Below, piece after piece: positions 1 through 56,408 of a DNA stretch of 56,408 bases. Every line of letters starts with the position of its first letter. Position 1 is the stretch's first letter. This stretch comes from Clostridia bacterium (lineage in GTDB: Bacteria; Bacillota; Clostridia; Oscillospirales; Acutalibacteraceae), in assembly GCA_017415025.1 (NCBI GenBank), contig JAFQJH010000005.1:1-56408 (forward strand), read 5' to 3'. The position numbers and the translations under genes are program-made. The notes beneath the pieces were generated by a model that worked only from the letters and a program-made list of their open reading frames with translations, searched no databases and was not told the origin of the DNA.

Positions 1-111
1 CTTGGCGGTTCCAATGTAAAAGACTTTTTCTCAGGACTTCTATTGGGAATATCAATCGCTGAAATGCTGGTTGGTATTTATGTGGTTGGAAAAGGCATAG
101 CTGGTCGATAA
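1..111 (+). CDS. C-terminal end of a small membrane protein (partial)
   Basis: Frame 1 is open from the window edge and encodes 36 residues before a TAA at 109-111. The residues are mostly hydrophobic (FFSGLLLGISIAEMLVGIYVV), which fits a final transmembrane helix followed by a short basic tail ending AGR. The start lies outside the window, so the family cannot be named. A copy of the intergenic repeat and a hairpin terminator follow directly. Confidence 0.55.
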   Translation, partial: LGGSNVKDFFSGLLLGISIAEMLVGIYVVGKGIAGR

Positions 112-169
112 ATTCCAATTTGTCGAACCGTTTTAATTTTGACAAAAACAAGCTGTAAACACAAAAAAT
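112..169 (+). repeat. Intergenic repeat family A, copy 1
   Basis: This copy begins right after the stop codon at 111. It shares with 3016-3072 and 5948-6003 the core GTTTTAATTTTGAC followed by AAAA, a GTAA-AC stretch and an A-run. TTTGTC and GACAAA inside it are inverted repeats, so it can fold as a small hairpin. All three copies start within a few bases of a stop codon. Confidence 0.6.
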
Positions 170-197
170 CCTGAATGCGTAAGTATTCAGGATTTTT
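164..197 (+). terminator. Intrinsic terminator
   Basis: The 13-bp arms AAAAATCCTGAAT and ATTCAGGATTTTT are separated by 8 bases, and the 3' side ends in a T-run. It lies 53 bases after the partial membrane-protein gene and would end its transcript. Confidence 0.75.
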
Positions 198-288
198 ACT
201 TATTACCTATTACTTCTTTACTCTTCACTAAAACTGCATTCAGAATTTTTTGGAGAGTAATAGGTAAGAAGTAATAGTGAAGAAGTAT
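195..288. repeat. AT-rich imperfect inverted repeat (small MITE-like element)
   Basis: The left part contains ATTACCTATTACTTCTTT and the right part contains AGTAATAGGTAAGAAGTAAT, which are imperfect reverse complements around a central non-repetitive stretch. Units of the form GAAGTAATAG are also repeated in tandem on the right side. No reading frame fits it. Confidence 0.5.
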
Positions 289-305
289 TTTTGCAAGGCT
301 TTATC

Positions 306-334
306 TTGCCTTTTTTATTTTATGGTATTATAAT
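306..334 (+). promoter_or_regulatory. Probable sigma-A promoter of the 372 gene
   Basis: TTGCCT at 306-311 and TATAAT at 329-334 are 17 bp apart, giving a leader of about 30 bases before the AGGAGG at 356-361. The -35 lies inside a small hairpin (GCAAG at 293-297, CTTGC at 305-309, then a T-run) that may itself terminate read-through. Confidence 0.5.
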
Positions 335-371
335 TATTCCAACCAATCAGAATCCAGGAGGATTTATTTCT

Positions 372-3011
372 ATGAAGAAAACCTTAAAAACAAAAATATC
401 CGGAACAATTTGTCTTGTTTTGGGCATAGCTTTTGCAATTGTCGGTTTGTATTTTTACCACATGCAGTATCTCTGTTTTGAATATACACCGCTTCAGTTT
501 ATTCTCGGCGTTGTTGTTTGTCTTGGCGGAGCATTGCTTTCAATACCGCTAAGCAAAAAAACGGATAAAAAGAAAACAGTATTGAATGCAGTTTTGACGG
601 CTTTGGTCTTTGCACTTGTCCTTATCGGACTTATGTTTTTGATAAATGCCGTAATCGGCAGCGGTGAGCTTGAGTTGGCGGCAATGGTTATCCCCGTGTA
701 TCTCATATTCATTAGCACATCTGTTATGGCTTTGCTTTGTGTTTTCAGGATATTTAACAACAAGGTTTTAAAAGTGATTCTCTCCGTACTTATTGTTATC
801 GGTTTTCTCTTAGGAAGTCATTCATATATCAAATCGCATATTTATGTTTTGCTTTATGAAGATTACACTGCTCCTGCACCTGTTATATCAACAGTATCAA
901 AAGAAAAGAATGATGATAAAATGATTATCGGTGATTTTTATATCAGCACAAACGGCAATGATGAAAACAGTGGTACAAAAGATTCACCGTTTCTGACAAT
1001 TGAAAAAGCGGTTGAAGCTGTAAAAAATACAGATAAAGCAGGCAAAAACGGTATTACAGTTTGCATAGAAGGCGGTGAATACCGTGTGTCTTCTCTCGAA
1101 CTTACCAAAGAGGATTCTGGCACAGAGGAATGTCCCGTAACATACCGTTCTTATAACGGTGAGGTTATTATCAATGGTGGTATAACACTTAATACCGCTG
1201 ATTTTAAAAATGTAAAAAGTTATCCCGAAATTGCAGAAAAACTTTCTGCCGATGCTCAGGAAAATGTTGTGGTTGTTGACCTGACAAAAGCACCGTATTC
1301 GCTCACAAGCGATGATTGGGGTAAGATTTATGCAATCGGCTCTTACCACACAGCAGATAACTATGACGGCGATTATACAGGACCTCTTTATTGCGAGCTT
1401 TTTTTGGATGACATAAGACAAACCGTTGCAAGATATCCCGATAATGAATATCTTTATACCGAAGAGGTTGTAAAAACAGGTTTGGGCAAGGAATCCGACG
1501 GAGCACTTACAGAGGTTAAAAATTGGCATGAAATCCGTAATCCCGAACCGGACATTTACAAAGTTAATCCTGAACTTGCAAAGAAAATTTCAGGCTGGAA
1601 AAACCTTGAGGATGTGTGGATGTTCGGCTATTGGAAATATGATTGGGCGGATGCTTCAACTCCCGTAGGAAGTTTTGATAAAGACACTTGTGAACTTTCT
1701 CCAAGGTTTGTCAGTCTTTACGGAACAAAAACCGATGCACCGTACTATTTTTTCAATGTTCTTGAAGAACTTACTGCAGAGGGTGAATGGTATCTCGACA
1801 GAGAAAAGGGACTCCTTTGTATGTGGGAACCTGAAAACAATGATAATGCAGAAATTATTCTTTCTCTCTCACTCAATCCCGTAATTAATTCTGAGGCTGA
1901 TTACATCACCTTTGACGGATTAACTGTAAAAGGAACACGAAGTGACGGCGTAGTTATAACAGGCAATAACAATACTGTTCAGAATTGTCTTATCAAAAAT
2001 GTTGCAGGTAATGCTCTTGTTATGAACGGAAGCAACAATCTTGCATATAACAACGAAATCACCCGTACCGGAAAGGGAGGAATTATTATTTCCGGCGGCG
2101 ATACAGAAACTCTTACTCCCGGTAACAGCAAGGCTGACAACAATTACATCCACGATTGGTCGGAAATTTACCAGACCTATCAGCCTGCCGTTACTCTTGA
2201 AGGTGTTGGAAATATCTGTTCTCACAACGAAATGGAAAACTCTCCTCACGAAGCAATTACTTACAAAGGCAACAATCACATTATTGAATATAATCTTATC
2301 CACGATGTGTGCCTTCTTTCGGATGATGCGGGTGCAATTTATTCGGGAAGAAGCTGGGTGTGGTACGGCAATGTTGTAAGATACAACTGTATTTATAACG
2401 TCGGTTCGGAAAATCACAGACCCGACGGTATTTATCTTGATGATGCGGTTTCAGGTCATCAGATTTACGGAAATCTTCTTATTAATATTCCGAGTAACTC
2501 AATTCACGTCGGCGGCGGCAGAGACAATGTTATAACCAATAATATCATCGTGAATCCCGGCAACAATGCCTTGAGATTTGATGACAGAGCAAGAGAAGGT
2601 GCTCTTGAAAACGGGTGGTTTACTCACGCTTACGTCGGCAGTGGTGATATGTGGGAAGCACTGTATAATTCACCCTGGCAGAGTGAAACCTGGCAAAATG
2701 CATTCCCCGAATACAAGAACTGCACAGACGATATTTCAGAATCAGATTCGCCTGATTATATACCCAACCCTGCAAGTACCTTCAAAAATAATATTATCAT
2801 TAATAAAAATATGGGCTATGGCGATGTTTACAGCTCCGTTTGGACGTTCAGCGATATAAGCGAAAATGCAATATATAATGTAGGCAAATGTGATGAAATA
2901 TTTGTGGATATTGATAACGGAGATTATAATATCAAAGACATTGATGAAATCAGAAAAATCGCTCCCGACTTTAAAGAAATCCCCCTCGATATGATAGGAA
3001 GAGTAAACTAA
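372..3011 (+). CDS. Membrane-anchored right-handed beta-helix protein, probable glycan-active enzyme
   Basis: The protein has 879 residues. The start is the ATG at 372, 10 bases after AGGAGG; an upstream in-frame start lacks a ribosome site. Residues 1 to about 170 contain about five hydrophobic segments. The remainder begins with the FYISTNGNDENSGT type motif that opens DUF1565/beta-helix proteins and continues with many N-rich coils (NNYIHD, NHIIEYN, NNIIVNPGNN). The DDAGAIYSGR and DGIYLDD motifs are typical of beta-helix polysaccharide hydrolases and lyases related to GH141. The helix domain would face outside, tethered by the N-terminal membrane region. Substrate and catalytic residues cannot be assigned. 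A transporter-like role for the membrane part is possible but unsupported. Confidence 0.7.
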   Translation: MKKTLKTKISGTICLVLGIAFAIVGLYFYHMQYLCFEYTPLQFILGVVVCLGGALLSIPLSKKTDKKKTVLNAVLTALVFALVLIGLMFLINAVIGSGELELAAMVIPVYLIFISTSVMALLCVFRIFNNKVLKVILSVLIVIGFLLGSHSYIKSHIYVLLYEDYTAPAPVISTVSKEKNDDKMIIGDFYISTNGNDENSGTKDSPFLTIEKAVEAVKNTDKAGKNGITVCIEGGEYRVSSLELTKEDSGTEECPVTYRSYNGEVIINGGITLNTADFKNVKSYPEIAEKLSADAQENVVVVDLTKAPYSLTSDDWGKIYAIGSYHTADNYDGDYTGPLYCELFLDDIRQTVARYPDNEYLYTEEVVKTGLGKESDGALTEVKNWHEIRNPEPDIYKVNPELAKKISGWKNLEDVWMFGYWKYDWADASTPVGSFDKDTCELSPRFVSLYGTKTDAPYYFFNVLEELTAEGEWYLDREKGLLCMWEPENNDNAEIILSLSLNPVINSEADYITFDGLTVKGTRSDGVVITGNNNTVQNCLIKNVAGNALVMNGSNNLAYNNEITRTGKGGIIISGGDTETLTPGNSKADNNYIHDWSEIYQTYQPAVTLEGVGNICSHNEMENSPHEAITYKGNNHIIEYNLIHDVCLLSDDAGAIYSGRSWVWYGNVVRYNCIYNVGSENHRPDGIYLDDAVSGHQIYGNLLINIPSNSIHVGGGRDNVITNNIIVNPGNNALRFDDRAREGALENGWFTHAYVGSGDMWEALYNSPWQSETWQNAFPEYKNCTDDISESDSPDYIPNPASTFKNNIIINKNMGYGDVYSSVWTFSDISENAIYNVGKCDEIFVDIDNGDYNIKDIDEIRKIAPDFKEIPLDMIGRVN

Positions 3012-3015
3012 AAAA

Positions 3016-3072
3016 ATCCATTTTGTTGAACTGTTTTAATTTTGACAAAAACGAGTTGTAAACACAAAAAAT
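3016..3072 (+). repeat. Intergenic repeat family A, copy 2
   Basis: This copy begins 4 bases after the stop at 3011. It carries the same core as 112-169 (GTTTTAATTTTGACAAAAAC, then GTAAACACAAAAAAT) with only a few differences. Confidence 0.65.
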
Positions 3073-3181
3073 TATCAGTTTCTTTTTGGATGTTGTTACA
3101 TCTTTTCGCTATGGTTTTTACCTTTCAGAAGCCTTTGAAGAAACGGATTACGAAATTTCTACATAAGAGGTGGTATGTGAT

Positions 3182-4969
3182 ATGGATAAATATGTAGGTA
3201 TTTATTCTGAAATCAAGGATTGCGGCGGTGTACCTACTCTTTATATCAACAGAAAACCGCACGCTGCCGTAGCATATATGACTTATCTGGAACAGTTCAA
3301 TAAATATGATGACTTTGCGGCTGCAGACTATAAATTCTTTTCTGTTCCTGTTCTTTTCTCGGGCAGATGGATAAGCACAACAGACGGACTGACCCCATTC
3401 AAAAAAGGTATTTTTGACATAAAGGGGGCTCCTGTTTTTTCGTTGTTTGACGAGGCTATCGAAAAAATTCTTGAAGCTTGCCCCGAAGCTTACATAATCC
3501 CGAGAGTAAATATAAGTATGCCTGTCTGGTGGGAACAGGAAAATCCCGATGAGCTGAACATAAAAGACGGTGTTCCTTGCAGAGAATCCTTCTATTCGCA
3601 GAAATGGCGTGACGATGCATCCCGGTTTTTGCGCGAATTCACGCAATATGCAAATTCCTGCAAATATGCCTCGCATATCGTGGGTTATCAGATAGCAGGC
3701 GGACAAACAGAAGAATGGTTTCACTTTGATATGAACGGCGGCTATGGCGAATGCGCAAAGTCGGCTTTCAAGGCATTTCTTGAAGAGTATTATCCCGAAG
3801 CTGAGTACAAAGGTTTACCCGATTTAACCTTGCTCGATAAAAAAAGCAATTATTTCAACAACGAATATCTTTCATGGTATATAGAGTTCGCAAACTTCAG
3901 AATTGCAGAAGCCATAACTTACTTTGCTCAGATTGTCAAAGAGGAAACAGGTAACAATGTTGTTGTCGGCACATTTTACGGTTATACTCTTGAGGTAACC
4001 AACTCCCTGCAAGGCAATCATGCACTCAACTATATATTGAAAGACAAAAAAATCGATTTCATCTGTTCACCGAATTCATACATCGGCACCCGCTCGCCCG
4101 ATATGGACTGGACAGAAATGTATCCTGCTGATTCCGTTCGTCTGCACGGAAAGATGTGCTTTCAGGAATGCGATATAAGAACGCATTTGACCGTACCTCT
4201 TTCACAAAAAGACCCTTCAACCGACCCGTACGGACTTCTTTCTGCTCCCGTATGGCAGCCGAGAGAATCAAAATATCAGGCTGTAAACGAAATCCGAAAA
4301 TCCTTTGCACGTCAGCTTATAAAAGGCAATGCCCTTTGGTGGTTCGATATGTGGGGCGGTTGGTATGCAGATGATGATATTATGAACGAAATGGCGGCTT
4401 ACAAAAGTATTTATGAGCAAAGCTTAACCGATGCTGACAGAAGGACAAATGCTGAAGTTGCGGTATTTGTTGATGAAAGTGCATATAAATATCTCACAAA
4501 CTGCTCATTACGCAACATCTTCCACACCCAGCGAAACGAACTCGGTCTTACAGGCACGCCGTATGATATATATGACGTTTATGATTTTGATGAGGTTTAC
4601 CGGAATTATAAGGCGGTTGTTTTGTTGTCAAGTGCAAAGACAGCTTATATGGAAAATGCCCGTAACCTTTGCAAAACGGACAACGTTCCCTACATTATGA
4701 CCTCGGGCTTGAAAGAAAAGTTCACGGTAAGCGAGCTGAGGGCTTTCTTCGAAACAAGCGGAGTTCATATTTACTGTGAAACCGATGACATTATTTATGT
4801 GAACGAAAACTATATTTGTATTTATGCTGTAACCGCCGGTAAAAAAACAATTTATCTCGGCAGGCAAAGAAATATCAGAGAGTTACTCGGTGGCGCTTAT
4901 CAGGGTACTGCAGCCACCGTTACCATTGAGATGCAAAAGGGAGAAACAAAACTCTTCAGGCTTGACTGA
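3182..4969 (+). CDS. GH42-like clan-A glycoside hydrolase
   Basis: The protein has 595 residues and no signal peptide, so it is probably cytoplasmic. The start is the ATG at 3182, 8 bases after AAGAGGTGG; a GTG at 3170 lies inside that ribosome site. The fold signature is a TIM barrel: GYQIAGGQTEEW (about 168-179) supplies the likely acid/base Glu, MCFQECDIRT further on the likely nucleophile Glu, and LWWFDMWGGWY a late barrel strand. It ends with a beta-galactosidase-type trimerisation-like domain (NAEVAVFVDESA onward). The family assignment is by motif order, so the sugar (a beta-galactoside or related) is inferred. It stands alone between two regulatory gaps. Confidence 0.6.
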   Translation: MDKYVGIYSEIKDCGGVPTLYINRKPHAAVAYMTYLEQFNKYDDFAAADYKFFSVPVLFSGRWISTTDGLTPFKKGIFDIKGAPVFSLFDEAIEKILEACPEAYIIPRVNISMPVWWEQENPDELNIKDGVPCRESFYSQKWRDDASRFLREFTQYANSCKYASHIVGYQIAGGQTEEWFHFDMNGGYGECAKSAFKAFLEEYYPEAEYKGLPDLTLLDKKSNYFNNEYLSWYIEFANFRIAEAITYFAQIVKEETGNNVVVGTFYGYTLEVTNSLQGNHALNYILKDKKIDFICSPNSYIGTRSPDMDWTEMYPADSVRLHGKMCFQECDIRTHLTVPLSQKDPSTDPYGLLSAPVWQPRESKYQAVNEIRKSFARQLIKGNALWWFDMWGGWYADDDIMNEMAAYKSIYEQSLTDADRRTNAEVAVFVDESAYKYLTNCSLRNIFHTQRNELGLTGTPYDIYDVYDFDEVYRNYKAVVLLSSAKTAYMENARNLCKTDNVPYIMTSGLKEKFTVSELRAFFETSGVHIYCETDDIIYVNENYICIYAVTAGKKTIYLGRQRNIRELLGGAYQGTAATVTIEMQKGETKLFRLD

Positions 4970-5168
4970 TTTTGCAGCGTGATTGAATTAAGAATAAACC
5001 GAATCATATATTGAATCCAGTTGCAATAACGACAACCGGAAATATCCGTCGGTTAATAATTCGAACGTGAAAAAGATTTTATTAAAGAAGCAGATAAATT
5101 CCAATAAGTCGAACAGTTAGATAAATAATAATTCTTCGAACATCAATCCATATTTTTTCAAAAGGGTA

Positions 5169-5199
5169 TTGACTCTCACGCTCCGTCATAGTGTATGCT
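5169..5199 (+). promoter_or_regulatory. MerR-type promoter with 19-bp spacer
   Basis: TTGACT at 5169-5174 and TATGCT at 5194-5199 are separated by 19 bp, the overlong spacing that MerR-family activators correct. The spacer holds an imperfect dyad around CTCACG and CGTCAT. It lies directly before the MerR gene, so autoregulation is inferred. The mRNA leader would be only about 15 bases. Confidence 0.65.
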
Positions 5200-5219
5200 C
5201 TTGTTGCGAGGTGATAAAA

Positions 5220-5948
5220 TTGAAAATGCAGATTAAAGAATTTGCCGATTTTACGGGTGTAAGTGTGCGCACACTGCATTATTACGATGAAATAGGGTTG
5301 TTGATGCCAGCCTTTGTTGACAAAACTACAGGCTATCGTTTTTACGATGAAAACTCCCTTCTTCGTATGCAAGAGATTCTCTTTTACCGTGAACTTGACT
5401 TTCCTTTAAAAAGTATAGGAGAAATTTTGTCATCCCCGAATTATGACAAAAGCAAGGCACTGAAGGAGCAAAAACAACTTCTCACACTCAAAAAAGAGCG
5501 GTTAGAGCGGTTAATTTCTGCTATTGACGGTGCCGTGAAAGGAGAAAATGTTATGACAGCATTCGATAACAGCGAATTTGAAAAATATAAGGCTGAAGCC
5601 AAAGAAAAATGGGGCAAAACGGATGCATACAAGGAACATGCGGAACGGACTAAAAACTACTCCAAGCAGAAGTGGAATGACCTTGCCGAGGGAATGGACA
5701 ATATTATGGCAGAGTTTGCACTCTGCATGAGAAAAGACGGAAATCCTGATTCCACTGAAGCACAAAACCTTGTAAAAATGCTGCAGAACCATATCACCGA
5801 GAATTACTATCTTTGTACAAACGAAATACTGGCAAGTCTCGGTCAGATGTATGTAGCGGACGAGCGCTTTACGAACAACATTGATAAGCACGCTGACGGT
5901 ACTGCTACGTTTATCTGTGAAGCAATTGCGGTGTATTGCAGTAAGTAA
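5220..5948 (+). CDS. MerR-family regulator with TipAS drug-binding domain
   Basis: The protein has about 242 residues. The likely start is TTG at 5220, 6 bases after GAGGTG; an ATG at 5226 is the alternative. Residues 3-70 are a MerR winged helix (KEFADFTGVSVRTLHYYDEIGLL), followed by a coiled coil (LLTLKKERLERLISAI). The C-terminal half (KYKAEAKEKWGKTDAYKEHAERT onward) matches TipAS, which in TipAL binds thiopeptides and other peptide antibiotics. No obvious target gene is adjacent, so the first target is likely its own promoter at 5169-5199. Confidence 0.85.
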   Translation: MKMQIKEFADFTGVSVRTLHYYDEIGLLMPAFVDKTTGYRFYDENSLLRMQEILFYRELDFPLKSIGEILSSPNYDKSKALKEQKQLLTLKKERLERLISAIDGAVKGENVMTAFDNSEFEKYKAEAKEKWGKTDAYKEHAERTKNYSKQKWNDLAEGMDNIMAEFALCMRKDGNPDSTEAQNLVKMLQNHITENYYLCTNEILASLGQMYVADERFTNNIDKHADGTATFICEAIAVYCSK

Positions 5949-6003
5949 ATCCCAATTTATCTAACCGTTTTAATTTTGATGAAAAAGTGGTAACCACAGA
6001 AAA
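5948..6003 (+). repeat. Intergenic repeat family A, copy 3
   Basis: It starts at the last base of the MerR gene. It shares CCGTTTTAATTTTGA with copy 1, but the second half is more diverged. A shorter relative (TTCCAATAAGTCGAACAGTT) lies at about 5098-5117. Confidence 0.55.
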
Positions 6004-6043
6004 AATACCGCAGTCGATACTTTTTGTACCGATTGCGGTATTG
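6004..6043. terminator. Bidirectional terminator
   Basis: AATACCGCAGTCGATAC and GTACCGATTGCGGTATT form a 17-bp arm with two mismatches between the convergent MerR and glycosidase genes. A-rich and T-rich flanks on both sides suit both strands. Confidence 0.65.
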
Positions 6044-6071
6044 TTATTGCAATATATTTATTTGAAATAAA

Positions 6072-7286
6072 TCATTTATCAAAGCTTGCCAAAGTATCCT
6101 TAATTGCATAAAATGCAGGCTTGGGCTCTCCGTTTAAATCCGTTATTCCCCATGCAGTTTCGTAGGGGCAATCCGTCTGTCCGCAATACCAGCAAGCAGG
6201 TGAATCTCTCCAACAAAAAACGAAAAATCCTGCAAGACAGTCTATCTTTTTAAAATTCGGCAAAAGTTCACTGTAAAACTCGGCCTGACCCTCAAGCGTA
6301 TGGGCTATGCCTGTAAGTGATTCATCGAGATAGCAGTAGAAATGCTTATCCATAGCCTCAAAAACTGCATCTCCCCAAGTTGCAGGGTCGGGGAATTCTT
6401 CGTAGACGTGTGATTTCAGCGCATCCGGAAGCTTTGCAACAAAATTTTCAATGTCCGCACGTGCTGCGGCTTCGGAATCATAGCCGTAACGTGCAAGAAT
6501 TTCAGCACGTTCTGCATCACTTTTTGGTTCTCCTGCACTGATATAGCCGAATTCTGCTACAATGATAGGCTTTTTAGTTATCCTATTTACCTTGCGGACT
6601 GCAGAAACATAATCGTGCAGTTCGCCGCCGTACCATGTACCATAGTAAAGGTCAACGCCGACGTAATCCATATACTGCAGATAAGGTTTCATAAGATAAT
6701 GTAGCTCTTCCATCACACCTGCGGAGTTATAACCGATTATCAGATCACCCTTAACTTCGTCGAGAGCCTCTGCCTGAATACCGATAAACTTTGCTGCCTG
6801 CTCCATTGTCAGCGGATATGTGAAGTTGGAAACACCCATTTCGTTTGTTATCTGTATTCCGCCTATCACATCGCGCAGGTCATTGCAGAGAAATACGGCA
6901 ATATCCTTTGTACGCTCGGCATTTTCGTCAGCAGACGGGTCAAAACCTCCAATTTCAAAATAAGATCTCGGGTACGGAGTGATTGCCAGAACTTTGATTC
7001 CACGCTCGGCATATCCCCTTGCTCTCTCCTTGAAGGCTATATATGATGCGCTGATGCTGCCATCCGCGTTATACGGATAAGGAATATCAAAACGCACCCA
7101 ACCAAGACCAAGCTCATTTATACGCTCATAATTTTCGTCAGGGTGACAAACTCCGTAAATATAGCCGTCTGTCTTTTCCCGAAGCAATTGAGCATCTTTA
7201 TTTGTGCCGTTCAGGAAACCTGATATTGATGTAAACAGCAGAGAAAAGATAAGTAAAACAGACTCAAACCATTGGACTAATTGCAT
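6072..7286 (-). CDS. Secreted clan-A glycoside hydrolase (GH5/GH39/GH53-like)
   Basis: The protein has 404 residues. The ATG at 7286 is chosen because the more upstream in-frame starts fall within the promoter at 7323-7351. The N-terminus (QLVQWFESVLLIFSLLFTSISGF) is a signal peptide or anchor. The rest is a TIM barrel: GWVRFDIPY, GGIQITNEMG with the Asn-Glu acid/base pair, GVDLYYGTWYGG, IIVAEFGYIS with the likely nucleophile Glu, and a late FFVFCWRDS strand. This is the clan GH-A layout, but the exact family and substrate cannot be fixed. Cysteines in CWYCGQTDCPYE may form a disulfide or metal site. Confidence 0.6.
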   Translation of the reverse strand: MQLVQWFESVLLIFSLLFTSISGFLNGTNKDAQLLREKTDGYIYGVCHPDENYERINELGLGWVRFDIPYPYNADGSISASYIAFKERARGYAERGIKVLAITPYPRSYFEIGGFDPSADENAERTKDIAVFLCNDLRDVIGGIQITNEMGVSNFTYPLTMEQAAKFIGIQAEALDEVKGDLIIGYNSAGVMEELHYLMKPYLQYMDYVGVDLYYGTWYGGELHDYVSAVRKVNRITKKPIIVAEFGYISAGEPKSDAERAEILARYGYDSEAAARADIENFVAKLPDALKSHVYEEFPDPATWGDAVFEAMDKHFYCYLDESLTGIAHTLEGQAEFYSELLPNFKKIDCLAGFFVFCWRDSPACWYCGQTDCPYETAWGITDLNGEPKPAFYAIKDTLASFDK

Positions 7287-7322
7287 ACTAAAACCTGCTT
7301 TCTGTTTTCTGTTTTTTGTTTT

Positions 7323-7351
7323 ATGGTAACATATCTCCATAAGCAAGTCAA
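7323..7351 (-). promoter_or_regulatory. Probable promoter of the secreted glycosidase
   Basis: On the minus strand TTGACT (7351-7346) and TACCAT (7328-7323) are 17 bp apart with a TGn extended -10. It lies 36 bases before the chosen start at 7286. Confidence 0.5.
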
Positions 7352-7403
7352 GAAACCTTATGCCCGATAAAAGGTTTCCTTTTATGAGGACACCTTCCCC
7401 CGA

Positions 7404-7432
7404 TTGTAATTTTTTATAAGATATGATAAAAT
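7404..7432 (+). promoter_or_regulatory. Probable promoter of the phosphoesterase gene
   Basis: TTGTAA (7404-7409), 17 bp, then TAAAAT (7427-7432) with a TGn extended -10. The leader to the AAGGAG site at 7457 is short. Confidence 0.55.
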
Positions 7433-7470
7433 TATCTTAAATAAAAAAATTGTCGCAAGGAGATTTTTAT

Positions 7471-8589
7471 ATGAGCAATTATTTTAAACATACCCCTGCG
7501 GTTTTTGCGGTTGACAAATACTATCAGATTATGATGCCCTGCGAAAAATCCTGTTTTTTCTTTGTAAAAGTCGGCGATAAATTTTATTATGACGAATCAA
7601 ACGGCATTATGCGTTCAAGAAATAAAATTCACAAGGTTGAAGTGCCTGCCGATGAGCTTGATAATGCCAAAGAATATACGGTTTGCATCCGACCCATTAT
7701 CATAAGAAAAGCATATTTTTCAAAAACAAAAAATGTGCTTGAAAAAAAATATAAATTTTACCCCATCCCCGAAAACAACATCAGAGCATATCATATCGCC
7801 GATGCTCACAACAATATCAAAGAACCGATAAAAGCTGCAGAAACTTTCGGTAACATTGATTTTCTGATTTTAAACGGCGATGTTATCGAGGACAGCAGCA
7901 GCCCCAAAAATTTTATGAACATATATGTAATCGGTTCCCGTTTAACAAAAGGCGAAAAGCCTATAATCTTCTCAAGGGGCAACCACGATTTAAGGGGTAA
8001 TTTTGCCGAGAAGTTTGCGGAATATACACCTACTCATCAGGGCAACACATATTACAGCTTCCGCGTTGGAAATATCTGGGGAATTCTGCTTGACTGCGGC
8101 GAAGACAAGAACGATGACCACGAAGAATACGGTCACACCATTGCCTGTCACGTTTTCAGAGAACGTCAGTCAGATTTTCTCAAAAATATAATCAAAAACA
8201 AAGAAAGTGAATACGAAGCAGAAGGCGTTAAACATAAGCTCGTCATCTCCCACAACGCTTTTGTTCACAGATATCATTCTCCGTTTGACATTGAACAGGA
8301 TCTTTTTGCCGAATGGTCAGAGCTTCTCAGAGAAAATGTGAAGCCTGATGTTATGATTTGCGGTCACGCGCACGAGTTAAACATCTATTATCCCGAAAAC
8401 AGCGCTTGGAACACCAACGGCAGCATCTGCCCCGTTGTGATCGGCAGTACAATTAAAAAGAAGACGCCTGTTTATTTTGCAGGCTGCGGTTATATTTTTA
8501 ATGATAAAAATATTGAAATTGTTTTCACGGACAGCAACGGTAAAACTTTAAGAAAAGAACAATTGCACCTTGGAAATAAATCATTATAA
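7471..8589 (+). CDS. Calcineurin-like metallophosphoesterase
   Basis: The protein has 372 residues; the ATG follows AAGGAG by about 9 bases. Residues 1 to about 100 look like a beta-sandwich lead domain of the purple acid phosphatase type. The phosphoesterase core then shows the metal-binding motifs in order: HIADAHN, LNGDVIED, SRGNHD, ISHNAF and CGHAHE. These are the ligands for a dinuclear metal centre. No signal peptide is seen, so it should act in the cytoplasm. Its substrate is unknown. It precedes a GH28-like gene by about 90 bases on the same strand and may be cotranscribed with it. Confidence 0.8.
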   Translation: MSNYFKHTPAVFAVDKYYQIMMPCEKSCFFFVKVGDKFYYDESNGIMRSRNKIHKVEVPADELDNAKEYTVCIRPIIIRKAYFSKTKNVLEKKYKFYPIPENNIRAYHIADAHNNIKEPIKAAETFGNIDFLILNGDVIEDSSSPKNFMNIYVIGSRLTKGEKPIIFSRGNHDLRGNFAEKFAEYTPTHQGNTYYSFRVGNIWGILLDCGEDKNDDHEEYGHTIACHVFRERQSDFLKNIIKNKESEYEAEGVKHKLVISHNAFVHRYHSPFDIEQDLFAEWSELLRENVKPDVMICGHAHELNIYYPENSAWNTNGSICPVVIGSTIKKKTPVYFAGCGYIFNDKNIEIVFTDSNGKTLRKEQLHLGNKSL

Positions 8590-8678
8590 ACTTTGTCAGA
8601 GAACAGCACCCAATTGTAAACTCAGATTGTGTACGATATAACCTTCTCGACAAATAAGAATTTGTAGGAATGAAAACT

Positions 8679-9968
8679 ATGATTAATGCTAACGAATACG
8701 GTTTTTTACCCGGAAACAACCCATATAAAAATTCTGAAGCTTTTCAGAAAGCTGTTGATAAGGGCGGAGTAATTCAGGTTACTGCTCCCGGTACTTACAG
8801 TATTTCCGAGCAAATTGAAATCGGCGACAACACAAAGCTTGTGTTCTGCGAGGGTGTGATTCTCCGGCGTGAAGCAAGTGTGAACGGTATTAACGGCTGT
8901 GCCTTTATAAACAAAGGTGCGCTCAAGGGCGAATATAACAGCAATATTGAAATTGTCGGATTGCATCTTGAATGTAACGGTATCGAAAGCAATGATTTTG
9001 GTGTGAACAGCCGTATTGCGGGTCTGCGCGCACAGGTTGCAATGATTTATGTTAAAAGACTGAAAATCGACGGTTTTGAGTGCCACGGATTGCTTGAAAA
9101 GGACTATGCAATTCAGATAAGTGCATTTAAAAATATCAAGCTTAACGATTTATATATAACGGGCAATAAGGACGGCGTTCATCTCGGTTGGGGCGACGGA
9201 TTTGTTATCAGTAACGGCAGATTCCGTACATTCGATGACCCGATAGCACTCAATGCCTTTGATTACGCAACCTCAAACACTCATATAGGTTGGATTGAAA
9301 ACGGAATAATCGAAAACTGTGTTGATCTGGACGATAACACAACAACCGGCTTCTTTTGCAGAATTCTCGGCGGTGCTTGGTGCAGGTGGCGCGAAGGAAT
9401 GCAGGTTCAGCACTCGGACACCGTCGCGGTCAACGGAAAAACATACCGTGTTCTGATGAATCCCAAGGACGGAAGGCTTTACACCTCCCATACCCCGCCC
9501 TGCCACGAAAAAGGAATTGCGGAATATGACGGTATAAGTTGGGTAGCTGTGCGCGACACGGAAGAGCTTGATTGCGGCTGCCGCAACATAATATTGCGCA
9601 ATTGCAGACTGCAGAAAAAGCGTAACATCGGAATTGCGGTAAGCCTTAATTATGACACCTATGCACGAAGCTGTTATCCCGGTTGCGTGTGCGTTCCGCA
9701 AAGTGATATCACTCTTGAAAACATCCTTTTGGAAAATGACGTGGATATTCTCTTCCATTCAAACTATCCGACCGCAAACATAACACTGAAAAATATTGAT
9801 TTCAAAAGCTCGAAGCTTTGCTTTGATACCGTACCAAAAGCAGAAGGAATTGTTTATCCCGAGGTTGAGATAATTACAGAAAACGTTGTTTTTGACGAAA
9901 ATACAATCCAAGCAAGCCCGAAGCATCCGATAGAGCTACGTTCATTAAAGGCTAAAAACAAATTTTAA
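8679..9968 (+). CDS. GH28-like / pectate-lyase-fold protein without signal peptide
   Basis: The protein has 429 residues. The ATG at 8679 is 9 bases after AGGA, whereas the ATG at 8670 abuts it and is less likely. The opening INANEYGFLPGN resembles the start of many rhamnogalacturonase/polygalacturonase-like beta-helix proteins. Helix coils follow, with NKDGVHLGWG and FDDPIALN corresponding in position to the Asp-bearing strands of GH28. The catalytic GHG and RIK motifs of classical polygalacturonases are not evident, so activity is uncertain. It would act in the cytoplasm on imported oligosaccharides. An intergenic repeat begins at its stop. Confidence 0.6.
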   Translation: MINANEYGFLPGNNPYKNSEAFQKAVDKGGVIQVTAPGTYSISEQIEIGDNTKLVFCEGVILRREASVNGINGCAFINKGALKGEYNSNIEIVGLHLECNGIESNDFGVNSRIAGLRAQVAMIYVKRLKIDGFECHGLLEKDYAIQISAFKNIKLNDLYITGNKDGVHLGWGDGFVISNGRFRTFDDPIALNAFDYATSNTHIGWIENGIIENCVDLDDNTTTGFFCRILGGAWCRWREGMQVQHSDTVAVNGKTYRVLMNPKDGRLYTSHTPPCHEKGIAEYDGISWVAVRDTEELDCGCRNIILRNCRLQKKRNIGIAVSLNYDTYARSCYPGCVCVPQSDITLENILLENDVDILFHSNYPTANITLKNIDFKSSKLCFDTVPKAEGIVYPEVEIITENVVFDENTIQASPKHPIELRSLKAKNKF

Positions 9969-10212
9969 TTTGTCTGGGAGAAATAAAAAGTCAGTAGAAC
10001 AATGGCGCCCCTGAAAGGGGAGCTGGCACGACGAAGTCGTGACTGAGGGGTTTCGTTGCGAAGCAACGAGGGAAACAAGATATAACAAAGAACTTTTTGG
10101 TCGCTTACGCTCCACCCATCCGCCCTGTCGGGCACCTTCCCTTTCAGAGAAGGTTGCTTGTCTTTAGCTTGTTTCAAAATTGAAAAGACAGCGACAAACT
10201 CCCAATTTATCA
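9966..10212 (+). repeat. Large intergenic repeat family B, copy 1
   Basis: This 247-bp sequence recurs in opposite orientation at 13980-14265. It contains nested palindromes (CCCCTGAAAGGGG, GACGAAGTCGTG, TCGTTGCGAAGCAACGA) and the conserved stretch AACTTTTTGGTCGCTTACGC. It has no credible gene. The two copies bracket the ECF-serpin module. Confidence 0.8.
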
Positions 10213-10246
10213 AAATATTTATTGTAAATTAAAGGAGACCGAAATT

Positions 10247-10564
10247 ATGGATGCAATTATTGAAGGGATTTTTATGTTCTTTTTTGAAGCGCTGGCAGAA
10301 GGCTTTGCTGAGCTTGCGGCTTCGATGACTCCGCAGAAGAACATAAAGAAAAAGACAAGAGAAATAATCGGAATCGGTCTTTCGATGTACGGCGGACTTT
10401 CTATTATTCTACTCTTTATCGGAATTGTTCTTCTTGTTGATTTCACAAAATACAAGGTGCTCGGCATTATTTTTATCTGCAATTTTGTTTTATTGCTTTT
10501 AGCGAGTATCGTTTCGAACATCGTCAGGAAAATCAGAGGTAAGAAAAATGAAAAAAGCTCTTAA
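10247..10564 (+). CDS. Small two-helix membrane protein of unknown function
   Basis: The protein has 105 residues; AAAGGAG lies 9 bases before the ATG. The N-terminus (MDAIIEGIFMFFFEALAEGFAEL) is amphipathic. Two membrane segments at about 42-66 and 73-94 follow, then a basic tail (RKIRGKKNEKSS). I do not recognise a family. The last 17 bases overlap the next gene, so the two are translated together. The pair lies inside the segment bounded by the inverted family B repeats, just ahead of the sigma/serpin pair. Confidence 0.7.
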   Translation: MDAIIEGIFMFFFEALAEGFAELAASMTPQKNIKKKTREIIGIGLSMYGGLSIILLFIGIVLLVDFTKYKVLGIIFICNFVLLLLASIVSNIVRKIRGKKNEKSS

Positions 10565-11069
10565 TCACATCAGCAAAAACGTATTTATAGCCATAGCCGT
10601 GATCGTAGGCTTTGCGGCTGTTGTTACGGCTGCCTTCCTGCTTTCACCCGAATGCACTACCGCCGCAGAACGTGAGGCACGTATAAACAAATTTAAAAGC
10701 GGCTTCGTTGTCTCTTCCGAAACCGAGATTGACGGGCATATAATTTCTTCCGCATACAGCGGTGATCAGATATGTCTGACGGTTTTTGAGCCCGAGGGTA
10801 AGGGCTATAAGCTCGTAACAAACGCATACCGTCCGATTGACGATATCCTTATCCTTTCCGCACCCGTTAACGGCATTAACTACGATTTCTGCTGGTACAA
10901 CGGCAAAAACATCACATCGGCACAGGTTACATATACCGATGCTGACGGTAAACAGTCCTCATCCGTTTACGATGTCAAGGACAACTGTATCGTCGTTTCC
11001 GAATCCCCCGACGGCAACTATACCGTAAGCGTATCTTACACCGATACTGACGGAAATGTATTTGAATAA
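10548..11069 (+). CDS. Single-pass exported protein of unknown function
   Basis: The protein has 173 residues. One hydrophobic segment at about 11-32 is followed by SPECTT, which could be a weak lipobox or simply a membrane anchor. The outer part is rich in beta-strand-like sequence ending in two Fn3-like halves (QVTYTDADGKQSSS, VSVSYTDTDGNVFE). I do not recognise a family. It overlaps the preceding membrane protein by 17 bases and is followed by a hairpin terminator, so the two form their own unit upstream of the sigma factor. Confidence 0.65.
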   Translation: MKKALNHISKNVFIAIAVIVGFAAVVTAAFLLSPECTTAAEREARINKFKSGFVVSSETEIDGHIISSAYSGDQICLTVFEPEGKGYKLVTNAYRPIDDILILSAPVNGINYDFCWYNGKNITSAQVTYTDADGKQSSSVYDVKDNCIVVSESPDGNYTVSVSYTDTDGNVFE

Positions 11070-11080
11070 CAGTTTTCCCT

Positions 11081-11100
11081 GCCCTGCGCAGGGATTTTTT
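11081..11100 (+). terminator. Short intrinsic terminator
   Basis: The GC-rich palindrome CCCTGCGCAGGG is followed by ATTTTTT, 11 bases after the stop at 11069. Confidence 0.6.
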
Positions 11101-11109
11101 GTAAACGGC

Positions 11110-11134
11110 GAAACCTGCGGCAGTTTTTTTCGTA
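11110..11134 (+). promoter_or_regulatory. Candidate ECF-type autoregulated promoter
   Basis: GAAAC at 11110-11114 and CGTA at 11131-11134 are 16 bp apart, the layout of group ECF promoters (GAAC-like -35, CGT-like -10). No good sigma-A -35 fits here. It precedes the ECF sigma gene by about 35 bases, so autoactivation is inferred. Confidence 0.35.
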
Positions 11135-11142
11135 TTTTATTA

Positions 11143-11156
11143 TGAAAACGTTTTCA
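11143..11156. promoter_or_regulatory. Perfect 14-bp palindrome resembling a CcpA cre site
   Basis: TGAAAACGTTTTCA matches the catabolite-responsive element pattern with its central CG. It lies directly before the AGGAGGT of the sigma factor, where a bound LacI/CcpA-type repressor would block transcription. Catabolite control of the ECF-serpin unit is an inference. Confidence 0.5.
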
Positions 11157-11169
11157 AGGAGGTGTGCTG

Positions 11170-11727
11170 ATGGAGGACAGCAGAATTGTTGAATTATACT
11201 GGCAACGTGACGAGTCGGCAATTTCCGAAACTCAGCAGAAATACGGAAATTATCTGACCAGAATTGCCTATAACATCCTTGCGGATGTTGAGGACAGCAG
11301 GGAAAGTGTAAATGATACATACCTCAAGGCGTGGTATTCGATGCCGCCGCAAAAGCCGATTGCCCTTTCGACATTTCTCGGAAGAATTACACGGCAGATT
11401 TCCATTGATATCTACCGCAAAAGGAATGCCAAAAAGCGACAGGGCTCTGAATACGCGCTCGCGCTTGACGAGCTTCACGACTGCGCTTCGTTCGAAGGTG
11501 CACCCGAAAAGGAAGTTGAAGCCGAACTGCTCGCAAAATGCATCAGCGACTATCTGATGACACTTTCCGACGAGGCGAGGAACATTTTTTTGTGCAGATA
11601 CTATTTCCTCGACAGCGTGCGTGAAATTGCAGAGCATTTCGGCGCAGGCGAATCAAAAGTCAAAAGCTCTCTCCACCGCACACGGCTCGGACTTAAAAAA
11701 CATCTCGAAAAGGAGGGCCTTTTATGA
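11170..11727 (+). CDS. ECF-type RNA polymerase sigma factor
   Basis: The protein has 185 residues. The ATG at 11170 follows AGGAGGT by 6 bases; a GTG at 11164 is too close. Region 2 is seen in RIAYNILADVEDSRESVNDTYLKAW, with FLGRITRQISIDIYRKRNAKKR as its DNA-melting end. Region 4 is seen in LSDEARNIFLCRYYFLDSVREIAEHFGAGESKVKSSLHR. No region 1 or 3 is present, as expected for ECF members. Its last 4 bases overlap the serpin gene (ATGA), the usual coupling of a sigma factor with its membrane anti-sigma partner. A cre-like palindrome and an ECF-like promoter lie just upstream. Confidence 0.88.
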   Translation: MEDSRIVELYWQRDESAISETQQKYGNYLTRIAYNILADVEDSRESVNDTYLKAWYSMPPQKPIALSTFLGRITRQISIDIYRKRNAKKRQGSEYALALDELHDCASFEGAPEKEVEAELLAKCISDYLMTLSDEARNIFLCRYYFLDSVREIAEHFGAGESKVKSSLHRTRLGLKKHLEKEGLL

Positions 11728-13211
11728 AACCTGAAAAATTGAGTGATGCTATCGGTTTGCTTGACGATAAAATCATAAAATCTGCCGAAGAAAGCAGAAA
11801 AACAAAAAAGAAAAATAAGCGGTGGATAAAATGGGTTGCCGTTGCCGCATGCTTTTGCCTGGTTATTGTAGGTGTTGCAGGACATTTCGGTCGTATTCCG
11901 CCCGATAACGGGGGCTTCGGGACAAACCCGAATGTCAATAACAATCCGCCCGTTGTGAACTTTCTTTCCCACAAAATCAGCGAAGCAAAATACCCCGAAA
12001 CGGTTGATTACCCGCAGGAAAATATGTTGAACCTTAACTTTGAAAGCTACTCCAAGGCTCTCGATGAATGGCACGAGTTTGACGAAGCAAGGCTCGACAA
12101 CCGACTTGATATCAAAAATTATTCTTCATTCCTGACAACGAGCACAAAAAGCTTCTTCAAGGGTAACAAGGATAATCTCGTCTACTCCCCTGTCAACGTC
12201 TACCTTGCGCTGAGTATGCTTGCGGAAACCACGGGCAACAACTCGCGTGCGCAGATACTCGACCTGCTCGGCACAGACAGCATTGAAGCAATAAGAAATA
12301 ACGCCAACAAGCTGTGGCTGAGCAACTATATGGACGACGGTGTGACAACAAATATTCTTGCCAATTCCGTGTGGCTGAACGAGGATATGGAATACAACAA
12401 ATCCACGCTTGACATTCTTGCAGAAAAATATTACGCATCCTCCTTCAAGGGAAAAATGGGAAGTAACGGCTACAACAAAGCCTTGCAGAAATGGCTAAAC
12501 GACCAGACAGGCGGTCTGCTCAAGGAAGAGGCCTCGCAGGTTGAATTTAACGACAACACTATTCTCGGACTTGCAAGCACCGTTTATTTCAAGGCACGCT
12601 GGGACAGCGAGTTCAACGAAATCAACACCGCACCCGATACCTTCAACGGCAAAAACGGCAAGCAGACAGTTGATTTTATGAATCAGACATCAGCTAACGA
12701 TTATTACTATGACGATAATTATTCCGCCGTTGCGATGCGCTTTACCAACCACTCGGCGAAGATGTGGCTGATTCTCCCTGACGAGGACACAACGCCCGAA
12801 AAGCTCATTCAGAGCGGTGACGTTGACCCTATTCTTACGGGCAGCAAACCGAAAAACTGCAAGCCTTATGCACTCATCAACCTTGCTATGCCGAAGTTTG
12901 ATGTTTCCTCAACTCTCGACCTGAGACAAAACCTCAAGCAGCTCGGTGTAACCGATGTTTTTGATGACGAAAAGGCTGATTTTTCACCGACCTTCAACTC
13001 CGCCGCTTATGTCAGTATGATGCAGCACAGCGCGAGAGTTACGGTTGATGAGGAGGGCTGCACCGCCGCGGCATTCACTGTTGTAGGTGTTGACGGTATG
13101 GCAGAGCCAAAGGATATTATCGACTTCAGACTTGACAGACCTTTCATCTTTGTAGTCACTGCTGACGATTCGACTCCCCTGTTTGTGGGCATAGTAAACA
13201 ATGTGCAGTAA
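11724..13211 (+). CDS. Serpin with anti-sigma-like N-terminus and transmembrane helix
   Basis: The protein has 495 residues. Residues 1-33 are a short charged cytoplasmic segment (LSDAIGLLDDKIIKSAEES) resembling the N-termini of membrane proteins encoded after ECF sigma factors in gut Clostridia. Residues 34-54 are one transmembrane helix, 57-100 a Pro/Asn-rich linker, and about 125-495 a complete serpin domain outside the cell. Serpin landmarks are NLVYSPVNVYLALSML, STVYFKARW and RPFIFVVTADDSTPLFVGIV. The reactive-loop hinge EEGCTAAAFT (443-452) keeps small residues but has Cys at P14 instead of Thr/Ser. Counting as in antitrypsin puts P1-P1' at Met459-Ala460, suggesting an elastase-like target. 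An inhibitory surface serpin that also controls the sigma factor is inferred from gene order. Confidence 0.85.
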   Translation: MKPEKLSDAIGLLDDKIIKSAEESRKTKKKNKRWIKWVAVAACFCLVIVGVAGHFGRIPPDNGGFGTNPNVNNNPPVVNFLSHKISEAKYPETVDYPQENMLNLNFESYSKALDEWHEFDEARLDNRLDIKNYSSFLTTSTKSFFKGNKDNLVYSPVNVYLALSMLAETTGNNSRAQILDLLGTDSIEAIRNNANKLWLSNYMDDGVTTNILANSVWLNEDMEYNKSTLDILAEKYYASSFKGKMGSNGYNKALQKWLNDQTGGLLKEEASQVEFNDNTILGLASTVYFKARWDSEFNEINTAPDTFNGKNGKQTVDFMNQTSANDYYYDDNYSAVAMRFTNHSAKMWLILPDEDTTPEKLIQSGDVDPILTGSKPKNCKPYALINLAMPKFDVSSTLDLRQNLKQLGVTDVFDDEKADFSPTFNSAAYVSMMQHSARVTVDEEGCTAAAFTVVGVDGMAEPKDIIDFRLDRPFIFVVTADDSTPLFVGIVNNVQ

Positions 13212-13334
13212 CTATCCATCGGCGCGAAGAACAAAAGAAAACGTGTAAAAGGTAATCGGCTTGCAGTTTAATTAACTGCAAGCCGATTATTTCGTATATG
13301 TTTCTTTTGTTCTTCATCTCAGCTGAATAGTTAC
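13208..13334. repeat. 127-bp nested inverted repeat spanning the two stop codons
   Basis: Three arms are mirrored about one centre: GTAACTA / TAGTTAC at the ends, GAAGAACAAAAGAAA (13226-13240) / its exact complement (13301-13315), and a 16-bp inner stem at 13253-13289. The outer arms hold the stop codons of both convergent genes. Confidence 0.75.
13253..13289. terminator. Bidirectional terminator between serpin and YgjV-like genes
   Basis: TAATCGGCTTGCAGTT and AACTGCAAGCCGATTA are exact 16-bp arms with a 5-base loop. They are the core of the larger inverted repeat and serve two convergent genes. Confidence 0.7.
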
Positions 13335-13882
13335 TCTGTCTCACTTTCAACTTTGACTGTTTCTTTTTTCTTATTTCTTATAAGTGCGACAATAATTGAA
13401 ATGAGTACGAAAACCTCATTTGCCGTGCCTGCCCATGATTGGTTGTTGATGTTATAGATAAACCAGCAGACACAGACGGGAATCGTGAGCAAGCGGAGAT
13501 GTTTTACGTTAACCTGCCACTGTGCAACAATTGCAAAAACGGAAGCGATAAGCGGAAGCACGCTCCACGCATCCTTCCACGTAAGAAGAGTTGACACAAC
13601 AGAAAGAATAAGGAAAATTATCGGAATCGTTTTTGATTCAATCTGCCTGCCCTCCTTGAAGCTGAAAATGAAGTTTTTAACAGCGCCGAGGAAATTCATC
13701 GCAACGGGTGTGAAAAGTCCTAAAAACGTGTAATGACAGCACCAGAGAAGCGCACACAAAACCATTAAAAGCATTACCTTTTTGTGCTTATTGAATTGGT
13801 ACATTGAAATTGAAACAAGCATCGCAAGGAATCCGAAAACCTGCGCAATTATAAACGAATTATCTTTAATAAAATCAAGCAT
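13331..13882 (-). CDS. YgjV-family inner membrane protein
   Basis: The protein has 183 residues. The ATG at 13882 follows AGAGGT by 7 bases; the upstream TTG has no ribosome site. About six hydrophobic segments cover most of the chain, starting QVFGFLAMLVSISMYQFNKHKKVMLL and including CHYTFLGLFTPVAMNFLGAVKNF. This matches the Imp-YgjV family (PF10688), whose function is not established. The C-terminal tail is charged (RNKKKETVKVESETE). It converges on the serpin gene, and its start is 98 bases from family B repeat copy 2. Confidence 0.75.
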   Translation of the reverse strand: MLDFIKDNSFIIAQVFGFLAMLVSISMYQFNKHKKVMLLMVLCALLWCCHYTFLGLFTPVAMNFLGAVKNFIFSFKEGRQIESKTIPIIFLILSVVSTLLTWKDAWSVLPLIASVFAIVAQWQVNVKHLRLLTIPVCVCWFIYNINNQSWAGTANEVFVLISIIVALIRNKKKETVKVESETE

Positions 13883-13979
13883 ACTCTTTACCTCTGAAAT
13901 AAAGTCCAAAACATTTTATCACAGAAAAACTAAAAATACAAATGTTTTTGACGTAAAGATAATTTGGAGTTTATCGATG

Positions 13980-14265
13980 TCTCTTCAATTTTGAAACAAG
14001 CTAAAGACAAGTAGCCTTCCCTGAAAGGGAAGGTGCCCGACAGGGCGGATGGGTGGAGCGTAAGCGACCAAAAAGTTCTTTATGATATCTTGTTTCCCTC
14101 GTTGCTTCGCAACGAACCCCTCAGTCACGGCTACGCCGCGCCAGCTTTTTCTCCGAAAACGGGCACCCCTTTGTCGCTACGCGACATTTCCCCTAACAGG
14201 GGAATCTCCTTTCAGGGGCGCCTTTGTTCTGCTGACTCTTATTTATGCTCGACAAATTAAAACTT
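13980..14265 (-). repeat. Large intergenic repeat family B, copy 2 (inverted)
   Basis: This is the reverse complement of 9966-10212, sharing GACAAGTAGCC-type ends, AAGGTGCCCGACAGGGCGGA and GTTTCCCTCGTTGCTTCGCA. It also carries an extra segment of about 60 bp (around 14145-14205) with its own palindromes (TGTCGCTACGCGACA). A short reading frame through it is only the repeat. Confidence 0.8.
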
Positions 14266-14308
14266 ATTTTCTCATCTTTACGAATCAGGGTGATTAAAGC
14301 AATACATA

Positions 14309-14337
14309 TTGAAAAAAGCGTCTATGTATTGTAAAAT
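14309..14337 (+). promoter_or_regulatory. Probable promoter of the sialidase-fold gene
   Basis: TTGAAA (14309-14314), 17 bp, TAAAAT (14332-14337), just before the AGGGTGAT ribosome site of the 14354 gene. The leader would be about 12 bases. Confidence 0.45.
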
Positions 14338-14353
14338 AAAATAGGGTGATTCT

Positions 14354-15403
14354 ATGAAAATTGAGCTTATAGGTAAGACAGAAACTGTTATGTCCAACCC
14401 CGACAGCCGTCACGGGTATTTTGCGTGGCCTACCGCTGTCCGTCTGCAGGACGGACGCATTATGGTCGGTGCATCGGGCTTTCGTCTTGAGCACGTATGT
14501 CCCTTCGGAAAGGCCGTTGTTGCTTACAGCTCGGATGAGGGTAAAACCTATACTCGTCCCGCGCCCGTTATCGACACTCCGCTTGATGACAGGGATGCGG
14601 GTCTGTGCACCTTCGGAGATAACGGCGTTATAATAACGTCCTTTAACAATTCCGCTGATTTTCAAAGACAGAACAACACGGACAACGAATACGTACAGCG
14701 TTATATTGACACAATCACCGCCGAGGATGAGGAAAAATATCTCGGCTCGCTCTTCCGTATCAGCCGCGATTGCGGTGTGACCTTTGGTGAGCTCCATCAC
14801 TCCCCCGTCACCTGTCCGCACGGCCCGACCGAGCTTCGCGATGGCACAATCCTCTGGGCAGGCAACCGTTTTGACGACGTTGAAGGCGGTATTGAAATTG
14901 TAAAGCTTGACACACAGACCTGCGAAACCGAATTCGTAGGCAAAATCACAATTGACGATAAAAGCATTTTTCTCAACGAGCCGTATCTGCTCGAGCTGCC
15001 CGACGGCAAGCTTATCTGTCACATCAGGGCAGAAAACGACAAGGTTTTCACCACCTGTCAGAGCGTTTCTTATGACAAGGGCAGAACGTGGACAAAGCCC
15101 GAAAGACTTCTAGAAGAGGACGGCGGAGCACCGCCTCATCTTATTCAATTAAAATCAGGTGTCATTATTTCAACCTACGGCAGAAGAAAACAGCCCTACG
15201 GCATTATGGCAATGATAAGCACGGACGGCGGCGAAAGCTGGGAAAAAGACATCCGACTTTATGAAAACACGGGCAGTGACGACCTCGGATATCCGACTAC
15301 GATTGAGCTTGATGACGGCACACTGCTGACAGTTTTTTACGCAACCGACTGCGACGGCATCCCCTGCAATATTTTACAGCAGAGGTGGCAAATTACTTTC
15401 TAA
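14354..15403 (+). CDS. Sialidase-fold (BNR/Asp-box) protein, GH33-like
   Basis: The protein has 349 residues and no signal peptide. Three Asp-box motifs mark a six-bladed propeller: SSDEGKTYTRP (about 59-69), SYDKGRTWTKP (about 240-250) and STDGGESWEKD (about 285-295). The frequent DGRI, DGTIL and DGKLI strands fit too. In true GH33 sialidases an Arg triad, an Asp and a Tyr/Glu pair are catalytic. Arg residues are present in plausible blades but I cannot assign the triad, so it may instead be a related exo-glycosidase. It would act inside the cell on imported sugars. It is followed by a separately promoted two-component system. Confidence 0.7.
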   Translation: MKIELIGKTETVMSNPDSRHGYFAWPTAVRLQDGRIMVGASGFRLEHVCPFGKAVVAYSSDEGKTYTRPAPVIDTPLDDRDAGLCTFGDNGVIITSFNNSADFQRQNNTDNEYVQRYIDTITAEDEEKYLGSLFRISRDCGVTFGELHHSPVTCPHGPTELRDGTILWAGNRFDDVEGGIEIVKLDTQTCETEFVGKITIDDKSIFLNEPYLLELPDGKLICHIRAENDKVFTTCQSVSYDKGRTWTKPERLLEEDGGAPPHLIQLKSGVIISTYGRRKQPYGIMAMISTDGGESWEKDIRLYENTGSDDLGYPTTIELDDGTLLTVFYATDCDGIPCNILQQRWQITF

Positions 15404-15431
15404 TGTTATTTTAATCTTCCTCTTTTATAAT
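15401..15431 (+). promoter_or_regulatory. Response-regulator box and -10 of the two-component operon
   Basis: AATGTT at 15402-15407 and AATCTT at 15413-15418 start 11 bp apart. They are followed after 7 bp by TATAAT at 15426-15431, with no good -35. The same arrangement is at 17746-17775, so an OmpR-type activator bound in place of a -35 is inferred. Confidence 0.5.
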
Positions 15432-15459
15432 GGCGTAAAATAGGAAAGGAGCGATTATC

Positions 15460-16134
15460 TTGAGAATACTTGTCGCTGAAGATGAAAAGAGCCTTAACAG
15501 AGTTATTACAAAGCAATTAAAAGCCTCGGGTTACAGCGTTGACAGTTGCTTTAACGGCGAAGAGGCTTATGATATGATTAGCATGACGGAGTACGATGCG
15601 GCTGTTTTTGACGTTATGATGCCGAAAACTGACGGCTTTACTCTTCTTAAAAAAATCCGCAGGGAGGGCAACGAGCTTCCCGTTTTATTCCTCACGGCGC
15701 GTGACAGCATTGAGGACAGAGTTGAGGGACTCGACATCGGTGCAGACGACTATCTCGTCAAGCCCTTCGCTTTTGAGGAGCTTCTTGCAAGAATACGTGT
15801 TCTTATCCGCAAAAACAGCGTTTCAAAGTCAAACGTCATCTGTGTCGGCGACCTCACGGTTGACATCTCGAGCAGAACCGTATCCAGAAACGGCAGCATC
15901 ATTCAGCTTTCCGCCAAGGAATATGAGCTTCTGCAATATCTTGCCGTCAATAACGGTATCGTCCTCAGCCGCGAAAAGATTGAAGACCACATCTGGAATT
16001 ACGATTATGAGGGCGGCACAAACGTTGTTGACGTTTACATCCGATATCTTCGTAAAAAAATCGACGATAACTACGACGTAAAGCTCATCCATACCGTCCG
16101 CGGAATGGGATATGTGCTGAGGGTGGAAAAATGA
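15460..16134 (+). CDS. OmpR/PhoB-family response regulator
   Basis: The protein has 224 residues. The start is TTG at 15460, 8 bases after AAAGGAG. The receiver domain has the acidic pocket (AEDE, residues 6-9), phosphoacceptor Asp51 in FDVMMP, Thr79 and Lys101 (LVKPF). The C-terminal winged helix has the usual LSAKEYELLQYLAVNNGIVLSRE, VVDVYIRYLRKKID and VRGMGYVLR. It overlaps the kinase gene by 4 bases. The tandem 11-bp repeats before its own operon and before the PepSY genes are its likely DNA targets. Confidence 0.92.
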   Translation: MRILVAEDEKSLNRVITKQLKASGYSVDSCFNGEEAYDMISMTEYDAAVFDVMMPKTDGFTLLKKIRREGNELPVLFLTARDSIEDRVEGLDIGADDYLVKPFAFEELLARIRVLIRKNSVSKSNVICVGDLTVDISSRTVSRNGSIIQLSAKEYELLQYLAVNNGIVLSREKIEDHIWNYDYEGGTNVVDVYIRYLRKKIDDNYDVKLIHTVRGMGYVLRVEK

Positions 16135-17729
16135 AAAAAATATCGTTCAAAACAATAACTACCTTATGGATTACCGTTCTTATCACCGCCGTTTGTGCGC
16201 TGAATTTTGTGACGGTTATGATTACAAGTCAGCGCACGGCCGACGACAAAATCAAGCAGACCGTTATCGCCGCCGTTGAAGGTAACGCCGACGAAATGGA
16301 ATACAGCAACGGTGTTTTTGAGGTTGAAAATGATTTTATTTTCTTCTCGGGCGGAATTTACTGCGATATTTTCACTCAAAGCGGTGACTATATCGTCGGT
16401 CAGACTCCCGAATCACTGCTTTTTGCACCTAAAAAGCAAAGCGAAAGCGTTGACGAGAAGGAAATCGGCGGTGAAAAATATTACGTTTACAGCGAGCTTA
16501 TGAGCTTTACCAAATTCGAATATGAGATTGACGTGCTGTCGGGCAAGATAATCTCGTATGAGGCTGATGTAACCCCTGTTCAGCCCTTGACCCCGACCCC
16601 CTATTCCGACACGAAATTTCAGGACGGAATAAGCACCGAGCAGGCAATCGAAATTGCACTTGAGCACGCCCGGATACCCGCGGACGAGGCCGAAATCATT
16701 GCCGTCGAGCTCAACACCTACCACGACAGAAACATTTTTAAAATCGACTTTACTTCGGATGCATCGAACTACGAAAAGGTTTACATCCGTGCCGTTTGTC
16801 CGATAGACGATACCTCCGCCGTGTTCAATACCGTCGGCAGGAACGCGCTTTATCTCTTCCCGATATTTATCGTAATCGCCGCAATCGGTGCATACATCAT
16901 CACGAAGAAAACCGTCCGTCCGATAGAGAAAATCACGGCATCCGCCCGCGAGATTTCCTCGGGCAAGGACCTTTCAAAGCGACTTGACACAAGCAAGGCT
17001 CCCGGCGAAATCCACACGCTCGGCGAAACCTTCAACGGTATGTTTGAGAGACTTCAGGACTCGTTTGAAAACGAAAAAAGATTCACCTCCGACGCGTCCC
17101 ACGAGCTGCGTACACCCCTTGCCGTTATCAAGGCGGAGTGTGAATATGCGCTTTCTGACAACGCTGATGACGAGGACAAGCTGGAGGCACTCATTTCCGT
17201 CAAAGAGCAGACAGACAAGATGACAGCGCTGGTATCTTCACTCCTCGCCGTTACAAGAGCCGAACAGCAGTCACGGCGCATCACTCTTGAGCAGGGAAAC
17301 ATAAGCGCTCTGCTGACAGAGGTATGTGATAAATTCATCACCACAAAGGGCATTACCTTACACCGCAATATTGAAAAAGACATTTATATAAATATGAATG
17401 CAACGCTCATAACACAGCTTGCGGAGAATCTTATTTCCAACGCCGATAAATACGGCAAGGAAAACGGCACAATCGACGTCAGCCTGAAAAAAGCTGATAA
17501 CGGCATTATTCTTTGTGTAAGAGATAACGGTATCGGAATCAGCGCGGATGACCTGCCGAAAATCTGGAACAGATTTTTCAGAGCAGATGCTTCCCGTTCG
17601 GAAACAGAGGGCTTCGGTCTCGGACTTGCGCTTGTAAAAAACATCGCAGAAATCCACGATGCCGAATGTGACGCAAAATCCGAAATCGGCAAATTTACGG
17701 AAATTTCAATAACTCTTAAAAATTTTTAA
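16131..17729 (+). CDS. Sensor histidine kinase with PepSY-like extracellular domain
   Basis: The protein has 532 residues. Transmembrane helices lie at about 9-32 and 238-258. The outer part (33-237) includes a PepSY-like region: FEYEIDVLSGKIISYEADV, then ISTEQAIEIALEHARIPADEA and a strand-rich end. HAMP covers about 259-312. The phosphoacceptor is His324 in DASHELRTPLA. The ATP-binding domain shows ENLISNADKYG (N box), VRDNGIGI (G1), WNRFFRAD (F box) and GFGLGLALVK (G2). The chain is complete. The sensor shares its fold with the secreted PepSY proteins encoded next door, which suggests they interact or sense the same ligand or protease. Confidence 0.9.
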   Translation: MKKISFKTITTLWITVLITAVCALNFVTVMITSQRTADDKIKQTVIAAVEGNADEMEYSNGVFEVENDFIFFSGGIYCDIFTQSGDYIVGQTPESLLFAPKKQSESVDEKEIGGEKYYVYSELMSFTKFEYEIDVLSGKIISYEADVTPVQPLTPTPYSDTKFQDGISTEQAIEIALEHARIPADEAEIIAVELNTYHDRNIFKIDFTSDASNYEKVYIRAVCPIDDTSAVFNTVGRNALYLFPIFIVIAAIGAYIITKKTVRPIEKITASAREISSGKDLSKRLDTSKAPGEIHTLGETFNGMFERLQDSFENEKRFTSDASHELRTPLAVIKAECEYALSDNADDEDKLEALISVKEQTDKMTALVSSLLAVTRAEQQSRRITLEQGNISALLTEVCDKFITTKGITLHRNIEKDIYINMNATLITQLAENLISNADKYGKENGTIDVSLKKADNGIILCVRDNGIGISADDLPKIWNRFFRADASRSETEGFGLGLALVKNIAEIHDAECDAKSEIGKFTEISITLKNF

Positions 17730-17744
17730 AAAAATTAAAAACTC

Positions 17745-17775
17745 TAATGTTCCTTTAATGTTTGGCGGTTATTAT
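17745..17775 (+). promoter_or_regulatory. Response-regulator box and -10 of the PepSY genes
   Basis: AATGTT at 17746-17751 and again at 17757-17762 (11-bp period), then 7 bp, then TATTAT at 17770-17775. Spacing is identical to the box before the regulator gene. Confidence 0.5.
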
Positions 17776-17833
17776 TTAGTCACAGTCAAGGACGGCTGAT
17801 AAATAAAATCCAAACACGAAAGGAAATGATTCT

Positions 17834-18196
17834 ATGAAAAAACTTATCGCTACGTTACTCGCACTTGTTGTTGCAGCTTCTGTTTCAGTAACAGCATTCG
17901 CTGCTCCTTCACAGGATTTAATCACAAAAGATCAGGCAAAAGCAATCGCTCTTGAGCACGCCGGCTACAACGCCGAGGAAGTTAAGTTCGTAAAAGCAAG
18001 ACTTGATTTTGACGACGGCAGATACGAATACGATATCGAGTTCAGAGCAGACGGCAACCTCGAATATGAATATTCAATCAATGCCGAAAACGGCAGAATC
18101 GTTGAATCTGACCGTGACTATGATGCACCCGACAGATTCGAAGCCTTCCGTTTCATCAGCTTCCTCCGTGATCTTTTTGCAAAGCTTTTTCGTTAA
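17834..18196 (+). CDS. Secreted single-PepSY protein
   Basis: The protein has 120 residues; the ATG follows AAAGGA. The N-terminus is a clear signal peptide (KKLIATLLALVVAASVSVTAFAA, cleavage near residue 23). One PepSY domain follows: LITKDQAKAIALEHAGYNAEEV, then DDGRYEYDIEFRADGNLEYEYSINAENGRIVESD. The tail FISFLRDLFAKLFR is amphipathic and could associate with the membrane. PepSY domains occur as propeptide-like inhibitors of M4 peptidases and in other sensors. No peptidase is adjacent here, so the link is to the kinase upstream. Confidence 0.85.
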   Translation: MKKLIATLLALVVAASVSVTAFAAPSQDLITKDQAKAIALEHAGYNAEEVKFVKARLDFDDGRYEYDIEFRADGNLEYEYSINAENGRIVESDRDYDAPDRFEAFRFISFLRDLFAKLFR

Positions 18197-18228
18197 ACTT
18201 TAATTAAATTCTGAAAGGAGAAATGAAA

Positions 18229-19149
18229 ATGAAAAAGAAATTAGCAGTTATATCAGCAATAGTAATCGTAATTTCAGCAATCGCGCTGACAGGCTTTGCG
18301 AAGGGAAATCTCCCGACAGCCGAAAAGCCGACCAACCCACCCGTTGCCGAAAATAAAACTACGGCAAGCGCAAGTGTTTCACTTGACGAGGCAATAGATA
18401 TTGCCCTCAAGGATGCGGGAATCAAGCGAGAGGATGCTTTGTTCCGTGCAACTCCTTCATTGGACAGTGATGACAGGGTTAAGCATTACGACATTGAGTT
18501 TATCAACAACGGTGTCGAATACGAATATGAGGTCTCTGTCGAGGAAGGCAAAATAATTAATGCAGAAAAGGAGCAGGAAAAGACATCCTCTCCCGCACAG
18601 GAAAAGGTTAAGGAAAGAGAAAACGAAAAAGAAGTAAAGAAGGTTCAGGAGCCGACTTCAGTACCCGAGAAACAGGAAAAGGCTTACATCAGCGTTGAGC
18701 AGGCAAAGGAAATCGCCCTCAAGGATGCAGGCAAGAAGGCGGCAGACGCTGAGTTCAGAAAAGCACATTACGATGCAGACGACCTCGTTGCTCACTTTGA
18801 TATAAAGTTCGTCGCTGACGGCTATGAGTACGAATACGAAATCAAGGCGGCTGACGGTAAGGTGCTCGAAAAGGATATCGACAGGGTTGAAAAGAATTCC
18901 GTCCCGACAGCAGCTCCCGACAAGGCTCCGAGCGAAAGCTATATCGCCAAGGATAAGGCATTATCCCTCGCATTGGCTCACGCAAAGGTTGATTCCGCGC
19001 AGGTTAAGTATTCAAAGGTCGAGCTTGACCGTGATGACCTGATTGTGCACTACGAGGTTGAATTCATAGCAGGTGCTTATGAATATGAATATGAAATCAA
19101 CGCTGAATCAGGCAAAATCGTAGCCTTTGACAAGGATTTTAATGACTAG
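18229..19149 (+). CDS. Secreted protein with three PepSY domains
   Basis: The protein has about 306 residues. The ATG at 18229 is 8 bases after AAGGAG; the ATG at 18223 is only 2 bases away. Signal peptide: KKKLAVISAIVIVISAIALTGFAKG. Three PepSY repeats follow, each with the pattern (V/I)(A/S)x(D/E)xAxxxAL and YEYE(V/I): about 45-110, 150-215 and 232-300. A highly charged Glu/Lys linker (about 112-148) separates the first two. The next terminator ends the unit. It is probably coregulated with the 120-residue PepSY gene, which lies 32 bases upstream, under the box at 17745-17775. Confidence 0.85.
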   Translation: MKKKLAVISAIVIVISAIALTGFAKGNLPTAEKPTNPPVAENKTTASASVSLDEAIDIALKDAGIKREDALFRATPSLDSDDRVKHYDIEFINNGVEYEYEVSVEEGKIINAEKEQEKTSSPAQEKVKERENEKEVKKVQEPTSVPEKQEKAYISVEQAKEIALKDAGKKAADAEFRKAHYDADDLVAHFDIKFVADGYEYEYEIKAADGKVLEKDIDRVEKNSVPTAAPDKAPSESYIAKDKALSLALAHAKVDSAQVKYSKVELDRDDLIVHYEVEFIAGAYEYEYEINAESGKIVAFDKDFND

Positions 19150-19162
19150 TCATAAAAAAATT

Positions 19163-19198
19163 TGACCACCTCAAACGAGGTGGTCATTCTTCTTTTTA
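19163..19198. terminator. Bidirectional terminator
   Basis: TGACCACCTC / GAGGTGGTCA perfect arms around AAAC, with T-rich sequence after it on both strands. It separates convergent genes. Confidence 0.85.
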
Positions 19199-19199
19199 G

Positions 19200-20195
19200 T
19201 TATTTTTCAAAATAGATTGCTCCGCTCTGTGCAAAAATCAGCGGCGGCAGCTTCATACCCTTTTGCTCGGGAATTCTTGAAGCGATAGCAATATCGTGAA
19301 TTTTACTGTATAAAAAGCCCGGCTCAAAAACTACGTGAGCGCACAGGAAGCCTTCCTTTTTAACAGGCAGAGTGACGGAATAATCCTCCGTCTTTTTTGC
19401 CGTATATGTAAAGCACTCGCCGTCAGCATCAAAAACTATCAGCTTATGATTTTTGCGAAGCTTCTTGACGCTGATTTTCGCGGTCGTGCCCCCGTCAAGC
19501 TTTACCGTGTCACCAAGAACGGCATCGCCGCTTGTGATGTCAATAAACGTTGTTCCGCAGTCAAAGCAGATTGTTGTATGACCCTTGACAATAGCATCAA
19601 GTATATCCTCGGCAGAGCTTGATTTTGCATAAACATAAGTAACGGGCCAGGTTAAAAGATTTGTAACAACGTAATCCTTGTGATAATCGCTTCCGCCGAC
19701 AACAGGAAGCTTGTGACCGTTCCTCAACTGCTCGTGCCACCATTCGGTACACTCCAGATTATCAAAATGTGTCGGCGCATTCCATACCTCAAGAACGTCA
19801 ACGTCCTCTGCCTTCATCTCCCATCTCCACGGGCACTGCTTGCAGTGAGGGTGATTCATACAAATTACCGCTCCGCGCCTTTTAGCTTCATTTTTAACCC
19901 TGAGAAAATCCTCGTAGGTTTCGCAGGTGTCATAGTCCTCCTGGTCAATGACGTCCTTAACGCCCCACATATTGCAGTGACCGCCGTGCTTCGTCAGCTC
20001 CGCACCGTAGATAAGCGTTAAGCCGTCAACCTTCGGGAATTCCTTACAATTCACGTTATGGTCGGTCATCATAAGAAAATCAAGCTTATTCTTTTTTGCT
20101 TTAGCGATTACCTGCTCCAGGGTAAGACCACCGTCCGAAGCGACGGAGTGGCAATGAGGCACACCTGCATACCACTTATATCCTTTGTAACTCAT
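19200..20195 (-). CDS. PHP-fold metallohydrolase, CehA/McbA-like
   Basis: The protein has 331 residues; the ATG follows GAGGAG. Metal ligands of the PHP fold are in order: HCHS (14-17), TDHN (about 44-47), GAEL, MNHPH and GGSDYH. A beta-sandwich-like C-terminal part follows from about residue 215 (DITSGDAVLGDTVKLDGG). CehA/McbA members hydrolyse phosphoesters or carbamates, but the natural substrate here is unknown. It is transcribed divergently from the GH95-like gene, with separate promoters in the 227-bp gap. Confidence 0.8.
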   Translation of the reverse strand: MSYKGYKWYAGVPHCHSVASDGGLTLEQVIAKAKKNKLDFLMMTDHNVNCKEFPKVDGLTLIYGAELTKHGGHCNMWGVKDVIDQEDYDTCETYEDFLRVKNEAKRRGAVICMNHPHCKQCPWRWEMKAEDVDVLEVWNAPTHFDNLECTEWWHEQLRNGHKLPVVGGSDYHKDYVVTNLLTWPVTYVYAKSSSAEDILDAIVKGHTTICFDCGTTFIDITSGDAVLGDTVKLDGGTTAKISVKKLRKNHKLIVFDADGECFTYTAKKTEDYSVTLPVKKEGFLCAHVVFEPGFLYSKIHDIAIASRIPEQKGMKLPPLIFAQSGAIYFEK

Positions 20196-20227
20196 TGTAA
20201 TTCTCCTCTTTCAATTTTCCTTCTTTA

Positions 20228-20256
20228 AGTATATATTTCTATTCGGAACAAATCAA
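20228..20256 (-). promoter_or_regulatory. Probable promoter of the PHP hydrolase gene
   Basis: On the minus strand TTGATT (20256-20251), 17 bp, TATACT (20233-20228), 33 bases before the ATG at 20195. Confidence 0.5.
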
Positions 20257-20360
20257 CAGATTTTCAAATAATCAGCAAACTGAACAATTTTCTTTTTGAT
20301 TTTTTGCTCAATCGGTAGAATAACAAGCCGGTACAGCATCCGCAAATAACGAGAATAAAC

Positions 20361-20388
20361 TTGACTATAAAGCAAAAACAATTATAAT
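20361..20388 (+). promoter_or_regulatory. Promoter of the GH95-like gene
   Basis: TTGACT (20361-20366), 16 bp, TATAAT (20383-20388). Initiation near 20395 gives a leader of under 30 bases before the ATG at 20423. Confidence 0.7.
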
Positions 20389-20422
20389 ATTAAAGTAGAT
20401 TAAATAAGCTTGGTGATACGTT

Positions 20423-22510
20423 ATGAACACTTATTTTAACGAAATAACCTCAAAACCGATCAACACGGTTGACGGCAAAATTCTCTATAAAATACCTGCA
20501 GGCGCAATGTGCGGTAACGGCGACCTCGGCGTTGTTTTCGATAACGACGAGACTGACCTTATCGTACACATTTCGAAATGCGACTTCTGGAAATTCACTT
20601 CGGGCACACAAGGCAACGGAGGAATAAAGGCAGTCGGCAATCTGCGGATAAAGAACGTTGACCTGAAAAATTATAACATCAAGCAATATTTTGACAAAGG
20701 TCTGCTTGAGTGCACCTTCGGTAATATGGAAATGGAGTTTTTTGTCGCTCCCGAAAACCTGATTTATTTTGAAATCAAGGTCTCCGACACCTGTCCCGAG
20801 GTCGGCATCGAAATTCCCGACACCTGCGGCTCCTCCAATTCAGAATCTGAAGAAAACGCAGTTAAATGCTTTGTCCGTAAATTTGAAGGCGAAGACGTAA
20901 CGCGCGAAACGGCTGTTGCACTCTGCCTTCGCAAGCTCGGCACACGCACGCAGGACGGTTCGGATTTTATCCGCTACTGTATCAGTGTCGTCACGAATTT
21001 TGATGACGAAAAATATACCGAAAAGGGCATTGAAGCGGTTATGAACAGCGACTATGACCGCGATAAAAGCCGCACGCAGGAGAAGTGGGAAAAAATCTTC
21101 TCCGCTTCAAGGGTTACTCTTGAGGATAAGGAGATTGAAGCATTCTACAACTCGAGCCTTTACCACCTTGCAGGCTGTATGGGCAACCGCGAATTTCCGC
21201 CCGGCTTATTCGGCAACTTCATTACCGATGATTTCTTCCCGTGGGCGGGAGATTATCATATGAATTACAACTACGAGGCTCCGTATTATTGCATATTCTC
21301 CGCCAATCATCCCGAGCTTTTTGACGGCTATATGACACCCGTCAACGAGATGAGTGACGAAGCCGAAAGAATGGCAAAGCTTTTCGGCTGCAGAGGCTAT
21401 GCCTTCCCCGTCAGCTTCGGTCCGAAGGCACTTGACGTTTATTCCCAGCCCGACGGCAAGGAGCATGGCATACTTTTCCTCGGTCAGAAAAGCCACGCCG
21501 CTTACGCTTGCGTAATTCCGCTGATGCATTGGTTCTCGACCTACGACAGTGACTACGCGAAGGAAAACTATTATAATTTTGTATTCAATACTGCCTTGTT
21601 CTGGGAGGATTACCTCGTTAAAGAAAAAGGCAGATACGTTATCAGAAACGATGCGGCGCACGAAATCCCCTACTACCGCGGAGAAAAATTCAGATATTGG
21701 ACACACAAGGGTCAGATTGAAGCGGTAAACGCAATCAACTCTCTCGGTCTTGTAAAGCTGCTGTTCAAGGGCGTTTACGATATGGCAAAGGAGCTCGGAT
21801 TGAACAGCGAAAAATATTCCCTCTGGGAGGATATCAACAAAAACCTGAGCGAATTTCCCACCTTTATCAAGCACGGCAAGCGTTGCTTCCGCTATTCTAA
21901 ACGCGGCATACGTTGGAGAAACGAAAACACGGTCGGTCTTCAGCATATTTATCCCGCATCACAGATAGGACTTGATTCGGGAGAAAAGCTGTTGAAAATT
22001 GCAAAAAATACATACTTTATCAACGACAGACGTCTTGACGATAACGGCTCGAACTCTTATCTCCCCGCAGGTGCGCGAATCGGCGTTGACCCCGAATTTC
22101 TTATTGAGGGAATACATCAGAACATAAAGGAATTCGCTATGCCTAACCGACTGTTCCGTCATCACGGCGGCGGTATAGAGCATCTGACGACGATTCCCGC
22201 AACAATCAACGAGATGCTGTTGCAGAGCCACGAGGGCGTTATCCGTCCCTTCCCCTGCTGGAACAAAGAATCGGATGCTTCGTTCGAAAACTTGCGTGCC
22301 GACGGTGCTTTTCTCGTCAGTGCAAAGCTCAAAAAGGAGAGGATTTCTTCCCTTATAATCAAGAGCCTTAAGGGAAGAAGCTGCAAGGTTGAATGTGCAG
22401 GAGTAACAACGGTTGTCCGAATGTCCGACCTTGTGAAAATTCCGTGCACAAAAGACGGGAACACCGTCACCTTTGAAACGCAGGCAGATGAAACGTATAT
22501 TCTTTTATAA
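20423..22510 (+). CDS. GH95-like alpha-L-fucosidase/galactosidase-type glycosidase
   Basis: The protein has 695 residues and no signal peptide. GH95-type landmarks are GNGDLGVVF near the N-terminus, a Trp/Gly-rich centre with FFPWAGDYHMNYNYEAPYY (the GDYHxNxN strand carrying the Asn pair used in GH95 catalysis), and TINEMLLQSHEGVIRPFP near the end. The N-terminal beta-sandwich, the (alpha/alpha)6 barrel and a short C-terminal beta domain fit the family order, though the chain is shorter than many members. Fucose or galactose removal from host glycans is the family expectation; specificity is not shown. The next gene starts 16 bases later, so they are probably cotranscribed. Confidence 0.7.
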   Translation: MNTYFNEITSKPINTVDGKILYKIPAGAMCGNGDLGVVFDNDETDLIVHISKCDFWKFTSGTQGNGGIKAVGNLRIKNVDLKNYNIKQYFDKGLLECTFGNMEMEFFVAPENLIYFEIKVSDTCPEVGIEIPDTCGSSNSESEENAVKCFVRKFEGEDVTRETAVALCLRKLGTRTQDGSDFIRYCISVVTNFDDEKYTEKGIEAVMNSDYDRDKSRTQEKWEKIFSASRVTLEDKEIEAFYNSSLYHLAGCMGNREFPPGLFGNFITDDFFPWAGDYHMNYNYEAPYYCIFSANHPELFDGYMTPVNEMSDEAERMAKLFGCRGYAFPVSFGPKALDVYSQPDGKEHGILFLGQKSHAAYACVIPLMHWFSTYDSDYAKENYYNFVFNTALFWEDYLVKEKGRYVIRNDAAHEIPYYRGEKFRYWTHKGQIEAVNAINSLGLVKLLFKGVYDMAKELGLNSEKYSLWEDINKNLSEFPTFIKHGKRCFRYSKRGIRWRNENTVGLQHIYPASQIGLDSGEKLLKIAKNTYFINDRRLDDNGSNSYLPAGARIGVDPEFLIEGIHQNIKEFAMPNRLFRHHGGGIEHLTTIPATINEMLLQSHEGVIRPFPCWNKESDASFENLRADGAFLVSAKLKKERISSLIIKSLKGRSCKVECAGVTTVVRMSDLVKIPCTKDGNTVTFETQADETYILL

Positions 22511-22526
22511 ATAAGGAGGATAATTT

Positions 22527-24164
22527 ATGCAAGCTGTAATTAAGTTTTTCTTAACTATTTTCACAACAATTTCAGTTCTTTTTTCAAATCTGTTTTTCCC
22601 GGCTACGGTTCAGCCCGAGAGCGAAAACTTCGATTTTTCTGCCCTTCAATATCCCGATGAGGCTATCGTTACCCTCGAAGAAGCAGGACTGACGGAGCCC
22701 GAGCTTGTCGGCAGAGCTTCGGCTCTTCTTCCCGAGTACGTTCAGTCGGGCGGATATGACGACATCAACGGCATCATCATTTCCCCCTACTACACCGCAA
22801 AGGTGAGCGGCGAGGAAATCCCCGTTTACGCCTCGGTTGTGTTTATCCGCGTTGACGATACGGGAACGCTTCATTCCTTCTCGGAAATCTATGTTGACTC
22901 GAGCAAGGACTTTTCGTTCAATATTGAAATAACGGGTGCTGACGTTGAGCTTAAAAACGCTATTGTTCTTCCCGAATCACACGGAGTTGAGGCGCAGTGC
23001 AAGGATAACACCGTGACCGCTTCAATCAACAAAACGGGAATTTATACCTTCCTTTTCAACAATGCAAATCAGTATTACGGCTACACACTCATTGTCCGTG
23101 AGCAGATTGACGAGGATGCTGAAATCGCAGAATATATCGAGGAATACGGCGAGGAGAACGTTATTGTTCTTGACAAGGGCGTTTACGAATACGACTACGT
23201 AAACTTTGTCGGTCAGAACAATCAGGTAATCTACCTTCGCGAGGGTGCTTACGTTATCGCAAACCACCTTTTTGATATTGACTGTGCAGAGGATGAAAAT
23301 AAATATTTTGAAGACACCGCTTGGTATCATAACTCCATAGGACTTACAAGATATCCCTTCCTCAATTTCTACAACTGCAACAACTTAACACTTACGGGCA
23401 GAGGTGTAATTGACCTTACCCGTCTTGACAGACGTGAAAGACGCGGTGTTGTTTTCACAAACTGTAATAACATCAACGTCAGCGGAATCAAAATCATCAA
23501 CTCCCCCGAATGGTCTTTCATTTCCTATTGCTGTACGGACGTTGATATTGACAACGTTGACATCATCGGCAACCGCGGAAACTGCGACGGCTTTGCGATA
23601 TGCAACAGCCACAACGTAACGGTAGACAATTGCTTCGCGCGTGTTGCGGACGACACCTTCGAGGTCAAGGCACTCGGCGGCAATATGGACAGTAAGAACA
23701 TAACCTTTACTAACTGCATCGCCTGGGGCGGTTACGCAAGATGCTTCGGCATCACGGGCGAGGTCAACAAAATGATTTCTGACGTCACCTTCCGCGACTG
23801 TGCTGTAGTTTACCGCGACGGCATCTGGGACAACGACAGAATAGGCTCTCTTGTTGTTGTAGCGGAGCAGACCAAAGGCGGTATTGACGGTGTCCTTTTT
23901 GAAAATATCGAGATTTTCCGCGACGAAGGCAGACCGATGCTCGTTAAGGTATACGATGAGGAAGCTGAAAACTTCGAAATCAAAAACGTTGTTTTCAGAA
24001 ACATCTCCTACACCTCGTATATGAAGCCAAAAATTGCAGGTACAGACAGCAACACAAACACCGTTCAGGTTGAGCTTGACAACATAACGGTACGCGGCAA
24101 AAAAGCACTGTTCCCGAAAACGAAATTCATAATCGGCAGATATTGCGACGTTACAAAGGCATAA
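22527..24164 (+). CDS. Secreted GH28-like beta-helix glycosidase
   Basis: The protein has 545 residues. It has a signal peptide or anchor (QAVIKFFLTIFTTISVLFSNLFF), a beta-sandwich region to about residue 190, then a right-handed beta-helix. Helix landmarks are LTGRGVIDL, VVFTNCNNINVSGIKIINSPEW, GNCDGFAICNSHNVTVDNC, VADDTFEVKALGG and GYARCFGITGE. The order resembles GH28 or GH49 enzymes, with the Asp of NCDG and the paired Asp of VADD in catalytic positions. It follows the GH95-like gene by 16 bases and ends at a strong terminator, so the pair forms a unit with one intracellular and one exported enzyme. Confidence 0.7.
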   Translation: MQAVIKFFLTIFTTISVLFSNLFFPATVQPESENFDFSALQYPDEAIVTLEEAGLTEPELVGRASALLPEYVQSGGYDDINGIIISPYYTAKVSGEEIPVYASVVFIRVDDTGTLHSFSEIYVDSSKDFSFNIEITGADVELKNAIVLPESHGVEAQCKDNTVTASINKTGIYTFLFNNANQYYGYTLIVREQIDEDAEIAEYIEEYGEENVIVLDKGVYEYDYVNFVGQNNQVIYLREGAYVIANHLFDIDCAEDENKYFEDTAWYHNSIGLTRYPFLNFYNCNNLTLTGRGVIDLTRLDRRERRGVVFTNCNNINVSGIKIINSPEWSFISYCCTDVDIDNVDIIGNRGNCDGFAICNSHNVTVDNCFARVADDTFEVKALGGNMDSKNITFTNCIAWGGYARCFGITGEVNKMISDVTFRDCAVVYRDGIWDNDRIGSLVVVAEQTKGGIDGVLFENIEIFRDEGRPMLVKVYDEEAENFEIKNVVFRNISYTSYMKPKIAGTDSNTNTVQVELDNITVRGKKALFPKTKFIIGRYCDVTKA

Positions 24165-24174
24165 AAACACTGAT

Positions 24175-24207
24175 CCCCGACATCGTTTGATGTCGGGGGT
24201 GCTTTTT
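24175..24207 (+). terminator. Strong intrinsic terminator
   Basis: CCCCGACATC / GATGTCGGGG perfect arms around GTTT, then TGCTTTTT. It ends the GH95-GH28 unit. Confidence 0.88.
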
Positions 24208-24227
24208 CTGGATATAATGTTTAAGCT

Positions 24228-26087
24228 TTAAAGCTGTGAATTGACCTGTGCCCAGACGGACAGCTTTTCTGCCTTTGCGATTTCTTTAAATTTAAGAAAA
24301 CCGCTGTTTACAAAATCGTTATCCGTATAAACTACGTTTGAGCAGTATTCGCCGAACTTTATTCTGCCCTGAAGGGCCTGCTTATCAAAGCTCTCTCCCG
24401 TATCAACCGTATTGTTACAGAAGGAAAAGCCGTTAACGTTATCAACCCTGAGCAGCATTGACGGAATATCCGTAAACTTATTGGAGGTAATTTCAACGTT
24501 TGTGAAAACTGCTGTCTCGGCAGATTTTCCCGCAACGTTTGTTCCGACCTCAATTACCGAGCCCCAATCGCTGTAATTACACAGTTCAAAGGTATTGTTA
24601 CGTATAATAAGATTATCAACACCGATTCCTTCCTGCCAGAGTGTCGGCTCAATATCCATAACAACCTTTATTGCCTGCGCCATAGTCTTATAAAAACGAT
24701 TGTTCTCGCAAAGTCCGTTTGACGATTGAAGGAGCAGTCCGCGCGCCCTGTTTTCGTGGAAATAATTGTTCCTTATAACATAATTGCTGCTGTTACATTC
24801 CGTGCTGTATGCAACATAGCCCTCGGTGACTGCTTCGGGCAGATTTTCGACAACAACCTCCTTGACTATTCCTTCAAGAGGCTTTACGGAAACTATTTTT
24901 GCCGTCAGCAGCGTGTTTTCGAACTTATCGTTTTTGAACGCAAGAGTATCTCCCTCGCACAATCTCATTGCGGAGGCAATCAGGGTAAGCGTGTTTCCGT
25001 TCACCGCTGAAACGTAGCCGAGACCGTCGTGAACGTTAATTGCATCGTCACCCATACCGCTGATGTCGCAGTTTGAAATGTTAAAGCAACCATCAGTATT
25101 CACAATATGAATTGCATCCGCCGTGAGTGACACAGAACGCTTGTCTTTATATTCGGGGTTGACTCCGATAAAGCTGTTGATAATCTGAAAATGTGAGCTG
25201 TTATCCTCACAGATGTAAGCCATTCCCGCGCTTCCGTAAATACTCACGTTGTCAAAGGTTATGTTTCGGCTTTGATTTCTGAGGTTAAAAACCGTTCCGT
25301 CGTATACGTAATGCCGAAGAATATACGTCTCTGCGTTTTCGAAGCTGTCCAGACATCCGCTGTGAGTTATGCGCAGAGTATCCTCTGAAATCTTTTCAAC
25401 TGCTTTAATGGCATTCGCATCCTGATAAAGATAATTTTCCTTTACTGTGCCTTTTGCACCGAAGGTAAACGTTTCGGGATCGCATTGGGTTATCGCCTTC
25501 ATAGCAACGTCCTCGCGGCAATTCTCCTTATCTTTAAAAACAAGCTCGAGTGTATCGTTATCGGCATTGCTGTTGCGCACCGTTACAACCGAGGCAAGCG
25601 GGCTTTCATCCCAATTCCAGTCAAAATTAAGGTCGCGGATTTCAACACAATCGCTGTTACGCACAAAAAATTTGTAACCCGTTGACGAAAAGATAAAGGT
25701 TGCATCATTACCGTCAATCAGCAGACCCCTGCAGTTATTTGCATCAAGACCGTTTTCGCTTCTGAAATAATATACACCCTTATCAATAACGAGCTTTGTC
25801 TGCGGATGCTGTGAGCAATAATTGAGTACGCTCTGAAAAGCATCAAAATTATCCTCGTTGCTTTCCGAAAGTCCGAAATCGGAGGCATTAACCTCGTTGA
25901 GCTGTTCGGCAGCAGGACGCTGAATATAAAATTTAGTTCCCGACGCGCCGTTAATCTCATCAACCGTTACACCGTCACTGATATTGTCCTTTGATTCGAC
26001 AAGCACGTCAGATATTTCCGGACGTGCTGCCGCGGAGGTAAACAACATAATAATTGAAGCAATAAGTGAAACTACCTTTAAAAGCAT
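24228..26087 (-). CDS. Secreted GH110-like beta-helix alpha-galactosidase
   Basis: The protein has 619 residues. Signal peptide: LLKVVSLIASIIMLFTSAAA. The motif DAIHIVNTDGCFNISNCDISGMGDDAINVHDG closely follows the GH110 pattern in which Asp residues are catalytic. The later RARGLLLQSSNGLCENNRF and AIKVVMDIEPTLWQEG also fit alpha-1,3-galactosidases of that family, known for removing blood-group B and linear alpha-galactose. The assignment rests on these motifs only; other beta-helix families are possible. A patatin gene ends 19 bases upstream on the same strand, so they share a transcript. Confidence 0.65.
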   Translation of the reverse strand: MLLKVVSLIASIIMLFTSAAARPEISDVLVESKDNISDGVTVDEINGASGTKFYIQRPAAEQLNEVNASDFGLSESNEDNFDAFQSVLNYCSQHPQTKLVIDKGVYYFRSENGLDANNCRGLLIDGNDATFIFSSTGYKFFVRNSDCVEIRDLNFDWNWDESPLASVVTVRNSNADNDTLELVFKDKENCREDVAMKAITQCDPETFTFGAKGTVKENYLYQDANAIKAVEKISEDTLRITHSGCLDSFENAETYILRHYVYDGTVFNLRNQSRNITFDNVSIYGSAGMAYICEDNSSHFQIINSFIGVNPEYKDKRSVSLTADAIHIVNTDGCFNISNCDISGMGDDAINVHDGLGYVSAVNGNTLTLIASAMRLCEGDTLAFKNDKFENTLLTAKIVSVKPLEGIVKEVVVENLPEAVTEGYVAYSTECNSSNYVIRNNYFHENRARGLLLQSSNGLCENNRFYKTMAQAIKVVMDIEPTLWQEGIGVDNLIIRNNTFELCNYSDWGSVIEVGTNVAGKSAETAVFTNVEITSNKFTDIPSMLLRVDNVNGFSFCNNTVDTGESFDKQALQGRIKFGEYCSNVVYTDNDFVNSGFLKFKEIAKAEKLSVWAQVNSQL

Positions 26088-26106
26088 ATAATCTTCCTTT
26101 CAGACC

Positions 26107-26940
26107 TTAAATAAAAGCTTTAATTCTTTCCGCATCCTTATATCCGAGCTGATAAAGCTTTTCGAGACCTTCCTTGTTCCTCGAAGCTGTCTTGACCCCG
26201 AAGCACTCCCTCGGGTAAAGTATCAGCACCTTTCCCTGCTTTTCAAGCTCAAGAATTTCGTTTATCCTGTTGTGATACATCGTATGCGATGCGGATATTG
26301 CTTTTCCGATTTTCGGATATTTTAAAAACAATAAATCCGCGAGCTGCTTCGGGAAAGCATTTTTCTGATATTCAACGGGCAGAGTAAGACAGATTATCAG
26401 CTTGTCGCATCCGTCCTCGAACGCTTTTTTATACGGAATCGGGTCGGATACTCCGCCGTCAAAATACTCTTTTTCGCCGAACAAAACAGGTCTGCGCGTT
26501 GCAATAGGAATTGCACAGCTTGCCTTCAACAGCGTAAAATCATCGTATTTCAAATCACTTTTATAAAAATATTTCTGCTCCGCGGTCTGCGCATCCGTTA
26601 CGGCGGCAACAAACCTTTTCGGCGATTTTTCTATCGCATCCAGATTCAACGGGTCCTTGCCGTAGCTGTTCGTAATATCGGAATAGATATAATCAAGGTC
26701 GATATACATCCCCTTGCGGAAATAGTTTCCCATACTCATATACCGCTTTTCGAAGGAGTATTCCTCGTAGAAACGCTTTAATCTGCCGCGCTGGCCTGCG
26801 ATATACGTTATGAGATTTGCACTTCCTGCAGAAATGCCGAGGCAGTATTCAATATCGATTGAATTGTCAAGCATATAATCAATAATTCCGCTGACGTAAT
26901 TGCCCCGCAAACCTCCGCCGATATCCATAATTCCAACCAT
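26107..26940 (-). CDS. Patatin-like phospholipase
   Basis: The protein has 277 residues and no signal peptide. It has the oxyanion loop GGGLRG (8-13), nucleophile elbow GISAGS (35-40) and catalytic Asp in FDGGVSDPIP (about 165-174). This is the Ser-Asp dyad of patatins, which release fatty acids from glycerolipids. The chain length is typical for short bacterial members. It is the first gene of a two-gene unit with the GH110-like enzyme; the shared logic is unclear beyond a possible glycolipid theme with the nearby ceramidase. Confidence 0.88.
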   Translation of the reverse strand: MVGIMDIGGGLRGNYVSGIIDYMLDNSIDIEYCLGISAGSANLITYIAGQRGRLKRFYEEYSFEKRYMSMGNYFRKGMYIDLDYIYSDITNSYGKDPLNLDAIEKSPKRFVAAVTDAQTAEQKYFYKSDLKYDDFTLLKASCAIPIATRRPVLFGEKEYFDGGVSDPIPYKKAFEDGCDKLIICLTLPVEYQKNAFPKQLADLLFLKYPKIGKAISASHTMYHNRINEILELEKQGKVLILYPRECFGVKTASRNKEGLEKLYQLGYKDAERIKAFI

Positions 26941-26970
26941 AATGTATCTCCGACTAAAAATATTAAGGTA

Positions 26971-26999
26971 ATTATATCACAATATAAAAACAAAGTCTA
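26971..26999 (-). promoter_or_regulatory. Promoter of the patatin-GH110 unit
   Basis: On the minus strand TAGACT (26999-26994), 17 bp, TATAAT (26976-26971) with TGA just before the -10. It begins 31 bases from the patatin ATG. Confidence 0.6.
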
Positions 27000-27013
27000 C
27001 CGCCACCCTACCC

Positions 27014-27042
27014 TTGACAACTCCACCGTTCTGTGATATTTT
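27014..27042 (+). promoter_or_regulatory. Promoter of the ceramidase-like gene
   Basis: TTGACA (27014-27019), 17 bp, TATTTT (27037-27042) with a TGA extension. It faces away from the patatin promoter, with only 14 bp between the two -35 elements. Confidence 0.65.
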
Positions 27043-27075
27043 TCTTATATAACATCAAATCAAGGAGGAGTTTTT

Positions 27076-28800
27076 ATGAAGAAAAAGGCGTTATCCGTTA
27101 TTCTCGCAATCGTGATGGTTTTTTCAGCCACCGCTGTTCCTGCTTCGGCAATCGACTTTGAAGCGTCGGCTGAACCGATTACAAAGGTGTTGGCAAAGGT
27201 TGTCGGAACGGTTTTTGAAACCCTTGTCGGCACGGTCAACCTCTTTTTAAGAGAAAACGATAAATTCATCGACGAAGACGAGTACGTTTACGACAACTTC
27301 TATGAAGGTACAGCCGATTTTATTGACGAGGCAAAGGCCGGTGCAAAATGGTCTCTCGGTCAGAGCAGTATGAGCCTTGTTCCCGAGAATTGGGAGGAAT
27401 ACAACCTTTTCCTCGGCGGCTTCATCAGCGAACAGAATTTCTTTACAAATGATGTGCGCGAGGTCCTTGATGATATGAAGGTTCGCGTTATTGCACTCAA
27501 CGACGGCTCGGACAGAGGCACTGCAGTTTTTGCAACAGTTGATTCAATCGGTGTTTCAAACGGCGACATCAGGCACATCAGAGGTCTTCTTGAAGATTTT
27601 GCCGCAAAAAACAATATCAATTCAATCAATCTTTTCTCAACTCACACTCATTCGGGTATTGATACACAGGGTCTCTGGACAGATATCTTCCGCAAGTGGC
27701 CGAAAAACATTTTCAGCGCACTTACGGGCATTATTGAAACCGAGCAGGGCACAGACCCCGAATATATGGAATTCTTCTATTCCAAGGTCTGCGAAGCTAT
27801 AACCGAGGCTGTTGATTCAATGACAGAGGGCACTATGACCTTTGCAAGAAAGGACATCGGCGAAAGATATTTCAGCAATAAGAACAGACCCTCGACATCT
27901 TCTCTTGACACTGAGCTCAAGCGTTTTGTTTTCACACCCGACGACAGCTCCGTAACACCGACAATTATTCTTAATATGTCCGCACATCCCGACGTCGTCG
28001 GTCTCGCTACCGATGATGACCCGACAAAGGGTCACGGTATTTCGGGCGACTACATTTACTATATCGGCGAAACAATCAACAACGCGGGCTACAACTTTAT
28101 GTTCTTCAACGGCTCAATCGCGGGCATTTACATCGGCAGAATCAGTGCGAAAGCTGACCTGCGCGTTGATATCGCGGCAAACTACGGCAGAGAAATCGGC
28201 AAAATGGTTCTCGGTATGACTATGAGCGAAAGCGAAATCCTCGCCGACGATTATCTTATGAGCCTTAACCTTACCGCAGAACAAACCGAAGGTCACAACT
28301 ACACACCGTGGTATGAGGGCTGGGAGCCCGTAACCGAAACCGAGCTTGACCCCATACTCAACATCAAGCTTGCACAGGTTGAAGTTCACGTCACCAATCC
28401 CGTGATTAAGGCGGCAGGCAAGCTCGGCGTTGTCAACTACCTCATCAAAAAATCGGGCAGAGACTATTATGTAACGACCGAAATCGGATATATGGAGCTC
28501 GGCAAGGACGTTAAGGTAGCTTTTGTGCCCGGTGAAATCTGCACAGACCTTATTTACGGCGGCAATCAGCTTACGGCAGAGGGCTCGGTCAACAGCAAGG
28601 ATTACGAGGGTAAAACACTCTGCGAAATCTTCGGCGATGACGTCATAATTTTCGGTCTTGCAAACGATGCTGTCGGATATATCGTTCCCGAAAACGACTA
28701 CTGTATGGCACTTGCATTCGGCCACTATCAGGAGCTTCTCTCCCTCGGAAAAGAGGAAGCAACCACGATGTTCGAAGGCTACGAAAAGCTTGTCGGCTGA
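27076..28800 (+). CDS. Secreted neutral-ceramidase-like hydrolase
   Basis: The protein has 574 residues, with a signal peptide KKKALSVILAIVMVFSATAVPASA. The core shows the zinc-binding STHTHSG at about 188-194, a second His in LNMSAHPDVVG, and FFNGSIAGIY where neutral ceramidases carry the nucleophile region. The C-terminal VAFVPGEICTDLIYGG and VGYIVPENDY also fit the alkaline/neutral ceramidase family (PF04734). Family members cleave the amide of ceramide into sphingosine and fatty acid. The immunoglobulin-like C-terminal domain of full-length enzymes seems short or absent, so the substrate may differ. Confidence 0.75.
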   Translation: MKKKALSVILAIVMVFSATAVPASAIDFEASAEPITKVLAKVVGTVFETLVGTVNLFLRENDKFIDEDEYVYDNFYEGTADFIDEAKAGAKWSLGQSSMSLVPENWEEYNLFLGGFISEQNFFTNDVREVLDDMKVRVIALNDGSDRGTAVFATVDSIGVSNGDIRHIRGLLEDFAAKNNINSINLFSTHTHSGIDTQGLWTDIFRKWPKNIFSALTGIIETEQGTDPEYMEFFYSKVCEAITEAVDSMTEGTMTFARKDIGERYFSNKNRPSTSSLDTELKRFVFTPDDSSVTPTIILNMSAHPDVVGLATDDDPTKGHGISGDYIYYIGETINNAGYNFMFFNGSIAGIYIGRISAKADLRVDIAANYGREIGKMVLGMTMSESEILADDYLMSLNLTAEQTEGHNYTPWYEGWEPVTETELDPILNIKLAQVEVHVTNPVIKAAGKLGVVNYLIKKSGRDYYVTTEIGYMELGKDVKVAFVPGEICTDLIYGGNQLTAEGSVNSKDYEGKTLCEIFGDDVIIFGLANDAVGYIVPENDYCMALAFGHYQELLSLGKEEATTMFEGYEKLVG

Positions 28801-28816
28801 CAATTTATACGAAAGA

Positions 28817-28844
28817 AAGCACTTGCAAAACGCAAGTGCTTTTT
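28817..28844. terminator. Bidirectional terminator
   Basis: AAGCACTTGC / GCAAGTGCTT perfect 10-bp arms with T-run, between the convergent ceramidase-like gene and ilvE. Confidence 0.85.
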
Positions 28845-28859
28845 GTTTGCCTTTTATTC

Positions 28860-29891
28860 TTATTTAACCTTAATCTCGTGAATCCAGCCTTCGGGAGCTT
28901 CAATTCTGCCCATCTGGATACCTGTAAGTGTGTCGTAGAGCTTCTTGAGAACGGGACCCATTTCGTCCATTCCGCTCGGGAAACAGATTTCTTCGCCGTG
29001 GTCAACAATCTTGCCAACGGGTGAGATAACTGCTGCTGTACCGCAGAGACCGCACTCAGCAAAATCCTTAACCTCTTCAAGGAGAATCTCTCTCTCCTCA
29101 ACCTCCATACCGAGATACTCTTTTGCAACGTAGCAAAGTGAGCGTCTTGTGATAGAAGGAAGAATTGTGTTTGACTTCGGTGTAACAAGCTTGCCGTCCT
29201 TGGTGATAAAGATGAAGTTTGCGCCGCCTGTTTCTTCAACCTTTGTTCTTGTTGCAGAATCAAGGTACATATTCTCATCGTAGCCCTTATCGTGAGCGTC
29301 AACAATAGCATACATACTCATCGCATAGTTAAGACCTGCTTTGATATGACCTGTTCCGTGAGGAGCAGCACGGTCGAAATCGCATACACGAAGTGTAATC
29401 GGCTTTGCGCCGCCCTTGAAGTACGGGCCAACGGGTGTTGCGAAAATACGGAACTGATACTCGGTTGCAGGCTTAACACCGATAACAGGGTTGCTGCCGA
29501 ACATAAACGGGCGGAGATACATCGTTGCGCCCGAGCCGTACGGCGGAACAAAATCTGCATTTGCTGCAACAACCTGCTCAACAGCTTCAATAAACTTTTC
29601 TTCAGGGAAAACAGGCATCTTCAATCTGTCTGCACTGTCAGCCATACGTTTAGCGTTAAGGTCGGGACGGAATGTTACGATTCTGCCGTCCTGAGTGCGA
29701 TATGCCTTCAAGCCCTCAAAAACTGTCTGAGCATACTGGAGAACGCCTGCGCACTCACTGATAACAACATTAGCATCTTCAGTAAGGCAGCCTTCATCCC
29801 ATGCACCGTCCTTGAAATTTGAAACATATCTTTTATCTGTCTGAATATATCCAAATCCCAGATTTGACCAATCAATATTTTTGTTACTCAT
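28860..29891 (-). CDS. ilvE: Branched-chain amino acid aminotransferase
   Basis: The protein has 343 residues; the ATG follows GGAGGT. It is a fold-type IV PLP transaminase. The PLP lysine is in HIKAGLNYA, with YLRPFMFGS, GGANFIFITKDG and LPSITRRS supporting branched-chain specificity. It makes isoleucine, valine and leucine from their keto acids, the last step of the pathway encoded by the large operon at 34.99-47.6 kb. It is not in that operon and has its own promoter. Confidence 0.92.
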   Translation of the reverse strand: MSNKNIDWSNLGFGYIQTDKRYVSNFKDGAWDEGCLTEDANVVISECAGVLQYAQTVFEGLKAYRTQDGRIVTFRPDLNAKRMADSADRLKMPVFPEEKFIEAVEQVVAANADFVPPYGSGATMYLRPFMFGSNPVIGVKPATEYQFRIFATPVGPYFKGGAKPITLRVCDFDRAAPHGTGHIKAGLNYAMSMYAIVDAHDKGYDENMYLDSATRTKVEETGGANFIFITKDGKLVTPKSNTILPSITRRSLCYVAKEYLGMEVEEREILLEEVKDFAECGLCGTAAVISPVGKIVDHGEEICFPSGMDEMGPVLKKLYDTLTGIQMGRIEAPEGWIHEIKVK

Positions 29892-29931
29892 GTTTTTACC
29901 TCCGTCGAATGATATTATCTTCGTAACTCAT

Positions 29932-29961
29932 ATTTTAACTCTGCATTTAATACTTTGTCAA
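29932..29961 (-). promoter_or_regulatory. Probable ilvE promoter
   Basis: TTGACA (29961-29956), 18 bp, TAAAAT (29937-29932), 41 bases before the start. The rest of the 304-bp gap to 30195 holds no further gene; a small hairpin (AGAGTG / CACTCT, about 30168-30188) lacks a T-run. Confidence 0.5.
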
Positions 29962-30195
29962 GAGGTAACGTAATCATTCTGCATAACTTGACTGATATCC
30001 GCAAGCTTTTTGACTGCACATTGCTGATAGTGTGACGGATGTGCGCTGTGACAGCAAAGAATATCGCAATATGCGGGGATAAAACATAAGCGGAAACAAG
30101 GCAAGAAAAGTTCAAAAACTACATCTGTTAATCTTTTTCCAAGCTTTTTTTACAGCTCTTTTTTGTTAGAGTGAGGTATTTACACTCTTTCTAAA

Positions 30196-31287
30196 TCAAC
30201 TGAGTTCTTCCACAATCGCCTTAAACTCATCCGAGTCACGAACAGCATCAAGTTCATCGTGAATGAGCCACTTATCACGGAGTATTTCACAAAGAGGACG
30301 CGTATCAGAGGTTTCAAAATCAGTCTTTTTTATCGTAATTTCGCCAACCAGAACTGCATTGTATTTCAGTTCATCAGGACGGTTATCAAAAGCCTTCGCA
30401 TTATCAACAGCTACGTGCAGGTACTTAAACGTGTTAGCTGTATCACCCATAAGTGCATATCTTTTGGCGATATCAAAATTAAGCCAGACATCTCCCCAAT
30501 CAGTCTGCGGTCGGTTACCGTCAAGAATAAGCTTTTCTAAATCAAAAATCTTTTTTAATGCAATAAACTCCGTTTCAACATCAACTACATCTGCGTCAGC
30601 CAGAAGCCAGATAAAGGACTTCAAAAACTCATAGCTCTGTTTTATCGCACTTCTTAAAAAAGGAAGCTTCTCTTCCTTTTCCAAAGCCCACCACATCTGT
30701 CTTTCTTTGCAATACTCCATTGACGGAAAGTTTTCATAAATCTGCTTTCCGAGCTCCTTTCTGTCGTGCAGAATATGATGAAAAGCGAGCCGCGATGCCG
30801 CCTCAAGCTTAAGATTGATATCGGGGCAGTACTTCATTATTCTTTCACCGAGAGCAATGATTTCCGAATCATACTTTTCCATATTTTCTTTCCATTCGGG
30901 TATGTTTCCGTCGTCGTCTCCCGAGCCAAAGAGAGCATACATCAGTTTATCCAAAAGCACATAGTTGTTAGGGAACTCCGCCACACCTCTGCGGGCAATA
31001 GCTATGCACTCATCCATATTACCCTTACTCACAGCAAGCTGAAATTCATCAAGATACTTGTTCACTGCTTCCTTTTCTTTTGTTTCATCAATGCCCATAA
31101 GCCTGTCGGTAGAAATGCCGAAGAAATCCGCAATAGTCGGTATTAATTCTATATCAGGATAACAGTTATCGTTTTCCCAACGTGATACCGATTGACAGGA
31201 AACACCAAGCACCTCGGCAAATTCTTCCTGGGTTATTTCTCTTTCTTTCCTTAATCTTTTAATCGTTTCACCTATATTTAATTTCAT
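30196..31287 (-). CDS. XRE-family regulator with C-terminal helical repeat domain
   Basis: The protein has 363 residues. Residues 5-60 are a classical HTH_3 domain (IGETIKRLRKEREITQEEFAEVLGVSCQSVSRWENDNCYPDIELIPTIADFF shows both helices). The rest is alpha-helical with TPR-like character (CIAIARRGVAEFPNNYVLLDKLMYALF, KRYALMGDTANTFKYLHVAVDNAKAF). Such Firmicutes regulators often respond to peptides or cell status, but no target or ligand can be named. It is monocistronic. Confidence 0.85.
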   Translation of the reverse strand: MKLNIGETIKRLRKEREITQEEFAEVLGVSCQSVSRWENDNCYPDIELIPTIADFFGISTDRLMGIDETKEKEAVNKYLDEFQLAVSKGNMDECIAIARRGVAEFPNNYVLLDKLMYALFGSGDDDGNIPEWKENMEKYDSEIIALGERIMKYCPDINLKLEAASRLAFHHILHDRKELGKQIYENFPSMEYCKERQMWWALEKEEKLPFLRSAIKQSYEFLKSFIWLLADADVVDVETEFIALKKIFDLEKLILDGNRPQTDWGDVWLNFDIAKRYALMGDTANTFKYLHVAVDNAKAFDNRPDELKYNAVLVGEITIKKTDFETSDTRPLCEILRDKWLIHDELDAVRDSDEFKAIVEELS

Positions 31288-31400
31288 AACAAAACCTCGT
31301 TTAATGAATTGAAAGCGACGTCTCTTTCTGTTTTTATTCTTACATATTATGCGGGAAATTACAATATCGCAAAGAGAGAGTTTTTATCACGCTCGGAGTG

Positions 31401-31432
31401 AAAAAAAAGAAACCACTCGGGTGAGTGATTTC
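31401..31432 (-). terminator. Terminator of the aldolase gene (repeated type)
   Basis: On the minus strand GAAATCACTC / GAGTGGTTTC arms are followed by eight Ts. The same hairpin with one loop change lies at 33806-33845. Confidence 0.8.
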
Positions 31433-31458
31433 TTCTTTATATTTATACAAAAATCAAT

Positions 31459-32325
31459 TTATGCCTTGTTTGCTGAACCGAAGAGCTCGATCTTCTCTCT
31501 TACGCAAGCCTTGATTGCTTCTACGCCGTCAGCAAGAAGCTTTCTCGGGTCAAAGCCCTTACCCTGAAGGTCCTTGCCTGCTTCGATATACTTTCTTGTT
31601 GCTTCCTGGAATGCAAGCTGGCACTCTGTGTTAACGTTGATCTTTGAAACGCCGAGAGAGATAGCCTTCTTGATCATATCAGCAGGGATACCTGTGCCGC
31701 CGTGGAGAACGAGAGGCATTGTGCCTGTCTTTTCCTGAACTGCTGCAAGAGTATCGAATGAAAGACCTGCCCAATTTTCGGGATATTTACCGTGGATGTT
31801 ACCGATACCTGCTGCAAGCATTGTAACGCCAAGGTCAGCAATCATCTTGCACTCGTTGGGGTCAGCACATTCGCCTGCACCGACAACGCCGTCTTCCTCG
31901 CCGCCGATTGAACCAACCTCAGCCTCGATTGAAAGGCCCTTTTCCTCACAGATTGCAACAAGCTCCTTTGTCTTTTCGATGTTTTCATCGATCGGATAGT
32001 GAGAACCGTCGAACATAATTGAGCTGAAGCCTGCTTCGATACAAGCCTTTGCGCCCTCGTATGAGCCGTGGTCAAGATGAAGAGCAACGGGAACAGTGAT
32101 GTTAAGACCCTCAAGCATACCTTCAACCATACCTACAACTGTCTTGTAGCCGCACATATATTTACCTGCGCCCTCAGATACACCGAGGATAACAGGAGAA
32201 TTCATTTCCTGTGCAGTAAGAAGAATTGCCTTTGTCCATTCAAGGTTATTGATGTTGAACTGACCGACAGCATAGTGACCGGCCTTTGCTTTTGTGAGCA
32301 TTTCTTTTGCATTAACTAATGGCAT
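31459..32325 (-). CDS. fba: Class II fructose-bisphosphate aldolase
   Basis: The protein has 288 residues starting MPLVNAKEML at 32325, 11 bases after AGGAG; the in-frame GTG four codons earlier overlaps that site. Zinc and substrate motifs are in place: LHLDHGS, EAEVGSIGGEED, GNIHGKYP and LHGGTGIP. It cleaves fructose 1,6-bisphosphate to two triose phosphates in glycolysis and works in reverse in gluconeogenesis. It is a single gene with a perfect consensus promoter, consistent with high expression. Confidence 0.92.
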   Translation of the reverse strand: MPLVNAKEMLTKAKAGHYAVGQFNINNLEWTKAILLTAQEMNSPVILGVSEGAGKYMCGYKTVVGMVEGMLEGLNITVPVALHLDHGSYEGAKACIEAGFSSIMFDGSHYPIDENIEKTKELVAICEEKGLSIEAEVGSIGGEEDGVVGAGECADPNECKMIADLGVTMLAAGIGNIHGKYPENWAGLSFDTLAAVQEKTGTMPLVLHGGTGIPADMIKKAISLGVSKINVNTECQLAFQEATRKYIEAGKDLQGKGFDPRKLLADGVEAIKACVREKIELFGSANKA

Positions 32326-32360
32326 AATTCTATACACTCCTATAAAAATTTATCGCAAAT

Positions 32361-32389
32361 ATTATATATCACCGACACTTAAATGTCAA
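32361..32389 (-). promoter_or_regulatory. Consensus promoter of fba
   Basis: TTGACA (32389-32384), exactly 17 bp, TATAAT (32366-32361). A near-palindrome GACA-CTTAAA-TGTC overlaps the -35 (32374-32387) and could be an operator. Confidence 0.85.
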
Positions 32390-32430
32390 TGAATTAACAA
32401 AATAAAAATATAGTAACAAACACGGGATGA

Positions 32431-33690
32431 CTATATTCCTATTATCTCCCGAATTTCCTTTGCATCTACATCGTCGAGACCGCAATTCTTCAAAACGCAG
32501 ATGTATGCCGCTGCACCTGCCGCCTCGCCTATTCCCACACAAATAGGCATAGCTCTGAAATTCGAATGTGCTATATGCGTACCCGAAATATTTCTTCCGC
32601 AAAGCAGAAGGTTCTCTTTGATTTCAGGAACAAGACAGCGATAAGGAATTGTATATCCTTCGTCCTGCCTGAAATGCTTTTGCACCCCAGTTTTGTCAAG
32701 ACCTGCCCCCGTAATATTATGAACATCAAAATTGAAGTAAGCATCCTTTACAACATAATCGTCAAAAACCCTCGCTTCAAGAATATCCTGCTCATTTAAG
32801 GTGTATTTACCCTTGAAATGTCTTGTTTCACGAATGCCCACAAGGGATGCGGAGCTGATAACGTAACAATTCTCATATCCGGGAACAAATTTGCGCAGAT
32901 ATTTAACTATATCATCCATCTGTCTGCGGCATACAAGCGTTGCTTTTGTTAAATCATCTGCATCTGTGCCGTCAATATTAACAGCATTTGTCATATTGCA
33001 GGTAACAACACCGGGGAGTGTTGATTCATAAGTGAGAATATGCCCTGCAGGATAAGGTATATGTTCTTTCGCAAGAGCCTGAAGCTCGCCGTTCGGCGTT
33101 TCATAGGTTGATTCGAATGAGCCTAAAAATACGGCACGTTCATAGTCAACACCGCCGACCTTGAACATAAGCGTTGCGGGCTGCATTTTATTGTCGCTTT
33201 CTCTGCCGAGAACAAATTCGGCGCCTGCTCTTGCCGCGATATCGCCGTCACCCGTCGCATCAACAGTGATTTTGGCATAAATATCAGTTCTGCCCGATTT
33301 ATTGATAACGGTTGCACCGAGAATTTTATCACCGTCACAGATCGCATCCTCCGCAAAGGTATAAAGCATCAGTCGGCATCCGACCTCGTCGAGCATCTCA
33401 AGATAAAGCGTTTTCAGCTTTTCAGGGTCTATCAGGTTGGTAATTTCGTTTTTGAATTTACCTTCATTATTTCGGGATGTTCTTTTCAGAATTTCATAAT
33501 ACAAAGGACTTGCACAGCTACCCGTCCAATGGCTCATAAGCCCCGAGGTTGAAATACCTCCGACATCTCCGTTTTGCTCAACAAGGATAACCTTTGCTCC
33601 GTTTTTCGCGGCAGTATACGCCGCCGCAAACCCCGACGGACCGCTGCCGAGAACAAGAACATCTGTATGAATTTCGTTTTTCGGTACCAT
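32431..33690 (-). CDS. FAD-dependent oxidoreductase (PF12831 type)
   Basis: The protein has 419 residues. The ATG at 33690 lies 7 bases after AAGGAG. The N-terminal dinucleotide fold has VLVLGSGPSGFAAAYTAAKNGAKVILVE; VDATGDGDIAARAGAEFVLG and NLLLCGRNISGTHIAHSNFR are further FAD-contact motifs of FAD_oxidored proteins. These are often found with glycan or sulfated-sugar degradation genes, but no substrate is established. It is monocistronic with its own promoter. Confidence 0.8.
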   Translation of the reverse strand: MVPKNEIHTDVLVLGSGPSGFAAAYTAAKNGAKVILVEQNGDVGGISTSGLMSHWTGSCASPLYYEILKRTSRNNEGKFKNEITNLIDPEKLKTLYLEMLDEVGCRLMLYTFAEDAICDGDKILGATVINKSGRTDIYAKITVDATGDGDIAARAGAEFVLGRESDNKMQPATLMFKVGGVDYERAVFLGSFESTYETPNGELQALAKEHIPYPAGHILTYESTLPGVVTCNMTNAVNIDGTDADDLTKATLVCRRQMDDIVKYLRKFVPGYENCYVISSASLVGIRETRHFKGKYTLNEQDILEARVFDDYVVKDAYFNFDVHNITGAGLDKTGVQKHFRQDEGYTIPYRCLVPEIKENLLLCGRNISGTHIAHSNFRAMPICVGIGEAAGAAAYICVLKNCGLDDVDAKEIREIIGI

Positions 33691-33744
33691 AGCCCGCTCC
33701 TTTATCCGGAAATAAAAATTCATAAAGCCAAAAAGCTTTATATT

Positions 33745-33772
33745 ATTATAGCATATTTCAATCAGAAAACAA
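33745..33772 (-). promoter_or_regulatory. Probable promoter of the FAD oxidoreductase
   Basis: TTGTTT (33772-33767), 16 bp, TATAAT (33750-33745) with TGC extended -10 on the minus strand. Confidence 0.55.
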
Positions 33773-33805
33773 TACCGATAAAATGTTACATATAAAAGCT
33801 GATTA

Positions 33806-33845
33806 AGAAAAAAGAAACCACTCGGGGGAGTGATTTCTTTTTTGT
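33806..33845 (-). terminator. Terminator of the 33886 gene (repeated type)
   Basis: AAAAGAAACCACTC / GAGTGATTTCTTTT arms around CGGGG, T-run on the minus strand. Nearly identical to 31401-31432. Confidence 0.8.
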
Positions 33846-33885
33846 GCTTAATAATTGCGAATTATATCAATCGCGTAATGTAAAA

Positions 33886-34584
33886 TCAATACTCGCGAAG
33901 CTCGTAATCTTCATTAACGATTTCAAGCTGACCGTCATTCAGGCCGAATGAAAGATAATAATATTCCTTGTAATCAGACCAATAGGTATTGGTAAATGAT
34001 ATATGCTGATTCTTTCCGTTTTCCATCTTTTCAATATCTTTCGGAAAGAAAACGATGTAAAATGTAGTTTCATCGCCACTTGTCGGCTGACGAAAAATAT
34101 TATATGTCTGCTCCTGCGCTATTCTCCATTCGGTATCATTTTCAGAATCAACTGCCGTGACAGTATATTCCGCCGTCAGACATTCGCTTTCATCATAAAT
34201 AACAAATGACGGATATGTTGATTCCTGCCGAGGGTCGTGATAATAAGTTTTCGTATTACCGTTCTGATCCTCGAACACAAAATCGATGACCAAGCCCATT
34301 GTTCCGTCACCTTTAAAAATATCAAAGATATCTTCAAAAAAAACAGACATAGACTGATCTGCTTCAAAAACAAAAATCTGTTCGTCACCTTCAATCTTTT
34401 CTTCAATAAGATTGATATGATAATCTTCTTGTTCAACATATTCCCACACAAGTCCCTGTGATTCGTTATACGGAAGAACTATTTCCGCCTTCGGTGAAGG
34501 CATAATCTCGCTGAACAAGCCTCCGAACAATGCATAAATCGCAAGTAACGGCGCAAGAAAAACCAATAAAACTGATGTGCCCAT
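33886..34584 (-). CDS. Exported or membrane-anchored protein of unknown function
   Basis: The protein has 232 residues. The ATG at 34584 follows GGGGGAAAG; the in-frame start 15 codons earlier has no ribosome site. The N-terminus (GTSVLLVFLAPLLAIYALFGGLF) is one hydrophobic anchor. The exported part is acidic and strand-rich (LVIDFVFEDQNGNTKTYYHD, CLTAEYTVTAVDSENDTEW). I do not recognise a family. It has its own promoter, operator-like palindrome and terminator, so it is an independent unit. Confidence 0.65.
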   Translation of the reverse strand: MGTSVLLVFLAPLLAIYALFGGLFSEIMPSPKAEIVLPYNESQGLVWEYVEQEDYHINLIEEKIEGDEQIFVFEADQSMSVFFEDIFDIFKGDGTMGLVIDFVFEDQNGNTKTYYHDPRQESTYPSFVIYDESECLTAEYTVTAVDSENDTEWRIAQEQTYNIFRQPTSGDETTFYIVFFPKDIEKMENGKNQHISFTNTYWSDYKEYYYLSFGLNDGQLEIVNEDYELREY

Positions 34585-34622
34585 AATCTTTCCCCCAAAA
34601 ATAAAAAATTTAATTATCAGTA

Positions 34623-34647
34623 AGTACAATTTACAAAATTTTGTACT
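34623..34647. promoter_or_regulatory. Operator-like palindrome
   Basis: AGTACAA and TTGTACT are 7-bp inverted arms 11 bp apart, just downstream of the -10 of the promoter at 34660-34687. The position suits a repressor site. Confidence 0.4.
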
Positions 34648-34659
34648 ACCTCATTTGAT

Positions 34660-34687
34660 ATTGTATCCCACCCGAAAATTTTGTCAA
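34660..34687 (-). promoter_or_regulatory. Promoter of the 33886 gene
   Basis: TTGACA (34687-34682), 16 bp, TACAAT (34665-34660) on the minus strand. Confidence 0.65.
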
Positions 34688-34732
34688 GTGTTTTTCAAAA
34701 AGACTCTTTTGATGATTTTTACTTAAGCAAAT

Positions 34733-34860
34733 TTTAATTTGTCGAACAGATTATTTCTGCTGTCGCTATCTCTGTGCAGGCTCCTTTGGAAAGGAGCTGT
34801 CCGAAGGACTGAGGATTGATAAATAAGTTAATTTTAACAAACTGTTTTAAAACATCGTTT
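34733..34860 (+). repeat. Diverged intergenic repeat
   Basis: It starts with AATTTTAATTTGTCGAACAG, the end sequence shared by families A and B, and contains the palindrome CTCCTTTGGAAAGGAG followed by CTGTCCGAAGGACTGAGG, a shortened relative of family B. The remainder of the 413-bp gap before the maoC-like gene shows no gene. Confidence 0.5.
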
Positions 34861-34952
34861 TGGTTTGGAAGGAGATGCCTGCCTGCGAATTATAAAACAA
34901 TTCACATCTCACGGCATCTATTTTGACAAGCATACTTCAAGGAAATAATATA

Positions 34953-34990
34953 AACAAAAATCTCCAACACCTGTTTAATGTCAGAGATTT
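34953..34990 (-). terminator. Terminator of the branched-chain operon
   Basis: On the minus strand AAATCTC...GAGATTT, with an inner ACA/TGT pairing, is followed by TTGTTT. It lies just after the last gene of the 12-gene operon. Confidence 0.65.
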
Positions 34991-34997
34991 CCAAAAA

Positions 34998-35435
34998 TTA
35001 TACGGTTTTTATTCTGCTTTTCACAATCGCTTCTGTGATGTTTGTCAGGACAAGCTCACCGTTCTGATTATACGCTTCGATTGAGATTTCAACAATTCCG
35101 TTTTTGTTGTTACGTTTTGTAAGGTCAGTAACCACAGCTTTTGAGGAAAGAGTGTCGTTCGGATAGACAGGCTTAAACCATTCAATTTTTGTAGACTTGC
35201 CTGCAAGAAGCTCCTTGCCGAATAAATCGACTTCAAGATACTTTGCCCAAACTGACATAAACGACATAACTCCGGGTGCTATCAGCCCTCCGAACGGTGT
35301 GCTTTTTGCGTATTCCTCGTCGGTGTGAAGAGGAATATTGTCATAATCACGGGCAAACGAAAGCATCTTTTCTTTCTCAATAACGGTAGGCGGAATATCA
35401 ACAGTCATTCCGATTTTAATATCATCAAAATACAT
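34998..35435 (-). CDS. MaoC-like hot-dog dehydratase
   Basis: The protein has 145 residues starting MYFDDIKIGMT, 6 bases after GAGGTG. The MaoC hydratase motif is FARDYDNIPLHTDEEYA with the catalytic Asp/His, then FGGLIAPGVMSFMSVWAKYL. Such proteins hydrate enoyl-CoA substrates. It is the last gene of the ilv-leu operon, 4 bases after the DUF815 gene, so it is cotranscribed although it has no known step in the pathway. Confidence 0.85.
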   Translation of the reverse strand: MYFDDIKIGMTVDIPPTVIEKEKMLSFARDYDNIPLHTDEEYAKSTPFGGLIAPGVMSFMSVWAKYLEVDLFGKELLAGKSTKIEWFKPVYPNDTLSSKAVVTDLTKRNNKNGIVEISIEAYNQNGELVLTNITEAIVKSRIKTV

Positions 35436-35439
35436 TTTT

Positions 35440-36603
35440 TCACCTCGATAATAATCCGTCGATAAACTGCTGTGCAAGTCTCGCACTTCTGCCGCCGCGT
35501 TCAAGAGCGAAGCGTTCGGCAAGCAGATCGAGTTCTTCTTCTGTCATTTCAACTGCATTCTTTTCGGCAAGATGATGCACGATATGAAGGAAGGTTTCCT
35601 TGTCCGGTTTTGAGAATGTCACGTGAATTCCAAAACGTTCTGACAAGGATACAAGTTCCTGCATTGTGTCATTGCGGTGTATATCATCACCCTCGCGGTC
35701 AGAGAAATTTTCTTTGATTATATGACGACGGTTGCTGGTTGCATAAATTACAACATTCTTTGATTTTGCCGTCACCGAGCCTTCAAGTACAGCTTTGAGT
35801 GTATTGAAGTTGTCATCATCCTTGAGGAAAGAAAGGTCATCAATGAACAGAATAAATTTTAACGGATTTGCAGACAGCTCGTCAAGTATTTTTTTGATTG
35901 AACAAAGCTGATCTTTTCTCACTTCAATAATCCGCAGTCCTTCTTTCCACAGCGCATTTCCAATAGCCTTTACGGTTGAGGATTTGCCCGTACCTGCATC
36001 ACCTGTCAGAAGAATATTTGCCGCAGGCTTTCCGCAAAGAAGTGCTTTTGTGTTATCAAGAACGATACTTCTTTCTCTTTCGTAATCAACAAGGTTTGAA
36101 AGCTCGGTTTTATCGGGATGATTTACGGGGACGATATCCCCCTGCTCGTCCACATAAAACATACGGTGCTTTGCATAAATGCCGTAACCGTATTTGCCGA
36201 TATTCTCGGCTCTGTGCAGGTATATATCCTTAAGCCTCAGATTTGTTGTTGTGAAATCAGGCAGAAAACCTTTATAATCAAGTCCGTTGCGAAGCGCGGA
36301 TTTATCAAGCTCTGCCACCTCCTGTAACAATTCAAGCTCGCTTTCAAGTGTTTTCTGCATATACTTGGGCGCAGATTTTCCGCTGCCTAAAGTTTTAACA
36401 AATACATTTTCACTGTCAAAGCATAATTCCTTGATATATTCGCCGAGATTGCCTCCGTTCGCATTATAAAGCTCCGCTACAAATCCGGCATAAGCTGAAC
36501 TCGTAGGTTTTTTGAGAAAATTGCACAGGGCAGAAATGACAGGATCTTTCAGGATTTCTCTAAAGATACATAAGGTCTGCAGTTTTTCATATAGCTTTCT
36601 CAT
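35440..36603 (-). CDS. DUF815-family AAA+ ATPase
   Basis: The protein has 387 residues. The ATG at 36603 starts 1 base after the ilvD stop, so translation is coupled. The N-terminal half is helical. The ATPase core has Walker A GDAGTGKSS, Walker B FILFIDDLSF and a sensor-1 Asn in VIYATSNRRHI, the last two characteristic of DUF815 (PF05673). These soluble AAA+ proteins are widespread in Firmicutes and uncharacterised. Its placement directly behind ilvD, an oxygen-sensitive iron-sulfur enzyme, is suggestive of a helper role but that is only inference. Confidence 0.85.
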   Translation of the reverse strand: MRKLYEKLQTLCIFREILKDPVISALCNFLKKPTSSAYAGFVAELYNANGGNLGEYIKELCFDSENVFVKTLGSGKSAPKYMQKTLESELELLQEVAELDKSALRNGLDYKGFLPDFTTTNLRLKDIYLHRAENIGKYGYGIYAKHRMFYVDEQGDIVPVNHPDKTELSNLVDYERERSIVLDNTKALLCGKPAANILLTGDAGTGKSSTVKAIGNALWKEGLRIIEVRKDQLCSIKKILDELSANPLKFILFIDDLSFLKDDDNFNTLKAVLEGSVTAKSKNVVIYATSNRRHIIKENFSDREGDDIHRNDTMQELVSLSERFGIHVTFSKPDKETFLHIVHHLAEKNAVEMTEEELDLLAERFALERGGRSARLAQQFIDGLLSR

Positions 36604-36604
36604 A

Positions 36605-38260
36605 TCAGTTAAGAATCGCCCCCGAAGTACCGCCCGAAACAAGTGCCGCATAGCGTTTCAGATATCCCGAAAGCTCTTTTGTTTTCGGGATAAAATTTTT
36701 CATTCGTTCATTCAGAACGGCTTCATCCACTTTAAGCTCTATTGTGTTTTCGGGAATATTTATGCTGATTATATCGCCGTCCTCAACCACACCGATCATA
36801 CCGCCCGAAGCTGCTTCGGGTGTAACGTGACCGATGCAAGCTCCCCTTGTAGCACCGCTGAATCTGCCGTCAGTAATAAGAGCAACACTGTTACCAAGAC
36901 CCATTCCCATAATCGCAGAGGTGGGATTGAGCATCTCTCTCATACCCGGACCGCCTTTTGGTCCTTCGTAACGGATAATAACCACATCGCCTGCGACAAT
37001 TTTGCCTGAATTGATCGCAGTCTGTGCTTCTTCTTCAGAATCAAATACCTTTGCAGGTCCTTCGTGCACAAGCATTTCGGGAAGAACTGCCGAACGCTTA
37101 ACAACACTGCCTTCGGGAGCAAGATTACCTTTAAGTACTGCAATACCGCCTGTTTCACTGTAAGGATTTTCAACGGGACGGATAACCTCGGGATCAAGAT
37201 TTACACAGCCTGAAATACTTTCCCCTATTGTTTTACCCGTAACCGTCATACATTCGGTGTTCAGAAGCTTTTTCTTTGTCAGCTCATTCATAACGGCATA
37301 AACTCCGCCTGCTTCGTTGAGGTCTTCCATATATGTTCTGCCGGCAGGAGCAAGGTGACAGAGATTCGGCGTTTTTGCGCTGATTTCATTTGCAATATCA
37401 AGATTAAGCTCCACACCGCATTCGTGAGCAATAGCAGGAAGATGAAGCATACTGTTCGTTGAACAGCCGAGAGCCATATCAACAGTCAGAGCATTCATAA
37501 GTGCCTCTTTCGTCATAATGTCACGCGGACGGATATTTTTCTTAAGAAGCTCCATTACAGCCATACCTGCGTGCTTTGCAAGCTCGATTCTTGCTGAATA
37601 AACAGCAGGAATTGTTCCGTTACCACGAAGCCCCATACCGAGTGCTTCTGTAAGACAGTTCATTGAATTAGCAGTATACATTCCCGAGCAAGAGCCGCAG
37701 GTCGGGCAGGTTTTGCACTCATATTCAAGAAGCTTTTCGTCGTTTATCCTGCCTGCATTGTAAGCACCCACAGCCTCAAACATACTTGAAAGGCTTGTTT
37801 TCTTACCTTCAACTCTGCCCGCGAGCATCGGGCCGCCGCTGACAAAAACTGTCGGGATATTTACCCTTGCCGCAGCCATAAGTAAACCGGGAACATTTTT
37901 ATCGCAGTTCGGTACCATAACAAGACCGTCAAAGCCGTGAGCCAACGCCATCGCCTCGGTCGAATCGGCAATAAGATCACGTGTAACAAGCGAATATTTC
38001 ATTCCTGTGTGTCCCATAGCAATACCGTCGCAGACTGCGATTGCAGGAAAAACAATAGGCGTACCGCCTGCCATTGCGACACCTATCTTTACGGCATCGA
38101 CAATTTTATCAATATTCATATGACCCGGCACTATCTCGTTATATGAACTGACTATGCCGATAAGAGGTCTTTTCTGCTCCTCTTCGGTAAGACCGAGAGC
38201 GTGAAACAAACTGCGATGCGGTGCGTTCTGCACACCGTCAACTACATTTTCTTTTGTCAT
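36605..38260 (-). CDS. ilvD: Dihydroxy-acid dehydratase
   Basis: The protein has 551 residues, the normal length; AGGAGG precedes the ATG. Iron-sulfur ligands are visible in PNCDKNVPG and [16 protein letters not shown], with GRFSGATRG and the C-terminal [12 protein letters not shown] typical of the family. It dehydrates the dihydroxy acids to the keto acids of valine and isoleucine. It sits 14 bases after ilvC. Confidence 0.96.
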
Positions 38261-38274
38261 AAAAGCACCTCCTG

Positions 38275-39315
<1,041 letters not shown>

Positions 39316-39822
39316 TTATAAATTTATTGTATGGCGAATAGTCGTACTGCCCTTTTCAAGGGATGCCGTACCCGTTCTGCATATTTCTAAAATAGTAAAG
39401 TCACGCATAAGCGAAATGAAATCATCCATTTTCATACTGTTTCCGATTACTCTTAATACAATCGATTCACGCGAATAATCAACCACTTCTGCCTTGAACG
39501 CTTCCGCCGCAGAATGAATTTCTTCCCTTGCGGCAGGGTCATTTTTCATCTTTATAAGCATCAATTCACAGTTTAATGAATTTTCGCTTGTCAGCTCTTT
39601 AATCGAGCATACATCAGGCAATTTATAAAGCTGATTGATAAGCTGTTGTTTTCCGTTTTCATCGCCGTCAAAGCTGAATGTGATTCTCGAATATTCGGCG
39701 GTTTCCGTTTCGCTTGCGGTTATAGAGCTGATATTAAACTGTCTTCTGCGAAACATACTTGTCAGCCGATTTAAAACACCGAATTGATTACGGACCAGAA
39801 CCGCTATTGTGTATCGGTTCAT
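39316..39822 (-). CDS. ilvN: Acetolactate synthase small (regulatory) subunit
   Basis: The protein has 168 residues. The N-terminal ACT domain begins RYTIAVLVRNQFGVLNRLTSMFRRRQFNISSI, and the C-terminal half follows the IlvN/IlvH pattern. It confers valine feedback on the catalytic subunit. Its start overlaps the end of ilvB by 4 bases. Confidence 0.93.
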   Translation of the reverse strand: MNRYTIAVLVRNQFGVLNRLTSMFRRRQFNISSITASETETAEYSRITFSFDGDENGKQQLINQLYKLPDVCSIKELTSENSLNCELMLIKMKNDPAAREEIHSAAEAFKAEVVDYSRESIVLRVIGNSMKMDDFISLMRDFTILEICRTGTASLEKGSTTIRHTINL

Positions 39823-41492
39823 AATTCCACCTCCAATTTTGTAATGATATCATCCATACTTCCGTTCGGGGGAAGCATCGGAAGAACGAATTCATCCTTG
39901 TCTATCTTGCAATCGATAATATACGGGCCGTCTGTGCCGAACGCACGGTCGAGTGCCGAATCAAGCTCTTCGGGCGTTGTAACGGCTTCACCGTCCGCAC
40001 CGAATGCCTTTGCAAAAGCCACAAAATCGGTTTTGCGATTCAGTACAGTATTGGAATAATGCTTGTTATAAAACAAGGTCTGCCATTGACGCACCATTCC
40101 GAGAACACCGTTGTTTATAACAAGAACCACAATCGGGATATTATATCTTACAGCAGTTGCAAGCTCGTTGAGATTCATTCCGAAGCTTCCGTCACCCGTT
40201 ACCAGAACACTGCGTTCTCCCGTGCCGAAGGCTGCACCGATTGCCGCACCGAAGCCGAATCCCATTGTGCCGAGACCTCCGCTTGAAATAAAACGGCGTG
40301 AGGTTTTAAAACTGAGATTCTGTGCCGACCACATCTGATGCTGACCGACATCTGTTGCAACCGCCGTGTTTTCACCAAGATGCTTATTAAGTGTAAGAAT
40401 CGTTTTCCGAGGTGTAAGCCCCTCACGGTTGTCAAGGTATGATTCTTCATTCCGTCTGAACTCATTAATTTTTTCTGTCCACTCGGGCTTTTTGTTTTCA
40501 ATCAACATCGGCAGAAGCTTTCTGAGTGTAAGCTTAACATCACCGCGAAGACCGCAAACAGCATTAACAGTTTTATTAAGTTCAGAGCCATCTACATCTA
40601 TATGAATAATTCTTGCACCTGTTGCAAATTTCTGTCGGTTGCCTGTTACTCGGTCGTTAAAACGTACACCAAGCGAAACAATAACATCGGCATTGTGCAT
40701 TGCCATTGATGAAGCGTAGTGACCGTGCATACCCTGCATACCGAGGAACCTCGGATGGTCGGTAGGAATTGCCGAAAGACCCATAAGAGAGCAACCGAGC
40801 GGAGCATCAATTTTTTCTGCAAGTGCAAGCATTTCGTCCTGTGCCTCTGCCGTAATCAGACCGCCGCCGAAATAGATAAACGGTCGCTTGGCGGAATTGA
40901 TTATTTTTGCAGCCTCTTCAATACGCACATCCTTTGCGGCGTATGGTTCTTCTTTTTTTACGGGCGACATCGGCTCATACTCACATTCGGCAATCTGAAC
41001 ATCTTTAGGAACATCTATGAGTACAGGTCCCGGTCTGCCTGATTTTGCAAGCACAAAGGCTTCACGGATAGTATCTGCCAGGTCTTCAACTCTGCCTACA
41101 AAGTAGTTGTGTTTTGTTATCGGAAGCGTTACGCCTGTGATATCAATTTCCTGAAAGCTGTCCGAACCGATTTGTGTTGTAGGAACATTACCGCAGATTG
41201 CAACCATCGGAATTGAGTCAAGATAAGCCGTTGCGATTCCCGTTACAAGATTTGTAGCTCCCGGGCCCGATGTTGATATAACAACACCGACCTTACCGGT
41301 TGTTCGTGCATAGCCGTCCGCGGCGTGTGCCGCCCCCTGCTCATGTGCGGTCAAAATATGATTTAATTTATCCTGATGAGTATAAAGACTGTCATAAACA
41401 TTAAGGATCTGTCCGCCGGGATAGCCGAAAACGGTATCACAGCCCTGCTCAATCAGGGTTTTAACCAGTATATCTGAACCTGAAAGAAGCAT
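39819..41492 (-). CDS. ilvB: Acetolactate synthase large (catalytic) subunit
   Basis: The protein has 557 residues. It has the thiamine-diphosphate enzyme layout: GYPGGQILNVYDSL, the activating Glu in HEQGAAHAADGYAR, GPGATNLVTGIATA, and the ThDP motif GDGSFGMN...LVINN. It condenses pyruvate with pyruvate or 2-oxobutyrate. The cofactor it needs is supplied through the thiamine operon a few kilobases away. Confidence 0.95.
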   Translation of the reverse strand: MLLSGSDILVKTLIEQGCDTVFGYPGGQILNVYDSLYTHQDKLNHILTAHEQGAAHAADGYARTTGKVGVVISTSGPGATNLVTGIATAYLDSIPMVAICGNVPTTQIGSDSFQEIDITGVTLPITKHNYFVGRVEDLADTIREAFVLAKSGRPGPVLIDVPKDVQIAECEYEPMSPVKKEEPYAAKDVRIEEAAKIINSAKRPFIYFGGGLITAEAQDEMLALAEKIDAPLGCSLMGLSAIPTDHPRFLGMQGMHGHYASSMAMHNADVIVSLGVRFNDRVTGNRQKFATGARIIHIDVDGSELNKTVNAVCGLRGDVKLTLRKLLPMLIENKKPEWTEKINEFRRNEESYLDNREGLTPRKTILTLNKHLGENTAVATDVGQHQMWSAQNLSFKTSRRFISSGGLGTMGFGFGAAIGAAFGTGERSVLVTGDGSFGMNLNELATAVRYNIPIVVLVINNGVLGMVRQWQTLFYNKHYSNTVLNRKTDFVAFAKAFGADGEAVTTPEELDSALDRAFGTDGPYIIDCKIDKDEFVLPMLPPNGSMDDIITKLEVEL

Positions 41493-41496
41493 ATAA

Positions 41497-42564
41497 TCAC
41501 TCCCCTTTCAAATTCTCAATAATCAGCTCACCGCACTGTTTACAGCCAACGAGTGTCATCCCTTCGCTCATTATGTCGGCTGTGCGGTAGCCTTTATCGA
41601 GATAATCGGAAACAGCTTTTTCGATTGCATCCGCTTCCTTTTCCATATCAAAGCTGAAGCGAAGCATCATCGCCGCCGAAAGAATTGTTCCTATCGGATT
41701 TGCGATATCCTTGCCTGCGATATCGGGTGCAGAACCGTGAATCGGCTCATACAATCCGCAAGAGGTTGCACCGAGGCTTGATGACGGAATCATTCCGATT
41801 GAGCCTGTTATCATTGATGCCTCATCAGAAAGAATATCACCAAACATATTCTCGGTAACAACGACATCGAACTGTGCAGGATTTTTGACAATCTGCATCG
41901 CACAGTTATCAACAAGCATATCCGAAAGCTCAACGTCAGGATATTCTTCTGCTAAACGGTGCATTACCCTTTTCCAAAGTCTGCTACTGTCAAGAACATT
42001 GCTTTTTTCGACCGAGCAGAGTTTTTTCTTTCTTTTTCTCGCAGTTTCAAAACCGATTCTGCCGATACGCTCAATTTCAGATTCGCTGTATTTCAATACA
42101 TCTGTTGCGGTGTTGCCCTCGGTTTTGTGTTCACCGAAATAAATTCCGCCGATAAGCTCACGGACGATGATGAAATCAATTCCTTTTTCAACTATCGCTT
42201 TTTTCAAAGGAGAAGCGTCTGCAAGCTGTTTCCAAATCTTTGCAGGACGGTTATTAGAGTAAACTCCCATTCCAGCACGAAGTCGGAGAAGTCCTTTTTC
42301 GGGTCGCATATAACCCGGAACATCGTTCCACTTGTCACCGCCGACAGCACCCAGAAGAACGCTGTCCGACTCAACACATTTTTTAAGCTCTGCTTCGGTT
42401 AACGGGTCGCCGTATTTATCTATCGCACAGCCGCCCATATCAACATCTGTATAATTGAATGTGTGTCCGTAAAGCTCTGCGACTCTATCGAGCACCTTTA
42501 AAGCCTCGTTTACTATTTCAGGGCCGATTCCGTCGCCACGGATTACTGCAATATTTTTAGTCAC
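41497..42564 (-). CDS. leuB: 3-isopropylmalate dehydrogenase
   Basis: The protein has 355 residues. It opens with [14 protein letters not shown] and has [33 protein letters not shown], the substrate/metal Asp residues in [13 protein letters not shown] and [21 protein letters not shown]. It oxidises and decarboxylates 3-isopropylmalate in leucine synthesis. It overlaps leuD by 8 bases. Confidence 0.96.
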
Positions 42565-43054
42565 TGTTTTCGCCTTCTTTCAAGGATTTTAATAATCCTC
42601 CGCATCTGATAATATTCTGAATAAATTCGGGGAAAGGTTGTGCCTTATAGGTTTTACCTGTCGTGACATCAGTTATAATTCCTGTATCAAAATCAACCTT
42701 TACCTCATCACTTGCATTTATCTCCTCTGCCGCCTCTTCACATTCAAGAATCGGCAAGCCGATGTTTATTGCATTACGGTAAAAAATTCTTGCAAAGCTT
42801 TTTGCAATTACGCATCCTGTTCCGCAGGTTTTTATTACAAGAGGTGCGTGCTCGCGGGAAGACCCGCATCCGAAATTCCAGCCTGCAACCATAACATCGC
42901 CTTTATTTACCTTTTTAACAAACTCTGTGTCAATATCCTCCATACAGTGAAGCGCAAGCTCATTCGCATCAGGGGTGTTCAGATATCGTGCAGGGATGAT
43001 AACATCCGTGTCAACATTATCGGGATATTTAAAAACTTTTCCTTGTGTGTTCAT
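42557..43054 (-). CDS. leuD: 3-isopropylmalate dehydratase small subunit
   Basis: The protein has 165 residues, the short LeuD form. Motifs are [31 protein letters not shown] and [12 protein letters not shown]. It is the swivelling domain that pairs with LeuC to isomerise isopropylmalate. It starts 2 bases after leuC. Confidence 0.94.
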
Positions 43055-43056
43055 TC

Positions 43057-44316
43057 TTACGCCTCCTTATATTCTGTAATGTAACCTGTCAGTGCACTTG
43101 CCGCCGCTGTGTGCGGAGATGCAAGATAAACTTCGCTGTCCACATGACCCATTCTGCCGACAAAGTTACGGTTTGTTGTCGCAATACACCTTTCTCCTGC
43201 CGCAAGGATTCCCATATATCCGCCAAGGCAAGGTCCGCAGGTCGGAGTTGAAACGACTGCACCCGCATCTATGAATGCTGTGTACCACCCACGCTCGACA
43301 CATTCACGAAGAATCTGCATTGTACCCGGAATAATAATACAGCGGATGCCGTCTGCAATCTTTTTGCCGTTAAGGACTTTATAAGCCGTTTCCATATCTT
43401 CCATTCTGCCGTTTGTGCAGGAGCCGATAACAACCTGATCGATTTTAATATCCTTCAGTTCACTTGCAGAACGCGTATTTTCAGGAAGATGAGGACAGGC
43501 AACCGTAGGAACAATTTTTGAAAGGTCGATATCAATTACCTTTTCGTATTCGGCATCTTCATCCGCTTCAAAAACCACAGGCTCACGCTCGCTTCTGCCG
43601 TTCAGGTATTCCGTTGTTACATCATCAACAGGGAAAATTCCGTTTTTAGCACCTGCTTCAATCGCCATATTGCATATACAAAGGCGGTCATCCATTGAAA
43701 GTGAATGTACACCGTCACCGACAAACTCCATACTCTTGTAAAGAGCACCGTCAACACCGATCATACCGATAATAGCGAGGATAACATCCTTACCGCTGCA
43801 GTTTGAAGAAAGTTTGCCTGTCAGGTTAAACTTAATTGCCGACGGCACTTTAAACCACGCCATTCCTGTTGCCATACCTGCCGCCATATCCGTCGAACCG
43901 ACGCCCGTTGAGAAAGCACCGAGTGCCCCGTATGTACAGGTGTGGCTGTCAGCTCCGATGATGCAATCACCGGCAGTAACAACACCCTGCTCGGGAAGAA
44001 GTGCGTGTTCGATTCCCATTTTGCCGACATCGTAAAAGTGGCTTACGCAATGTGAACAGGCAAATTCACGGCAAGTCTTGGACTGCTCTGCAGCCTTGAT
44101 ATCCTTATTGGGTACAAAGTGGTCAAGTACGATAGCAACCTTATTTTTATCAAAAACAGAATCGAAGCCTGCTTTATTAAATTCATTCACCGCAACGGGA
44201 GTTGTAATATCATTACCGAGGACAATATCAAGCTTTGCGTTTATCAGCTGTCCTGCAACAACCGTTTCAAGTCCTGCATGTGAGGCAAGAATTTTTTGTG
44301 TCATCGTCATTCCCAT
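43057..44316 (-). CDS. leuC: 3-isopropylmalate dehydratase large subunit
   Basis: The protein has 419 residues. It is an aconitase-family protein with [15 protein letters not shown] and the 4Fe-4S cysteines in IGSCTNGR and TCGPCLGG. The ATG at 44316 shares its A with the last base of the leuA stop codon; AAGGAG lies 10 bases upstream. A Met three codons later is an alternative start. Confidence 0.95.
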
Positions 44317-45992
44317 TACTTTACATCTCCTTTTGTCATATTATAAAACGCACTCAGCAGAGCCTTTGTGCTTGCGGTGATAACATCGGTGTTAGTTCCG
44401 ACACCCCAATACATGCTGCCGTCCTCCCGTTCAAGTCCGATGTATGATGCCGCAACACTGTGCGAACCGTCGCCCTGCATACTGTGCTGCGTGAAAACCT
44501 CGAGTGTATACTGCTCACCCGTGAACTCGCTGAGAGCTTTATTTACGGCGCTGAGAGTTCCGTTGCCCTCCGCTTCAAGCTCGGTTTCTTCACCGTTTTT
44601 AAGGAAGGTGATATTGATTCTGACCGTATCGTTTTCACGCATAAAATCAAAGTCTGAAACCTCAATTCCGCTGTCAAGATTGAGAAAATTCTCTGTAAAA
44701 ATATTCAAAACTTCATCGGGTTTGAGCTCCTTGTGCTCGCGGTCTGAAATATCCTTACACATATAGCTGAAATGTTCTCGCATTTTTGCGGGAAGGTTGT
44801 AACCATAGCTCTGCTCGAGCAGATATCCTATTCCGCCCTTGCCCGACTGTGAATTAACTCTGATAACATCAGCATCATAAGTTCTGCCGATATCCTTAGG
44901 GTCAATCGGAATATACGGAACACTCCATTCGTGGAGCTTTTTCTTTGTTCTGTATTTCATACCCTTTGCGATTGCATCCTGATGTGAACCCGAGAACGCC
45001 GCAAACACCAACGCGCCTGCATACGGAGCTCTCTCATAAACGTGCATCCTCGTACATTTTTCATATGTTTCAACAAGACGGTTCATATCCGAAAGATCAA
45101 GCCTCGGGTCAACTCCGTGTGAATACATATTCATCGCAAGTGTGATAATATCAACATTTCCCGTCCGTTCACCGTTGCCGAAGAGTGTACCCTCGACACG
45201 GTCAGCTCCTGCAAGGAGTGCAAGCTCCGTATCGGCAACGCCTGTTCCTCTGTCGTTATGAGGATGAAGTGAAAGAGTTACAAACTCACGGTATTTAAGA
45301 TTTTTGCTCATATATTCGACCTGCGAAGCATAAACGTGAGGCAAGCTCATTTCGACCGTAACAGGAAGATTGATAATTACATTGTTATCTTCACTCGGTT
45401 CAAGAACATCAAGCACTGCATTGCAAACCTCAAGAGCGTATTCAGGCTCGGTTCCCGTAAAGGATTCGGGTGAATATTCAAAACGGAAGTTGCCTTCGTA
45501 TTCATCAGCCAATTTTTTAACAAGCTTCGCACCGTCAACAGCAATCTGTTTGATCTCTTCCTTGCTCTTTTTGAAAACCTGCTCACGCTGTGCAACGCTT
45601 ACTGAATTATAAAAATGAATAATTGCACTCGGAGCGCCCTTGCAGGCATCAAATGTTTTTCTGATAATATGCTCCCGGCACTGAGTAAGCACCTGAACTG
45701 TTACATCGTCCGGAATCATATTGTTATCAATAAGAGTCCTCAAAAATTCATATTCCGTTTCACTGGCCGCGGGAAAACCAACCTCAATTTCTTTAAAGCC
45801 GACATCAAGCAGCACTTTATAATATTCAAGCTTTTCTTCAAGACTCATCGGAATGATAAGGCTTTGATTTCCGTCTCTCATATCCACACTGCACCATACA
45901 GGAGGCTTTTCGATATGATCTTTTTCTACCCAATCGTTATATTTTTTGTCCACGGGAAAATATCCCACTCGGTATTTACTTGAATCCAACAT
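44316..45992 (-). CDS. leuA: 2-isopropylmalate synthase, LeuA2 (yeast/actinobacterial) type
   Basis: The protein has 558 residues. The opening [29 protein letters not shown], the metal-binding [40 protein letters not shown] and the C-terminal leucine-binding region ([30 protein letters not shown]) mark the LeuA2 lineage rather than the shorter common bacterial LeuA. It condenses acetyl-CoA with 2-oxoisovalerate, the committed step to leucine, and the C-terminal domain should give leucine feedback. Confidence 0.95.
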
Positions 45993-45998
45993 TTTCGT

Positions 45999-46376
45999 TT
46001 ACTCCTTTTCTGCAATCACTTCGACCTCAACCAAAGCATTCTTCGGCAGAGTTTTAACAGCTACGCAAGACCGTGCAGGCTTTCCCGTAAAATATTCGGC
46101 ATAAACCTCATTAAAAGCCGCAAAATCTGCCATATCATCAAGAAAACAGGTTGTTTTAACAGCCTTTTCAAGCGATGCTCCTGCCGCTTCAAGTACGGCT
46201 TTTAAATTCTTGCATACTCTGTGTGTCTGCTCTGTGATGTTATTACCCTCAATCAATCCTGTCTCGGGGTTTAGCGGAATCTGTCCGGAGGTAAAAATGA
46301 GATTACCCACAACCATTGCCTGTGAGTAAGGTCCGATTGCCGCCGGAGCCTTGTTTGTTTGTACTTTACTGCTCAT
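45999..46376 (-). CDS. ridA: RidA-family enamine/imine deaminase
   Basis: The protein has 125 residues, full length. Landmarks are [26 protein letters not shown], the catalytic Arg in [21 protein letters not shown], and [21 protein letters not shown]. It hydrolyses the reactive 2-aminoacrylate/2-aminocrotonate released by threonine dehydratase. Its position directly after ilvA (19 bases) fits this protective role. Confidence 0.94.
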
Positions 46377-46395
46377 AAATATTCTCCTTTCAAAA

Positions 46396-47586
46396 TCACA
46401 CTATTTTAAAACCTTCATCACGCAGGGATTGCATAATGAGTTTAACGTGTTCGTAATCTCGCGTTTCCATTTCAATTCGAAGGAAACAACCGTTAACGCT
46501 CTCGGTGTTACCCTTTTCGTAGTGAACACCTGTTACATTACCGCCGCAGTCTGCGATTATTCTTGAAATATCTTTAAGCTGACCGGGTTTATCTATAAGC
46601 TCAATCAGAAGACTTGACGAACGACCTGAATTGAGAAGACCTCTGTCAATAACTCTTGAAAGACTTGTTACATCGATGTTACCGCCCGATACAACTGCGA
46701 CAACACGCTTGCCCTTGAGATTAAACTTATCAAACATTATCGCCGCAACTGCCGTAGCTCCCGCACCCTCAGCAATCATTTTCTGCTTTTCAATCAGTGC
46801 AAGAATCGCACTCGCAACCTCATCGTCAGTAACAAGAGCAATTTCATCCACAAACTCTTTAACAAGAGTGTATGTGTTTTCGCCCGGTTGTTTGACTGCT
46901 ATACCGTCTGCAATCGTCTGTACGGAATCAAGACACTCTATCTTTCCGTCCTTTACCGAATTATACATACTCGGTGCGCCTGCGACCTGAACTCCGTAAA
47001 CCTTGACGGAAGGTCTTATCTGCTTTGCCGTGTAAGCAATTCCCGAAATCAGACCGCCACCACCAATCGGCACAACGATTGCATCAATATTGTCAAGGTC
47101 ATTCAATATTTCAAGGGCTATAGTTCCCTGACCTGCGATTACGTTTTCATCATCAAAGGGATGTACGAAGGTGTAGCCTTCGCTATCTTTTAGCTCGAGC
47201 GCCTTCTTGTAAGCATCATCATAACAGCCCTCTACGAGGCAAACATCAGCACCGAAGCCCTTTGTAGCTTCAACCTTTGAAATCGGAGCTGTGTCGGGCA
47301 GACAGATCAAAGACTTGATTCCGTTCTTTGTTGCCGCAAGTGCAACGCCCTGTGCATGGTTACCTGCCGAACAGGCGATAACTCCGTTTTTCTTCTCATC
47401 TTCACTCAGACAAGCAATTTTATACGCAGAACCTCTTACCTTGAACGAGCCCGTAATCTGCAGATTTTCAGGCTTGAGATACAGCTCACAATCAGGAGCA
47501 ATTCCGTAAGCTCTTACCACATTTGTTTCACGAATAATGTTTTTGAGCACCGTCTGTGCATCGAATACTTTGCTTAGCGATAGCAT
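46396..47586 (-). CDS. ilvA: Threonine ammonia-lyase (threonine dehydratase)
   Basis: The protein has 396 residues. The ATG at 47586 is 7 bases after AAAGGCGG; two upstream in-frame ATGs lie on or before that site. The PLP lysine is in [13 protein letters not shown], the phosphate loop is [11 protein letters not shown], and a single ACT-like domain ends the chain ([23 protein letters not shown]). It makes 2-oxobutyrate, the first step to isoleucine. It is the leader gene behind the T-box, so the entire 12-gene operon depends on that switch. Confidence 0.95.
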
Positions 47587-47641
47587 TTTCATTCCGCCTT
47601 TCATAAATTAATATGCGTTTCAGTTAGCTTTAAGGCAAAAC

Positions 47642-47681
47642 AAAAACCCGCCTCAAAGCTTTTAATTGCTTTGAGACGGGT
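47642..47681 (-). terminator. T-box-controlled terminator before ilvA
   Basis: ACCCGTCTCAAAGC / GCTTTGAGGCGGGT arms (one G-T pair) with TTTTTGTTTT after them on the minus strand. This is the regulated terminator of the leader. Confidence 0.9.
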
Positions 47682-48112
47682 GTAAATCTAATTTGCACTC
47701 GCGGTACCACTCAAATTGCGGATATAACAATCCGCCACCTCTTCGAAGTCCAACAACTTCTATGCACTAACGCAGCATACACGGGAAACGCCTACTAGGT
47801 GCTTACACCTTTGGGGCTTCCGGCTCAGAAGGGATGGGAAATCTACAGTCCTTTGTCGAGATCACACCATCCCCGACTCTCTGAAAAATTCGTTGCAGTT
47901 TCCGTCTTCATCGACGCCTTTGATTTCATCGAAGTCCAACAACCTCTATGCACTAACGTAGCATACACGGGCTCCCCTATCTTGATTATGTTCAGGTCAC
48001 CGGCTCAGAAGGGAGTAGTCTCGAATTGATCCATACCGATTCACATCACCCATCGGCTTTCTGTAATGTTTCGCATCAGACGCTCTTCGTCACAGCCTTT
48101 AGCTTATTAAAT
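47642..48112 (-). promoter_or_regulatory. T-box riboswitch with duplicated stem I/II region
   Basis: The antiterminator carries the T-box motif GTGGTACCGCG (47710-47699) and competes with the terminator at 47681-47642. Upstream, stem I plus stem II sequence occurs twice. The distal copy is about 48091-47917 and the proximal about 47912-47742. Both share TCCCTTCTGAGCCGG-like and CCCGTGTATGCT-CGTTAGTGCATAGA stretches. Candidate specifiers, by position before the CTCC/CCC segment, are ACT (Thr, 48019-48017) in the distal copy and ATT (Ile, 47842-47840) in the proximal copy. The distal copy has no T-box motif or terminator of its own. Confidence 0.85.
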
Positions 48113-48119
48113 TGACCAC

Positions 48120-48148
48120 AGTTTACTCCTTTAAAGCGCTGATGTCAA
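48120..48148 (-). promoter_or_regulatory. Promoter of the ilv-leu operon
   Basis: TTGACA (48148-48143), 17 bp, TAAACT (48125-48120) on the minus strand. Transcription would begin near 48113, giving a leader of about 530 bases. Confidence 0.8.
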
Positions 48149-48399
48149 GAGTTTTTTGAAAAAAATTTAAAATTTTAAATAATTTTTAATTTTTTGCCTT
48201 ATCAAAGCAACAAAAATCTGTCCTTGTGTGAGAAATTCCTATAGCCTGTGTCTTCAGTTTTAAATGTTAGATAAAAAGAAATTTAATAAAAAAGAAAAAT
48301 CCCTCGGCTTCGTTTATTACGATACCGAGAGATAAAGTATAGAGTTTTACTTTTTTAGTTCTGTTTATATTTAACTTTTTGAATATTGGTAAAAATCTA

Positions 48400-48428
48400 T
48401 TGCATAATTAATCACATAGGTATATAAT
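48400..48428 (+). promoter_or_regulatory. Promoter of the thiamine operon
   Basis: TTGCAT (48400-48405), 17 bp, TATAAT (48423-48428), starting about 10 bases before the riboswitch. The stretch 48150-48399 holds no gene, only AT-rich sequence and a hairpin CCCTCGG/CCGAGAG near 48302-48333. Confidence 0.75.
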
Positions 48429-48446
48429 ATCTATGACAATTTAACA

Positions 48447-48532
48447 GACGGGAGCTTGTGTTACAGGCTGAGAGGAAGGTAAAACCTTCGACCGATAACC
48501 TGATTTGGATAATGCCAACGTAGGGATGCCTG
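48447..48532 (+). promoter_or_regulatory. TPP (thi-box) riboswitch aptamer
   Basis: The aptamer opens with GACGGGAGCTTGTG and contains the conserved GGCTGAGAGGAAG, ACCGATAACCTGATTTGGAT and AATGCCAACGTAGGGATG cores in order. It binds thiamine pyrophosphate and would repress the downstream thi genes through one or both hairpins that follow. Confidence 0.95.
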
Positions 48533-48547
48533 AATATAAAAGTGTTT

Positions 48548-48602
48548 CGACGTGGCGGAATCAATCTGAAGCTGTTTCAGATTTTTCGTCGCTTTTTCTT
48601 TT
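48548..48602 (+). terminator. First terminator-like hairpin after the TPP aptamer
   Basis: Outer arms CGACG / CGTCG enclose ATCTGAA / TTCAGAT and are followed by CTTTTTCTTTTT. It may be the regulated terminator of the riboswitch. Confidence 0.6.
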
Positions 48603-48618
48603 TAAAACACAACTTCTC

Positions 48619-48660
48619 AACGGTGAGTTACCAAATCGGTAGCTTACCGTTTTTGTTTTT
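48619..48660 (+). terminator. Second terminator hairpin before thiS
   Basis: AACGGTGAGTTACC and GGTAGCTTACCGTT pair over 14 bp with two mismatches, then TTTTGTTTTTT. It ends right at the thiS ribosome site. Confidence 0.75.
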
Positions 48661-48675
48661 TCAGGAGGTGTGTTT

Positions 48676-48870
48676 ATGGTAAAAATCAACGGTAAAGAAC
48701 TGAATGTTGCAGGAAAAACAATTGCAGAATATCTTGCAACTACAAACTACGACCCGAAAAGAATTGCAGTTGAGCGTAACGGTGACATTGTTTTTAAGAG
48801 TGAATACGATGAAATCTTACTGCAAGACGGTGACAGTATTGAAGTTGTAAGCTTTGTAGGAGGTGGTTAA
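48676..48870 (+). CDS. thiS: Sulfur carrier protein ThiS
   Basis: The protein has 64 residues; the ATG at 48676 lies 5-6 bases after AGGAGGTG. It is a ubiquitin-like fold with KINGKELNVAGKTIAEYL, RIAVERNGDIV and the acidic LLQDGDSIEVVSFVGGG tail. The C-terminal Gly is adenylated and thiolated to carry sulfur for the thiazole ring. ThiF overlaps its end. Confidence 0.95.
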   Translation: MVKINGKELNVAGKTIAEYLATTNYDPKRIAVERNGDIVFKSEYDEILLQDGDSIEVVSFVGGG

Positions 48871-49507
48871 GCTGATTCCGACAAAAGAAGAATGGTACAG
48901 AGCCTTATCGGAAAGGCACGGTAAAAAAACACAGAAAAGTTTTGAATCTGCAACCGTTGCAATATGCGGTCTTGGTGGGCTTGGTTCAAACATAGCTTTT
49001 GCTCTTGCACGTGCAGGTGTCGGCAAGCTGATTCTCATTGATTTTGACAGCATCGATATAACAAATCTTCACCGTCAGCAATATAAAGCCAATCAGATTG
49101 GCACGAGCAAAACAGACGCATTGAAAGAAAATCTTTTGGAAATTGCTCCGTATGTGACAATTGAAACTCACTCGGTCCGCATTAGCGAAAATAATGCCGA
49201 AGCACTTCTTGAGAAAGCAGACATTATCTGCGAAGCATTTGACGATGCCGAAAGCAAAGCTATGCTTGTAAATATTGTAACCGAAAGAATGCCTGAAAAG
49301 TATTTGGTTGCAGCGTCGGGTATGGCAGGAATGGGCAGTGCCAATACCATTCAGACACGAAGAATATCGAGGCGATTTTACCTCTGCGGTGACGGTACGA
49401 GTGATGTGTCAGAAGCAGGAAGCCTTGTAGCATCACGTGTAATGCTCTGTGCTGCGCATCAGGCTCATACTGTACTAAGAATTATTGCAGAACAATATGA
49501 AACTTAA
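48863..49507 (+). CDS. thiF: ThiS adenylyltransferase ThiF (short clostridial type)
   Basis: The protein has about 214 residues. It has the nucleotide motif ICGLGGLGSNIAFALARAGVGKLILIDFD, NLHRQQY and a late ASGMAGMGSAN. It activates the ThiS C-terminus with ATP. The chain is shorter than E. coli ThiF and lacks its zinc-cysteine pairs, as in the clostridial branch. The start is unsettled: GTG at 48863 sits inside the AGGAGG site, while homologue-like sequence begins at IPTKEEW, so CTG at 48872 or ATT at 48875 may be used. Confidence 0.9.
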   Translation: MVKLIPTKEEWYRALSERHGKKTQKSFESATVAICGLGGLGSNIAFALARAGVGKLILIDFDSIDITNLHRQQYKANQIGTSKTDALKENLLEIAPYVTIETHSVRISENNAEALLEKADIICEAFDDAESKAMLVNIVTERMPEKYLVAASGMAGMGSANTIQTRRISRRFYLCGDGTSDVSEAGSLVASRVMLCAAHQAHTVLRIIAEQYET

Positions 49508-49525
49508 AGAAAGAAGGAAAACTAA

Positions 49526-50296
49526 ATGAACAACGACAAACTCATAATCGGCGGACACGAATTTAACTCCCGTTTTATTCTTGGTTCGGGTAAATATTCT
49601 ATGAAACTTATTGAAGCAGCAGTAAAGGATGCCGGTGCAGAGATTATTACTCTTGCGGTGCGTCGTGCAAACACAAAAGAACAGGAAAGCATCCTTGATT
49701 ACATCCCCGACGGAATTACTCTGCTCCCCAATACAAGCGGTGCAAGAAACGCAGAAGAAGCTGTGCGTATTGCCCGCCTTGCAAGAGAGCTTGGCTGCGG
49801 TAATTTCGTTAAAATTGAGATTATGCGTGATTCCAAGTATCTGCTTCCCGATAATCAGGAAACCATTAAAGCAACTGAAATATTGGCAAATGAAGGCTTT
49901 GTTGTTATGCCATATATGTACCCCGACCTGAATGTTGCACGTGACCTTGTAAATGCAGGTGCTGCAAGTGTTATGCCGCTTGCTTCTCCTATTGGTTCTA
50001 ACAAAGGTCTTGCTACAAAAGAATTTATCCAAATTCTTATTGACGAGATTGACCTTCCCATCATTGTTGATGCAGGCATCGGCAGACCTTCACAAGCATG
50101 CGAAGCAATGGAAATGGGCGCCGCCGCTATTATGGCGAACACCGCCCTTGCGGCTGCAGGTGACCTTCCGATGATGGCTTCTGCATTTAAGAACGCTATT
50201 GAAGCGGGACGCAAGGCATATCTTGCAGGACTTGGCAGAGTGCTGACGAGAGGTGCGTCAGCATCCGATCCGTTGACAGGATTCCTCAGAGATTAA
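49526..50296 (+). CDS. thiG: Thiazole synthase ThiG
   Basis: The protein has 256 residues. It is a TIM barrel with the Schiff-base Lys96 in GNFVKIEIM and phosphate-binding loops [30 protein letters not shown]. It joins deoxyxylulose phosphate, dehydroglycine and ThiS-bound sulfur into the thiazole. It starts 18 bases after thiF. Confidence 0.96.
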
Positions 50297-50306
50297 GGTG
50301 AAAGCT

Positions 50307-51560
50307 ATGGAAAATCAATTTTTTGTGGATTCGGAGCATCTGTCACCTGAGGCACTTGCAAAAAAGCACAGACTTGAAACCGATTCTTCCTACCGTAAGA
50401 GTCATATGGAATATCTTCCGGGAATGGAGATTATCAAGTCGGATGTTTGTGCAAACGTAATGGCGCAGATGAATTCCTATGATTATTCAGTATATACTGC
50501 TGACGATGTTAAAGCTGCATTGGAACATAATAATTGTACGATAGAAGATTTCAAGGCACTTCTTTCTCCTGCTGCAGAGCCGTTTTTGGAGCAAATGGCA
50601 CAGAGAGCAAGACTTGAAACAAGCAAACACTTCGGTAACACCGTCTATTTGTTTACACCACTTTACATAGCAAATCACTGTGAAAACTACTGTGTGTACT
50701 GCGGTTTTAACTGTTATAACCATATCAAGCGTATGAAACTTAGTATGGAGCAAATTGAAAAAGAGATGAAAGTTATTGCCGACAGTGGTATGGAAGAAAT
50801 TCTGATTCTTACCGGCGAGAGCAGAGGTCAGAGTAACGTTGAATATATCGGCGAAGCGTGCAAACTTGCAAGAAAATATTTCCGTATGGTCGGACTTGAA
50901 ATCTATCCCGTCAATACTGACGAGTACAAATATCTCCACGAATGCGGTGCAGACTATGTAACGGTATTTCAGGAAACCTATGATACTGATAAATATGAAA
51001 AACTGCATCTACTCGGACACAAGCGTGTGTGGCCTTACCGCTTTGATGCACAGGAAAGAGCACTCCGCGGCGGTATGAGAGGTGTTGCATTTTCGGCTCT
51101 GCTCGGACTTTCTGACTTCCGCAAAGATGCTTTGGCAAGTGCATTACATGTCTATTATTTGCAGAGAAAGTACCCTCATGCTGAAATGTCGCTGTCTTGC
51201 CCAAGACTCAGACCGATTATCAATAATGATAAAATCAATCCTCTCGATGTTCACGAAAAACAGCTTTGTCAGGTGCTTTGTGCTTACCGTATTTTTTTGC
51301 CTTATGTAGGAATTACGGTATCTTCCCGTGAGAGTGCCGAGTTCCGCAATGGCATTGTAAAGATAGCTGCAACCAAGGTTTCCGCAGGTGTTTCAACCGG
51401 TATCGGAGACCACGAAAGCAAATATACGGGCAAAGAAAACGACGATATTCAAGGTGATGAACAGTTTGAAATCGACGATAACCGCAGTCTTGATAAGATG
51501 TATAAAGATATTGCAGACGAAGGATTACAACCCGTTCTGAATGACTATCTGTATGTGTGA
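50307..51560 (+). CDS. thiH: 2-iminoacetate synthase ThiH (radical SAM)
   Basis: The protein has 417 residues starting MENQFFVD at 50307; a GTG at 50298 belongs to the AAGGTG site. The cluster cysteines are C125, C129 and C132 in ANHCENYCVYCGFNC. LILTGESRGQSNVEYIGEA and SLSCPRLRPI follow the family pattern. It cleaves tyrosine to dehydroglycine for ThiG. The presence of thiH rather than the oxygen-dependent thiO agrees with an anaerobic host. Confidence 0.95.
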   Translation: MENQFFVDSEHLSPEALAKKHRLETDSSYRKSHMEYLPGMEIIKSDVCANVMAQMNSYDYSVYTADDVKAALEHNNCTIEDFKALLSPAAEPFLEQMAQRARLETSKHFGNTVYLFTPLYIANHCENYCVYCGFNCYNHIKRMKLSMEQIEKEMKVIADSGMEEILILTGESRGQSNVEYIGEACKLARKYFRMVGLEIYPVNTDEYKYLHECGADYVTVFQETYDTDKYEKLHLLGHKRVWPYRFDAQERALRGGMRGVAFSALLGLSDFRKDALASALHVYYLQRKYPHAEMSLSCPRLRPIINNDKINPLDVHEKQLCQVLCAYRIFLPYVGITVSSRESAEFRNGIVKIAATKVSAGVSTGIGDHESKYTGKENDDIQGDEQFEIDDNRSLDKMYKDIADEGLQPVLNDYLYV

Positions 51561-51570
51561 GGTAATGAAT

Positions 51571-52209
51571 ATGAGAAAATTTGACCCGACTTTATATTTT
51601 ATAACTGACAGCACTAATTACACAGAACAAGAATTTCTTTTCCGTGTTGAACAGGCACTCAAGGGTGGTGCAACACTCCTTCAGCTTCGTGAAAAGGAAA
51701 AGTCCACCCGTGAATATATTGAGCTTGCAGAAAAAGTACACGAAATTACGAAGCAATACAATGTACCGCTTATTATTGACGACAGAGTTGATGTCGCTCT
51801 TGCGATTGATGCAGAAGGTGTTCATGTCGGTGCGAGTGATATGCCCGTTGCTACTGCAAGAAAGCTGATGGGTGAAGATAAAATTGTCGGTGCTACCGCC
51901 AAAACTGTACCTTGGGCAAAAGAAGCCTATGAGCAAGGTGCAGATTATCTCGGTGTGGGTGCAATTTATCCGACAACTACCAAAGTGGTAACGGTTCTTA
52001 CTTCAACCGAAACTCTTGATGCAATAACAAAAGCTGTGCCTATTCCCGTCAACGCAATCGGCGGTCTGAATAAAGATAACCTTGATATCCTTAAAGGGAT
52101 CGGCATTTCGGGAATTTGTGTTGTTTCGGCAATTATGAAGGCCGATGACCCGAAAACCGAAGCTAAAACATTACTTTCGCTTGCAAAGGAATTGATAAAT
52201 AATGATTAA
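51571..52209 (+). CDS. thiE: Thiamine-phosphate synthase ThiE
   Basis: The protein has 212 residues from the ATG at 51571, 8 bases after GAGG; further upstream in-frame Met codons lie inside thiH. Motifs are LQLREKEKSTREYIELA, LIIDDRVDVALAIDAEGVHVG, DYLGVGAIYPTTTK and VNAIGGLNKDN. It couples the pyrimidine pyrophosphate to the thiazole phosphate. It overlaps the next gene by 8 bases. Confidence 0.95.
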   Translation: MRKFDPTLYFITDSTNYTEQEFLFRVEQALKGGATLLQLREKEKSTREYIELAEKVHEITKQYNVPLIIDDRVDVALAIDAEGVHVGASDMPVATARKLMGEDKIVGATAKTVPWAKEAYEQGADYLGVGAIYPTTTKVVTVLTSTETLDAITKAVPIPVNAIGGLNKDNLDILKGIGISGICVVSAIMKADDPKTEAKTLLSLAKELINND

Positions 52210-53644
52210 AGGTGCAATATTTGACCTTGACGGTACGCTTTTTGACTCAATGTTTATATGGGATACGATTGGTGAAATTTATCTTCGTTCAATCGGATAC
52301 GAGCCAAAAGAAAACCTGAATGAAACCATCAGAACAATGAGTCTTTACAATGCCGCTTGCTATTGTAAAAGCGAATACGGTGTTACTCTTTCGGTTAACG
52401 AAATAATGTACGCTGTGAATCGTATGGTCGAAAAATATTATATAAATGAAGTTCGGCTAAAACCCGGTGTTTATGATTTTGTAAAGCATCTTCATAATAT
52501 CGGTGTCAAGATGTGTATAGCAACTGCAACTGACAAATATCTTGTTGAAGCAGCACTTGAAAGATGCGGAATAAACGAGTGCTTTTCAGAAATCTTTACT
52601 TGCACATCTGTCGGTCACAGCAAGGATGAGCCTGATATTTACCGTGAAGCACTAAAACATCTCGGCACAACGAAAGAAGACACCCTTGTGTTTGAAGATG
52701 CGATTTATGCAATAAGAACAGCAAAGAAAGACGGGTTCAGAGTTGTTGCAATTTACGATAAATCAGAAGAAAATCAGGCTGAAGTAAAAACGCTTTGCAA
52801 TTTTTACATAACAGATTATTTGGATATGCAAGGCTTCTGGAAATTTGTCGCACCGATGAAAACAGCACTTTCAATAGCGGGAAGTGATTGCAGCGGCGGT
52901 GCAGGCATTCAGGCGGATACCAAAACAATGACTATGAACGGTGTCTATGCAATGAGTGCAATTACCGCCTTGACCGCACAAAACACAACGGGAGTTTTTG
53001 CAATATCCGAATCAACGCCCGAATTCTTGAAAGAACAAATCGATGCAGTGTTTCAGGATATTTCCCCCGATGCAGTTAAAATCGGTATGGTTTCGTCATC
53101 GGAGCTTATTTCAGTTATTGCTGAAAGGCTGAAATTTTATAAGGCCAAAAACATCGTGGTTGACCCTGTTATGGTTGCAACAAGCGGTTCAGAACTGATG
53201 AAAACCGATGCGGTGCAAACTCTTATTGAAAAACTGTTGCCGATTGCAACGCTCGCAACTCCGAACATTCCGGAAGCAGAAGTTTTGTCAGGCAAAAAAA
53301 TACAGAGCAAGGAAGATATGCTCAATATCGCAAAGGAAATCGGTGATAAATACGGCTGTGCTGTGCTTCTCAAGGGCGGTCATAGTATCAACGATGCAAA
53401 CGACCTTCTTTATTCAGACGGTTGCTTCAAATGGTTTGACGGTAAAAGAATAAATAACCCGAACACACACGGCACAGGTTGTACTCTTTCGTCAGCGATA
53501 GCCTCAAATCTTGCTAAAGGTTATTCACTTGATGAGTCAATCCGAAATGCAAAAGATTATATTTCGGGAGCACTTTCCGCAATGCTTGACTTGGGCAAAG
53601 GCTCAGGCCCGATGATGCATAATTTTCTGCTTCAATCAAAGTAA
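52202..53644 (+). CDS. thiD: HAD hydrolase fused to HMP/HMP-P kinase ThiD
   Basis: The protein has 480 residues in two domains. Residues 1 to about 217 are a HAD phosphatase of the beta-phosphoglucomutase type: FDLDGTLFDS nucleophile motif, CIATATDK and VFEDAIYAIRTAKKDG. Residues about 223-480 are ThiD: SIAGSDCSGGAGIQADTKTM, VVDPVMVATSGSEL, LATPNIPEAEVLSG and NTHGTGCTLSSAIA. ThiD phosphorylates hydroxymethylpyrimidine twice. The HAD part might dephosphorylate thiamine phosphate or an intermediate, but this is unproven. The frame is continuous across the junction, so it is a real fusion. Confidence 0.92.
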   Translation: MIKGAIFDLDGTLFDSMFIWDTIGEIYLRSIGYEPKENLNETIRTMSLYNAACYCKSEYGVTLSVNEIMYAVNRMVEKYYINEVRLKPGVYDFVKHLHNIGVKMCIATATDKYLVEAALERCGINECFSEIFTCTSVGHSKDEPDIYREALKHLGTTKEDTLVFEDAIYAIRTAKKDGFRVVAIYDKSEENQAEVKTLCNFYITDYLDMQGFWKFVAPMKTALSIAGSDCSGGAGIQADTKTMTMNGVYAMSAITALTAQNTTGVFAISESTPEFLKEQIDAVFQDISPDAVKIGMVSSSELISVIAERLKFYKAKNIVVDPVMVATSGSELMKTDAVQTLIEKLLPIATLATPNIPEAEVLSGKKIQSKEDMLNIAKEIGDKYGCAVLLKGGHSINDANDLLYSDGCFKWFDGKRINNPNTHGTGCTLSSAIASNLAKGYSLDESIRNAKDYISGALSAMLDLGKGSGPMMHNFLLQSK

Positions 53645-53660
53645 GTTTATAAGTAGCATA

Positions 53661-53698
53661 AAATCCCTATTGAACAGATTACTGGTCAATAGGGATTT
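53661..53698. terminator. Bidirectional terminator after the thi operon
   Basis: AAATCCCTATTGA / TCAATAGGGATTT perfect 13-bp arms with a 12-base loop, between the convergent thiD and LysR genes. Confidence 0.8.
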
Positions 53699-53704
53699 GC
53701 TGTT

Positions 53705-54571
53705 TTATCTATACTTCAAATATTCAACAAACCGTTTCACAGCAAGTGAGGCGGTTTTCTTATCTCTTAAAGCAAGTCCGATGTCTCTGTAAGCAGGCAC
53801 ATCAAGCTCCTTAGCAATAATCCTGTACGGTACACGTTTCAAAATCAATTCAGGGAGTATTGCAATTCCGAGTCCGCTTTCCACCATAGACATTACCGCA
53901 TAGTCATCCCAAGTGGTAAATTTCACATTGGGAGTTAAATCGTTACTCTCAAAGATTTCAGATATTTCAGCTTTTGCCCCTTTTTCAAGAAGCATAAATG
54001 GCTCATCACAAAGGGCGGTTACAGGAAATTCGTCACTGTCCTTTAGCGGATGGTTTTCAGGAATAATTGCCATCAGCTTATCTTCCTCTAGAAAGATTGT
54101 TTCAAATTCTGGATGCGTCGGCAGTCTTAAAAAGCCGCAATCAACTCTGCCAGTATGTATCCATTCTTCAATTTCGGTATAATCTCCGAGCAAAAGCTCG
54201 TAATCAATGTTCGGGTAATCCTTTTGAAATTCTTTTATAATATTCGGCAACCAATGAGTAGCAACGCTTGAAAAAGTACCTATGCGGATAAGCCCCGATT
54301 GCAGACCGTTAAGCTCATCCACCTGCATTTTAAGTTTATCAAAATCAGCACAAAGATTTTGTGCGTAGGGTAACAGTTTCAAGCCATCACTTGTAGGCTT
54401 AACACCGTTTTTGCTTCGTTCAAGAAGCGTTACACCCCATTCTTTTTCGAGGTCGGCAATCATTCTGCTAATGCCTGATTGTGTGTAGTTTAATATCTCT
54501 GCTGCCTTTGTAAAACTGCCGTATTCCACCGTTTTTACAAAGGACAGATATTTTTGCAAGTTCATATCCAT
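53705..54571 (-). CDS. LysR-family transcriptional regulator
   Basis: The protein has 288 residues. The N-terminal winged helix (LQKYLSFVKTVEYGSFTKAAEILNYTQSGISRMIADLEKEWGVTLLER) is classical, followed by a periplasmic-binding-like effector domain (IRIGTFSSVATHWLPNIIKEFQKDYP). The start may be the ATG at 54571 or 6 bases later. It is divergent from the EamA exporter gene with a 105-bp gap holding a palindrome, so it probably controls that gene and itself. Confidence 0.93.
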   Translation of the reverse strand: MDMNLQKYLSFVKTVEYGSFTKAAEILNYTQSGISRMIADLEKEWGVTLLERSKNGVKPTSDGLKLLPYAQNLCADFDKLKMQVDELNGLQSGLIRIGTFSSVATHWLPNIIKEFQKDYPNIDYELLLGDYTEIEEWIHTGRVDCGFLRLPTHPEFETIFLEEDKLMAIIPENHPLKDSDEFPVTALCDEPFMLLEKGAKAEISEIFESNDLTPNVKFTTWDDYAVMSMVESGLGIAILPELILKRVPYRIIAKELDVPAYRDIGLALRDKKTASLAVKRFVEYLKYR

Positions 54572-54595
54572 AACAACACCTATTCCGATTTGTGA

Positions 54596-54611
54596 TTTGT
54601 AACATTACAAA
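54596..54611. promoter_or_regulatory. Candidate LysR operator
   Basis: TTTGTAA-CA-TTACAAA is a perfect palindrome of the LysR site size, located between the divergent LysR and EamA genes. Confidence 0.55.
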
Positions 54612-54676
54612 CATTCTCTTTTGTTATATATGATATTATGATATACTATTTTCAGTTCAATTACAAGAGGTGTCCT

Positions 54677-55546
54677 ATGAATAATAAAGCGTTTTTTAAA
54701 TACCTATTTGCTCTGCTGCTGTTTGGTTCAAATGGAATTGTGGCAAGTTTTATAAATTTAAGCAGTCTGCAAATAGTTCTGCTTCGTACTTTTATAGGCA
54801 GTATTCTTCTTGTTGCATTGTTTTTTATAACAGGAGGAAAACTCACTTTTTATAAACATAAAAAACAATCCGTTTTTCTTACTGTATCCGGCATTGCAAT
54901 GGGCGCAAGTTGGATGTTTCTCTATGAAGCATACGCCCGAATCGGTGTCAACATAGCCTCACTTTTGTACTATTGCGGTCCGGTTATAGTAATGGCTTTG
55001 TCTCCGCTGTTATTTAAAGAAAAAATTACTGCAAATAAAGTTGTCGGCTTTCTTGCAGTAATTGTCGGTGTAGTGCTTATAAATACAAATTCTTTCAATG
55101 GTAAAGGTGATGTGTTCGGTATCATCTGCGGACTGCTTTCTGCCGTTATGTATGCCTTTATGGTCATCTGTAACAAGAAGGCAAAGAAGATAACAGGTCT
55201 TGAAAATTCAACTTTGCAGCTCGCAATAGCATTTTTAACTGTTGCTTTATTCGTAGGATTAAAGCAAGGATATACAATGGAAATAGCACCTACAAGCATA
55301 TTACCGATATTTATACTCGGACTGCTTAATACAGGTGTAGGATGTTACTTGTATTTTTCGTCTATTGGAAAATTAAAAGTACAAACTGTGGCTATCTGCG
55401 GATATTTAGAACCGTTATCGGCGGTGATTTTTTCAGTTATATTCTTAAAAGAAACTATGTTGACTTTCCAAATTTTAGGAGCTGTATTTATTATTGGTGG
55501 AGCAATGTTTGCAGAATTGTCAAAAAAGCATAGCTTATCACGGTGA
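54677..55546 (+). CDS. EamA/DMT-superfamily exporter
   Basis: The protein has 289 residues from the ATG at 54677, after AGAGGTG; a longer frame upstream has no ribosome site. Ten hydrophobic segments form two EamA repeats (FLAVIVGVVLINTNSF after the first and GYLEPLSAVIFSVIFLKE in the second). Members export amino acids and other metabolites; the substrate here is unknown. The divergent LysR gene is the likely regulator. Confidence 0.9.
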   Translation: MNNKAFFKYLFALLLFGSNGIVASFINLSSLQIVLLRTFIGSILLVALFFITGGKLTFYKHKKQSVFLTVSGIAMGASWMFLYEAYARIGVNIASLLYYCGPVIVMALSPLLFKEKITANKVVGFLAVIVGVVLINTNSFNGKGDVFGIICGLLSAVMYAFMVICNKKAKKITGLENSTLQLAIAFLTVALFVGLKQGYTMEIAPTSILPIFILGLLNTGVGCYLYFSSIGKLKVQTVAICGYLEPLSAVIFSVIFLKETMLTFQILGAVFIIGGAMFAELSKKHSLSR

Positions 55547-55814
55547 TTCATACCAAGTAGCTAAATCATCACTGAATGCTACTGCAAGAGAAGTACTGAA
55601 AAGTGGTTAAAAAGACTCATAGCGTTTCTTCTGTTTTTCTATTGCCTTTTCACTGTATTTAAATAGTAAAGGTGATGGTTTTCTTTGTTCACTTTGAATT
55701 GAAAACTTTATCGGATAACCGCTTTGAGTTTTTCGTTTAGAAAACTTGAATCATAATCAACAGAAAAATGATAACAAGATATTCTCGTTGCTAATGTTCA
55801 CCACCAACAAAAAC

Positions 55815-55849
55815 ACTCCCGCAGCAATTCCACGGGAGTATACTTTTTC
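55815..55849 (+). terminator. Terminator-like hairpin
   Basis: ACTCCCG / CGGGAGT around 11 bases, then ATACTTTTT. It is 269 bases after the EamA stop; the intervening stretch contains no gene that I can support. Confidence 0.6.
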
Positions 55850-55864
55850 TCATATAAAAATAAC

Positions 55865-55904
55865 AAATCCGAACACATCGTTGGAAATAGATGGGTTCGG
55901 ATTT
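55865..55904 (-). terminator. Terminator of the tRNA/rRNA unit
   Basis: AAATCCGAAC / GTTCGGATTT perfect 10-bp arms, with TTGTTATTTTTA on the minus strand, 9 bases past the tRNA-Asn CCA end. Confidence 0.7.
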
Positions 55905-55912
55905 ATGTTGTA

Positions 55913-55988
55913 TGGCGCCTCAAACAGGGCTCGAACCTGTGACACCGCGGTTAACAGCCGCGTGCTCTGCCAGCTGAGCTATTGAGGC
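55913..55988 (-). tRNA. tRNA-Asn (GTT)
   Basis: On the minus strand it begins GCCTCAATAGCTCAGC, has the anticodon loop CTGTTAA (anticodon GTT) in a CGCGG/CCGCG stem, the TTCGAGC T-loop, and ends TTGAGGCGCCA. The acceptor arms pair completely and CCA is encoded. It lies 3' of 5S rRNA, as often in Firmicutes rRNA operons. Confidence 0.95.
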
Positions 55989-56008
55989 GTATTTAATTTA
56001 TGTGCTAG

Positions 56009-56251
56009 GAACCTGTGACACCCTCGGTCAGAAATATAAGAACCCGACCCACTAACGAAATCAAAGATTTCGAGTGGGTACCCCGGAACCTTGTTACTCG
56101 CTTCGCTCGTAATATGTCGTCTCACTCGCTTGGAGCGCTTCGTGATCCTCCTTGTTTCTTCCTACTCGATGTCTTGACTGATCGTCCGCCGGACGGTCAA
56201 GACCTCTCGTCAGTTAACAGCCGCGTGCTCTGCCAGCTGAGCTATTGAGGC
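56009..56251 (-). pseudogene. Broken tRNA-Asn copy with palindromic insert
   Basis: Positions 56251-56213 (minus) repeat exactly the first 39 bases of the intact tRNA-Asn through the anticodon loop. A fragment of the 3' half (GGTGTCACAGGTTC) reappears at 56022-56009, but the acceptor end is missing. The roughly 190 bases between hold palindromes: GTCTTGAC / GTCAAGAC at 56171-56203, CCCACT / AGTGGG at 56049-56079, and TTACTCGC / GCTCGTAA at 56093-56111. It cannot form a functional tRNA. Confidence 0.7.
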
Positions 56252-56267
56252 GTATTAAATAAAAAAG

Positions 56268-56383
56268 GTCGGCGTCGCCTTATCTTCCCGGGCGGCTGCC
56301 CGCCAAGTATTTTCAGCACTGAAGAGCTTAACTACCGTGTTCGGTATGGGAACGGGTGGACCCTCTTCGCTATCGACACCGAC
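56268..56383 (-). rRNA. 5S ribosomal RNA
   Basis: The length is 116 bases. The ends GTCGGTGTCG and CGACGCCGAC pair to form helix I. The conserved CACCCGTTCCCATACCGAACACGG and GTTAAGCTC regions are present. Order on the minus strand is 5S, broken tRNA-Asn, tRNA-Asn. Confidence 0.95.
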
Positions 56384-56408
56384 TTCTATCAAAATACGGC
56401 ATCCCGTA

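What the first reader, a model, noticed from the sequence alone, without database searches (positions are those of the whole stretch)
11110..13211. Membrane serpin that looks like the anti-sigma partner of an ECF sigma factor
Seen: an ECF sigma gene and a serpin gene overlap by ATGA. The serpin protein has a short charged cytoplasmic N-terminus, one transmembrane helix, a flexible linker and a full extracellular serpin domain. Known: ECF sigma genes are commonly followed by their membrane anti-sigma factors; inhibitory serpins trap a protease by inserting the cleaved reactive loop, a very large shape change. Inferred: cleavage of the loop (P1 Met459) by a gut or host protease could transmit a signal to the N-terminus and free the sigma factor, giving a one-shot protease sensor. 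I know of no characterised system that uses a serpin this way.
Basis: partly seen in the sequence, partly recalled or inferred. Interest (0 to 1): 0.85.

Follow-up and report, generated by a model that had tools for sequence, protein, structure and literature searches.

The report
Serpin-tipped anti-sigma factor in gut Clostridia
A gut bacterium carries a gene pair in which a protease trap (a serpin) sits outside the membrane on what looks like the inner 'off switch' of a gene-activating sigma factor, so that an attacking protease could both be trapped and be reported to the cell's genes; the binding and the signalling have not been tested.

Summary
An ECF sigma gene (ATG 11170-11727) overlaps by ATGA a 495-aa protein (11724-13211): charged N-terminus, one membrane helix, linker, full serpin domain with an inhibitory-type hinge. 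The pair forms its own unit between two terminator-like hairpins.

The anti-sigma reading is strongly supported by comparison. The first ~50 residues are a module: of 70 proteins read that carry it, 69 directly follow an ECF sigma gene (61 overlapping by 4 nt), yet only 15 are serpins. A second copy in the same genome, without a serpin, overlaps a related sigma. The sigma co-varies more with this segment than with the serpin. Serpins joined sigma-linked modules more than once: 39 fusions among 152 serpin ORFs in the family, 21 more in eight other families of the order. The inhibitory hinge is kept in 39 of 39 and 19 of 21.

Not shown: sigma binding, protease inhibition, or sigma release by protease. 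My best model is a self-replenishing shield, in which spending the serpin frees the sigma that makes more; a pure effector role is the main rival. The papers searched describe no such system. New variant of a known kind.

The parts
11076..11094 (+). terminator-like hairpin with T run, behind the upstream gene
   Evidence: consensus match; 6 such sites in the region, shuffles mean 3.2
11111..11136 (+). ECF-type promoter-like element AAACC-N15-CGTATT
   Evidence: kept in the relative L041 while the spacer and upstream DNA differ; similar elements upstream of 13 of 28 F1 sigma genes (pattern chosen after looking)
11156..11162 (+). ribosome binding site AAGGAGG of the sigma gene
   Evidence: sequence
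11170..11727 (+). ECF sigma factor gene (185 aa from ATG; 187 aa from GTG 11164)
11724..13211 (+). membrane anti-sigma-like serpin gene, 495 aa; ATGA overlap with the sigma gene at 11724-11727
11724..11822 (+). predicted cytoplasmic N-terminal module, residues 1-33 (MKPEKLSDAIGLLDDKII...)
   Evidence: profile A1; 69 of 70 module proteins read lie directly behind an ECF sigma gene
11823..11882 (+). transmembrane helix, about residues 34-53
   Evidence: hydropathy
11883..12119 (+). extracellular linker and pre-serpin extension with the YPExxxYP motif, residues 54-132
   Evidence: the motif belongs to the serpin clade, not to the fusion
12120..13208 (+). serpin domain, residues 133-495
   Evidence: PF00079 residues 146-493; closest solved sequences conserpin and tengpin
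13050..13079 (+). inhibitory-type hinge EEGCTAAAFT, residues 443-452 (P17-P8)
13098..13103 (+). predicted P1-P1' Met459-Ala460 of the reactive loop
   Evidence: counted from P15 Gly445
13250..13292 (+). terminator-like hairpin (19 pairs) behind the serpin gene

Best explanation
The pair is an ECF sigma factor and its membrane anti-sigma factor, whose sensory ectodomain is an inhibitory serpin. The short cytoplasmic module holds the sigma at the membrane. Shown by sequence: the architecture, the module's near-constant link to ECF sigma genes, recurrent fusion to serpins, kept inhibitory hinge, and a pair that stands alone between terminator-like hairpins. Inferred: sigma binding, inhibition of a protease, coupling of serpin loss to sigma release, autoregulation. 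How likely: anti-sigma role about 0.9; protease attack as the releasing signal about 0.5.
For: N-terminal module: 69 of 70 module proteins read have an ECF sigma gene directly upstream, 61 with a 4-nt overlap (the exception begins 35 nt from a contig end); 15 are serpins, 55 are not, and 55 of 55 non-serpins have the sigma. A second copy in the window's own genome (312 aa, no serpin) overlaps a sigma that is related by eye. Sigma distances follow the N-terminus (52 residues) more than the serpin: r 0.71 v 0.29 in 28 of the 29 F1 pairs; without one odd sigma 0.70 v 0.53, and for the first 24 residues 0.65, partial 0.59 v 0.42, against 0.35-0.46 for 40-residue pieces of the serpin. Fusions: 39 of 152 serpin ORFs; 21 more read at 20 loci in eight other families, 18 with the sigma gene within about 30 nt. 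Hinge kept in 57 of 57 sigma-linked serpins and 75 of 87 others (Fisher p 0.003, not corrected for kinship: 6 of the 12 without it are one clade). Between sister species the hinge is 100% identical while the 15-residue loop is 47% (core 83%). A second arrangement, sigma - separate membrane protein - secreted serpin, ties serpins to ECF operons without fusion. An M50 site-2 protease is in the genome.
Against: No binding, inhibition or transcription data. 87 of 144 serpins in the tree carry no sigma link in the DNA read (an upper bound, as some are cut by contig ends), including 11 of the 38 in the window's own clade, so the serpin works without it. The autoregulatory promoter rests on a pattern chosen after looking; it is not above chance in non-serpin module systems (6 of 55, shuffles 3.1) nor in F2 (0 of 8), and the own genome has 4 exact matches to the window's form against 3 for the reversed pattern, so no regulon is visible. 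In the unfused operons the serpin looks like an output, not a sensor. The YPE extension also occurs in unfused relatives. The structure model failed (mean pLDDT 31.8). 4 of the 6 genomes of the genus drawn, own included, lack a serpin.
Confidence: 0.5

Rival explanations
1. Effector only: the N-terminus is a true anti-sigma segment, but the serpin is just the useful product held at the surface by it. The sigma is released by some other cue (membrane or envelope stress, general anti-sigma turnover), and the serpin's loop plays no part in the signal.
For: Unfused operons place a secreted serpin behind a sigma / membrane-protein pair, as an output; unfused relatives in the same clade have lipoprotein-like or membrane-anchor N-termini; the YPE extension is shared with them.
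Against: Module ectodomains differ from locus to locus, as expected of sensors; serpins sit on sigma-linked N-termini of at least three sequence types (sorted by eye) on separate branches of the serpin tree, and 57 of 57 sigma-linked serpins keep an inhibitory-type hinge.
Confidence: 0.33
2. Ligand sensor: the serpin domain binds a non-protease ligand and signals by a partial loop movement, as in non-inhibitory carrier serpins; trapping is not the point.
For: Serpins can move between states without cleavage (known biology, recalled). The target protease is unknown and the P1 residue is not kept between sister species.
Against: Hinge residues P15 and P12-P10 are kept in 39 of 39 fused serpins of the family and the bait loop is the fastest-changing part of the serpin domain, the usual signs of inhibitors.
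Confidence: 0.07
3. No regulatory link: the N-terminus is only a membrane anchor and the sigma gene is a neighbour kept by translational coupling.
For: Overlapping genes are common in bacteria (recalled); no binding data exist; no Pfam anti-sigma model matches the window's protein over its cut-off, and only 2 of 55 non-serpin module proteins match DUF4179, best E 0.0036.
Against: 55 of 55 non-serpin module proteins read also follow an ECF sigma gene; a second copy in the same genome does too; the sigma co-varies with the N-terminus beyond the serpin.
Confidence: 0.06

Closest known systems
RsiV - sigma V of Bacillus subtilis (lysozyme-sensing anti-sigma factor, DUF4179)
   Same: Membrane anti-sigma factor that binds an attacking enzyme, lysozyme, outside the cell and thereby releases its ECF sigma (passages of PMC6066255).
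   Different: Ectodomain is not a serpin; DUF4179 scores 14.7 bits here against a cut-off of 30.1; RsiV's trigger is binding that opens a signal-peptidase site, whereas a serpin would be consumed.
RsiP - sigma P of Bacillus thuringiensis
   Same: Site-1 cleavage by a signal peptidase, then site 2 by RasP: a plausible release route (passages of PMC8844934).
   Different: Responds to beta-lactams with the help of a penicillin-binding protein.
CnrY - CnrH (class II anti-sigma domain)
   Same: Two helices of a short anti-sigma domain hold an ECF sigma (passages of PMC7406223); our segment is about 33 residues.
   Different: No sequence relation shown here; class and binding mode of our module untested.
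Serpins of Bifidobacterium (B. breve, B. longum)
   Same: Gut bacterial serpins under dedicated regulation; the B. breve title speaks of a two-component system and autoregulated serpin expression (title only, in a reference list; paper not held).
   Different: Two-component system; fusion of serpin and regulator is not indicated in that title.
Siropins of Eubacterium siraeum; miropin; tengpin
   Same: Bacterial serpins, siropins from a gut species; tengpin is among the closest solved sequences.
   Different: In the siropin paper a term search found no 'operon', 'transmembrane' or 'signal peptide', and its 'sigma' hits are the supplier; the superfamily study speaks of membrane-anchored prokaryotic serpins and has no 'sigma' in its main text (passages of PMC8233489).

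Membership tests
ECF sigma / membrane anti-sigma pair | Anti-sigma gene next to or overlapping an ECF sigma gene, conserved across species | tested here: met
ECF sigma / membrane anti-sigma pair | Cytoplasmic N-terminus, one transmembrane helix, extracytoplasmic domain | tested here: met
   hydropathy and KKKNKR before the helix, (prediction, not topology data)
ECF sigma / membrane anti-sigma pair | Co-variation of the sigma with the cytoplasmic segment | tested here: met
   direction robust, size of the contrast depends on one outlier
ECF sigma / membrane anti-sigma pair | Physical binding and repression of the sigma | not testable with these tools
   no experiment or complex prediction available
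ECF sigma / membrane anti-sigma pair | Autoregulated ECF promoter | tested here: inconclusive
   footprint, 13 of 28 with a pattern chosen after looking; not above chance in non-serpin systems or F2
Inhibitory serpin (PF00079) | Full-length serpin domain | tested here: met
   7.1e-68, profile 16-369 of 370
Inhibitory serpin (PF00079) | Hinge with Gly at P15 and small residues at P12-P10 | tested here: met
   window EEGCTAAAFT; 39 of 39 fused serpins of the family. In F1, P14 is Val or Cys (29 of 29) and P9 Tyr or Phe (26 of 29), unlike the textbook Thr and Ala (recalled)
Inhibitory serpin (PF00079) | Forms covalent complexes with a protease | not testable with these tools
   needs an assay with purified protein
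RsiV / DUF4179 anti-sigma family | DUF4179 over its cut-off | tested here: not met
   14.7 bits v 30.1; 2 of 55 non-serpin module proteins match, best E 0.0036
Class I (ASDI, zinc) anti-sigma domain | Matches a known anti-sigma domain model | tested here: not met
   no such Pfam or NCBIfam match to the window's protein at E up to 1, nor in the family tables of the 55 non-serpin module proteins
Class II (CnrY-like) anti-sigma domain | Two short helices bridging sigma 2 and sigma 4 | tested here: inconclusive
   length fits; model confidence too low to use

The most novel reading that the evidence does not exclude
Serpins became linked to anti-sigma modules more than once in gut Clostridia because each serpin can be used only once and must be refilled on demand.
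Probability: 0.45. Interest if true: 0.9.

Novelty: new variant of a known kind. Interest (0 to 1): 0.74.

Why it matters
If true, it would be the first signalling use of the serpin mousetrap in a bacterium known to me, a direct route by which gut bacteria sense proteolytic attack (host elastases, pancreatic or rival bacterial proteases), and one reason why many gut Clostridia keep serpins. It also points to a modular anti-sigma family, with a very short sigma-side segment and swappable ectodomains; no Pfam or NCBIfam family was shared by more than two of its 55 non-serpin members scanned. It makes the question of what bacterial serpins are for directly testable.

Tried and rejected
AlphaFold model of the serpin protein from the three sequences allowed (window, L032, L033): mean pLDDT 31.8, not used, no fold search made. 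First promoter pattern (GAAAC type) found in 1 of 39 upstream stretches, shuffles 2.9: rejected; the AACC/TACC pattern was then chosen by eye. Regulon search in the own genome: 4 exact matches v 3 for the reversed control, uninformative. The YPE motif as a signalling element: rejected, as it is in 10 of 11 unfused members of the clade against 19 of 29 F1. Chance neighbour or assembly artefact: rejected, 39 pairs in the family and 21 fusions outside it. DUF4179 membership: below cut-off. One search lists many weak A1 hits that cover only the membrane helix and its list is cut; only 70 proteins from its top were read, in order of E-value, leaving out the window's own row and two rows of genome G065; a few of the 70 are near-copies (such as L193, L198 and L206).

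Full report
WHAT IS THERE. The window holds an ECF sigma gene (GTG 11164 or ATG 11170 to 11727) whose stop overlaps the start of a 495-aa gene (11724-13211) in the sequence ATGA. The ATG at 11170 is the better start, 7 nt behind AAGGAGG. Pfam finds sigma70 regions 2 and 4 in the first protein and a full serpin domain (7.1e-68, residues 146-493) in the second. The second protein has one strongly hydrophobic stretch (about residues 34-53) after a basic run, so the N-terminus should be inside and the serpin outside. A terminator-like hairpin lies before the pair (11076-11094) and a longer one after it (13250-13292). The downstream gene (YgjV-like, 13331-13909) faces the other way. The pair thus looks like its own unit. 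The own genome has one serpin.

HOW OFTEN. A search of 398 genomes of the family finds a serpin in 131 (its list is cut). I read 130 loci from that list, plus the window and L033; three listed rows were not fetched and one only in part. They hold 152 serpin ORFs, some of them fragments or overlapping records. In 39 ORFs the serpin begins within 30 nt of an upstream ECF sigma stop, 23 of them with a 4-nt overlap. By N-terminal sequence, sorted by eye, 8 are of one type (F2, MNNxEKYxxECxxIxAS), 2 of another (F3), and the remaining 29 are called F1, most of them like the window (MKxEKLxDAIGxxDDxLI); L058, whose N-terminus and sigma are both odd, is in F1 by default. In 16 further loci an ECF sigma is followed by a separate membrane protein and then a secreted serpin, in two of them (L021, L128) with one more gene between; these give 18 tree rows, labelled OP. 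One serpin (L011) with a sigma 129 nt upstream was counted as unlinked. In the order, comparison of two searches of 295 genomes gives 20 loci in 19 genomes, in eight families other than the window's, where the N-terminal profile and the serpin profile lie in one frame; the serpin list was cut, so this is a lower bound. Reading these gave 21 fusions: 18 have the sigma gene within about 30 nt upstream, one has it about 250 nt away, and two in tandem lie where the upstream DNA was not fetched.

THE N-TERMINUS IS A MODULE. A profile of 24 N-termini (A1: 23 of the 29 F1 and L052) was searched in the own genome and in 250 genomes of the family. Of 70 proteins read from the top of that list, 69 have an ECF sigma gene directly upstream, 61 of them with the 4-nt overlap; the one exception starts 35 nt from a contig end. 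Only 15 are serpins. The other 55 have varied ectodomains: Pfam gives scattered matches (E up to 0.01), none shared by more than two members, and NCBIfam three single ones. In the window's genome the second clear copy (G000:C28, E 4e-14) is a 312-aa protein without a serpin, overlapping by ATGA a sigma that is related by eye to the window's. F2 behaves alike on a small sample: three of three non-serpin hits also follow a sigma gene. The sigma distance matrix follows the first 52 residues (r 0.71) more than the serpin (r 0.29) over 28 of 29 F1 pairs, one with a cut sigma being left out. Leaving out L058 as well gives 0.70 (0.65 for the first 24 residues) against 0.53, partial correlations 0.59 against 0.42; 40-residue pieces of the serpin give 0.35-0.46; on pairs that are not near-copies the first 24 residues give 0.44 against 0.09. 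This is what an interacting anti-sigma segment would show; physical linkage may add to it.

THE SERPIN LOOKS INHIBITORY. P15 Gly with small P12-P10 is kept in 39 of 39 fused, 18 of 18 operon and 75 of 87 unlinked serpins (Fisher p 0.003, which ignores kinship: 6 of the 12 exceptions are one clade). By the same rule 19 of the 21 outside the family keep it, read from the sequences; the other two (L240, L251) have Val at P11, which the looser pattern of that call allows. Between window and L032 the hinge is identical, the 15-residue loop only 47% identical with dN 0.38, the core 83% with dN 0.09, and dN/dS over the protein is 0.12. A fast loop behind a fixed hinge is usual for inhibitors that follow changing proteases (known biology, recalled). 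The closest solved sequences are conserpin and tengpin, further down antithrombin.

EVOLUTION. In a tree of 144 serpin domains (quick search, SH-aLRT only) the window lies in a clade of 38 with support 100 (27 F1, 11 not fused); F2 and the two F3 lie on other branches, and fused v unfused needs 12 changes. Of the 11 not fused, two (L061, L067) lie within about 220 nt of a contig end and one (L064) within 0.9 kb; the other eight have no sigma gene upstream on their strand in the 2.8 kb or more read. So serpins became linked to sigma loci more than once, and were also lost from them or never joined. On the sigma tree the serpin label needs 11 changes among 83 rows: ectodomains seem to be exchanged. 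Of the six genomes of the window's genus that were drawn, own included, two have a serpin.

PROMOTER. AAACC-N15-CGTATTTTATTATGAAAACGTTTTC is kept between window and L041 while the spacer and the DNA before it differ. Similar elements stand upstream of 13 of 28 F1 sigma genes (shuffles mean 1.8, highest 6), but the pattern was chosen after looking, and it is not above chance in 55 non-serpin systems (6, shuffles 3.1) or in 8 F2 (0). Exact matches to the window's form in the own genome are 4, against 3 for the reversed pattern. Autoregulation is therefore plausible for part of the F1 set and unproved for the window.

HOW IT PROBABLY WORKS. The best model is an anti-sigma factor whose ectodomain is both detector and shield. 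Each serpin molecule can stop one protease; when spent and cleared it can no longer hold a sigma, and the sigma rebuilds the stock. Release could use a signal peptidase and a site-2 protease, as in RsiV and RsiP (passages of PMC6066255 and PMC8844934); an M50 protease is present in the genome. Each step beyond the gene architecture is inference. The strongest rival is a pure effector: the unfused operons suggest that ECF systems in these bacteria can carry a serpin without making it the sensor.

LITERATURE. Searches combining serpin (or serine protease inhibitor) with anti-sigma, ECF or sigma factor list no paper that, from its title and the start of its abstract, treats a serpin anti-sigma factor; the one paper holding 'ECF sigma', 'anti-sigma' and 'serpin' treats them separately (passages). 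The serpin superfamily study speaks of membrane-anchored prokaryotic serpins and has no 'sigma' in its main text (term search and passages). No paper was read whole. Papers outside the held library, and supplements, were not searched.

Noticed in passing
G000:C28:1400-2950 (L135, L158): Paralogous ECF sigma plus a 312-aa module protein with an unnamed ectodomain, overlapping by ATGA.
   Followed up: yes
L131, L124, L119, L008, L030, L130, L026, L128, L005 and others: Operons of ECF sigma, a separate membrane protein that in most cases overlaps it (anti-sigma-like) and a secreted lipoprotein-type serpin.
   Followed up: partly
L079, L068, L084, L074, L085, L082: A clade of six serpins with a hinge unlike inhibitors (TEKGTxKGTxAxV and similar), probably non-inhibitory.
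   Followed up: no
L113, L115, L040, L092, L093, L096, L114, L019: Serpins whose N-terminal part carries GDxNxDGxV-like stretches resembling dockerin repeats (resemblance recalled, not searched), as in cellulosomal serpins.
   Followed up: no
L070 and L247: Two serpin anti-sigma-like genes near each other in one locus (L070: each with its own sigma; L247: in tandem, upstream DNA not fetched).
   Followed up: partly
window 14354-15403 and 15460-17729: A BNR/sialidase-like protein followed by a response regulator and a histidine kinase, downstream of the pair.
   Followed up: no
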